Assembly (NCBI GenBank): GCA_947449575.1
Contig: CANFRV010000033.1
Coordinates: 1-38,135 of the forward strand
Length of the DNA: 38,135 nucleotides
Reading direction: 5' to 3'
DNA from: Flavobacteriales bacterium
GTDB lineage: Bacteria; Bacteroidota; Bacteroidia; Flavobacteriales_D; Crocinitomicaceae
The notes under the pieces are model-generated. The model did no database searches and was not told the DNA's origin. It worked only from the letters and a program-made list of their open reading frames with translations. The translations under genes were made by a program, and so were the position numbers. The stretch's first letter is position 1, and each line of letters opens with the position of its first letter. Of this stretch, positions 1-38,135 are shown piece by piece.

Positions 1-219
1 AGTAAGACAGAATTCAATCTCCACCCTTATATGCCCTTATATTCCTTATATGGTTCAAAAGAATGAGTCGAGGTTTTGGGTTTTAGGTATTAGGTCAGCA
101 TAAGTAAGACAGAATTCAATCTCCACCCTTATATGCCCTTATATTCCTAATATGGTTCAAAAAATCATTAGCACACACATTCAATCTCCCCTTCTTATAT
201 GCCCTTAAACACCTTATAT
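1..219. repeat. Direct repeats in gene-free leader region
   Basis: A 60-bp sequence at 1-60 recurs at 103-162 with a single clear mismatch (TTCCTTATAT against TTCCTAATAT), so the period is 102 bp. A third, degenerate copy lies at about 179-219 and keeps TCAATCTCC, CTTATATGCCCTTA and CCTTATAT. Each unit itself contains three CTTATAT-like words about ten bases apart. The spacer at 61-102 is not repeated. No coding region is visible before about 253. The array may continue to the left of the window. It is not a CRISPR, because there are only two near-identical units plus a decayed third and no regular unique spacers. The function is unknown. Confidence 0.75.
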
Positions 220-258
220 CATACAAAATTCATATCTTTAAATCAAAAATAACAAACT

Positions 259-1365
259 CTGAACTATTCGATCAAAATATTATTTTTTTTCATTGCACTT
301 CAGGTCTCATATACGAGTACTTCTCAATCCTCTTTGTTAAAAAACTCTATAATTCGCGGGGATATCCATTATGGATTTGTTCTACCAGAATACAAAGATT
401 TAAATTATTTAATAAATAAACCAGCTGTCGGTGGAGAACTAAGTTTCATAAAAAAAACAACAGGAAAAACAATTTGGGAAAATATATACAAGTATCCTGA
501 ATACGGAATTACCAATTCTTTTACAACCCTTGGAAATAAAAATATTTTTGGCTACGAAATGGGGCTATTCCCTTTTGTTCAGACCTATCTAATTCGTAAA
601 AAAAGATTTCAATTAACACATCAATTTGGGATCGGAATAGGATATGCAACAAAAAAATTCGATATTAATTCCAATTATGAAAACATTTCAATTGGCTCAC
701 ATCTTAACATTCACTTCAACGTAAAACTGGGAACTAAGATTAAATTAACTGACAAACTATCATTAAACAGTGGACTTTCATTCACCCATTTTTCAAATGC
801 CAATATGGCTGAGCCGAATTTAGGAATCAATTTATTCACCGCATACGCTGGATTCAATTATGCATTAGGTGAACAAACAGAGTTTAAAAAATTAGAAATA
901 GATAAACATATACCACAGCATGAATTTGCATTTGTCTATGCAGCAGGAGGCAAACATACAAGGGCACTTCAGTTAACTGCCTATTTTACGTCCTCTATTT
1001 CGACAGAATATAAATTTCATTGGAAAAGAAAATTCCATGTGGGAGCGGGTCTAGATTTATTCTATGATTCATCGACAAAAGTAGAAATGAATACACCAAA
1101 TAGTGAAGTATATCAGCCTATTTATGATTTACGTTCTGGCGTCCATATTTCTCAAGAAATCGTTTACAATCGTTTCAGTTTTATTTTACAGGAAGGATTA
1201 TATGTAGGTTTGACAGATCATATTAACCAAAAAAGAATGTATAATAGAGGAATTTTACGGTGGAAATTTGATCACTTCTTACTAAGTGTTTCAATGAAAT
1301 CACATGCCAATATTCTTGATTATCCAGAAATTGGAATTGGGTATTATTTTACTAAAAAAAGATGA
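259..1365 (+). CDS. Acyloxyacyl hydrolase (PagL-like lipid A 3-O-deacylase), outer membrane
   Basis: This resembles the PagL-type acyloxyacyl hydrolases of Bacteroidota, outer-membrane beta-barrel enzymes that remove an ester-linked acyl chain from lipid A. Numbered from the first usual start codon (TTG at 334), the frame gives 343 residues with alternating beta-strand character. An H-x-S-N motif at residues 152-155 (THFSNANMAEPNLGIN) matches the catalytic His-Ser region of the family. The frame is open upstream of 334 back to a stop at 250-252. That stretch encodes NYSIKILFFFIALQVSY followed by TSTSQS, a convincing signal peptide that a barrel protein needs. No ATG, GTG or TTG lies in it; CTG at 259 is my best start, with ATC 271 or ATA 277 as alternatives. 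If translation began at 334 the protein would lack an export signal. The 3' end overlaps the next gene by four bases (ATGA), so the two are probably co-transcribed. Confidence 0.7.
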   Translation: MNYSIKILFFFIALQVSYTSTSQSSLLKNSIIRGDIHYGFVLPEYKDLNYLINKPAVGGELSFIKKTTGKTIWENIYKYPEYGITNSFTTLGNKNIFGYEMGLFPFVQTYLIRKKRFQLTHQFGIGIGYATKKFDINSNYENISIGSHLNIHFNVKLGTKIKLTDKLSLNSGLSFTHFSNANMAEPNLGINLFTAYAGFNYALGEQTEFKKLEIDKHIPQHEFAFVYAAGGKHTRALQLTAYFTSSISTEYKFHWKRKFHVGAGLDLFYDSSTKVEMNTPNSEVYQPIYDLRSGVHISQEIVYNRFSFILQEGLYVGLTDHINQKRMYNRGILRWKFDHFLLSVSMKSHANILDYPEIGIGYYFTKKR

Positions 1366-2078
1366 AAATAAAGATTCTATTTTTTTTCGCACTGGTGGCC
1401 ATACTTTCGAATTCCTGCAAAAAGCAAATGGAGCAAATTTCGATGGCGCAAAATTTAGGCGATTTTGATACCTTGCGATTAAATAGTGTTTTCCAAGTTT
1501 ATTTAACGCAAGGAACTGAAAATAAAATTCAGATAAATGGGGCAAGAAAAATCTTAGAAAAAATAAGTATTACCAATGAGAATAATGCTTTAACCTTAAA
1601 TAATAACTACAAAGGAAATTGGATGCATCCCGGAAATAATAAAATAAGTGTGTTTCTAACGGTTAAAAAACTCACTACATTAATTGCCAACGAAACCTGC
1701 AGAATCGAAAGTATAAATACCTTACAAACGGATACTTTCACGTTGGTTATGGCGAGTAAATTGAATGAGGCAGAACTTCAAATCAACTGTAATTCGTTTA
1801 CTTATTGGAATAATTTCCCATGTGGAGGACAAATAAAAATAGCAGGCACAACCAATAGTCTTCAATTCTTTAACGTTGCTTTAATGGCTGTGGATGCAAG
1901 TAATTTTATTACCAATTATGCAACGGTTGTTAACTCATCCAAAGGTGATTGCAAAATAAATTGCCTGCAAAAACTCATTTATAAAATTGAGGGTGAAGGA
2001 AATATCTATTTAAAAGGAAATCCTCCAGAAATCGTGAACGAGAATTTAAATTCGACAGGGAAATTAATCTTTGAATGA
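1362..2078 (+). CDS. GIN-domain (DUF2807) putative lipoprotein
   Basis: The 238-residue protein starts with a lipoprotein signal peptide: hydrophobic ILFFFALVAIL, then the lipobox-like LSNSC with the acylated Cys at residue 19. The rest resembles the GIN domain (DUF2807, putative autotransporter adhesin head), a right-handed beta-helix-like fold common in Bacteroidota envelope proteins. The typical opening is present: a phrase like FDTLRLNSVFQVYLTQG, followed by a short helix-like KILEKISI and then regular beta repeats to the C-terminus. The start codon overlaps the stop of the upstream deacylase gene (ATGA), which indicates translational coupling. The biochemical function of this family is not established, and envelope location is inferred from the lipobox. 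Confidence 0.7.
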   Translation: MKIKILFFFALVAILSNSCKKQMEQISMAQNLGDFDTLRLNSVFQVYLTQGTENKIQINGARKILEKISITNENNALTLNNNYKGNWMHPGNNKISVFLTVKKLTTLIANETCRIESINTLQTDTFTLVMASKLNEAELQINCNSFTYWNNFPCGGQIKIAGTTNSLQFFNVALMAVDASNFITNYATVVNSSKGDCKINCLQKLIYKIEGEGNIYLKGNPPEIVNENLNSTGKLIFE

Positions 2079-2220
2079 AAATCACACATTCAACAATATC
2101 AGGTTTAGCGAGTAAAAATGCAGTAAGATAAAAGTTTAGCAATCAATCTTTCTTTATGATATTCATCATACTAAACAAACAAAAAGGACAAGATTAAAGT
2201 ACCTGACACTTATTTATATC

Positions 2221-2228
2221 TATCTTTG
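2221..2228 (+). promoter_or_regulatory. Candidate -7 promoter box of first slyD-like gene
   Basis: TATCTTTG matches the Bacteroidota sigma-70 -7 consensus TAnnTTTG exactly and lies 26 bases before the ATG at 2255. No good TTTG -33 box is visible at the usual distance; a CTGACA at 2203-2208 is the nearest candidate. Confidence 0.5.
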
Positions 2229-2254
2229 CAACTTCAAATTTTAAGAAAGAAATT

Positions 2255-2761
2255 ATGGCAATTGACGAAAACATGGTTGTTTCCTTAAGTTACAAGCTTA
2301 GTGACGGTAAAACTGGAAACAAAATTGAAGAAACTACAACTGAAAATCCGATGTTATTTTTATTTGGAGTTGGGGCAGTAATCCCTGAATTTGAGAATCT
2401 TCTTCGAAATAAAAACACGGGTGATACTTTTGATTTCACTATTCTTGCTGAAAATGCTTATGGTACTCGAAATGATGAGCAAATCGTCATGATGCCTATT
2501 GATGTTTTCCATGATGAATCTGGGAAATTAAGAGAAAATGAAATTTTTGTAGGTGCTTTGGTGCCAATGTCAGATAATGAAGGAAATCATCTGAGAGGAT
2601 TGGTTCTTGAAATTAAAGAGGATCTAGTAAAAATGGATTTCAATCATCCTTTAGCTGAAATGGATTTACATTTTGAAGGAGTTGTTCTTGAAGTTCGTCC
2701 TGCTTCAGCGGAAGAATTAGAGCATGGTCACGCACATGGTGTTCACGGTCATCAACATTAA
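2255..2761 (+). CDS. SlyD-type FKBP peptidyl-prolyl cis-trans isomerase with His-rich tail
   Basis: The 168-residue protein has SlyD layout. A split FKBP domain at about 5-70 and 128-148 (ENPMLFLFGVGAVIPEFE, GDTFDFTI, and FNHPLAEMDLHFEGVV, the SlyD NHPLAGK-like signature) encloses an insert-in-flap chaperone domain at about 75-125. The C-terminus, HGHAHGVHGHQH (157-168), is histidine-rich, as in SlyD proteins that bind nickel or other divalent metals. The predicted role is cytoplasmic prolyl isomerisation and chaperoning, with possible metal storage or delivery; the metal role is inferred only from the tail. It has its own -7 box at 2221 and a hairpin terminator after the stop, so it appears to be transcribed alone. 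A paralogue without the His tail lies at 3715. Confidence 0.85.
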   Translation: MAIDENMVVSLSYKLSDGKTGNKIEETTTENPMLFLFGVGAVIPEFENLLRNKNTGDTFDFTILAENAYGTRNDEQIVMMPIDVFHDESGKLRENEIFVGALVPMSDNEGNHLRGLVLEIKEDLVKMDFNHPLAEMDLHFEGVVLEVRPASAEELEHGHAHGVHGHQH

Positions 2762-2777
2762 ACAGTAACTAATTTTG

Positions 2778-2810
2778 AAAAGCACTTTAGAAATAAGGTG
2801 CTTTTTTTTT
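2778..2810 (+). terminator. Rho-independent terminator after slyD-like gene
   Basis: AAAAGCAC at 2778-2785 pairs with GTGCTTTT at 2799-2806 around a 13-base loop and runs into a tract of ten T. It lies 17 bases after the stop codon. Confidence 0.75.
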
Positions 2811-2829
2811 GAATAATCCCTGTTGATAA

Positions 2830-3588
2830 ATGAAAATTCAATACTGTTCAGATCTACATTTAGAATTTCCTCATAATCGTGAATTCATCAAAAATCATCC
2901 TATCATACCCGTGGGAGAAATTTTAGTACTTGCTGGAGATATTCTCCCTTTCACGCAACTAAATGAACACAAAGATTTTCTTGATCTGCTTTCCAGTTCC
3001 TTTGAAAAAGTATTTTGGATTCCAGGAAACCACGAATATTACGGCTCTGACATCAACGATCGTTCTTCTTCTTTCTGTGAGAAAATACATGCCAATCTCT
3101 TCTTAGTCAATAATTATGAACAAAAAATAAATGATGTCAATTTTATTTTCTCTACACTTTGGAGCAAAATAAGTGTTGAACATCAATTTATAATTCAAAA
3201 CACATTGTCTGACTTCACGGCAATACGAGATCAAGGTGAAAATTTGAAAATTCAGAAATTTAATGACTTACATGACACCTGTTTTGAATTCATCAGTAGA
3301 ACAGTTAAAAAAAATGAAACTGAAAAAAATGTAGTCATAAGTCATCATGTCCCAACATTTATGAATTACCCAGAACAGCATGCTACGAGTAAAGTAAATC
3401 AAGGTTTTGCAACAGAGCTATTTGAGTTTATCCATGCATCAAACATTGATTATTGGCTATATGGTCATCATCACACCAACACACCCGATTTCACTATTAA
3501 TTCAACGCAATTAATTACAAATCAGCTCGGATATGTGAAATATAAAAAGAATAAAACGTATAAAAATAATGCGTTTTTTGAAATCTAA
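2830..3588 (+). CDS. Calcineurin-like metallophosphoesterase
   Basis: The 252-residue protein carries all the metal-binding motifs of the calcineurin-like phosphoesterase superfamily: SDLHLE (D8 and H10), LAGDILP (G36-D37), PGNHEYYG (66-72), SHHVP (171-175) and GHHH (212-215). The enzyme should therefore be an active dinuclear-metal phosphohydrolase. No signal peptide or membrane segment is visible, so it is probably cytoplasmic. The substrate cannot be told from sequence; relatives act on phosphodiesters, nucleotides or proteins. It starts only 20 bases after the terminator T-tract of the preceding gene and has no obvious promoter of its own, so read-through expression is possible. It is flanked on both sides by SlyD-type genes. 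Confidence 0.85.
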   Translation: MKIQYCSDLHLEFPHNREFIKNHPIIPVGEILVLAGDILPFTQLNEHKDFLDLLSSSFEKVFWIPGNHEYYGSDINDRSSSFCEKIHANLFLVNNYEQKINDVNFIFSTLWSKISVEHQFIIQNTLSDFTAIRDQGENLKIQKFNDLHDTCFEFISRTVKKNETEKNVVISHHVPTFMNYPEQHATSKVNQGFATELFEFIHASNIDYWLYGHHHTNTPDFTINSTQLITNQLGYVKYKKNKTYKNNAFFEI

Positions 3589-3685
3589 GATTATAACCTA
3601 TGATTTGCTTTTGAAATCAAGAAATTATAGAGAAAGTGATGATTAGAATCATATTTTTATTTTATTTCTCAAAAAAAGTTTGACC

Positions 3686-3693
3686 TATCTTTG
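3686..3693 (+). promoter_or_regulatory. Candidate -7 promoter box of second slyD-like gene
   Basis: TATCTTTG, an exact TAnnTTTG match, lies 21 bases before the ATG at 3715. It is the same octamer as upstream of the first paralogue. No clear -33 TTTG is seen at the expected spacing. Confidence 0.5.
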
Positions 3694-3714
3694 TCCTAAC
3701 TAAATACCAATAGT

Positions 3715-4194
3715 ATGACAATTAATGAAAATATGATCGTGACAGTTGCTTACCAACTTACAAATCATACGTCTGGCGAACTTATTGAAGAAACAACTGC
3801 AGAAAATCCTATGATGTTCTTATCAGGCGCTGGATCAATAATTCAAGAATTTGAAGATAATCTTTACGATAAACGCGTTGGTGATACTTTCAGTTTTACA
3901 ATCACAGCTGAAAATACATATGGTGAAAGAGATGAAGAACAAGTCGTTACATTACCTATCACAATCTTTCATGACGAAACTGGCGGAATTAATGAAGAAG
4001 TGATTTTCGTTGGAGCTTTTCTTCCTATGACTGATGAAATCGGTAATCACGTGCGAGGATTAATTCTTGAATTGGATGAAAATTTCGCAAAAGTAGATTT
4101 CAATAATCCACTTGCAGGAACTGACTTACACTTCGAAGGAACGGTTTTAGACGTTAGAATTGCAGAAGAAGAAGAATTAGATCAAGCTCATTAG
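3715..4194 (+). CDS. SlyD-type FKBP peptidyl-prolyl isomerase without His tail
   Basis: The 159-residue protein aligns along its whole length with the SlyD-like protein at 2255. More than half of the positions are identical by eye, including EETT-ENPM-FL, the GDTF-FTI block, FHDE-G, IFVGA--PM-D, GNH-RGL and the SlyD signature FNNPLAGTDLHFEGTVLDV. It ends in an acidic tail, EEEELDQAH, rather than the His-rich tail of its paralogue, so metal chelation by the C-terminus is not expected. The predicted role is cytoplasmic prolyl isomerase and chaperone. The two genes probably arose by an old tandem duplication, now separated by a metallophosphoesterase gene. The stop is 43 bases from the stop of the convergent ABC exporter. 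Confidence 0.85.
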   Translation: MTINENMIVTVAYQLTNHTSGELIEETTAENPMMFLSGAGSIIQEFEDNLYDKRVGDTFSFTITAENTYGERDEEQVVTLPITIFHDETGGINEEVIFVGAFLPMTDEIGNHVRGLILELDENFAKVDFNNPLAGTDLHFEGTVLDVRIAEEEELDQAH

Positions 4195-4237
4195 TAAAAC
4201 TGTTTGCATCTCATTTTTTTCGGGCAAACGAACTAAA

Positions 4238-6067
4238 TTAAGAGATACTTTCGCTTTCAACGCCTTGTAATTCAACTAAATTTGCATAGAGCCCTTTTAA
4301 TTGAATTAGCTCCTCATGTGTTCCAGATTCAGCAATTAAACCTTGATTCAAGACTAAAATTTTGTTTGCTTTACGAATGGTAGATAATCGATGAGCGATT
4401 ACAAATGAAGTGCGACCGATCATTAATTTATCCAAAGCATCTTGTACCAATCTTTCTGATTCAGAATCCAAAGCGGAAGTAGCTTCATCCAGAATTAAAA
4501 TAGTAGGATTTTTTAGTATTGCTCTAGCAATTGCAATTCTCTGTTTTTGTCCGCCAGAAAGTTGAATACCTCTATCTCCTACCTGCGTTTTCATTCCCTC
4601 CGGAAAAGAATTAATGAATTCTAGTGCATTCGCCTGTTTGGCTGCCAATTCCACATCTTCAGCATTGGCTCCAGGTCTACCAAATTCAATATTATCTTGA
4701 ATGGTTCCAGCAAATAAAATAACCTCTTGAGGCACAATCGCCATATGACTTCGCAGGTATTCCGTATCGATATCTTTACAATTAACATCGTCAAATAAAA
4801 TCGCCCCTTCAGAAACGGAGTAATAGTTTAAAAGCAGCGAAGAAATAGTTGATTTTCCAGCACCTGAAGATCCTACCAAAGCAATGGTTTCATTTGAATT
4901 TGCTGTAAAAGTAATTCCTTTTAAAACTTCTATGTCAGCACGTTGAGGATATGAAAAACACGTGTTTTCAAAATGAACTTTTCCACTAAGTGTAGGTTTT
5001 TGACTTCCCAAATGAAGATCTTTTTCGCTCGATTGTTGAATGATTTTCATTATATTTTCACTCGCTCCGATTGCTTTTTGAATTCCAGCATATAAATCTG
5101 GAACCGAACCAACAGAAGCGACCATCATTATAGTATACAGCATAAAGGCAGAAAATTCTTTCACCGTCAATTCTGGATTTGCACCTTGCGTCATTAACAC
5201 TCCTTGTCCAACAATAAAGACGATTGCGCCTGTCATGCAAAAAATGATAAACGAAACAAATAATCCTCGCCACATCCCACTTTTAACATTTAATGCGCGA
5301 ATTTCATCTATTGATTTTTGATATTTCCCCAGTATAAACAATTCATTGGTGAACGATTTAACATTTGAAATACCCATCAATGCTTCTTCCACGATTGAAT
5401 TGGATTCTGCTGAAAAATCTTGTGCTTGCTTTGATAATTTCTTGATAAATCGTCCAAAAAATACAGCAATAATCGCCATCACAGGAACTGTAGCGACCAT
5501 TATTAATGCGAGTTTCCAAGAAATAAACAACAACAAAATGATCGATCCGATAATGGTAATGACTTGCCTAAAAAACTCTGCAATGGTTGTTCGTAAAGTT
5601 TCCTGCACTTGCGAAATATCTGCTGAAATTCTACTTGTTAATTCTCCAACTTTATTCTGATTAAAGAAATCCATTGGCATATATATCAATCTCTCAAAAG
5701 CAGATTTCCGGATATCTCTCAGCGTATTTTCGGTCACATTTGTAAAAATCACAACCCTGAAGTAAGAAAATACAGATTGAATTCCAAATAGTAAAAATAA
5801 CATCATTACCACCGAATTGACATTGTCTACATTCAATAATGACATCGAATCCTCCATCGATGAAGCTTTTGCCCCAGAACTACCGATCAATTGACCCATT
5901 AAATAAGGGAAAAGAATCATAGAAATAGAAGAAATAACCAAGAAAATCCAGCCAATGATAAACATCACGCGGTACGGTTTCAAATATGAAAAAAGTCCAC
6001 GGGCCTTTTGATAGCTTTCTTTTGTTAATTTTATTTTCGGTTCTTTGCCTTTCTTAGGACCCAACAT
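4238..6067 (-). CDS. MsbA-like ABC exporter, fused permease and ATPase
   Basis: The 609-residue half-transporter has an N-terminal exporter-type membrane domain with about six hydrophobic segments (residues ~30-330) followed by an ABC ATPase. Walker A GSSGAGKST is at about 396-404, signature LSGGQKQR at about 501, Walker B ILILDEATSALD just after, and the H-loop IAHRLST near 556. The architecture is that of the ABCB/MsbA family, inner-membrane homodimeric flippases for lipids, lipid A or drugs. The exact substrate cannot be assigned, because this subfamily is annotated in Bacteroidota both as lipid A export and as multidrug export. An insert rich in Ser and Met (about 62-82) lies in the first periplasmic loop. 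It stands alone and is convergent with the slyD-like gene. A -7 box (TATTTTTG on the minus strand, 6091-6084) lies 16 bases upstream of the start. Confidence 0.88.
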   Translation of the reverse strand: MLGPKKGKEPKIKLTKESYQKARGLFSYLKPYRVMFIIGWIFLVISSISMILFPYLMGQLIGSSGAKASSMEDSMSLLNVDNVNSVVMMLFLLFGIQSVFSYFRVVIFTNVTENTLRDIRKSAFERLIYMPMDFFNQNKVGELTSRISADISQVQETLRTTIAEFFRQVITIIGSIILLLFISWKLALIMVATVPVMAIIAVFFGRFIKKLSKQAQDFSAESNSIVEEALMGISNVKSFTNELFILGKYQKSIDEIRALNVKSGMWRGLFVSFIIFCMTGAIVFIVGQGVLMTQGANPELTVKEFSAFMLYTIMMVASVGSVPDLYAGIQKAIGASENIMKIIQQSSEKDLHLGSQKPTLSGKVHFENTCFSYPQRADIEVLKGITFTANSNETIALVGSSGAGKSTISSLLLNYYSVSEGAILFDDVNCKDIDTEYLRSHMAIVPQEVILFAGTIQDNIEFGRPGANAEDVELAAKQANALEFINSFPEGMKTQVGDRGIQLSGGQKQRIAIARAILKNPTILILDEATSALDSESERLVQDALDKLMIGRTSFVIAHRLSTIRKANKILVLNQGLIAESGTHEELIQLKGLYANLVELQGVESESIS

Positions 6068-6142
6068 CTTTTTAAATTTTGTACAAAAATAGCTTTACTT
6101 CATCGGAACTAGTACTTTTTTTTGATATTTTTATTCAATCTC

Positions 6143-6172
6143 TTTGAATAATAGAAAAAATACTTATCTTTG
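6143..6172 (+). promoter_or_regulatory. rpmH promoter (TTTG-N18-TATCTTTG)
   Basis: TTTG at 6143-6146 and TATCTTTG at 6165-6172 are separated by 18 bases, matching the Bacteroidota housekeeping promoter. The start codon of rpmH is 41 bases downstream. This is one of the clearest promoters in the window. Confidence 0.7.
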
Positions 6173-6213
6173 CATTCCGATTTTAAGGAACACAAGACTA
6201 AAGTATATAGATC

Positions 6214-6375
6214 ATGACAAAAAGAACGTTTCAACCGTCAGTAAGAAAGAGAAGAAATAAACACGGTTTCCGTAGTCGAATGGCTACTAAAAATGGACGT
6301 AGAGTATTAGCTGCACGTCGTCAAAAAGGTAGAAAAAAATTGACTGTTTCTTCTGAAGGAATGCACAAACGTTAA
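6214..6375 (+). CDS. rpmH: 50S ribosomal protein L34
   Basis: A 53-codon frame encodes a highly basic protein starting [20 protein letters not shown] and ending GMHKR. It contains the diagnostic L34 segments (TFQPS, RKR-HGFR-RM, NGR-VLAARR-KGR). The length agrees with the usual 44-53 residues in Bacteroidota. L34 is part of the large ribosomal subunit. The gene has a strong promoter upstream and a terminator downstream, so it is a single-gene unit. The frequent bacterial neighbours dnaA and rnpA are absent here. Confidence 0.96.
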
Positions 6376-6397
6376 TTCTTTTATAAAACATATTTTG

Positions 6398-6429
6398 AAA
6401 CCGGTATTCTTTGGAGTATCGGTTTTTTT
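6398..6429 (+). terminator. Terminator after rpmH
   Basis: AAACCG at 6398-6403 pairs with CGGTTT at 6420-6425, the stem interior is extended by imperfect TAT/ATA pairing, and a run of seven T follows. It lies 22 bases after the rpmH stop. A diverged copy (about 8866-8899) marks the start of the second duplication unit. Confidence 0.7.
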
Positions 6430-6430
6430 G

Positions 6431-6537
6431 TTTAACCACAGAGTTCACAAAGTATTGCACAGAGTACACAAAGTTTATGAGTTCTATAAAAACTTTGTGT
6501 ACTCTGTGTAAAAAAACTCTGTGCACTCTGTGGTTAA
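6431..6537. repeat. Large imperfect inverted repeat built of CACAGAG words
   Basis: The left arm (6431-6476) begins TTTAACCACAGAGTTCAC and ends GAGTACACAAAGTTT. The right arm (about 6489-6537) reads back as almost the same sequence, starting AAACTTTGTGTACTCTG and ending CTCTGTGGTTAAA. The arms are about 46-49 bases with a short loop near 6477-6488. The heptamer CACAGAG or its complement recurs throughout. It lies between the rpmH terminator and comM and is missing from the second duplication unit, where it falls in a deletion. It would form a strong cruciform or RNA hairpin and looks like a dispersed REP/MITE-type repeat. Confidence 0.8.
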
Positions 6538-6615
6538 AAAAACTTTCAAAACTATAGCTTTAATTCAACTATTTGACTAACTTCAAGAGAGTAACTTTAA
6601 AAAAGAAACTCAAAT

Positions 6616-8154
6616 ATGTTAGTAAAAACCTATGGCAGTGCGGTTTTCGGAATCGATGCCACCACCATCACAGTAGAAGTAAATTTAGGAATTGGAATCA
6701 ACTTTTTTTTAGTCGGATTACCAGATAGTGCTGTGAAAGAAAGTCAGCAAAGAATTAAAGCTGCTTTTAAAAACAATAACTTGAAATTTCCGGGAAAAGA
6801 AATTACAGTCAATATGGCTCCTGCAGATATTCGCAAAGAAGGCTCTACTTTTGATCTTTCTATCGCTGTTGGAATTTTAGCTGCGAGTGAACAAGTATTG
6901 TGTGATCGCTTAAATGACTATATAATACTAGGAGAACTCTCCTTAGACGGCAGTTTAAAGCCTTTAAAAGGAATTCTACCCGTTGCGATCCAGGCAAAAA
7001 AAGAAGGATTTAAAGGAATTATTCTACCAAAAGAAAATGCAATAGAAGCAGCGGTAGTAGATGGATTAAACATTTACGGAATGTCTTCTCTCGATGAAGT
7101 TGTGAAATTTTTGAACCATGAAACAGAAGTTGCTCCAACTGTTGTCGATATCGAAAAAGAATTTAGACAGAAATTAAATGAATTTGAAGTCGATTTCCGA
7201 GATGTTAAAGGTCAACAAAATATTAAACGATCTTTCGAAATCGCTGCTTCTGGAGGACATAATGTACTCTTGATAGGCCCTCCAGGATCAGGGAAGTCAA
7301 TGTTAGCTAAAAGACTACCTACTGTCTTACCTCCTATGACCTTAGAAGAATCATTGGAAACCACTAAAATTCATAGTGTTGCAGGAAAAATTGGAAAAGA
7401 AAGTGGATTGATTACCCAACGACCTTTTCGAAAACCACATCACACGATTTCTGACGTGGCACTTGTCGGTGGAGGAAGTTATCCGCAGCCAGGGGAAATT
7501 TCATTAGCACACAACGGTGTTTTATTTCTAGATGAACTTCCTGAGTACAAACGAACAGTTTTGGAAGTCATGCGTCAACCCTTAGAAGATAGAAATGTCA
7601 CTATCTCAAGAGCACGTTTTTCGATTGATTTCCCTGCCGGATTTATGTTAGTAGCCGCAATGAATCCTTGTCCGTGTGGATACTACAATCATCCCGATAA
7701 AGCGTGCGTTTGCGGACCTGGAATTGTACAAAAATATTTAAACCGTATCTCAGGCCCTCTGCTCGACCGCATTGATCTACATGTCGAAGTGACGCCTGTG
7801 ACCTATGATGAGTTAGCGCATGACTGCCCAGATGAAGGAAGTGAAGAAATTCGAACAAGGGTAATTGAAGCGAGATTAATTCAAGAAAAACGTTTTACCA
7901 AACAAAAAGGTGTTCATTGCAATGCTCAAATGGAAAGCAAAGACATTCAACTGCATTGTAAAATAAACGAAGCAGGTGGAATAATCTTACGAAATGCGAT
8001 GGACAAGCTAGGTCTTTCAGCGCGCGCTTATGATAGAATATTAAAAGTTTCCCGTACAATTGCCGATTTGGAAAAATCTGAAACCATAGAAGCTATGCAT
8101 TTAGCTGAAGCTATTCAATTTAGAAGTTTAGATCGCGAAAGTTGGGCCGGATAA
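6616..8154 (+). CDS. comM: ComM/YifB family Mg-chelatase-like AAA+ ATPase
   Basis: The 512-residue protein is full length for ComM (YifB), a hexameric AAA+ helicase that promotes branch migration during natural transformation and other homologous recombination. The N-terminal S5-like domain (about 20-170) contains the family hallmarks [14 protein letters not shown] and [23 protein letters not shown]. The central Mg-chelatase-type ATPase has Walker A GPPGSGKS at 222-229, Walker [10 protein letters not shown], and the zinc-finger-like NPCPCGYY segment near 350 with a second C-x-C. The C-terminal domain follows (about 405-505, [20 protein letters not shown]). A possible promoter is TTTG at 6572 with TAACTTTA at 6592. 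A second, broken copy of this gene lies at 8907-9276 in the duplicated unit. Confidence 0.93.
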
Positions 8155-8178
8155 AATAGGAAATTGCCAATTAAAAAG

Positions 8179-8186
8179 TATATTTG
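8179..8186 (+). promoter_or_regulatory. -7 promoter box of DUF1801 copy 1
   Basis: TATATTTG fits TAnnTTTG and ends 12 bases before ATG 8199. The same box lies at 11258-11265 before copy 2. It supports the ATG over the upstream TTG as start. No -33 TTTG at the normal spacing. Confidence 0.45.
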
Positions 8187-8198
8187 AAAAAAAAAGAA

Positions 8199-8660
8199 AT
8201 GCAGAGCAAAGCTAGTTCATTAGATGAATACATACAAGAATTACCGGAAGACAGAAAAGAAGTAATTCAAAAATTAAGAGAAATAATTCTTAAAAATTTA
8301 CCGAAAGGTTTTTCTGAACAAATCGGATATGGAATGATTGGCTATGTTGTCCCGCATTCTATTTATCCCTCAGGTTATCACTGTACTCCAAAATTACCAC
8401 TTCCCTTTGCGAATATTGCTTCACAAAAAAACTTTATCGCTTTCTATCACATGGGCTTATATGCAAACCCAAAACTATATGAATGGTTTATTACCGAATT
8501 CCCTAAACATTCCAGTGCAAAATTAGATATGGGAAAGAGTTGTGTCCGTTTCAAAAAAATGACTGACATACCCTTTGATTTAATAGGTGAATTAATGTCA
8601 AAAATTTCTGTTAACGACTGGATTGAAACGTATGAAGAAAAGTATAAAAAAGAAAATTAA
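8199..8660 (+). CDS. DUF1801 (YdhG-like) protein, copy 1
   Basis: The 153-residue protein starts MQSKASSLDEYIQELPEDRK and contains the DUF1801/YdhG core: a helical DEYI--LPEDRKEVI-KLR segment, GF-E-IGYGMIGYVVPHS, an aromatic-rich strand region ending FIAFYHMGLYA, and LDMGKSCVRFKK (about residues 10-125). The family has a small alpha/beta fold without an established biochemical function. I place the start at ATG 8199, because the alternative TTG at 8184 lies inside a TATATTTG promoter box (8179-8186) and so would be upstream of the transcript start. The gene begins 44 bases after comM. A paralogue at 11278 differs at about ten residues and is also intact. Confidence 0.8.
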   Translation: MQSKASSLDEYIQELPEDRKEVIQKLREIILKNLPKGFSEQIGYGMIGYVVPHSIYPSGYHCTPKLPLPFANIASQKNFIAFYHMGLYANPKLYEWFITEFPKHSSAKLDMGKSCVRFKKMTDIPFDLIGELMSKISVNDWIETYEEKYKKEN

Positions 8661-8763
8661 GATTCAAGATTTTTAGACAGTAGACTGCTGCACTATGGGG
8701 TTTTAGACTTGATAATTTATTGTTTTATAAGTCTTGAATCTTGCAGTCTAATGTCTTCTAGTT
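8661..8763. repeat. Inverted repeat after DUF1801 copy 1
   Basis: GATTCAAGA (8661-8669) and TAGACAGTAGACTGC pair with TCTTGAATC and GCAGTCTAATGTCTTCTA near 8738-8763, and an inner pair AGACTTGATAA/TTATAAGTCT sits in between. The result is a nested imperfect hairpin over about 100 bases. The same element follows copy 2 (11740-11842). The opening words recur at 17036 before rpsF, so it appears to belong to a dispersed intergenic family. It may also act as the terminator between the convergent DUF1801 and SPFH genes. Confidence 0.6.
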
Positions 8764-8843
8764 TTATATCTTTTTATCAATCGTTTTCAATTGATCCATT
8801 GCCATTATTTTCTTCATTGTACTTTCCATGCCATCTGTTGAAC
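8764..8843 (-). pseudogene. 3' fragment of SPFH gene (duplication remnant)
   Basis: These 80 bases match 11843-11922, the last 26 or so codons of the SPFH-domain gene on the minus strand, ending in the same LKTIDKK-stop. The match stops abruptly at 8843, where rpmH-flank sequence begins. The fragment has no start and is the scar of the tandem duplication breakpoint. Confidence 0.85.
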
Positions 8844-8906
8844 TTTTATAAAACATATTTTTGAAACCAGTATTCTTTGGTGTATCGGTTTTTTTTTATT
8901 TTTTTT

Positions 8907-9276
8907 AGTCGGATTACCAGATAGTGCTGTGAAAGAAAGTCAGCAAAGAATTAAAGCTGCTTTTAAAAACAATAACGTAAAATTTCCGGGGAAAGAAATT
9001 ACAGGCAATATGGCTCCTGCAGATATCCGCAAAGAAGGCTCTACTTTTGATCTTTCTATCGCTGTTGGAATTTTAGCTGCGAGTGAACATGATAGGCCCT
9101 CCAAGCTCAGGAAAGTCAATGTTAGCTAAAAGACTTCCTACTGTTTTACCTCCAATGACCTTAGAAGAATCATTGGAAACCACTAAAATTCATAGTGTTA
9201 CAGGAAAAATTGGAAAAGAAAGTGGATTGATTACCCAACGACCTTTTCGAAAACCGCATCACACGATTTCTGATGT
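8907..9276 (+). pseudogene. Degraded second copy of comM
   Basis: Two blocks of comM remain. 8907-9089 matches 6711-6893 (codons for [11 protein letters not shown] through ILAASE), and 9090-9276 matches 7271-7457 (codons from the Walker A region GPPSSGKS to the PHHTISDV segment). The intervening 377 bases of comM are deleted, which is not a multiple of three, so the fragments lie in different frames. The start region is lost through a deletion between T-runs. The third domain is gone, except that the extreme 3' end reappears at 11193-11231. Open frames of 66 and 92 codons across the blocks are by-products and not functional genes. Point differences from the intact copy are few, so the inactivation is not ancient. 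Confidence 0.9.
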
Positions 9277-9281
9277 AAAGG

Positions 9282-9312
9282 TTTTGATTGAGGAGGATAA
9301 AATTTATATTTG
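9282..9312 (+). promoter_or_regulatory. Promoter of FISUMP gene (TTTTG-N18-TATATTTG)
   Basis: TTTTG at 9282-9286 and TATATTTG at 9305-9312 are 18 bases apart, the best-matching spacing for Bacteroidota promoters. It begins six bases inside the foreign segment, so the gene came with its own promoter. The predicted leader to the ATG at 9415 is about 100 bases. Confidence 0.65.
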
Positions 9313-9376
9313 TAAAAACAAAAAAATTATGAAAGTTAGTAACTGTTGTCAATTGGATTAGGAAATATGGGAATTA

Positions 9377-9413
9377 AATATTAGTTTTAAATTTCTCAAT
9401 AAAAACCAATATT
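9377..9413 (+). promoter_or_regulatory. Hairpin directly before FISUMP start codon
   Basis: AATATTAGTTTT (9377-9388) pairs with AAAACCAATATT (9402-9413) with one mismatch around a 13-base loop. The stem ends two bases before the ATG, so it would cover the ribosome-binding region of the mRNA. Confidence 0.5.
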
Positions 9414-9414
9414 T

Positions 9415-10929
9415 ATGAAATACGTTTATTCCTTTCTTTTATGTTTTTCTTTTACTTCTTTCTTTGCCCAAAATCAATCCTTTAAGACTGGTGATAAGTA
9501 TCAAGGAGGAACCGTCGTTTATTTATTCAAAGAGGGCGATTCTCAATATGGAAAATATGAAGGTATTATCTTAGCCGATACCGTTATAAAAGATCAAAAG
9601 TGGGGCTGCGAGGGAACTCAAGGAATTGCTCTTGATAAATTATCAACTTCTAGCAAAATTGGAAGTTCTTTGTCAAATCATGAGATGTTGTTGAACAATT
9701 GTGAAAATGGTGCAGCATCAATTTGTAATGGTTTGATTAGTGGCAATGAAAAGGGTTGGTTTTTACCAACTTCTGAAGAAATAAATAAAATAATTGAAAA
9801 CTCCTCTTTTTTGAATAAAGATATCGCTCCGGGTAAATACTGGACAAATGTTGATGCAAATATTAATGATGCTTTTATATTAAATATTCAAAATATGGGA
9901 AAGATTATCTATACTTTGACTACTCAAAAAAAGTATTTTCCTGGTATTATTTTACCTGTGAAATATTTCAAGAAGCCGGTTCTGGTTCCCGTTACTTTGA
10001 AACCAGAAATTTCATTTTTAAATTGTGCAGAATCAAAATTAAATGGAAGTTTTCCAGTTGGTCGAAAAATTGGCTCGAATCAGAAGGTCTTTTTTAAGCC
10101 AGGAGATCAATATGTTAAAGATTTAATAGTAAAGGTAACGTACAAGGGAGGCAATGGTGTTTCGTATGGTTCAAATGTTTTTAAGTCTAAAGATACAATA
10201 TTAAATACACAGATAACTTTATTACAAGGAAAATTAAATAATGGTGATGGTGAGTTCACTTTTTCTATTAACGGAGCTACTCCATGCAGTGATACGGTTT
10301 GTTTTAATGTGAGTTTTGGGAGTCTACAAGGAGAAATAATATTTTATTTAAAACACGAACAATGGATGGCGAAAAATTTGGATGTTTCGAATTTCAGAAA
10401 CGGGGATACAATATTTCATGCAAAAAACAATCATGATTGGATGTTGGCGGAAAACATGCAAATTCCAGCTTGGATATATGCAGGAGATGATTCAACATTA
10501 GTTAAAGATTATGGTAAATTGTATAATTGGTTTGCAGTTAATGATCCAAGAGGTTTAGCGCCTGAAGGATGGCATGTTGCTTCACTTGATGAATGGTTGG
10601 ATCTTTCAAATTCTTTTGGAGGTAATGTCAATGCATTGAAAAGCAAATCAGGTTGGTATCCAATTTCAAAAAATGGAAGTGATGAAAGTGGGTTCGGTGC
10701 AATGCCGAGTGGAAGAAGAATAAGTTTTAATCAAAATGAAAGTTCATTGTATTTTTCTGGTTCTTGGTGGACAACTAATTCAGATGTTTTTGAACAGCAA
10801 GATATTAATTACAAAACTTATTCCAAGACATATCCTATATCCATTGAAATTGATAAAAATGGTGAGCCTTTTAAACAAAGCTCTAATAGTGCATGTATCG
10901 GAATGTCAGTGCGTTGTGTAAAAGATTAA
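9415..10929 (+). CDS. Secreted protein with DUF1566-like and FISUMP domains
   Basis: The 504-residue protein has a signal peptide (MKYVYSFLLCFSFTSFFAQ, cut about residue 19). The first part (about 27-185) looks like a DUF1566/lectin-like domain: YQGGTVVYLF, GIILAD, WGCEGT, SLSNHEMLLNNC, AASICNGL and NEKGWFLPTSEEINKI. A linker domain (about 205-325) has YKGGNGVSYGSNVF and GDGEFTFSINGAT, a beta-sandwich segment seen in Bacteroidota surface proteins. The C-terminal part (about 330-503) is the FISUMP domain (Fibrobacter succinogenes major paralogous domain): QWMAKNLDV, YGKLYNWFAV, GWHVASLDEW, ESGFGAMPSGRR, WWTT and the closing GMSVRCVKD. The role is unknown but probably extracellular or surface. 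No T9SS tail is evident. It is foreign relative to its surroundings, being embedded in a comM remnant. Confidence 0.8.
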   Translation: MKYVYSFLLCFSFTSFFAQNQSFKTGDKYQGGTVVYLFKEGDSQYGKYEGIILADTVIKDQKWGCEGTQGIALDKLSTSSKIGSSLSNHEMLLNNCENGAASICNGLISGNEKGWFLPTSEEINKIIENSSFLNKDIAPGKYWTNVDANINDAFILNIQNMGKIIYTLTTQKKYFPGIILPVKYFKKPVLVPVTLKPEISFLNCAESKLNGSFPVGRKIGSNQKVFFKPGDQYVKDLIVKVTYKGGNGVSYGSNVFKSKDTILNTQITLLQGKLNNGDGEFTFSINGATPCSDTVCFNVSFGSLQGEIIFYLKHEQWMAKNLDVSNFRNGDTIFHAKNNHDWMLAENMQIPAWIYAGDDSTLVKDYGKLYNWFAVNDPRGLAPEGWHVASLDEWLDLSNSFGGNVNALKSKSGWYPISKNGSDESGFGAMPSGRRISFNQNESSLYFSGSWWTTNSDVFEQQDINYKTYSKTYPISIEIDKNGEPFKQSSNSACIGMSVRCVKD

Positions 10930-11030
10930 GTTCGGTTAGACTTTATTTTTTCGTACAATAGATCAACTTATGGTTCAAATCGCGTTGCATTTGTGCAACC
11001 GTAACAGTTAAGTGTTCTAATGCTATCTAT
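10930..11030. other. Short non-coding stretch with perfect 6-bp hairpin
   Basis: After the FISUMP stop no terminator with a T-tract is visible. GTTGCA (10984-10989) and TGCAAC (10994-10999) form a perfect stem with a four-base loop. Sequence from 10974 onward is in frame with the recombinase remnant that follows but does not resemble the catalytic N-terminus. Confidence 0.4.
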
Positions 11031-11192
11031 TTCTTTGAGAGAGAAGGAAGAAAACAAATTAAGAAACTTGTTGATGAGGGACTACTTCAAACTCTTTCTG
11101 TTTGGTAAATAGATCGTCTTGGAAGAGATTTAAGAGATATAATGATTACAATACATTACTTCAATCAAAAAGATATTTGGATCAACTTCGTT
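11031..11192 (+). pseudogene. Serine recombinase (resolvase/invertase) fragment
   Basis: Reading from 11031 in the frame of 10974, the translation FFEREGRKQIKKLVDEG, LLQTLSVW, stop (TAA at 11106-11108), IDRLGRDLRDIMITIHYFNQ, KDIWINF aligns with the middle of the serine-recombinase catalytic domain. The canonical form there is ...RPELQRLLDD--GKFDVVLVYKLDRLSRNLRDL. The hallmark DRLGR-LRDI is intact. The N-terminal part with the catalytic serine (usual Y-RVS) is missing or unrecognisable, there is one in-frame stop, and the 3' part is cut off where comM sequence resumes at 11193. It is a dead fragment of a resolvase/invertase, probably from the element that brought the neighbouring gene. Confidence 0.65.
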
Positions 11193-11231
11193 TTCAATTT
11201 AGAAGTTTAGATCGCGAAAGTTGGGCCGGGT
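11193..11231 (+). pseudogene. 3' tail of comM copy 2
   Basis: These bases match 8114-8152 and encode the last residues of ComM ([11 protein letters not shown]) with the following stop at 11232-11234. This is the right-hand piece of the broken comM and is continuous with the intact DUF1801 copy 2. Confidence 0.85.
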
Positions 11232-11277
11232 AAAATAGGAAATTGCCAATTAAAAAGTATATTTGAAAAAAAAAGAA

Positions 11278-11739
11278 ATGCAGAGCAAAGCTAGTTCAGT
11301 GGATGAATACATACAAGAATTACCGGAAGACAGAAAAGAAGTAATTCAGAAATTAAGTGAAATAATTCTTAAAAATTTACCGAAAGGTTTTTCTGAACAA
11401 ATCGGATATGGAATGATTGGCTATGTTGTCCCGCATTCTATTTATCCCGCAGGTTATCACTGCACTCCAAAATTACCACTTCCCTTTGCGAATATTGCTT
11501 CACAAAAAAACTTTATCGCTTTCTATCACATGGGCTTGTATGCAAACCCAAAAATATATGAATGGTTTGTTTCCGAATTCCCTAAACATTCCAGCGCAAA
11601 ATTAGATATGGGAAAAAGTTGTGTCCGTTTCAAAAAAATGACTGACATACCCTTTGATTTAATAGGTGAATTAATGTCAGAAATTTCTGTTAACGACTGG
11701 ATTAAAACGTATGAAGAAAAGTATAAAAAAGACAAGTAA
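11278..11739 (+). CDS. DUF1801 (YdhG-like) protein, copy 2
   Basis: The 153-residue protein is a near copy of the protein at 8199, with about ten substitutions (for example L/V, R/S, S/A, IT/VS, K/E, E/K and a different final pair) and no frame damage. The same DUF1801 core is present: GF-E-IGYGMIGYVVPHS, FIAFYHMGLYA and LDMGKSCVRFKK. The biochemical role is unknown. The start is taken at ATG 11278, because TTG 11263 falls inside the TATATTTG box at 11258-11265. Because both copies stay open and many changes are conservative, both may be under selection, although the duplication may simply be too young for decay. It is convergent with the SPFH gene. Confidence 0.8.
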   Translation: MQSKASSVDEYIQELPEDRKEVIQKLSEIILKNLPKGFSEQIGYGMIGYVVPHSIYPAGYHCTPKLPLPFANIASQKNFIAFYHMGLYANPKIYEWFVSEFPKHSSAKLDMGKSCVRFKKMTDIPFDLIGELMSEISVNDWIKTYEEKYKKDK

Positions 11740-11842
11740 GATTCAAGATTTGTAGACAGTAGACTGCTGCACTATGGGGTTTTAGACTTGATAATTTATT
11801 GTTTTATAAGTCTTGAATCTTGCAGTCTAATGTCTTCTAGTC
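11740..11842. repeat. Inverted repeat after DUF1801 copy 2
   Basis: Nearly identical copy of the hairpin element at 8661-8763 (GATTCAAGATT...AGACTTGATAA...TCTTGAATC...CTAATGTCTTCTAG). It lies between the convergent DUF1801 and SPFH stops, where it could terminate transcription from both sides. Confidence 0.6.
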
Positions 11843-12772
11843 TTATATCTTTTTATCAATCGTTTTCAATTGATCCATTGCCATAATTTTCTTCATTGTG
11901 CTTTCCATTCCATCGGTCGAACCATCTAAGAAAATTACATTTCCTTTTCCTTTTTCAGCAAATTCTTTCACTGATTCAGTCCACATGGAAAACAAAATTA
12001 AAGAAGTATCCAAATTTGCTTCACGCATTTTAATTGCCGCTTCACTCATCCCTTTAGCCACTTCTTCACGAAATAACGCAATACCTTGTCCTTTTAATTG
12101 AGATGCTTCACGTTCTGCTGTTGCAGCAATTTTAATACTATTTCCTTCGGCTTCTGCGGCCTTTGTTCTAGTGATTAATAAAGCCTGACCTTCATTTTCT
12201 GCAGCGGCTTTTAAGTTGTTTGACGCTACAACTTTTGCCATAGATGTGGTTATTTCTTCATCAAAAGTAATATCATTCAACTGTAAATCAATTAAATGAA
12301 AACCCCAACTTTCTAAAGTATTGTCAATTGTTTCTTTAACATCATTGACAATTTCACTTCGAAGTAATAAAATTTCTGCTTGTTTTTTAGTAGCAACAAA
12401 ACCACGAACAGAACCTTCAATTGTTCGAATTAAAGCCTGGGTGAAATTTTGATCATTCACAAATTTAAAAGCAACATTTTTTATTGTTTCCTCATCTGCA
12501 TTTAAAACAGAATATACCAACATTGCTTTAAAATAGACGTTTGCTTGGTCTTGCGTAATTGCCTGAAATTCCATTTCCAATGCTCGATTCTGGATAGAGA
12601 TTCTCTTTTCAACTTTTTCAATGATAGGAATTTTTAGATTTAGTCCAGGACTTAAAATCCTTCTATATTTCCCGAAAACAGTCATTACGGCAGTAGTTCC
12701 CTGCTGCACTGTAATGAAAGAGGTAGCTAAAATTACCACACAAATAATAAGTAGGATGATTGAAATATTCAT
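11843..12772 (-). CDS. SPFH/band-7 (stomatin-like) membrane protein
   Basis: Read from ATG at 12772 the product has 309 residues: one N-terminal membrane segment (ISIILLIICVVILATSFITV), then the SPFH/band-7 domain (about 20-190; VQQGTTAVMTVFGKYRRILSPGLNLKIPIIEKVEKRIS, and the WGFHLIDLQLNDITFDEEI motif). A coiled-coil rich in Ala, Glu and Lys follows (about 175-250, AEAEGNSIKIAATAEREAS). Such proteins form oligomeric cages or membrane microdomains and often regulate proteases. A longer reading from TTG at 12799 adds nine charged residues before the membrane segment and is less likely. A canonical promoter lies at 12914-12885. The last 80 bases are duplicated at 8764-8843. Confidence 0.88.
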   Translation of the reverse strand: MNISIILLIICVVILATSFITVQQGTTAVMTVFGKYRRILSPGLNLKIPIIEKVEKRISIQNRALEMEFQAITQDQANVYFKAMLVYSVLNADEETIKNVAFKFVNDQNFTQALIRTIEGSVRGFVATKKQAEILLLRSEIVNDVKETIDNTLESWGFHLIDLQLNDITFDEEITTSMAKVVASNNLKAAAENEGQALLITRTKAAEAEGNSIKIAATAEREASQLKGQGIALFREEVAKGMSEAAIKMREANLDTSLILFSMWTESVKEFAEKGKGNVIFLDGSTDGMESTMKKIMAMDQLKTIDKKI

Positions 12773-12884
12773 ATGTTTTTTATTTTTTGTATCTTTCAAA
12801 TGAAATCGCCTTATTGAAATTCATCATTTTTTTATGACGTTTTTCGCATTCTGACTTATTTCACATGAAATATATTTATCTAAT

Positions 12885-12914
12885 CAAAAGTAACATATTT
12901 AAATTGATATCAAA
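12885..12914 (-). promoter_or_regulatory. Promoter of SPFH gene (TTTG-N18-TACTTTTG)
   Basis: On the minus strand TTTG (12914-12911) and TACTTTTG (12892-12885) are 18 bases apart. The -33 box falls inside the end of the upstream ATPase gene. The leader would be about 105 bases to ATG 12772. Confidence 0.6.
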
Positions 12915-13617
12915 ACCCTATTGAAATTAATTCTGTTTTCGTTAACGCATTTGCCTTACAAAGCCTTAATTTTCGTTCAATTTTATGCACGACAAGCAAA
13001 TCAATTTCAGATTCCAGACACAACTCTAGATCATGAGAGGACACAATAACACATTTATTCAATTCAGTCGAAATCTTTTTCATCAATTCCATTACTTTCT
13101 GACGATTGGCATAATCTAAAAAAGCAGTTGGCTCATCTAGTATTATAATCTTTGTTTCTTGAATTATTGCTCTTGCAATAGCGGCTAATTGTCGCTCACC
13201 ATCACTTAATTCTTTCGTGTACTTTTCTTGTAAACTTTCTAGATCAAGTAATTTTATGGTATCATTAATCACCTTAAAATCAGTTGCATTCAATCTTCCA
13301 AAAATATTGGTGTGTGGTGTTCGACCCAATGCTAAATAATCTTTCACTTTTAAATATTCAACCCCATCAAATGTAGAACCCACAAAAGAAATCATTTTTG
13401 CTTTGTCAATTCGATTGAATTTTGAAATGGAACTTCCGTCAATCACAATTTGGCCTTTCAAGGGCGAATAAACTCCCGTAATCGATTGCAAAAATGTAGT
13501 TTTACCCGAACCATTCGCTCCAATTAAAGCATACATTTCACCCTGTTCCAATTGAAGGTTATCAATCGTGAATAGCACAGACGCATGACCAATTTCAATT
13601 TTATCTAAAACTATCAT
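12910..13617 (-). CDS. ABC importer ATPase, FecE/BtuD family
   Basis: The 235-residue ATPase energises a metal-chelate importer. Walker A GANGSGKTT is at about 33-41, the Q-loop lies near VGSTFDG, the signature is a variant LSDGERQ (about 138-144), Walker B is IIILDEPTAFLD, and the H-loop is SSHDLEL. The order and motifs fit the FecE/BtuD/FhuC class. The start codon overlaps the permease stop (ATGA), so it is the third gene of a tightly coupled operon: binding protein, permease, ATPase. The substrate (siderophore iron, heme or cobamide) cannot be fixed from the ATPase. Confidence 0.87.
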   Translation of the reverse strand: MIVLDKIEIGHASVLFTIDNLQLEQGEMYALIGANGSGKTTFLQSITGVYSPLKGQIVIDGSSISKFNRIDKAKMISFVGSTFDGVEYLKVKDYLALGRTPHTNIFGRLNATDFKVINDTIKLLDLESLQEKYTKELSDGERQLAAIARAIIQETKIIILDEPTAFLDYANRQKVMELMKKISTELNKCVIVSSHDLELCLESEIDLLVVHKIERKLRLCKANALTKTELISIGF

Positions 13618-14612
13618 ACGAGACGCTTTAAAACGATTATAATAACGAAAGGAGCACCTATTATAGAGGTAATCGCATTGATTGGAATATGAATGGTGCT
13701 TTCTACTAATTGCACAAAAATATCACAAATCAAAAGAAAAATACTTCCTACTAAAAGGGATCCAATCAGCAATGTTCTATGCGATTGTGTTTTAAAAAGT
13801 AATTTCACTATGTTCGGAACGGCTAATCCAACAAAGGCTATCGGACCGCAAAAAGCAGTTATCAATCCCGTTAAAATGGCTGTGATAGCGATCAAAAAAA
13901 TACGAATATACTTTACCTTAATCCCAAGCATTAAGGCCTGATTTTCTCCCAACACTAAAGTATTTAAAGACTTGACAACAAACAAACAAGAAATTAAACC
14001 AATCAGAAAAAAGATGAAAATAATAGGTAATTGAGAAAATTCAACTTGCTGCAGTGAACCCATCGCCCACATGATAAACATTTTCAAATCCTCAGGATTA
14101 CTAACTGCTTGCAATATAGAAACAAAAGCTCCTGTAAAACTGCCTAACATGATACCAATTAACAACAAAGAAACGTTTGATTTTACGACCATGGAGAATG
14201 CTAGGATCAATAAACCAAAAGCAAAAGCACCCAATAATGCGCTGATTATTGTTCCAAAATCTGAACTAAAAAAGGGAACACCAGACATCAAAGAGAAAGC
14301 TACAAAAAGGCTAGCACCCGAATTTATTCCTAAAATATTTGGACCAGCTAAAGGATTATTAAATAAAGTCTGCATCAATAATCCTGCGATTGAGAGACCT
14401 CCGCCAGCAATAATCCCCATTATCAACCGAGGGAATCTAAACTCTTTGATAATAAGTTGATTGGTGCTTTGAGCGTCAAAATTCGTCAAAGCTGAATAAA
14501 AATCAGAAAATCCAATTGAAATAGTACCAGAAGAAAGATGTATAAAAGCAATAATCGGCAATAAAGTCACCAAAATCACTATTACAAGCTTATTATTTGT
14601 TTTAGAACCCAC
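13614..14612 (-). CDS. FecCD/BtuC-family ABC permease
   Basis: The 332-residue integral membrane protein has about ten hydrophobic segments. FecCD signatures are visible: EFRFPRLIMGIIAGGGLSIAGLLMQTLFNNPLAGPNILGINSGAS near the N-terminus, LIGIMLGSF, the coupling-helix LGIKVKYIR region and AFCGPIAFVGLAVPNIVK. It forms the inner-membrane channel for an iron-siderophore, heme or vitamin B12 type substrate. The start is GTG at 14612, sharing one base with the TAG stop of the binding-protein gene. The length is normal for the family. Confidence 0.9.
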   Translation of the reverse strand: MGSKTNNKLVIVILVTLLPIIAFIHLSSGTISIGFSDFYSALTNFDAQSTNQLIIKEFRFPRLIMGIIAGGGLSIAGLLMQTLFNNPLAGPNILGINSGASLFVAFSLMSGVPFFSSDFGTIISALLGAFAFGLLILAFSMVVKSNVSLLLIGIMLGSFTGAFVSILQAVSNPEDLKMFIMWAMGSLQQVEFSQLPIIFIFFLIGLISCLFVVKSLNTLVLGENQALMLGIKVKYIRIFLIAITAILTGLITAFCGPIAFVGLAVPNIVKLLFKTQSHRTLLIGSLLVGSIFLLICDIFVQLVESTIHIPINAITSIIGAPFVIIIVLKRLV

Positions 14613-15700
14613 TACTTCAATTGTTTGTAAAAATAGTTATTTCTTTTGTCAGAAATTTCAGGGTGTAAAATATGAATTAAATCAGACAAAACATGATGCG
14701 GCTCAATGGCACTTCGTTCCCAAAATTCATTTCCAGCATAACCATACACTTTATTATTTAGCACTGCATCAAAATTAGAAAGAGTTGGTTGAGCATTTAG
14801 CAACTCTTTTTTGGATCCCGCACCTGGGTTGAACCAAAATTCAGTTGAACGATTGTCTTTCAAAATTTTCTCAAAACTACTTTTTAAACTTCCTGTTCCT
14901 TTCGTGTTGGAATAGATATACTTACAATTCGCATCAGTAAACAAAACAGCGTTGAAACTTTCACCAGCTGGAGAAATCCAAGTATCACCCACCATATTTC
15001 CGCTAAACAAAGTAGGTTTACTTTTACTAGATTTTGCTACTTGTTGTAATCTCTTGTATTCTTTTTCAACGTTTGTAAAATATTCGCTTGCCTCCTTTTC
15101 TTTTCCCGTTAAATAACCAAAAAGTTTAATCCATTCCGCTTTTCCTAAAGGATGATTTTCGCGCCAATCATAATTGCCTATACACACAATACCCATTTTC
15201 AATAATTGTTCTTCATATTGAAACGAGGTGCCAAATCCACTATAAATCAATACTTTTGCTTTGGAAGCAATGATTGATTCAACAGGAATTGCATTTTCAT
15301 CGCCCAATTCAAGGATTCTCCCTTGTTTGTATTTTTCTAAAATCTGAGGATTATGAATATACAAATGACTAGAAATTCCAGTAACTAATGGTAAAGAATT
15401 TAATTTTTCAAGCATTCCAATATGGGTAGAAGACAAGGCGATTACCGATGTAATGGGCGTCTTGATGACACTGTAACCGGTGGGAGCTTTTGAATTATTC
15501 TTAAGAAGAGCGATGCGCTGAACAATTTTATGAGATTCAGGATCTTTCAGATGTACTAGAACAAAATCCTTTTGTTCTAGTATCTCAAGATTTTTAGCAT
15601 ACTTTATCAGTGGATTTTTTATGGAATACTCCTCTTTTGACTTGTTTTGAGTACAAGCAATAAAAATCAATAAAAAGAAAAGTACAGAAATAAATTTCAT
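14612..15700 (-). CDS. Metal-chelate ABC transporter substrate-binding lipoprotein (FecB/BtuF-type)
   Basis: The 362-residue protein begins with a lipoprotein signal (ISVLFFLLIFIACTQNK; Cys at about 16). It continues as a helical-backbone periplasmic binding protein of the FecB/BtuF fold: SVIALSSTHIGMLEKLNSLPLVTGIS, then IIASKAKVLIYSGFGT, an interdomain helix with LFGYLTGKEKEASEYF, and VYGYAGNEFWERSAIEPHHVLSDLIHILHPE at the C-terminus. It captures the chelate and delivers it to the permease encoded next. The 5' region is too short to contain a cobalamin riboswitch, which slightly favours an iron-type substrate. A TATCTTTA box (15712-15705) ends four bases before the ATG, so the transcript may be nearly leaderless. 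Confidence 0.86.
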   Translation of the reverse strand: MKFISVLFFLLIFIACTQNKSKEEYSIKNPLIKYAKNLEILEQKDFVLVHLKDPESHKIVQRIALLKNNSKAPTGYSVIKTPITSVIALSSTHIGMLEKLNSLPLVTGISSHLYIHNPQILEKYKQGRILELGDENAIPVESIIASKAKVLIYSGFGTSFQYEEQLLKMGIVCIGNYDWRENHPLGKAEWIKLFGYLTGKEKEASEYFTNVEKEYKRLQQVAKSSKSKPTLFSGNMVGDTWISPAGESFNAVLFTDANCKYIYSNTKGTGSLKSSFEKILKDNRSTEFWFNPGAGSKKELLNAQPTLSNFDAVLNNKVYGYAGNEFWERSAIEPHHVLSDLIHILHPEISDKRNNYFYKQLK

Positions 15701-15755
15701 GGAGTAAAGATATCTAAAATCGATTTAAAATGGGGTATAACAAAAGGAATAATAC

Positions 15756-15786
15756 AAAAAAAGCTCGCTAAATTAGCGAGCTTTTT
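15756..15786 (-). terminator. Terminator of rpsF-rpsR-rplI operon
   Basis: AAAGCTCGCTAA and TTAGCGAGCTTT form a near-perfect stem of about twelve pairs with A and T tracts on each side. It lies 19 bases past the rplI stop on the minus strand and is structurally bidirectional. Confidence 0.8.
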
Positions 15787-15805
15787 CTTTTATCTTTAGA
15801 GATGA

Positions 15806-16252
15806 TTACTCACCTACCACTTCAAATTTGAAGGTTGGTTTAACCCCTTTGTGAAGGTTGGCTTCCACTTCATACGATCCAACTTCTTTAATTGGCTCAT
15901 TTTTAATTTTTAAAGATTTACGGTCAATATCAAAACCTAATCCTTTTAATACTTCAGAAATTTGAACTGTATTTACAGATCCAAATATTTTTCCGTTTTC
16001 ACCCGCTTTAGTAACAATTGTTAATGTTACTTCAGATAATTTAGCAGCTAACGCTTCCGCTTCAGCTAACACTTTACTTTCTTTGTGAGAACGTTGTTTC
16101 ATTGTTTCAGTATGTGCTTTTAAAGCAGATGCTGTAGCCAATAAACCATAACCTTGAGGAATCAAGAAATTACGACCGTAACCAGCTTTTACAGTAACGA
16201 CCTCATCCTTGTATCCAAGTTTGTCTACGTTTTTTTTAAGAATTACTTCCAT
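15806..16252 (-). CDS. rplI: 50S ribosomal protein L9
   Basis: The 148-residue protein begins MEVILKKNVDKLGYKDEVVTVKAGYGRNFLIPQGYGLLAT, the N-terminal RNA-binding domain of L9 with its GYGRN-L-P-G-A signature. A connecting helix and the C-terminal domain follow (KAGENGKIFGSVNTVQI, IGSYE-like KEVGSYEVEANLHKGV). L9 binds 23S rRNA and reaches toward the neighbouring ribosome. It is the last gene of the rpsF-rpsR-rplI operon, 32 bases after rpsR, and is followed by a strong terminator. Confidence 0.96.
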   Translation of the reverse strand: MEVILKKNVDKLGYKDEVVTVKAGYGRNFLIPQGYGLLATASALKAHTETMKQRSHKESKVLAEAEALAAKLSEVTLTIVTKAGENGKIFGSVNTVQISEVLKGLGFDIDRKSLKIKNEPIKEVGSYEVEANLHKGVKPTFKFEVVGE

Positions 16253-16284
16253 TTTGTTTTATTTTTTTACTGTTTACAATCGTC

Positions 16285-16548
16285 TTATTTCAACATATCT
16301 GCTACATACGGAAGGATAGCAATGTGACGCGCACGTTTAATTGCTTGACCAACTTTTTTCTGGTATTTTGCAGAAGTTCCAGTTAAACGGCGAGGTAAAA
16401 TTTTACCTTGCTCATTGATTAACTTTAATAGGTATCCACCATCTTTATAATCGATGAATTTAATTCCGCTTTTTTTGAAACGGCAATATTTATCTTTTCT
16501 GATCTCTATCGTGATAGGAGTCAAATAACGAACATCGTTTTGAGCCAT
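16285..16548 (-). CDS. rpsR: 30S ribosomal protein S18
   Basis: The 87-residue basic protein has the S18 core [17 protein letters not shown], then [43 protein letters not shown]. The C-terminal block is the canonical S18 signature. It contacts 16S rRNA and S6 in the small-subunit platform, in keeping with co-transcription with rpsF 25 bases upstream. Confidence 0.96.
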
Positions 16549-16573
16549 TTTGCTTCTTTTTTAATGTTAATAA

Positions 16574-16930
16574 TTAAGCTTCAGCTGAAGCAGTCTTTTT
16601 TGCACCCATTTTCGCTCTTCTATTAATAGAATACGCTAAATGATCTCTGTCCATTCTTGTAGTAAGGAAACGCATAACACGTTCATCACGTTTAAAGGCA
16701 AGTTCTAAGTCAGCAACCAAGCTTCCTTCCGCTTCAAATTCTACTAAAAAGTAAAATCCAGTTGATTTTTTTTGGATTGGATACGCTAATTTACGTAAGC
16801 CCCAATTCTCTGTGTGCTTAATTTTTCCACCTAAAGTTGCAACTTCAGTCTCGAATTTTTGCACTGCTTCCTTTGTCTGATCATCAGACAAAACGGGAGT
16901 TAAAATGAAAACAGTTTCGTAAGAATTCAT
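16574..16930 (-). CDS. rpsF: 30S ribosomal protein S6
   Basis: The 118-residue protein has the S6 fold: [52 protein letters not shown] and [15 protein letters not shown], followed by a basic, Ala-rich C-terminal extension ([15 protein letters not shown]). S6 pairs with S18 on the small subunit. It is the first gene of the operon, with a TATCTTTG box on the minus strand 34 bases upstream. Confidence 0.96.
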
Positions 16931-16964
16931 AAGATTTTTAATTAATTGATAATTTTTAAGAGGA

Positions 16965-16972
16965 CAAAGATA
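16965..16972 (-). promoter_or_regulatory. -7 promoter box of rpsF operon
   Basis: Minus-strand TATCTTTG (16972-16965), an exact TAnnTTTG match and the same octamer as before rpmH. The -33 region has no obvious TTTG. Confidence 0.5.
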
Positions 16973-17035
16973 GAGAATTTTTCTTACATTCCTTGTTTTC
17001 GTTGGATTTATTTTAAAAAATTAGATTCAAAATGG

Positions 17036-17150
17036 AAAGATTCAAGATTTTAAGAACAAAGACTTTTAGACCAGACATTTTTTCTCAACTCAAACTCATC
17101 AGACTATGAGCGCAGCGGTCTAACATCTATGAGCGATAGCGTTCTTACAT
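17036..17150. repeat. Intergenic repeat cluster with two CTATGAGCG units
   Basis: CTATGAGCGCAGCGGTCTAA begins at 17104 and a 24-base relative, CTATGAGCGATAGCGTTCTT, begins at 17127; both end in ACAT. Upstream, AGATTCAAGATTTTAAG and TTTTAGACCAGACAT echo the hairpin elements at 8661 and 11740, which also carry the complement-like AGACTGCTGCACTAT. The stretch 16973-17157 contains no gene. It looks like a decayed member of a dispersed intergenic repeat family. Confidence 0.5.
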
Positions 17151-17157
17151 CTACCAA

Positions 17158-19131
17158 CTATTTTCTCATAATTTTTCTAATAATCTGTTCTCCATCTTCG
17201 GTTTCGATTTGAAACATATACAATCCAGCTTGAAATTCTGAAATATTTATTTTTTCAGCTGTTTTTACTTTTCTTGAAAAACATAATTTCCCTGATGGAT
17301 CAATAATTTTAACATGGTATAATTCGTCTTTACCCGATACAATTTCCACAAAATCTGCGCTTGGATTCGGATACAAGGAAATTGAATTATTTACTTCTAT
17401 CTCCTCCATTTTTGCTGTTCCTAGACTCAAATCATGCTGGATAGAACCCACATTATTAACAATCCAATTTTCTGGATCAATTGCACTTAAATTCGTTACA
17501 TTATTTAATCCATTAATAATGAAATTCTCATTTACGGATTGTATATCAAAACGAACGATCGTATCACTCATCCCTGTTCGCTGAAATCGAATATCTAAAT
17601 CATTTGTAAACAAAGGCGTAACACTTGGCTTTGAAGTGGTATGCGTAACATTTACATGCAAATCATTGTCCACCACATTCCATTTAGCAGAATAAGTCGG
17701 AAAGCCTTCTCCAAAATACCACTGCTCAAAAGTTTCTGACAAATCTAAACTTGAAACATTTTCCATAATTTGTTGCACATCCACTCCTATTGCTGTTGAA
17801 AAAGAAAAATTAGATTGATAATTTTGTAAAGCTGAAAAAAAGTGAGCATCATTATTTAGCATGTATCTTAGTGTATGTATGAATGCTGCGCCTTTGTCAT
17901 ACGTTAAGCGACTATCAAAAATGCGACTTCCATTTAAACTATCTTCGACCCAAATACTTCCACCAACTTCACTTTTTATATTATTATGTCGCCCATTCAT
18001 ATCCGAAACCTCATCTCCTGGATACATTTCTTCCAACATCAAATATTCAGCATAAGAAGCAAAACCTTCGTTTACCCAGATATCCGACCATGATTTGCAA
18101 GTCACATGATCGCCCCACCATTGATGCGCTAATTCATGAGCAGTTAATGTATTATCAAAAAACCCTTGAGTCGTCATTGTTTGATGCTCCATTCCTCCTC
18201 CCAAAGGAGCCATGCAATGCCCGTACTTCTCTTTATAGAATGGATAGAGTCCAAATACGCTTGAAAAATATTCTATAAAGTCAACTGTCTCATCTATATC
18301 TGTTTGAAAGTTTGGTAAGGTCAAAGGATTATTATAAATGAAATTCTGAATAGGAATAGGATTAGGTGCACCAATTGGATTTGCATAAACCGTATAATCT
18401 ACATATTCAGCTACAGCTACAGAAATTAAGTAATAATCTATCGGATACTGGTGTTTCCACATAAACTTTGTTGTACCATCTCCTAAATCAATCTCATTCA
18501 CCAACACTCCATTTGACCCCGCTTTGCAAGTTGAAGGAACCGTAATATTTACATCAACACTATCCGCTTTGTCCGTTAATGATTGCTTGCATGGAAACCA
18601 TTCAAATGCAGAAAATGGTTCACTCAAAGACCAAGTTACTTTATTTCCCCATGATGGAGAATTATCATTTGTCATACCTGAACCTCCCAAAGGATTTGAT
18701 GAAACATCTGGAGGTGATCCATTGTAAGTAACAGAAATTATAAAGGATTCATCCATTAAAAGATTAACAGGAACTTTAATTGCAGACAATTTTCTAGTGT
18801 AGTTTACCGCACTTCCATTTAATCTTATTTCAGAAATTGTAAATGTTTCAAATAATTCGAACCAAACTGAATCTAGGTTTTCTTTAGCCGCGCCGTGAAT
18901 TTCGACCGTACCTGAAAGATCTGTTGAAATGTTGGTCATATTTAAATCCAGTAGATAATAATGAACATCATAGCGCTCAGTTTGAGCAATTTGTTCAACG
19001 GTAAGGGTATTGCTTTTCAATAACTTATTCTTGCTTTTTATGTTGGAACAAGAAAACTCTTCTTTTTGAGCTAACAAGGAAATAGGCAGAATGAACGTTA
19101 ATAGCGATAATAAAGCACCTGGATGTTTCAT
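17158..19131 (-). CDS. Secreted M1-family metallo-aminopeptidase with T9SS sorting tail
   Basis: The 657-residue protein starts with a signal peptide (about 1-21, LLSLLTFILPISLLAQ). An M1 N-terminal beta domain follows, then the catalytic domain with GGMEHQTMT (the GxMEN-like substrate site, His replacing Asn) and HELAHQWWGD at about 332-341, and the third zinc ligand Glu in VNEGFASYAEY 18 residues further on. The zinc site is complete, so it should be an active aminopeptidase. Residues from about 580 form a T9SS type A sorting domain: SISLYPNPSADFVEI, a beta sandwich with GLYMFQIET, and a basic end IIRKIMRK. The protein is therefore predicted to be exported by the type IX system and released or anchored at the surface. 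It lacks the long helical C-terminal domain of PepN, which is usual for this secreted subfamily. Confidence 0.9.
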   Translation of the reverse strand: MKHPGALLSLLTFILPISLLAQKEEFSCSNIKSKNKLLKSNTLTVEQIAQTERYDVHYYLLDLNMTNISTDLSGTVEIHGAAKENLDSVWFELFETFTISEIRLNGSAVNYTRKLSAIKVPVNLLMDESFIISVTYNGSPPDVSSNPLGGSGMTNDNSPSWGNKVTWSLSEPFSAFEWFPCKQSLTDKADSVDVNITVPSTCKAGSNGVLVNEIDLGDGTTKFMWKHQYPIDYYLISVAVAEYVDYTVYANPIGAPNPIPIQNFIYNNPLTLPNFQTDIDETVDFIEYFSSVFGLYPFYKEKYGHCMAPLGGGMEHQTMTTQGFFDNTLTAHELAHQWWGDHVTCKSWSDIWVNEGFASYAEYLMLEEMYPGDEVSDMNGRHNNIKSEVGGSIWVEDSLNGSRIFDSRLTYDKGAAFIHTLRYMLNNDAHFFSALQNYQSNFSFSTAIGVDVQQIMENVSSLDLSETFEQWYFGEGFPTYSAKWNVVDNDLHVNVTHTTSKPSVTPLFTNDLDIRFQRTGMSDTIVRFDIQSVNENFIINGLNNVTNLSAIDPENWIVNNVGSIQHDLSLGTAKMEEIEVNNSISLYPNPSADFVEIVSGKDELYHVKIIDPSGKLCFSRKVKTAEKINISEFQAGLYMFQIETEDGEQIIRKIMRK

Positions 19132-19148
19132 AGTATAAATAGTTTTCT

Positions 19149-19177
19149 CAAATATACTAGGATAATATCAATAACAA
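19149..19177 (-). promoter_or_regulatory. Promoter of M1 peptidase gene (TTG-N18-TATATTTG)
   Basis: On the minus strand TTG (19177-19175) and TATATTTG (19156-19149) are 18 bases apart. The leader to ATG 19131 would be about 14 bases. Confidence 0.55.
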
Positions 19178-19402
19178 TAAACAATTTATTTAAACGGTAT
19201 ATTTTATATAGTAAAAGAACATATAACTGTTTTTTTGCTAATACAAGATTCTGATCGAACATAATAAATGGTCTAATGGAAAGAATCTAAAAATCTAACG
19301 TCGCAAGGTCAAAAAACTTTCTTTTAAAAACCGAAAGAAATTTAATTCAAATTGCTTAATTTCGCGGCAGACATTAAAAGTAGATCTTAAATAACACAAT
19401 TT

Positions 19403-21667
19403 ATGGTATTCGATTTAGACATGATTAAAAAGGTGTATGCCTTATTTCCAGAAAGAGTAGAAGCTGCTCGTAAAATAGTTGGTAAACCTTTAACTTTGAC
19501 AGAAAAGATTCTTTTCACTCATTTATGGGACGGAAAAGCTACCGAAAATTTTGAAAGAGGAAATTCATATGTTGATTTCGCTCCTGACCGAGTAGCAATG
19601 CAAGATGCAACTGCACAAATGGCTTTATTGCAATTCATGCAAGCTGGAAAACCAAAAGTAGCGGTTCCTTCAACTGTTCACGCGGATCACTTGATCCAGG
19701 CAAGAGTGGGTGCTTCAAAAGATTTACAAGATTCTATTAACCAAAATAATGAAGTTTTTAACTTCTTGTCTTCCATTTCTAATAAATACGGCATCGGTTT
19801 TTGGAAACCAGGTGCTGGAATTATTCATCAAGTGGTCTTAGAAAATTATGCTTTCCCTGGTGGAATGATGATTGGAACTGATTCTCATACCGTAAATGCG
19901 GGTGGTCTCGGAATGGTAGCGATTGGAGTTGGTGGAGCGGATGCAGTGGATGTGATGGCAGGCATGGCGTGGGAACTTAAATTTCCAAAACTAATTGGAA
20001 TTAAATTAACTGGTAAACTAAATGGATGGGCTTCTGCTAAAGATGTCATTCTAAAAGTGGCTGATATACTAACGGTGAAAGGCGGTACAGGTTGTATTGT
20101 TGAATATTTTGGAGAAGGAGCTATTTCTTTATCTTGTACTGGAAAAGGTACGATTTGTAACATGGGTGCAGAAATTGGAGCAACAACTTCCACTTTTGGT
20201 TATGATGATTCAATGAGAAGATATTTAGCTGCAACAGGTCGTCAAGATGTCGTGGATGCTGCGAATGCAATTGCTGAACACTTGACAGGTGATGCTGAAG
20301 TCTATGCGAATCCTGAAGCTTATTTTGATCAAGTGATTGAAATTAATTTATCTGAATTAGAGCCTCAAATTAATGGACCTTTTACGCCAGATAGAGGAAC
20401 TTCAATTTCTAAAATGAAAGAGGAAGCTACTGCGAATGATTGGCCAATGAAAGTTGAATGGGGATTGATTGGTTCTTGCACCAACTCTTCCTACGAAGAT
20501 ATGTCTCGTGCTGCTTCAATCGCTAAACAAGCGATCGAAAAAGGATTAACACCAAAAGCTGAATTTGGAATAAATCCTGGTTCAGAACAAGTTAGATACA
20601 CTATTGCGCGTGATGGAATTATTGATACGTTCGAAAAAATAGGTACAAAAGTATTTACGAATGCTTGTGGTCCTTGTATCGGTCAATGGGATAGACCTGG
20701 AGCTGAAAAAGGTGAGAAAAATACGATTATTCATTCTTTTAATAGAAATTTCTCGAAAAGAGCAGATGGAAATCCAAATACCCACGCATTTGTTGCTTCT
20801 CCTGAAATCGTTGCTGCAATAGCTATCGCGGGAGATTTAGGTTTCAATCCTTTAACAGATACGTTGACAAATGACAAAGGAGAACAAGTGAAATTTGACG
20901 CTCCAACTGGATGGGAATTGCCTCCAAAAGGATTTGATGTGGAAGATTCGGGCTACCAAGCTCCCGCTGAAGATGGATCAAGTGTTGTTATCTCAGTTGC
21001 TGCTGACTCAAGTCGTTTGCAATTACTAGAATCTTTCGATGCATGGGATGGTCAAAACATTAGCGGATTAAAATTATTAATCAAAGCTGCTGGTAAATGT
21101 ACTACTGATCATATCTCTATGGCGGGACCATGGTTGAAATACAGAGGTCACTTAGATAATATTTCAAATAATATGTTGATTGGTGCTGAAAATGCATTCA
21201 ACGGAAAAGCAAATACGGTTAAAAATCAATTAACAGGCGTTTATGGTGAAGTACCAGCTGTTCAAAGAGCATACAAAGCAGCAGGAGTTCCTTCAATTGT
21301 TGTTGGTGATCATAATTACGGTGAAGGTTCTTCTCGTGAGCACGCTGCAATGGAACCTCGACATTTAGGAGTAAAAGCGATAATCGTAAAATCTTTCGCT
21401 AGAATCCATGAAACGAATTTGAAAAAACAAGGTATTTTAGGTTTGACATTCGCTACAGAATCTGATTACACTAAAATTCTTGAAAATGACACGTTCAATT
21501 TTACAGATTTAAAAGACATCGCTCCTGGTAAACAAATTACCTTGGAAGTGGTGCATGAAAATGGCACAAAAGAAAACATCATGTTGAATCATACCTATAA
21601 TGAGCAACAAATTGATTGGTACAAAGCTGGTTCTGCTTTGAACTTGATTAAGATGCAAGAAGCTTAA
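19403..21667 (+). CDS. acn: Aconitate hydratase (mitochondrial-type aconitase)
   Basis: The 754-residue protein interconverts citrate and isocitrate in the TCA cycle. All three [4Fe-4S] cysteines are present: C359 in [11 protein letters not shown], and C422 and C425 in [13 protein letters not shown]. Other hallmarks are [49 protein letters not shown], and in the swivel domain [27 protein letters not shown] and [22 protein letters not shown]. The length and the N-terminal [16 protein letters not shown] fit the mitochondrial-type branch (as in many Bacteroidota) rather than AcnA or AcnB of Escherichia. It is monocistronic, with a TAATTTCG box at 19357 as a weak promoter candidate and a terminator after it. 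Confidence 0.95.
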
Positions 21668-21670
21668 TAC

Positions 21671-21709
21671 AAAAAAAGGCTGTTTTCATTGATTTCAGCC
21701 TTTTTTTTT
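21671..21709 (+). terminator. Terminator after aconitase gene
   Basis: AAAAAGGCTG (ending 21682) pairs with CAGCCTTTTT (from 21696), with 13 bases of loop and a T-run of nine. It starts four bases after the stop codon. Confidence 0.8.
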
Positions 21710-21790
21710 ATGAGAATATTTAAAATTATTAGAACCTTTATAAAATAAAACCGTAGACCGACATTAAATTCACACTAAAACTACATTAAT

Positions 21791-22408
21791 ATGAAAAAGA
21801 CATTACTTAAAATCACCGCAATTGCTCTTCTTGTAATTGCACCTATGTATGCTCAAAGTCAAATCAATGCGAAAGGTTCAGTCGTTGTTGACCCTTATTA
21901 TGGTTTCCCTAATTTTGGAAAGGCATTTTTATCGTCAATTGAAAGTAATAGCACAGGTGTAAGTACCACAGCAATTGGACCGTGTGGATTGAGAGCGGAA
22001 TACATGCTTGCAGATAAATTTGGAATGGGAGTAGACTTCATTTACAACAGTATGAGTGGATCTTACCAAATAGATTCGTTAAACACTGATCAAACAGTAT
22101 ACAAATCGTATGATTCAAAACTGGCAATGCAACGATATAGAGTACAATTAAGAATGAATTATCACTTTCTTACTGAAGACAAAGTAGATGCGTATATAGG
22201 ATTTGGTGCTGGAACAAACATTAGAAGATACGTATATAAAACAGATATGCCGAATGCAGGAGAGTTTTCAGAATCAGGATCATTACTGCCATTTTCGTTA
22301 AGACTTGCATTAGGTGTTCGCTATTACTTTACAAACAACATCGGTCTTAATTCAGAAATAGGATTAGGAGGACCATTGGTATCTCTTGGAGTTTCATTTA
22401 GATTCTAA
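21791..22408 (+). CDS. Outer-membrane beta-barrel protein
   Basis: The 205-residue protein begins with a signal peptide (MKKTLLKITAIALLVIAPMYAQS). The mature part is rich in amphipathic beta strands (RYRVQLRMNYHF, DAYIGFGAGTNIRRYVY, FSLRLALGVRYYF, NIGLNSEIGLGG) and ends in SLGVSFRF, with the terminal Phe typical of barrels inserted by BAM. It fits the generic OmpW/porin-family small barrels of Bacteroidota. The function is unknown. It stands alone between two terminators. No TAnnTTTG box is seen upstream, so a different sigma factor is possible. Confidence 0.75.
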   Translation: MKKTLLKITAIALLVIAPMYAQSQINAKGSVVVDPYYGFPNFGKAFLSSIESNSTGVSTTAIGPCGLRAEYMLADKFGMGVDFIYNSMSGSYQIDSLNTDQTVYKSYDSKLAMQRYRVQLRMNYHFLTEDKVDAYIGFGAGTNIRRYVYKTDMPNAGEFSESGSLLPFSLRLALGVRYYFTNNIGLNSEIGLGGPLVSLGVSFRF

Positions 22409-22425
22409 AAAAATATAAGAGGTGA

Positions 22426-22466
22426 AAAAAAGGGCTGCATCAAGATTTGATACAGCCCTTTTTTTA
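22426..22466 (+). terminator. Bidirectional terminator between barrel gene and dapD
   Basis: AAAAAGGGCTG-CATCAA and TTGATA-CAGCCCTTTTT form a stem of about 17 pairs with one C/A mismatch and a three-base loop, flanked by A and T runs. It lies 18 bases past the barrel gene stop; dapD converges from the right. Confidence 0.85.
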
Positions 22467-22546
22467 TGCTTTTTTTAATGTTGAATTCTTACTATGGGAT
22501 ATTGAATTAATTAAACATTAGCATCTAGCATTCAATATTTCTTATT

Positions 22547-23356
22547 TTAAACCGCAACATTATGCTCTCTTAATGCATCATTCAAAGACGTTTTCAAATC
22601 AGTAGATTCTTTTCGTTTTCCTATTATTAAGGCGCAAGGAACTTGAAAATCTCCTGCAGGAAATGTTTTGGTGTAAGAACCTGGAATTACCACGCATCTT
22701 TCTGGAACATAACCAATGTATTCGACTGGCTTATCTCCAGATACATCAATGATTTTAGTCGATTTCGTTAAAACAACATTTGCTCCTAAGACTGCTTCTT
22801 TACAAACTCTCACTCCTTCAACAACGATACACCTTGAACCAATAAAAGCTCCATCTTCGATGATCACTGGCGAAGCTTGCAAAGGCTCCAAAACACCTCC
22901 AATACCTACTCCACCGCTCAAATGCACATTTTTGCCTATTTGCGCACACGAACCTACCGTTGCCCATGTGTCAACCATTGTACCAGAATCTACATACGCA
23001 CCAATATTTACATAGGACGGCATTAATATCACTCCTGGAGCTATAAAAGCACCATAACGCGCCACTGCAGGCGGAACTACCCTCACTCCTAATTCTTTGT
23101 AATTTGTTTTTAAAGCCATTTTATCATGAAATTCAAATGGGCCGACTTCAATCGTTTCCATTTGCCGAATTGGAAAATACATTACAACCGCTTTCTTCAC
23201 CCACTCATTTACAATCCACTCACCATTTATATCCGGCTCAGCAACACGTAAAATCCCTTTATCAATATCTTCAATTACGTGATTAATTGCTTCAATTGTT
23301 TCCTTTTCTTTTAATAAGTCACGGTTTTCCCATGCTGCTTCAATAATTGATCTCAT
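22547..23356 (-). CDS. dapD: 2,3,4,5-tetrahydropyridine-2,6-dicarboxylate N-succinyltransferase
   Basis: The 269-residue enzyme transfers succinyl from succinyl-CoA to tetrahydrodipicolinate in the succinylase branch of lysine and diaminopimelate synthesis. The N-terminal helical domain (IIEAAWENRDLL, INGEWIVNEWVKKAVVMYFPI) is followed by a left-handed beta-helix of hexapeptide repeats (about 100-230). Family signatures include RYGAFIAPGVILMPSYVNIGAYVDSGTMVDTWATVGSCAQIGKNVHLSGGVGIGGVLEPLQA. The length is close to the usual 274 residues. It has a 171-base gap to accA, so it is probably a separate unit. Confidence 0.96.
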   Translation of the reverse strand: MRSIIEAAWENRDLLKEKETIEAINHVIEDIDKGILRVAEPDINGEWIVNEWVKKAVVMYFPIRQMETIEVGPFEFHDKMALKTNYKELGVRVVPPAVARYGAFIAPGVILMPSYVNIGAYVDSGTMVDTWATVGSCAQIGKNVHLSGGVGIGGVLEPLQASPVIIEDGAFIGSRCIVVEGVRVCKEAVLGANVVLTKSTKIIDVSGDKPVEYIGYVPERCVVIPGSYTKTFPAGDFQVPCALIIGKRKESTDLKTSLNDALREHNVAV

Positions 23357-23464
23357 TTTTTATGTGTTTTAAATAACGTAAATTTCTATCAATGTTAAAA
23401 ATAATTTTAATCCCTAAAACCAAAACAACCGATGATCACACCGGCCGTTTTAATTTGAATTTTT

Positions 23465-23520
23465 CAATCTATAATCTGCAATTTGCAATCTATAATCTGC
23501 AATTTGTAATTTGTAATTTA
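23465..23520. repeat. Perfect 21-bp tandem duplicate with degenerate tail
   Basis: A 21-base unit beginning CAATCTATAATCTGCAATTT occupies 23465-23485 and is repeated exactly at 23486-23506, followed by two TAATTTR heptamers to 23520. It lies in the gap between accA and dapD, immediately after the accA stop. Low-complexity intergenic repeat, no function evident. Confidence 0.7.
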
Positions 23521-23527
23521 ATCTAAT

Positions 23528-24481
23528 TTATTTCCAAACACCCATCGAGCAAAATTTTTCAATTCTATCCTCAATGCGTTTTTCTGGTTTCACTTTTTCA
23601 AGTGCTGCAAGATATTTTTTAATATCTCCTTTCACAATCGCAAACATATCTTCCTGGTTACGATGAGCACCGCTTAATGGTTCTTTAATTACATCATCTA
23701 CTAATTTTAAGCGCTTCATGTCTGTGGATGTTAATTTCAATGCATCTGCTGCTTTTTCTTTAAAATCCCATGATCTCCAAAGTATAGATGAGCAAGATTC
23801 TGGAGAAATAACTGAATACCATGTGTTTTCCAACATCACCACTTTGTCTCCAACACCTATTCCAAGCGCTCCTCCTGATGCTCCTTCACCTATAATAATA
23901 CAAATAACAGGAACTTTCAATCGCATCATTTCATAAATATTTCTAGCGATTGCTTCTCCTTGTCCACGCTCTTCTGCTTCTAATCCTGGATAAGCTCCTG
24001 GAGTATCAATAATAGTAACGATTGGCTTATTAAATTTCTCTGCTAATTTCATTAATCGCAAAGCTTTTCTATATCCTTCTGGATTTGGCATTCCAAAATT
24101 GCGATATTGACGCATTTTCGTATTTATTCCTTTTTGCTGACCAATAAACATAACTGTTTTTCCGTCTAACAAACCAAAACCACCAATCATTGCTTTATCA
24201 TCTTTTACAGTCCGATCTCCATGCAATTCTTGAAAAGTTCCATCCGTAATCGCATTGATATATGCTAATGTATAAGGTCTATCCGGGTGACGTGATAATT
24301 GAACACGTTGCCAAGGTGTTAACCCTGAAAAAATATCTTTAGTCACCTTTGCAAGTTTAACTTCAAGCTCTTTCACCTTGTCAGTCATATCTAATTCAGC
24401 GCTCGCTCCGATTTCCTTCGTCTGCTCGATTTGATCTTCTAAAGCTTTAATTGGTTCTTCGAAATCTAAATATGTTGCCAT
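23528..24481 (-). CDS. accA: Acetyl-CoA carboxylase carboxyltransferase subunit alpha
   Basis: The 317-residue protein begins with the AccA N-terminus ([17 protein letters not shown]) and a helical segment. It continues with [43 protein letters not shown], the crotonase-like core [34 protein letters not shown] and the oxyanion/CoA region [19 protein letters not shown]. With AccD it transfers the carboxyl group from biotin to acetyl-CoA to make malonyl-CoA, the first step of fatty-acid synthesis. accD and accB are not in this window. The start is 61 bases from the divergent ispE start, so the two promoters lie in a very short shared region (TATTTTCG on the minus strand at about 24517-24510). 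Confidence 0.96.
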
Positions 24482-24530
24482 TTTATTCTTTTTTGAGAGC
24501 CGAAAGTTACGAAAATAGTTTGCTTTTTCC

Positions 24531-24538
24531 TATATTTG
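24531..24538 (+). promoter_or_regulatory. -7 box of ispE, possible leaderless transcript
   Basis: TATATTTG at 24531-24538 ends four bases before the ATG at 24543. With a -7-type element the transcript would begin at or within a base or two of the start codon. Confidence 0.45.
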
Positions 24539-24542
24539 ATTC

Positions 24543-25352
24543 ATGATTTTATTTCCTCCGGCTAAGATTAATTTAGGCTTACATATTTTAAACAAGAGAA
24601 AAGACGGATTTCACGAGCTGGAAACGGCGATGATTCCGATCCCCTTTACTGATATTTTAGAAATTCTTCCTGCTGAAACATTTGAATTCAAACAAACGGG
24701 GTTGCCAATTCCTGGAATGACTGAAAATAATCTTTGCGTAAAAGCATATCTCTTAATGAAAGAGCGATTTAAAATCCCTCCTGTTTATATTCATCTGCGA
24801 AAAATAATTCCAATGGGCGGAGGTCTAGGTGGAGGCTCTGCTGATGCTGCTTACATTCTAAACGGAATTAATTCACTTTTTAATTTAAATCTTTCCATTT
24901 CAACTTTAGAAGATTTAGCAAGTGAATTAGGAAGTGATTGTCCATTTTTTATTCAAAATACAGCACAACTGGCAAAAGGTAGAGGTGAAATTTTATCTAA
25001 AATTCCAATTCATTTAGAGGGATATTATTTAAAATTAGTAAACATCGGAATTCATGTAGGAACCAAAGAAGCATATGATGGGGCTGTTTTTTCTTCTTCA
25101 CCTAAATCAATTAGTGAAATAATTAATTTACCAATTTCTCAGTGGAAAAATGAATTAACGAATGATTTTGAAAAAACTGTATTTTCCATTCATCCTGAAC
25201 TAGCAAAATTGAAACAAGCACTTTATGATGATGGGGCGATTTATGCGGCAATGTCTGGCAGTGGTTCTACGTTATTTGGAATATATAAAAATGAGCCATC
25301 CTCTATGTTTTCTAAGCAAGCGAATATCATGGAATTTAATCTAAAATGGTAA
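24543..25352 (+). CDS. ispE: 4-diphosphocytidyl-2-C-methyl-D-erythritol kinase
   Basis: The 269-residue GHMP kinase phosphorylates CDP-ME in the non-mevalonate (MEP) isoprenoid pathway. Motif 1 is PPAKINLGLHILNKRKDGFHELET, the ATP-binding motif 2 is IPMGGGLGGGSADAAYIL (about 88-105), and motif 3 is MSGSGSTLFGIY (about 236-247). A catalytic Asp lies in LGSDCPFFI. The length is slightly below the usual 280-290. It is divergent from accA and convergent with recG, so it is monocistronic. Confidence 0.95.
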   Translation: MILFPPAKINLGLHILNKRKDGFHELETAMIPIPFTDILEILPAETFEFKQTGLPIPGMTENNLCVKAYLLMKERFKIPPVYIHLRKIIPMGGGLGGGSADAAYILNGINSLFNLNLSISTLEDLASELGSDCPFFIQNTAQLAKGRGEILSKIPIHLEGYYLKLVNIGIHVGTKEAYDGAVFSSSPKSISEIINLPISQWKNELTNDFEKTVFSIHPELAKLKQALYDDGAIYAAMSGSGSTLFGIYKNEPSSMFSKQANIMEFNLKW

Positions 25353-25405
25353 CGAAAAAAATCGGTATATATCCCTGATTTCACTTCAAATGAATTGAGC
25401 TTTTT

Positions 25406-27502
25406 TTATGAAATACTACTCCAATTAGGTTTAGACAACATTATTTTTCTCAATTTTTCTCGAATTAATAAATAATCTGGATTCTCTAACAATGGATCTT
25501 CTTCTAGTATTTCTCGCGCTTTATCTCTCGCTAAAACGACAATTTGACCATCTTTTGATAAATCCGCTATTTTCAAGTCTAAATCACCACTTTGCTGAGT
25601 ACCCATAATATCGCCGGGACCTCTCAATTCAAGATCGACTTCAGCGATTTCAAAACCATCATTGGTTCTCACCATTGTTGCTACTCTTTTTTTAGATTCC
25701 CGGGATAGTTTAATACCTGTCATCAAAATACAGAAAGATTGCTCAGCACCGCGACCTACTCTACCTCTTAACTGGTGTAACTGCGACAAACCAAATCTTT
25801 CCGAACTTTCAATAATCATCACAGAGGCATTTGGCACGTTAACGCCCACTTCAATAACGGTAGTTGCTACCATAATCTGCGTTTCACCTTTTACAAATCG
25901 TTGCATTTCGAAAGCTTTATCTGCAGGTTTCATTTTTCCGTGAACAATACTTACTCGGTATTCTGGCAAAGGAAATGAACGTGAAATCGCCTCATAGCCA
26001 TCCATTAAATTATTATAATCCAATGTTTCTGATTCTTTAATCAATGGATACACGACATATATTTGGCGCCCTTTTGCAATTTCTGACTTCATAAATCCAA
26101 AAACAGTTAAACGATTACTTTCAAATCGATGAGACGTTTCAATAGACTTTCGACCAGGTGGTAATTCATCAATAACTGAAACGTCCAAATCGCCATAAAA
26201 AGTCATCGCTAGGGTTCTGGGTATAGGTGTTGCTGTCATAATTAAAACATGTGGGGGAATCGTATTTTTTTTCCACATTCGAGCACGTTGAGCTACCCCA
26301 AACCGATGTTGCTCGTCAATCACAACGACTCCCAAATTTTTGAATTGTACCACATCTTCTAATAAAGCGTGTGTGCCAACGAGAATATTTATTTCTCCAT
26401 TTTCCAGTCCTTCATGAATTCTCCTGCGATCTTTTTTTCCTACCGATCCAGTCAATAATTCAATCTTTAGGTTCATCTGTTTTAACAAGTCAACCAATGT
26501 GACAAAATGTTGACTAGCTAAGATTTCGGTTGGAGCCATTAATGCTGCTTGAAAACCATTTCCAATTCCAATTAACATCGTTAAGAGGGCAACTAATGTT
26601 TTTCCGCTTCCAACATCTCCTTGCAACAATCGATTCATATGATGCCCCGTTAAGAAATCTTTTCGAATCTCTTTTAAAACGCGCTTCTGTGCATTGGTCA
26701 ACGAGAACGGTAAGTAATTTTCATAAAAATCAGTAAACGGCAGTCCCACCTCTGTGAAAACATGTCCACCTGTTTTTCGAATACTGATGAGCTTGCGCAT
26801 CAACATTTCCAATTGAAGGAAAAATAATTCTTCAAATTTTAAACGAATTCTAGCTTTATTTGCGTTCGCTTCATCGATGGGACAATGAATTTGAATGAAG
26901 GCATTTTCTGCTGAAATTAAATGTAAATCTTGAACAATCGATAATGGCAATGTTTCTGCAATTTTACCCTGTAATTGTAAAACTAAAGCTGTAATTATTT
27001 TTTCAATCCCTTTGGAGCTCAAACCATTCATTCCTAGTTTTTCAGAACTAGAATATACAGCCTGTAAACCTTTTTCAAACTTCACTTTCTCAAATTCAAC
27101 TAGTTCAGGATGAGGAATATTGAAAGATGAACCAAACAATTTTGCTTTTCCATATACTTGAAATTCAACATCTGGCTTCAAAAGCGGCTTAATCCATTTT
27201 GCTCCTTGAAACCAAACCAATTCAATACTACCAGTATGATCTTGGAATTTCGCTATTAATCTATTTTGCTTACCGATTAGTCGCTCTGACACATGAACGA
27301 TTTTTCCTTTTAACTGCGCATATCCATCCAACTGAGGCAATTCTGCAACCGTATGGTATTGGGAACGATCGACATAACGAAAAGGAAAATAATGTAATAA
27401 ATCATTAAATGTAAAAATTCCAGCTTCTTTTTTTAGAAGTTCGGCACGATTTGGGCCAACTCCTTTCAAAAATTCAATGGGAGTACTAAGGAATTCATTC
27501 AT
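25406..27502 (-). CDS. recG: ATP-dependent DNA helicase RecG
   Basis: The 698-residue protein remodels stalled replication forks and branched DNA. An N-terminal wedge/OB-fold domain (about 1-230; GVGPNRAELLKKE, HYFPFRYVDRS, QLKGKIVHV) precedes an SF2 helicase. Walker A is GDVGSGKT (about 295-302), followed by MAPTEILASQH, DEQHRFG (about 395), TATPIPRTLAMT, and the second lobe with TTVIEVGVNVPNASVMIIE and RFGLSQLHQLRGRVGRG. The C-terminal region ends GPGDIMGTQQSG, which is typical. The gene is monocistronic. Its upstream region has a TACATTTG box and two palindromes. Confidence 0.96.
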   Translation of the reverse strand: MNEFLSTPIEFLKGVGPNRAELLKKEAGIFTFNDLLHYFPFRYVDRSQYHTVAELPQLDGYAQLKGKIVHVSERLIGKQNRLIAKFQDHTGSIELVWFQGAKWIKPLLKPDVEFQVYGKAKLFGSSFNIPHPELVEFEKVKFEKGLQAVYSSSEKLGMNGLSSKGIEKIITALVLQLQGKIAETLPLSIVQDLHLISAENAFIQIHCPIDEANANKARIRLKFEELFFLQLEMLMRKLISIRKTGGHVFTEVGLPFTDFYENYLPFSLTNAQKRVLKEIRKDFLTGHHMNRLLQGDVGSGKTLVALLTMLIGIGNGFQAALMAPTEILASQHFVTLVDLLKQMNLKIELLTGSVGKKDRRRIHEGLENGEINILVGTHALLEDVVQFKNLGVVVIDEQHRFGVAQRARMWKKNTIPPHVLIMTATPIPRTLAMTFYGDLDVSVIDELPPGRKSIETSHRFESNRLTVFGFMKSEIAKGRQIYVVYPLIKESETLDYNNLMDGYEAISRSFPLPEYRVSIVHGKMKPADKAFEMQRFVKGETQIMVATTVIEVGVNVPNASVMIIESSERFGLSQLHQLRGRVGRGAEQSFCILMTGIKLSRESKKRVATMVRTNDGFEIAEVDLELRGPGDIMGTQQSGDLDLKIADLSKDGQIVVLARDKAREILEEDPLLENPDYLLIREKLRKIMLSKPNWSSIS

Positions 27503-27529
27503 TTAGTTATTTCTTTTTTGGCATTTTCA

Positions 27530-27552
27530 AACCGTTACAATTTGTAACGGTT
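27530..27552. promoter_or_regulatory. Palindromic putative operator upstream of recG
   Basis: AACCGTTACAA and TTGTAACGGTT are perfect 11-base arms around a single T. It lies 28-50 bases upstream of the recG start on the minus strand, between the predicted promoter and the gene. There is no T-tract, so it is more like a protein-binding site or leader hairpin than a terminator. Confidence 0.55.
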
Positions 27553-27570
27553 ATACTTACTTTCTTCGTT

Positions 27571-27590
27571 TTTACTAGTAAACAAATGTA
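27571..27590 (-). promoter_or_regulatory. recG -7 box abutting perfect 12-bp palindrome
   Basis: Minus-strand TACATTTG (27590-27583) fits TAnnTTTG. Directly downstream of it lies the perfect palindrome TTTACTAGTAAA (27571-27582), which covers the predicted transcript start. A bound dimeric protein there would block initiation. Confidence 0.45.
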
Positions 27591-27599
27591 AAGATAAAA

Positions 27600-27630
27600 A
27601 AAAATCCTCCGAAAGTTACTGAGGATTTTG
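27600..27630 (-). terminator. Terminator of the dsbD operon
   Basis: AAATCCTC and GAGGATTT form an eight-to-nine pair stem with an 11-base loop. Read on the minus strand it is followed by a long T run. It lies 18 bases after the dsbD stop at 27648. Confidence 0.75.
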
Positions 27631-27647
27631 AGGTCATTTTAATTTTG

Positions 27648-29735
27648 TTACTTTTTATTGAAAGCCGCTAGGCCATCATCTAACCATTTTTTAAACACTT
27701 TAGAATCATTATGATTTTGATAATCTGCAGAACCAACTGGTAAATCTATTCCTTCAGGAGTTTTTAATACATAATAAGGTTGAGAAGCTGTGCGGTATTC
27801 TTTTATTTGTTTTGCCGTCCATTTGTTTCCTATCGTGACAATGTCAAAATCACGACCGTCTACTTTCTCTGTTTTTTGTTCATTTTTAGGCAATTCAGTG
27901 CGCTCATCCACATACAATGAAACGATTACAAAGTCATTTCTTAGATGTTCAATAACACCAGGTTCACCCCAAACCGATTGTTCCATTTTACGACAATTGA
28001 CGCAGCCCCAACCAGTGAAATCAACGAATAAGGGTTTACCAACTTCTTTGGCATACGCAAGTGCTTTGTCATAATCGTTAAAAGCCATCAAACCTTGCGG
28101 TCCCTCATGCATTCCGTCAACTGCATGAGTTGTCGTTCCATGTGAGGCAGAACTGTTTCCTCCTCCACCAAAGCCTTTTGGCGATTCTGCATAGAAATCA
28201 GGCGGTAAAAAAGCGTTCACTAATTTAAGAGGTGCTCCCCAAAGGCCAGGAATTAAATAGATGGTTAATGCTAATGTTAGTGTGGCCATCATGGTTCGTC
28301 CTACGGATAGCTTTTCAACAACACTGTCATGTGGTAAGCGGATTTTTCCAAACATATATAAAGCCAATGCCCCAAACACAGCAATCCATATCGAAATAAA
28401 AATTTCACGTTCTAATAAATGCCATTGCATCGTTGTATCGGCTGTAGATAAGAATTTAAAAGCGAATGCTATTTCTATAAATCCCAAGAATACTTTGACA
28501 ACGTTTAGCCATCCTCCTGAATTAGGCATGGAGTTCATCATCGATGGAAAAATTGAGAATAACATAAATGGAAGTGCCAATGCAAGTCCAAAAGCGAGCA
28601 TACCCACCATTAATGCAGTACCTCCTCCGTAAGCAGAAAGTCCGCCGAGTAAACTTCCTAAAATTGGACCTGTGCACGAAAAGGAAGCCAATGAAAGCAC
28701 AAGTGCCATGAAAAAAATACCAATTACCCCTCCTTTGTCTGCTTTTGCATCTGCTTTATTTACCCATGAACTTGGTATCTGAATTTCAAATGCGCCTAAA
28801 AATGAAAGTCCGAATAAAAATAACATCAAGAAAAAGAAAATATTAAAATAAACATTGGTTGACAATTCATTTAACAGTTGACCGGCACCAGTTACAACTA
28901 CAAGAGCACCCAAAAGAACATGAATTAATACAATTGAACCTCCATAAATGAAAGCGTTTTTTATCCCTTGCGCACGATTTTTTGAACGCTTAGTAAAGAA
29001 ACTCACGGTCATTGGAATCATAGGGAAAACGCACGGCATTATCAAAGCGGCAAATCCACTCAAAAAAGCAAGAAAAAATATACCCCACAGAGATTTATTT
29101 TCCGTTTCGTTTTTAGACGTACTTGTTCCTGCTAAGTCTTTTTTTACTTTATCATCACTACCATTTGATGTCTGTGATTTTGCAGAACTGCTTGTAATAG
29201 ATGAATCAGAAGTGTTTCCTTGCACACTATCTTTTTCCACAACTATCGCTTCTGCGATTTGCTCACCACTAACTCCTTTTACTTTTATAGAGAATTTTTG
29301 ACCAAAAGGAAGCAAACATCTTACTTCATTACAAGTTTGAAAATCGAAAACACCCTCTAAAAGGAAATCTTTATCTGATAGAATTTGTATTTTTTGCTGT
29401 AATTTAATTTTCCCCTCATGTGTTGCTAAATCTTCATCCGCGGCATCATCATGCTTCAAATGAGGTTTAGGTTCAATCACTTTACCAATCGTTTTGAAAT
29501 TTTTCGACTTTAAAAACGTAAGATTAGAGGCATAACCAAAACATCCTTTTGGTAAAACCACCGCGTTAATATGCCAGTCTTTTACAATGGAGATATCAGC
29601 AATGATCGTTGCCTCGGAACCGTTCTGTTCAACTCTAAAAGTGGCTTTCACTTTTTCATCACCATATTCCATTTGAGCAGAAACAAGATTCGCTGCAAAA
29701 AGAATTACTAACAGACTAAAAAATATTTTTTTCAT
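27648..29735 (-). CDS. dsbD: DsbD-type thiol:disulfide interchange protein
   Basis: The 695-residue protein has a signal peptide (MKKIFFSLLVILFAANLVSA) and a DsbD-N-like periplasmic domain (about 25-155) with a CNEVRC pair. A Ser/Thr/Lys-rich linker (about 165-205) leads to a membrane domain with about eight segments (about 208-490, including the cysteine-bearing MPCVFPMIPMTVSFF and SFSCTGPILGSLLGG), and a C-terminal thioredoxin-like domain has WGCVNCRKME (about 574-583). The layout is that of DsbD, which passes electrons from cytoplasmic thioredoxin across the inner membrane to reduce periplasmic disulfides or cytochrome c maturation factors. All three cysteine pairs are visible. It follows the small DsbD-N-like gene by three bases, so the two are one operon. 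Confidence 0.9.
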   Translation of the reverse strand: MKKIFFSLLVILFAANLVSAQMEYGDEKVKATFRVEQNGSEATIIADISIVKDWHINAVVLPKGCFGYASNLTFLKSKNFKTIGKVIEPKPHLKHDDAADEDLATHEGKIKLQQKIQILSDKDFLLEGVFDFQTCNEVRCLLPFGQKFSIKVKGVSGEQIAEAIVVEKDSVQGNTSDSSITSSSAKSQTSNGSDDKVKKDLAGTSTSKNETENKSLWGIFFLAFLSGFAALIMPCVFPMIPMTVSFFTKRSKNRAQGIKNAFIYGGSIVLIHVLLGALVVVTGAGQLLNELSTNVYFNIFFFLMLFLFGLSFLGAFEIQIPSSWVNKADAKADKGGVIGIFFMALVLSLASFSCTGPILGSLLGGLSAYGGGTALMVGMLAFGLALALPFMLFSIFPSMMNSMPNSGGWLNVVKVFLGFIEIAFAFKFLSTADTTMQWHLLEREIFISIWIAVFGALALYMFGKIRLPHDSVVEKLSVGRTMMATLTLALTIYLIPGLWGAPLKLVNAFLPPDFYAESPKGFGGGGNSSASHGTTTHAVDGMHEGPQGLMAFNDYDKALAYAKEVGKPLFVDFTGWGCVNCRKMEQSVWGEPGVIEHLRNDFVIVSLYVDERTELPKNEQKTEKVDGRDFDIVTIGNKWTAKQIKEYRTASQPYYVLKTPEGIDLPVGSADYQNHNDSKVFKKWLDDGLAAFNKK

Positions 29736-29738
29736 ACA

Positions 29739-30173
29739 TTAATTGGCTTTAATTTCAACTGTAAACTTTTGATCGATTGGCGGTAAACACATTGTTTCAT
29801 TGCATACCATATAGGTAATAATTATTTCCTCCACTGTTGTTTGTTTCGCTACAGCTTTTTGAGTAAACGTAACTTTCTCTTTAAAAAAATCAAGTGTTGC
29901 CTCAAAATTTTCATCGTATTCTTGTATCGCTTTTGGCTCGGAAACTTTTCCTGAAACGGACACAAATTCATTCTCTTTAAATGTAAAAGATGTAGGTATT
30001 GGTCCAATGTCATTACTGATAAACTGACTGTATAGATGCCAACCTTCAGCGATCGAAGCGGTCATTTCAATATTTTTTGTTTTTTGGTTGTAGACATTGC
30101 TCCACGTCACTTTCTCTTGAGAAAATCCGTAAAAGCTACAAAATCCAACGAGTAGGAAAGTAATTAATTTCAT
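29739..30173 (-). CDS. Secreted stand-alone DsbD N-terminal-like domain protein
   Basis: The 144-residue protein has a signal peptide (MKLITFLLVGFCSFYGFSQ) followed by one DsbD-alpha-like immunoglobulin-type domain: VTWSNVYNQ, EGWHLYSQFI, IPTSFTF and MVCNETMCLPPIDQKFTVEI. The cysteine pair C-N-E-T-M-C matches the CNEVRC of the DsbD encoded next in the operon and is the presumed redox-active pair. It may be a soluble periplasmic partner that accepts electrons from the membrane DsbD or passes them to client proteins; that is inferred from domain and operon. A TATATTTG box (minus strand, 30203-30196) lies 23 bases upstream. Confidence 0.78.
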   Translation of the reverse strand: MKLITFLLVGFCSFYGFSQEKVTWSNVYNQKTKNIEMTASIAEGWHLYSQFISNDIGPIPTSFTFKENEFVSVSGKVSEPKAIQEYDENFEATLDFFKEKVTFTQKAVAKQTTVEEIIITYMVCNETMCLPPIDQKFTVEIKAN

Positions 30174-30285
30174 GCTAAATTCATAAATAATACCCCAAAT
30201 ATAAGTAATCTAATCGATAAAAAGTATTGGAAGTTCGTGTAATCCTTGTATTCCTAAAAGTTTAAAATGATTTTTTCGGGCATAA

Positions 30286-30322
30286 AAAAAACCTATACAG
30301 TAATAAAACTATATAGGTTTTT
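30286..30322 (-). terminator. Terminator after small unknown gene
   Basis: AAAAACCTATA and TATAGGTTTTT form an 11-pair stem with a loop of about 13 bases and A/T runs on both sides. On the minus strand it starts 16 bases after the stop at 30338. Confidence 0.7.
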
Positions 30323-30337
30323 ATAGTATAGTAATTG

Positions 30338-30622
30338 TTAAAGCTTAATTTCCAAAATTCTATCTATTGGAATCCAAATACCTCCTTTTAAACAAATAAA
30401 TTTTGCCCCGTTAGCCCAAAGTGTCGTGTCTACCCTTTTTAATCCCGAATCATCTTGAAAAATAATTGAAACCTTACTATGATGTGCATTTCCTAATCTA
30501 ACTGCCGTTTCAATTTGCTGAAATAATTCAGGGTGTTGAGAAATCGGACTCTTATCATGAAACGATAACGCCGCAACCATTTCTTTCTCAATAATTTTTG
30601 GTTTGTGTGTTGTTTCTGGCAT
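30338..30622 (-). CDS. Small conserved-looking protein of unknown function
   Basis: I do not recognise a named family. The 94-residue product has no signal peptide or membrane segment. The first 50 residues look helical and charged (KIIEKEMVAALSFHDKSPISQHPELFQQIETAVRLGNAHHSKV). The second half looks like a small five-strand beta barrel: KVSIIFQDDSGLKRVDTTLWANGAKFICLKGGIWIPIDRILEIKL. The end pattern (strand, Gly-Gly, IWIP, DRI) resembles the small Sm/SH3-like barrels of RNA- or protein-binding proteins such as Rof, but this is only a shape impression. It has good codon use, an ATG start and its own terminator, so it is likely real. It lies 101 bases downstream of the tsaD stop. Confidence 0.65.
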   Translation of the reverse strand: MPETTHKPKIIEKEMVAALSFHDKSPISQHPELFQQIETAVRLGNAHHSKVSIIFQDDSGLKRVDTTLWANGAKFICLKGGIWIPIDRILEIKL

Positions 30623-30723
30623 AACTTCTTGGTTTAAGATCCTAATATATACTTTTTTTTATAATAAACAATACATTATTAAAAAAAACTAATTAACAAG
30701 TTAAGAAATATGGTTAATAAACT

Positions 30724-31746
30724 CTATATTTTCAACCTCGCCATTGCTGCAACAGACTGATTTGCAAACATTTTTTGTTCGAACATAAATTTACCGGTGA
30801 TGGCAATCATCGCTGCATTATCTGTGCAAAATTCAAACTTTGGAATAAATATTTTCCAATTTCGCTCCGCTTTCATTTTATGTAACTCATTTCTGAGTCC
30901 AGAATTTGCTGAAACTCCGCCCGCAATAGCAATGTGATTAATGCCTAAATCGGATGAAGCCTTTATTAATTTAACAAAGAGTATATCTATGATTGTTTTT
31001 TGAATAGATGCGCACAAATCTTTCAGATTATCTTCAATAAAAGTAGGGACTATCTTTTCTTGTTTTTGAATAAAATAAAGAATGGAAGTTTTTAAACCAC
31101 TAAAACTATAATCATACCCCTCTATTTTTGGTTTAGCGAATTCAAATTTTAAAGGATCCCCTTCTTTCGCATATTTATCAATTAATGGTCCGCCCGGATA
31201 ATCAAAACCCAACATTTTTGCAGATTTATCAAATGCTTCTCCAGCCGCATCATCAATTGTGGTTCCTATTACTTCCATCTCCAAATAATTTTTCACTAAA
31301 ACAATTTGAGTATGGCCGCCCGAAACTGTTAAACATAAAAATGGAAACTGGGGTTTTTCCTTTCCTTCATCATCAATGAAATGAGCCAAAACATGACCAT
31401 GCATATGATTCACATCAATCATCGGAATGCCTAGCGCCAAAGAAAATGCTTTTGAGAAAGAAGTACCCACTACTAATGAACCTAATAATCCTGGACCTTT
31501 TGTGAAAGCAATGGCATCAATATCATGTATAGTAATCCCTGCCGCTTTAATAGCTTGATTAACTACAGGTACAATATTTTGTAAATGCGCTCTACTAGCC
31601 AATTCTGGAACGACACCACCATAGGCTTTATGAATATCTTGCGTGGCAATAATATTTGATAAAATGGTCTCATTTTTGAGCACTGCAGCAGACGTATCAT
31701 CGCAAGATGACTCAATACCTAAAATGTATGTGTTTTTTTGACTCAA
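30724..31746 (-). CDS. tsaD: tRNA N6-adenosine threonylcarbamoyltransferase
   Basis: The 340-residue protein transfers threonylcarbamoyl to A37 of ANN-decoding tRNAs as part of the TsaBDE complex. The ASKHA fold is recognisable: ILGIESSCDDTSAAV at the start, GGVVPELASRAH (about 43-54), KGPGLLGSLVVG, the metal ligands H114 and H118 in DVNHMHGHVLAHF, LTVSGGHTQIVLV, DDAAGEAFDKSAKMLG, IAGGVSANSGLR and CTDNAAMIA near the end. No ATG is available; TTG at 31746 is the start that best fits the family N-terminus. The gene diverges from tamB, and the two starts are 21 bases apart. A TAATTTTG box (minus strand, 31779-31772) lies inside the first codons of tamB. Confidence 0.95.
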   Translation of the reverse strand: MSQKNTYILGIESSCDDTSAAVLKNETILSNIIATQDIHKAYGGVVPELASRAHLQNIVPVVNQAIKAAGITIHDIDAIAFTKGPGLLGSLVVGTSFSKAFSLALGIPMIDVNHMHGHVLAHFIDDEGKEKPQFPFLCLTVSGGHTQIVLVKNYLEMEVIGTTIDDAAGEAFDKSAKMLGFDYPGGPLIDKYAKEGDPLKFEFAKPKIEGYDYSFSGLKTSILYFIQKQEKIVPTFIEDNLKDLCASIQKTIIDILFVKLIKASSDLGINHIAIAGGVSANSGLRNELHKMKAERNWKIFIPKFEFCTDNAAMIAITGKFMFEQKMFANQSVAAMARLKI

Positions 31747-31753
31747 CTTTTTG

Positions 31754-31761
31754 TAAATTTG
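31754..31761 (+). promoter_or_regulatory. -7 box of tamB in the 21-bp divergent gap
   Basis: TAAATTTG fits TAnnTTTG and ends six bases before the ATG at 31768. This implies a leader of only about three bases. It favours ATG 31768 over TTG 31738 as the start. Confidence 0.4.
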
Positions 31762-31767
31762 TACGGA

Positions 31768-34700
31768 ATGACAAAATTACTTAAAATAATAGGACGAATA
31801 GTTGGTATTTCTTTTGAATGGATATTGATATTCCTTATTTTTATACTTTTTGCTATCCATACTAGTCCGTTTCAAACATTTATTACCAAGAAAATTACAA
31901 ACTATCTATCTAGCGAATTAAAAACTGAAATTAAAATTGATCGGGTTTCAATTGTTTGGATCAATAGAATTGCCTTAGATGGATTGCTAATAAGAGATCA
32001 AAAAAATGACACCTTGGCCCATGTTTCTACCTTATTTGTGACTTTAGATGAACTAAACCTTCGCCACAAAATAATTCTCAATAAAGCGGAGATTGAAAAT
32101 GCGGTTTTAAAATTAAAACTTGATAAAAAGACCAAAAAATTCAACTATGAATTTATCGAAGATTATTTTGCCTCCTCAAAAAGAAAAAAATCGAGTTCAT
32201 TAGTAATTGAGCTCAATGAATTACACCTTTCAAATGTTAGTCTTGATTATGACGATTATAGGTACAATCCTACTAAATTTGGTATGGACTTCAAACATCT
32301 CAGGGTAAAAAATATCAACCTCGATATGAATAAGATCTCTGTCAAAAATGGAGTCATTAAAGGTGCAATCAATCAACTTTCATTAAACGAACGATGCGGT
32401 TTTAAAATTTTGAATTATAGCTCAATAGCTTCTGTTTCTGAAAAAGGAATATTTGCAAGTAATGTGAAGTTGAAAACACCACTTTCGAATATTTCTGCTT
32501 CAAAGGTGAATCTACTTATGAATCATTATGGAGACTTTTTAACATTCGAAGACAGTGTTTCCTTTGACGCACATCTAAATTACAGTAAAATTTCCTTAAA
32601 AGATATTTCTTACTTTTCACCGCAATTACGAGGAATGGACCAAATTGTTTTTGCACAAGCAGATGTATCCAGAACAATCAAAAAACTAAAAATAAATAAT
32701 TTAATTTTTAAAACAGGTGAGCAAACAACCTTGCAAGGAAATATTGTTCTGCCTGACTTCAGGAATTTAAGTCAAGCATTTTTTAATGAACGGCTTGCCT
32801 ATGCATTTATTTCAGTGAAAGATTTAATAAACATAAAACTGCCTATATCGTCAAAATCGAAATTCCTTTCATTTGATGATCATCTGCAACGCTTAAAATA
32901 TTTTGAAGTAAAAAACGTACGATTAGATGGTTATCAAGATGAGTTTGTAATTGCAGCAGATAATATTAAAACCAGCCTTGGGGAAATAGAACTGAAAAAC
33001 GGTATTCTGTTTACTGAAAACAGGAAGAACAATTCATACATTTTCAAGCGATCAGATTCAGAAGAAAGCAAAGACCTTCTAGTGGATAATTTTGAATTAG
33101 GCGCTTTTTTAAAAAATCCTGATTTAGGTTCTATCAGTGGTAGATTTGATTTGAGCGGTGAAGCTAAATCGTTTGCAGATATTCGATTCGATGACATTGA
33201 GGGAGAAATAAAGAAATTCGATTATTTAGGATATTCGTACAAAAACATTCAAATTAAAAAAGGTAAATTAATTGATAATATTTTTGAATCAGAAATTGAA
33301 GTCCTAGACGATAATTTAGAACTTACCTATAATGGCTCTATTGATTTCAATGGAAAAACACACATGAAATTTACAATTGACCTAACAAAAGCTATTCTTG
33401 ATAATTTAAATCTAAGTCAGGTTAAAAACTCCAAAATAAAATCAAATTTTGATGTAAATATTTACGGCGATGAATCCAATAATTTATTTGGCACTATAAA
33501 TATGGCCGGAATGGTCTATTGGGAAGGAAATAAGCAAATTAATATTCCAAATGTAAGTATTGTTGTTGATAGAAAACCAACGAACGATGTACTCGAAATA
33601 AAGAGTGATTTAGCTGATATTTACATGAATGGAAAAGTTGATTTTAAAACTATTTTTGGTGATTTGCAAAATCAAGTAAGTAAGCTGTTTCCTGCGATCA
33701 TTACTCCGAAAAAAATAAATAAAAAGCAACAAAAATCAAAAAGTAAATTTGATTACGACTTAAAAATTAAAGATATAAACGATTTTTTATCTCTATTCGC
33801 TCCCGATTTAAAAATTTCTTACGGTACCACAATAAAAGGTTTCTACAATGGTATCAACGAAACTGCAGAGATGGCAATAACCTCGAAATCTGTGTTGTAC
33901 AAAGGTATGAAGTTTGAAGGAATTGATATTGATCAAAAAATAAATACGAACGATCTATCAGGCCAATTTGCTGTTAATATGTATTCTTTAAATGACTCAA
34001 TACATGTCAATGATCTATTATTTACTGTCAATGGAACTAAGGAAATACTAAATTCTCAATTGCTTTGGAACCCATCGACAAAAGATGAATCAAAAATAAG
34101 TTGGAATACAAATGTGTTAGGAATTGATCATTATAAATTAACTCTTTTACCTTCGTTCTTTAACCTAAAGCAAAAAAAATGGAGTGTTGTCAATGAGTCT
34201 ATTATTCAGATTAAAGGTACAACGATCGACATTGCAGATTTCTTGCTGCAAAGAGAAAATCAATATTTAGGCATCAATGGAAGAATCTCAAAAAGTAACG
34301 AAGATCAGCTGAATTTTAGAATGAACGATTTCAATTTAGATGACTTTGGCTCACTTTTTTCATTACCAGTAGATATTAAAGGTTTAGTGAATGGTTGGGG
34401 ATACATTTCAAACCCATACACTAACTTAAAATATATGGGAGATGCAAATATTCATGATTTCTATGTCAACAATCAAGAAGTGGGGAGTTTGTATATTCAA
34501 TCTCAATGGGATAGTGAAAGCAATAGTTTTGGAATGGCTGGAGATTTAATATTTAGGGGAAATGAAACTTTTTCCTTTGATGGCAACTACAACAACCATC
34601 GAACAAAAGATAAATTAGAAATGGATTTAATTTTCGATAATACAGATATTCAATTTGTCAATTCATTTATGGATCCAAATTTAATGACTAACATCCGAGG

Positions 34701-36390
34701 TTTACTGGTTGGGAGCTTAAAAGTGGGAGGATCAATAGAAAATCCTGAATTAGAAGGGAAAATTGAATTACAAGGAGGAAATGCAAAACTTGAATTATTA
34801 AATGTGAATTTCGGTTTGAATGGAAAAATAAGTTGTGATAAAAATAGATTCTACATCAACAACATGCCTATCGATGACGAAGAAGGTAATAGTGGTTCGC
34901 TGGTGGGTTCAATTTCTCATAACAAATTTAAAGATTGGAACTTTGATTTAAATTTTAATTTGAAGGAAAACTCGAATGGTTTTGGTTTTGCAACGAATAA
35001 CAAAAGACCTCTAGAAAAATTTCTTGTCATGAATACAATTCATCAGGAAGGTGATGTATATTATGGGAAAGGATATGGGACTGGAACAGTAACCATTAAT
35101 GGCTATATTGAAAATCTTGATATTAATATTGATTTAAAAACAGAAAAAGGCACAAAAGTTAATTTCCCCATGTATGGAATGGGAGATATTCAGGAGCAAG
35201 AAAACTTTATAGCGTTTAAAAATAAGGGGGAAGAAAAACTCAAGGAACCAAAAATTGATTTTACGGGGATAGACTTGAAATTAAATATCAATGTGACACC
35301 TGATGCTGAATTAAAAGTAATTCTAAATGAGTCAACTGGAGATGAAGTAGCAGCGACTGGCACTGGAGATATTTTTATCGGTCTAAATAATCAAAATGAC
35401 TTTACGCTGGATGGAACGTTTAAAATTAAGGAAGGTCACTATGATTTTGTAATGAAACCTATCAACCAACAATTTGATTTTGAACCAGGAGGAACAGTAA
35501 CTTGGAGTGGCGATCCCTACAAAGCTTTTCTGGACGTGAAATGTGCCTACAAAGTCAATGCTAACTTAAACGAAATTTCACCCAACCAAAATCTAGGAGC
35601 CTCAGGAACTGGTAAACAAGAGATTAAATGTTTAATCATGTTGACAGAATCATTATTTAAACCTAAAATCGAATTTGATATTGTCGCCAACACGAACGAA
35701 GCTGGAAAAGCCCTTTTGACGAGGATAAAAACCGACAGAGATTTACTTAATAAAGAATTTTTCTCCTTATTACTCTTTAAAAAATTTCAACGAATTGATG
35801 GGCAAACAAGCACTGGTGGAGGCGGAGAAAGTGCTGCTTTAGACCTCGTTTCAAGTCAAATTAATGCCATGCTTTCCCAAGTTTCTAAAGATTACTTATT
35901 AAACGTTGATTTAGCAAAAAACAATCTTACGGGCGGTGAAAGGATAGCGGTGGGAATGACAAAAGTGATCAATGATAGATTGGTATTGACAGGTAGTTTT
36001 GGTGTTGGAACCGCAGGAACGATTAGTCAAAATCAAAATTCAGTAATTGGAGATGTAAATATTCAATACAAACTAAACGAATCTGGTACTTTTACAGTAA
36101 ATGTTTTTAATGAATCCAATCAAAACTCAATACTTCAAAATAAAATTGGATTATTTACACAAGGTGCTGGTATTCATTATCAAGAAGATTTCAATACTTT
36201 GAAAGATTTTAAATTACTGCAATATTTTGTAGATGTCTTTAGAAAAAAGGAAAATAAACGCTACAAGGTTAAACGAAAGAAAAAGCAATCAGAATTACCT
36301 CCTTTGAAGGAAAACAAAATTTCATTCACAAAGCAAGAGTTGAATTTTTGCACAAACAAAAACTTCAATTACTATTTTACTACCTTATAA
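31768..36390 (+). CDS. tamB: TamB-family translocation/assembly or lipid transport protein
   Basis: From ATG 31768 the product has 1540 residues. One N-terminal membrane anchor (about 15-35, FEWILIFLIFILFAIHT) is followed by TSPFQTFITKKITNYLSSELKTEIKIDRVSI, the AsmA/TamB-like opening, and a very long beta-rich repetitive body of the repeating beta-groove type. The C-terminal TamB domain (about 1090-1470) shows LDGTFKIKEGHYDF, FEPGGTVTWSGDPYKAFLDVKCAYKV and GGGGESAALDLVSSQINAMLSQVSKDYLLNVDL. It probably bridges the periplasm from inner to outer membrane and carries phospholipids or assists envelope assembly. The last 65 residues are an unusually basic tail (KKENKRYKVKRKKKQ) and a non-conserved-looking end. 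A longer start at TTG 31738 would overlap tsaD and is less likely. Confidence 0.9.
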   Translation: MTKLLKIIGRIVGISFEWILIFLIFILFAIHTSPFQTFITKKITNYLSSELKTEIKIDRVSIVWINRIALDGLLIRDQKNDTLAHVSTLFVTLDELNLRHKIILNKAEIENAVLKLKLDKKTKKFNYEFIEDYFASSKRKKSSSLVIELNELHLSNVSLDYDDYRYNPTKFGMDFKHLRVKNINLDMNKISVKNGVIKGAINQLSLNERCGFKILNYSSIASVSEKGIFASNVKLKTPLSNISASKVNLLMNHYGDFLTFEDSVSFDAHLNYSKISLKDISYFSPQLRGMDQIVFAQADVSRTIKKLKINNLIFKTGEQTTLQGNIVLPDFRNLSQAFFNERLAYAFISVKDLINIKLPISSKSKFLSFDDHLQRLKYFEVKNVRLDGYQDEFVIAADNIKTSLGEIELKNGILFTENRKNNSYIFKRSDSEESKDLLVDNFELGAFLKNPDLGSISGRFDLSGEAKSFADIRFDDIEGEIKKFDYLGYSYKNIQIKKGKLIDNIFESEIEVLDDNLELTYNGSIDFNGKTHMKFTIDLTKAILDNLNLSQVKNSKIKSNFDVNIYGDESNNLFGTINMAGMVYWEGNKQINIPNVSIVVDRKPTNDVLEIKSDLADIYMNGKVDFKTIFGDLQNQVSKLFPAIITPKKINKKQQKSKSKFDYDLKIKDINDFLSLFAPDLKISYGTTIKGFYNGINETAEMAITSKSVLYKGMKFEGIDIDQKINTNDLSGQFAVNMYSLNDSIHVNDLLFTVNGTKEILNSQLLWNPSTKDESKISWNTNVLGIDHYKLTLLPSFFNLKQKKWSVVNESIIQIKGTTIDIADFLLQRENQYLGINGRISKSNEDQLNFRMNDFNLDDFGSLFSLPVDIKGLVNGWGYISNPYTNLKYMGDANIHDFYVNNQEVGSLYIQSQWDSESNSFGMAGDLIFRGNETFSFDGNYNNHRTKDKLEMDLIFDNTDIQFVNSFMDPNLMTNIRGLLVGSLKVGGSIENPELEGKIELQGGNAKLELLNVNFGLNGKISCDKNRFYINNMPIDDEEGNSGSLVGSISHNKFKDWNFDLNFNLKENSNGFGFATNNKRPLEKFLVMNTIHQEGDVYYGKGYGTGTVTINGYIENLDINIDLKTEKGTKVNFPMYGMGDIQEQENFIAFKNKGEEKLKEPKIDFTGIDLKLNINVTPDAELKVILNESTGDEVAATGTGDIFIGLNNQNDFTLDGTFKIKEGHYDFVMKPINQQFDFEPGGTVTWSGDPYKAFLDVKCAYKVNANLNEISPNQNLGASGTGKQEIKCLIMLTESLFKPKIEFDIVANTNEAGKALLTRIKTDRDLLNKEFFSLLLFKKFQRIDGQTSTGGGGESAALDLVSSQINAMLSQVSKDYLLNVDLAKNNLTGGERIAVGMTKVINDRLVLTGSFGVGTAGTISQNQNSVIGDVNIQYKLNESGTFTVNVFNESNQNSILQNKIGLFTQGAGIHYQEDFNTLKDFKLLQYFVDVFRKKENKRYKVKRKKKQSELPPLKENKISFTKQELNFCTNKNFNYYFTTL

Positions 36391-36585
36391 ACTGATCTCT
36401 TAACTTCAATTATCCTTTAAACAAACCTCTTAAAAAAGTTAAATTAGTAGCCATAAAAACGTCCATCAAGAAAAAATAAATCCGTTTAATGCATAAACTA
36501 TTATGGAAAATAGTGTTCGTAAAAAAATTAATATTCTACTCTTTCTTTCTTTGTTTCTTCCCTCCTTTTTAATTATTTTTACATC
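36391..36585. other. Gene-free gap before biotin carboxylase
   Basis: The gap is very AT-rich with no coding frame or terminator hairpin recognised. TTTG at 36550-36553 and TATTTTTA at 36574-36581, 20 bases apart, are a weak promoter candidate for the biotin carboxylase gene. Confidence 0.35.
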
Positions 36586-38070
36586 ATGAAGAAAGTACTC
36601 ATTGCCAATAGAGGTGAAATTGCTCGAAGAGTGATCCGTTCACTAAAAAAAATGAAAATTGCAAGTGTAGCAATTTATTCAGATGCTGATAGAAATGCAC
36701 CTCATGTATTAGAAGCTGACGAAGCTGTTTATGTCGGTGAAAGTCCTTCTTCTGAAAGTTATCTTCGCCAAGATGTAATCCTCGATTATTGCCAGCAATT
36801 GGGAGTGGATGGGATTCATCCTGGATATGGATTTCTCTCTGAAAATGCTGGTTTTGCTCGAAAAGTAAAAGAAGCAGGTATGACATTTATCGGACCATCT
36901 CCCGAAGCAATGGAAATTATGGGCGATAAATTGAGTGCAAAACAAGCGGTAAAAGAATTTAATGTTCCACTTGTCCCTGGTGTCGATCACGCAATTACAG
37001 ATGTTCAAGAAGCGATAAAAATAGCGGAGCAAATTGGATACCCAATCTTAATCAAAGCTTCTGCTGGCGGGGGCGGTAAAGGAATGCGATTAGTTGAAAA
37101 TTCAGCTGAATTTGTTGAACAAATGAAATTAGCTCAAAACGAAGCACGCTCTTCTTTCGGCGATGACGCTGTTTTTATAGAGAAATTTGTCACCAAACCA
37201 CGTCATATAGAAATTCAAGTTTTCGCTGATAGAGCTGGGAATACTGTTTACTTATTTGAAAGAGAATGTAGTATTCAACGTAGACATCAAAAAGTCGTTG
37301 AAGAAGCTCCAAGTGCATTGTTAACTCCCCAATTGCGAAAAGAAATGGGAGAAGCTGCGGTGGCAGTTTGCAAAGCTTGTAATTACGAAGGAGCTGGAAC
37401 AGTTGAATTCTTAGTAGATGCAGATATGAAATTCTATTTCTTAGAAATGAATACACGTTTGCAAGTTGAACATCCTGTAACTGAAGAAATTACCGGGTTG
37501 GATTTAGTTGAATGGCAAATTCGTGTTGCTCGAGGAGAAAATTTACCTAAAAAACAAGAAGAATTATCTATTCATGGTCACGCTATTGAAGTGCGTGTGT
37601 ATGCGGAGGACACGTTAAATGGATTTACTCCAGATATTGGAAAACTCGACCGTTATCGCATACCTACTGGAAGAAGTGTACGTGTTGACGATGCTTTTCT
37701 GGAAGGAATGGAAATTCCTATTTACTATGATCCAATGATTGCAAAATTAGTGGTGTGGGGTAAAACGAGAGAAGAAGCAATAAAAAGAACGCTCATTGCC
37801 ATCGATGAATATCAAATTTCTGGATTAAAAACAACGCTTGATTTCGGTAAATATGTGCTAAAACATCCTGCTTTCAGAAGCGGTAATTTTGACACAAATT
37901 TTGTGAAACATTATTTTGAAGACCCAAGAATCATGTATTCAGCAATGGAGGAAGAGAAAGAAGCTTTGTCACATGGAATCAATGAAATTTGGGATTCGAT
38001 TAAGGAAAGAAATAAAAAAGAATTCGCTTCGAGAGAAATTACAAGTTCGTGGATTAATACTCGGGCATAA
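36586..38070 (+). CDS. accC: Acetyl-/propionyl-CoA carboxylase, biotin carboxylase subunit
   Basis: The 494-residue ATP-grasp enzyme carboxylates biotin on its carrier protein. It has the biotin carboxylase N-domain (KKVLIANRGEIARRVIRSLKKM, HPGYGFLSENAGFA), the ATP-binding GGGGKGMRLV (about 162-171), ERECSIQRRHQKVVEEAPS (about 226-244), the catalytic EMNTRLQVEHPVTEEITG and the C-domain ending in DTNFV. It is about 45 residues longer than the AccC of Escherichia; the extra C-terminus (KHYFEDPRIMYSAMEEEKEALSHGI...) resembles the longer biotin carboxylases of Bacteroidota acyl-CoA carboxylases, so the acyl-CoA partner could be acetyl- or propionyl-CoA. No biotin carrier or carboxyltransferase beta gene is adjacent within the window. 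Confidence 0.9.
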   Translation: MKKVLIANRGEIARRVIRSLKKMKIASVAIYSDADRNAPHVLEADEAVYVGESPSSESYLRQDVILDYCQQLGVDGIHPGYGFLSENAGFARKVKEAGMTFIGPSPEAMEIMGDKLSAKQAVKEFNVPLVPGVDHAITDVQEAIKIAEQIGYPILIKASAGGGGKGMRLVENSAEFVEQMKLAQNEARSSFGDDAVFIEKFVTKPRHIEIQVFADRAGNTVYLFERECSIQRRHQKVVEEAPSALLTPQLRKEMGEAAVAVCKACNYEGAGTVEFLVDADMKFYFLEMNTRLQVEHPVTEEITGLDLVEWQIRVARGENLPKKQEELSIHGHAIEVRVYAEDTLNGFTPDIGKLDRYRIPTGRSVRVDDAFLEGMEIPIYYDPMIAKLVVWGKTREEAIKRTLIAIDEYQISGLKTTLDFGKYVLKHPAFRSGNFDTNFVKHYFEDPRIMYSAMEEEKEALSHGINEIWDSIKERNKKEFASREITSSWINTRA

Positions 38071-38101
38071 CTTTTTTTTGTTTTTTTATTTTTTATTTTT
38101 T

Positions 38102-38135
38102 TTTGTAGGTATAGGGCATGCCCTATACCTACAAA
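38102..38135. repeat. Perfect 34-bp palindrome (REP-like) after biotin carboxylase gene
   Basis: The left arm TTTGTAGGTATAGGGCA and right arm TGCCCTATACCTACAAA are exact reverse complements with no spacer. It follows a 30-base tract of mostly T after the stop at 38070. It reaches the last base of the window and may extend further. The GTAGG...GGGCATGCCC...CCTAC form resembles the REP palindromes mobilised by REP-associated Y1 transposases (RAYT). It could also function as a terminator for the minus-strand neighbour. Confidence 0.8.

Follow-up and report, generated by a model that had tools for sequence, protein, structure and literature searches.

A palindrome upstream of recG as the apparent relic of a Bro-N gene, in a family that probably carries its own binding site within the coding sequence

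The parS site of Bacillus subtilis lies inside the spo0J/parB gene, is conserved in sequence and is present in several copies. In temperate phages, repressor/operator pairs define the immunity types, and the operators lie between genes. The family of Bro-N genes described here has something in common with both. As with parS in spo0J/parB, a palindromic site is found inside the gene of what is probably its own binding protein; unlike parS, the Bro-N site is highly variable in sequence, codes for part of the DNA-binding domain, and follows the residues that are predicted to read it. As with the phage pairs, reader and target appear to diversify together, but the phage operators are intergenic, whereas the Bro-N target is within the reading frame of its own reader. 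Palindromic structured-RNA candidates that overlap cas genes have also been reported, and were interpreted as RNA (PMC9067536). These too are covarying palindromes in coding sequence; they differ in belonging to other genes, in being read as RNA, and in that the portion of that paper covered here describes no protein-DNA covariation.

A literature search on Bro-N and PDC-S13, which covered few subscription journals and preprints and is weak evidence, returned no description of a conserved coding palindrome or of a recognition code, and there is none in the covered portions of PMC8263062 and PMC5944126. As far as checked, it is new for the site itself to code for part of the DNA-binding domain of its reader and to change together with the helix of that domain.

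The palindromes upstream of recG

The window is a whole contig of 38,135 nucleotides (CANFRV010000033.1, assembly GCA_947449575.1) from a Flavobacteriales bacterium of the Crocinitomicaceae. On its minus strand it contains an ORF that we take, from family features in its sequence, to be recG (25406 to 27502, starting at 27502), with orthologues in 12 of 12 genus genomes, and the upstream neighbour of this ORF, presumably a dsbD-like gene on sequence features of the same kind (27648 to 29735, minus strand). The initial annotation described two perfect palindromes upstream of recG, 18 bases apart, and proposed that they are operator-like sites, or a leader RNA structure, regulating recG. Both palindromes are indeed there. 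The larger, AACCGTTACAA-T-TTGTAACGGTT, is a perfect 11+1+11 palindrome of 23 bp at 27530 to 27552, which is 28 to 50 bases 5' of the ATG, and the smaller is the 12-bp TTTACTAGTAAA at 27571 to 27582. The window contains 22 perfect even palindromes of at least 12 bp, compared to 17.9 ± 3.8 expected from 60 first-order Markov copies, and TTTACTAGTAAA is therefore unremarkable and at chance level. Odd-centred palindromes with arms of at least 11 occur twice in the window, compared to twice in total across the 60 Markov copies, and the 23-bp palindrome exceeds chance. The second of these two has arms of 13 and is located between two minus-strand ORFs at 15759 to 15785, as a perfect 13+1+13 palindrome that resembles an ordinary terminator. 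At the extreme end of the contig (38105 to 38132) there is a perfect 14+14 palindrome, GTAGGTATAGGGCATGCCCTATACCTAC, possibly a hairpin or an assembly end.

The 23-mer is a single copy in the 3.5-Mb genome (69 contigs) with up to three mismatches allowed, so that the genome search for a regulon, as had been suggested, yielded no further member, and the many copies per genome expected of a REP-like dispersed repeat are likewise missing. Bacteroidetes LexA-like boxes are GGA-N5-TCC and CTAA-N5-TTAG, as given in the covered part of PMC8565304, and the 23-bp palindrome matches neither. A scan of the window for Rfam elements gave one weak match, to plasmodium_snoR30 (25.4 bits, compared to a gathering threshold of 43), which overlaps one arm.

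The remaining features between the two genes, given like the 23-bp palindrome for the minus strand, begin with a terminator-like stem 3' of the dsbD-like gene (27600 to 27631), which is retained in the sister genome G008 and was not listed by the consensus scan. It is followed by TACATTTG (27583 to 27590), which we take, from its motif, to be a Bacteroidota-type -7 element; this too is retained in the sister, and similar elements precede recG in other members of the genus. The next approximately 30 bases (27553 to 27582) separate this promoter from the 23-bp palindrome and include TTTACTAGTAAA, which is missing from the sister. The operator-like character proposed for the two sites holds for the larger palindrome, which does resemble a protein-binding DNA site, and not for the smaller.

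In the sister genome, the identical 23-mer (L003 866 to 888) is within an ORF of 273 aa (L003 687 to 1508), which is located between dsbD and recG and has a stop codon that overlaps the recG start. The 23-mer is about 600 nt upstream of recG and encodes the residues ETVTNCNGL. The ORF matches the Pfam Bro-N domain (PF02498) over residues 14 to 109 with 41.1 bits (cut-off 25.6), and no NCBIfam model matches it. The gap between dsbD and recG is 1005 bases in the sister and 145 in the window, which holds a relic only. After the palindrome the window continues with TGAAAATGC (27521 to 27529) and then, up to the recG start (27503 to 27520), with bases that align with the extreme 3' end of the sister Bro-N ORF. 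The 9-bp TGAAAATGC occurs twice in the sister (at 889 and 1475 of L003) and once in the window gap, and a deletion of 586 bases between short direct repeats therefore explains the 3' side; it covers the 3' junction only, leaving the 5' breakpoint in the window unexplained. On this comparison, the 23-bp palindrome is the deletion relic of a Bro-N gene that once lay between dsbD and recG and is still present in the sister, a remnant of its self-complementary coding segment (E)TVTNCNGL. Ungapped, the flanks are 96.1% identical between window and sister in recG (1478 nt) and 99.2% at the end of dsbD (493 nt), and the survival of an intact, unselected 23-mer is therefore no surprise.

Phylogenetic footprinting was conducted on 12 genus genomes, the window's included, all of which have recG. 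The initial annotation had named a lack of conservation in close relatives as the result that would count against its proposal, and conservation is largely absent: the palindrome was not found before recG in nine of the 12 genomes, is inside another gene in one (the sister), and is decayed in one. In those nine, no more than 14 to 18 of 24 bases can be matched anywhere in the 1.5 kb before recG, and several have no room for a 23-mer. The decayed trace, ACAATTTGTAAAGGTTTGAAATTG, is at the same place in G009, about 48 bases before recG (locus L007), and retains 21 of 24 bases; the insertion may be older than the split between window and sister, or may have occurred twice. The larger palindrome is thus what is left of a site in a deleted gene, and is not evidently a control site for recG.

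No match to the intact sister Bro-N gene was found in the window genome (E up to 0.001), and all that turned up there was a fragment and one broken gene, which belongs to a second kind of Bro-N. The broken gene (L206, G000:C7:109364-109639) contains one TAG, and a palindrome scan of it gave no typical palindrome of the second subfamily. Across the family, the 23-mer is present with up to two mismatches in nine of 240 genomes (a reversed control matched one genome), and the eight copies outside the window are all in Bro-N genes, of which five are intact, while the other three are broken or run off the end of a contig. We do not claim that palindromes are selectively retained in relics, because relics found by the pattern necessarily contain it.

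A coding segment kept palindromic beyond the protein requirement

The family, the sister ORF included, matches PHROG 15286 (function unknown) and the PADLOC defence candidate PDC-S13, with a full-length match of locus L015 to the profile PDLC04920 (PDC-S13) at an E value of 2.4e-132. Its distribution is patchy: of 240 family genomes, 58 have the gene, which is frequently interrupted by stop codons or reduced to a fragment. The labels of the sampled sequences, which include genomes and viral contigs, span many phyla, and many of the records are metagenome-assembled genomes. A second subfamily shares only the N-terminal domain, at 31-38% identity.

In these genes the codons for residues 60 to 68 stay palindromic although the residues differ completely, with peptides that include ETVTNCNGL, ETVTNCHGL, ELTTNCSQL, QLSEKIGQL, QLYEKIVQL and NWGTICPLV, among others. 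Codons in the two arms are reverse complements of each other, for example GTT/AAC, GTG/CAC, ACT/AGT, TCC/GGA, TAC/GTA and GGG/CCC; for codons 62 and 66 the complementarity is exact in 86 of the 98 distinct motifs, with 14 kinds of pair among them. The letters of the palindrome vary by paired codon changes, which often change the amino acid, and for the pair 62/66 at least 63 changes among 97 genes were counted on a C-terminal tree, module swaps being included in that count (this was a quick tree, calculated using LG without mixture from residues 85-268 only).

For 153 homologous genes, some of them duplicates across two collections, the mean is 9.27 of 10 pairs at the site, compared to 5.27 at the next best place and 3.19 at an average place. 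At least 8 of 10 pairs are formed within 9 bases of the aligned centre in 150 of the 153 genes, and at 115 of the 123,213 centres elsewhere in them; stray centres with 8 or 9 pairs are found in about half of the genes and have no common location. One of the 153 loci yielded no motif row, and use of the 98 distinct 27-mers avoids the duplication. These have a mean of 8.96 of 10 pairs. A synonymous-codon null, in which the amino acids were fixed and codons redrawn from each gene's own usage, gave 5.62 ± 0.12, and exchanging right halves between genes gave 4.89 ± 0.23. The second subfamily has 10.0 of 11 pairs (12 distinct motifs from 18 loci; null 5.67 ± 0.38), although a stricter free scan placed the palindrome at the site in only 11 of 17 loci. 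The statistics show that the protein sequence alone does not account for the palindrome, which is maintained at the level of the DNA duplex.

The sample was collected by protein searches, two of which used peptide patterns at least 27 residues away from the site; one pattern search kept 80 of at least 573 relatives and the other 42 of 42. The protein alignment holds 97 of 117 non-redundant proteins, from 140 usable genes of the 153.

The pairing type was analysed for 93 of the 98 motifs, and the covariation tests below used 94 of the 97 proteins, motifs with fewer than 7 of 10 pairs having been left out, which favours structure. Mismatched cells comprised 11 G-U and 22 A-C, compared to 91 and 139 in the null. 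G-U is thus not favoured over A-C, which argues for selection on the symmetry of two DNA strands and not on an mRNA hairpin: it seems to be the double-stranded DNA that is selected.

Relatives were found in 13 plasmid records and four phage records, and eight plasmid loci were read. The palindrome is present in five (Arcobacter, Haliscomenobacter, Parabacteroides, Phocaeicola, and a Treponema gene annotated as Fic) and absent from three, of which two are Chloroflexota genes (42-45% identity) and the third is truncated. The Bro-N gene on plasmid pACLO of Arcobacter cloacae (L217 1498 to 2394) is between cas4 and cas1b in a type I-B CRISPR operon and carries a perfect 14+1+14 palindrome. The Treponema gene (L222 1495 to 2370), annotated as a Fic adenylyltransferase, has an N-terminal Bro-N-like domain with the palindrome and adjoins a restriction specificity-subunit gene. 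Three short open frames of about 83-87 aa consist of the Bro-N domain only (L208, L209 and L210); L208 and L209 are directly upstream of a full gene, and L208 and L210 bear their own, different palindrome.

One palindrome class was found at 13 places in 12 genomes, picked mostly for carrying that class; 11 of the places are in Bro-N genes and two are solitary and intergenic, so that the site seems rarely to occur without the gene. The two solitary palindromes, of the TTGTACGA class and with no Bro-N frame, are located at L203 (G222:C63:6433-6457) and L204 (G237:C31:1444-1468), and may be relics or targets in trans. A search for second copies of the arms around 31 genes found none that was convincing, the best having 8-10 of 12 bases for the left arm and 10-13 of 15 for the right.

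Fold and covariation with predicted reading residues

AlphaFold2 was used to model the protein from 97 sequences, with a mean pLDDT of 88.8. In the model, a helix at residues 43-56 precedes the palindromic segment, which spans a short helix (60-63) and the start of a strand (66-71) that looks like the first strand of a wing. Foldseek gave six matches with E up to 0.001, all of them DdrC of Deinococcus (E 3.8e-7). Alignment of the whole chain with DdrC by VIA-align gave a Z score of 14.5 over 217 aligned residues, with an rmsd of 10.9. For the N-terminal domain, the same program gave a Z score of 8.4 with the N-terminal domain of DdrC (rmsd 4.2), followed by Dachshund (8.1), a granulovirus protein (7.2), MBP1 (6.2) and the PCG2-DNA complex (6.1), where Z scores below 8 may reflect merely a common arrangement. 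No further clear family was listed by Foldseek or VIA-align, and a sequence search of the PDB with the family profile gave no match with E up to 1. DdrC of D. radiodurans, the best structural match and the nearest solved fold, is a DNA-binding dimer; it is reported, in the covered part of PMC5436757, to bind DNA irrespective of sequence, with a preference for single strands. Specificity in the Bro-N protein would accordingly be a difference between the two, which moreover have only 12% identity and a large rmsd.

The half-site covaries with one face of the upstream helix (residues 44-53) and with residue 78. At position 53, arginine goes with C3 (66 proteins) and lysine with A3 (26), leaving two exceptions among 94. 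At position 49, valine goes with A4 T5 (40 of 40), lysine with A4 (20 of 21) and G5 (19 of 21), aspartate with G4 C5 (20 of 20), and alanine with C4 C5 (7 of 7). Arginine 78 goes with A11 (60) or C11 (5), and tyrosine 78 with G11 (29 of 29). Among 173 variable columns, and with the rest of the protein controlled for, those that track the palindrome best are 53, 49, 48, 78 and 45 (the median column has 0.006). The code proposed from these data pairs residue 53 with base 3, residue 49 with bases 4-5, residue 45 with base 6, residue 48 with base 8, and residue 78 with base 11.

The residues on one helix face (44, 45, 48, 49, 52 and 53) together have a partial Mantel r of 0.72, whereas the remaining helix residues, which are much less variable, have 0.13. 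Other sets have lower partial r values, namely 0.41 for strand 77-80, 0.21 for 72/73/76, 0.13 for 33-36, and at most 0.07 for three further sets. The single residues 31 (0.28) and 35 (0.17) are correlated also, and raw mutual information additionally ranks 41, 42, 55, 56 and the C-terminal tail. Independent pairs taken across supported branches of the C-terminal tree gave, for eight contact tests, averages of 5.6-9.0 pairs changing the same way and 0.0 the opposite way, a result that is a consistency check, the contact residues having been picked and tested on the same sequences. Six control tests on the same tree, with controls chosen by the analyst, had few discordant pairs and no trend. Of the five palindrome-bearing plasmid genes, four are members of the main subfamily, and their residues 49, 53 and 78 agree with the code. 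This outside check is small; the L218 helix was read by eye because its numbering was one residue off, and the sample already included the motif that Parabacteroides and Phocaeicola have.

Two loci, L038 and L046, have 96% DNA identity behind the palindrome and 66% before it, and 10 of 13 pairs are changed on both sides. From these sequences, they appear to differ by a swap of the N-terminal specificity module, in which the palindrome was exchanged with it. Some of the covariation may therefore be linkage or hitch-hiking, because the helix adjoins the site and an exchange can involve the whole N-terminal module. However, residues 55 and 56, which are nearer to the site, have no trend, and this argues for contact over linkage.

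Proposed role and alternatives

It is probable, in our judgement, that the palindrome of intact genes, of which the window keeps a relic, is bound by the dimeric Bro-N domain of its own gene, likely limiting the expression of that gene; dimeric binding is the most likely reading of the covariation. The winged-helix-like domain would bind as a dimer to the palindrome inside its own gene. Within each half-site, helix residues 44-53 would read the inner bases 3-8, and base 11 would be read by residue 78, which is on the second strand of the predicted wing. The palindrome itself encodes the first strand of that wing, so that recognition residues and target fit within about 150 bp and travel together. 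The bound protein would then block the polymerase about 180 bp into the ORF, and thus limit its own expression and that of downstream genes on the same transcript; for autoregulation by such a roadblock the chances are perhaps even. In the sister, the Bro-N gene lies between the apparent recG promoter and recG, and binding would throttle recG as well. In the window, the gene has been lost and its site is orphaned.

Other readings of the palindrome fare differently. That the 23-mer before recG is a live operator, kept by selection after loss of the gene or adopted by another regulator, is very improbable: it is still perfect and is located between promoter and ATG, but it has no second copy in the genome, no intact Bro-N gene was found there, nine of the 12 genus genomes have no such site upstream of recG, and the loss is recent enough for the 23-mer to have survived without selection. 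The proposal of a recG operator or leader RNA, with neither conservation, nor a cognate gene, nor further copies, is unsupported, and an RNA structure in the leader is not favoured given that the pairing selected in intact genes tolerates G-U no better than A-C. Only a shade less improbable is that the Bro-N mRNA, or the recG leader of the window, forms a hairpin that is bound or regulates translation. Such a hairpin would suit the one class that has an unpaired, loop-like AAAAA centre, and the weak Rfam match in the window does touch the palindrome; but the commonest class pairs inward to a one-base centre, G-U is not enriched, the helix residues track the bases, and Rfam searches of eight homologue loci gave a tRNA and sub-threshold matches, none of them over the site. 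The correction of quasi-palindromes by template switching is known, and by copying changes from one arm across to the other it would make paired changes easy. That mutation of this kind keeps the palindrome, in place of selection, we consider about as doubtful as the hairpin, since it does not predict that residues of the helix and residue 78 follow the bases while the nearer 55 and 56 show no trend, nor that the gene has a single place that is palindromic on average. Template switching may nevertheless supply the paired changes.

A more serious alternative, though still an unlikely one, accepts that the protein binds the site but has it serve as a nucleation or partition-type site, in the manner of parS within parB, or has the protein act on incoming copies of the same allele, instead of repressing its own transcription. 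The linkage and joint diversification of target and reader are consistent with this, as are the listing of the family as a PADLOC defence candidate, its patchy presence in the 240 family genomes, the copy between cas4 and cas1b, and two copies near ParB-family genes, although both of these have no palindrome. Against it, the family is no more than a defence candidate, and the search around the 31 genes gave no convincing second arm. Own-gene binding by the Bro-N dimer can be extended to a self-addressed gene, which we offer tentatively and hold to be somewhat less likely than its opposite: a domain that reads a palindrome encoding part of itself, in a cassette that would diversify into mutually blind specificity types and be swapped as a module, with the resident copy silencing not only itself but also the genes that follow it and any incoming copy of its own type.

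The window shows that a site with the look of an operator, in front of a housekeeping gene, can turn out to be a fossil. As for the family, an operator is normally located outside the gene for its reader, and the two evolve independently, whereas the Bro-N stretch has to satisfy two codes together: in about a hundred distinct motifs, the DNA spells part of a DNA-binding domain, stays palindromic, and changes with the residues predicted to read it. An intragenic palindrome of this kind offers a simple test of function, and the motifs together provide natural data from which a protein-DNA recognition code could be worked out, in a family that is uncharacterised, widespread, a defence candidate, and probably mobile.
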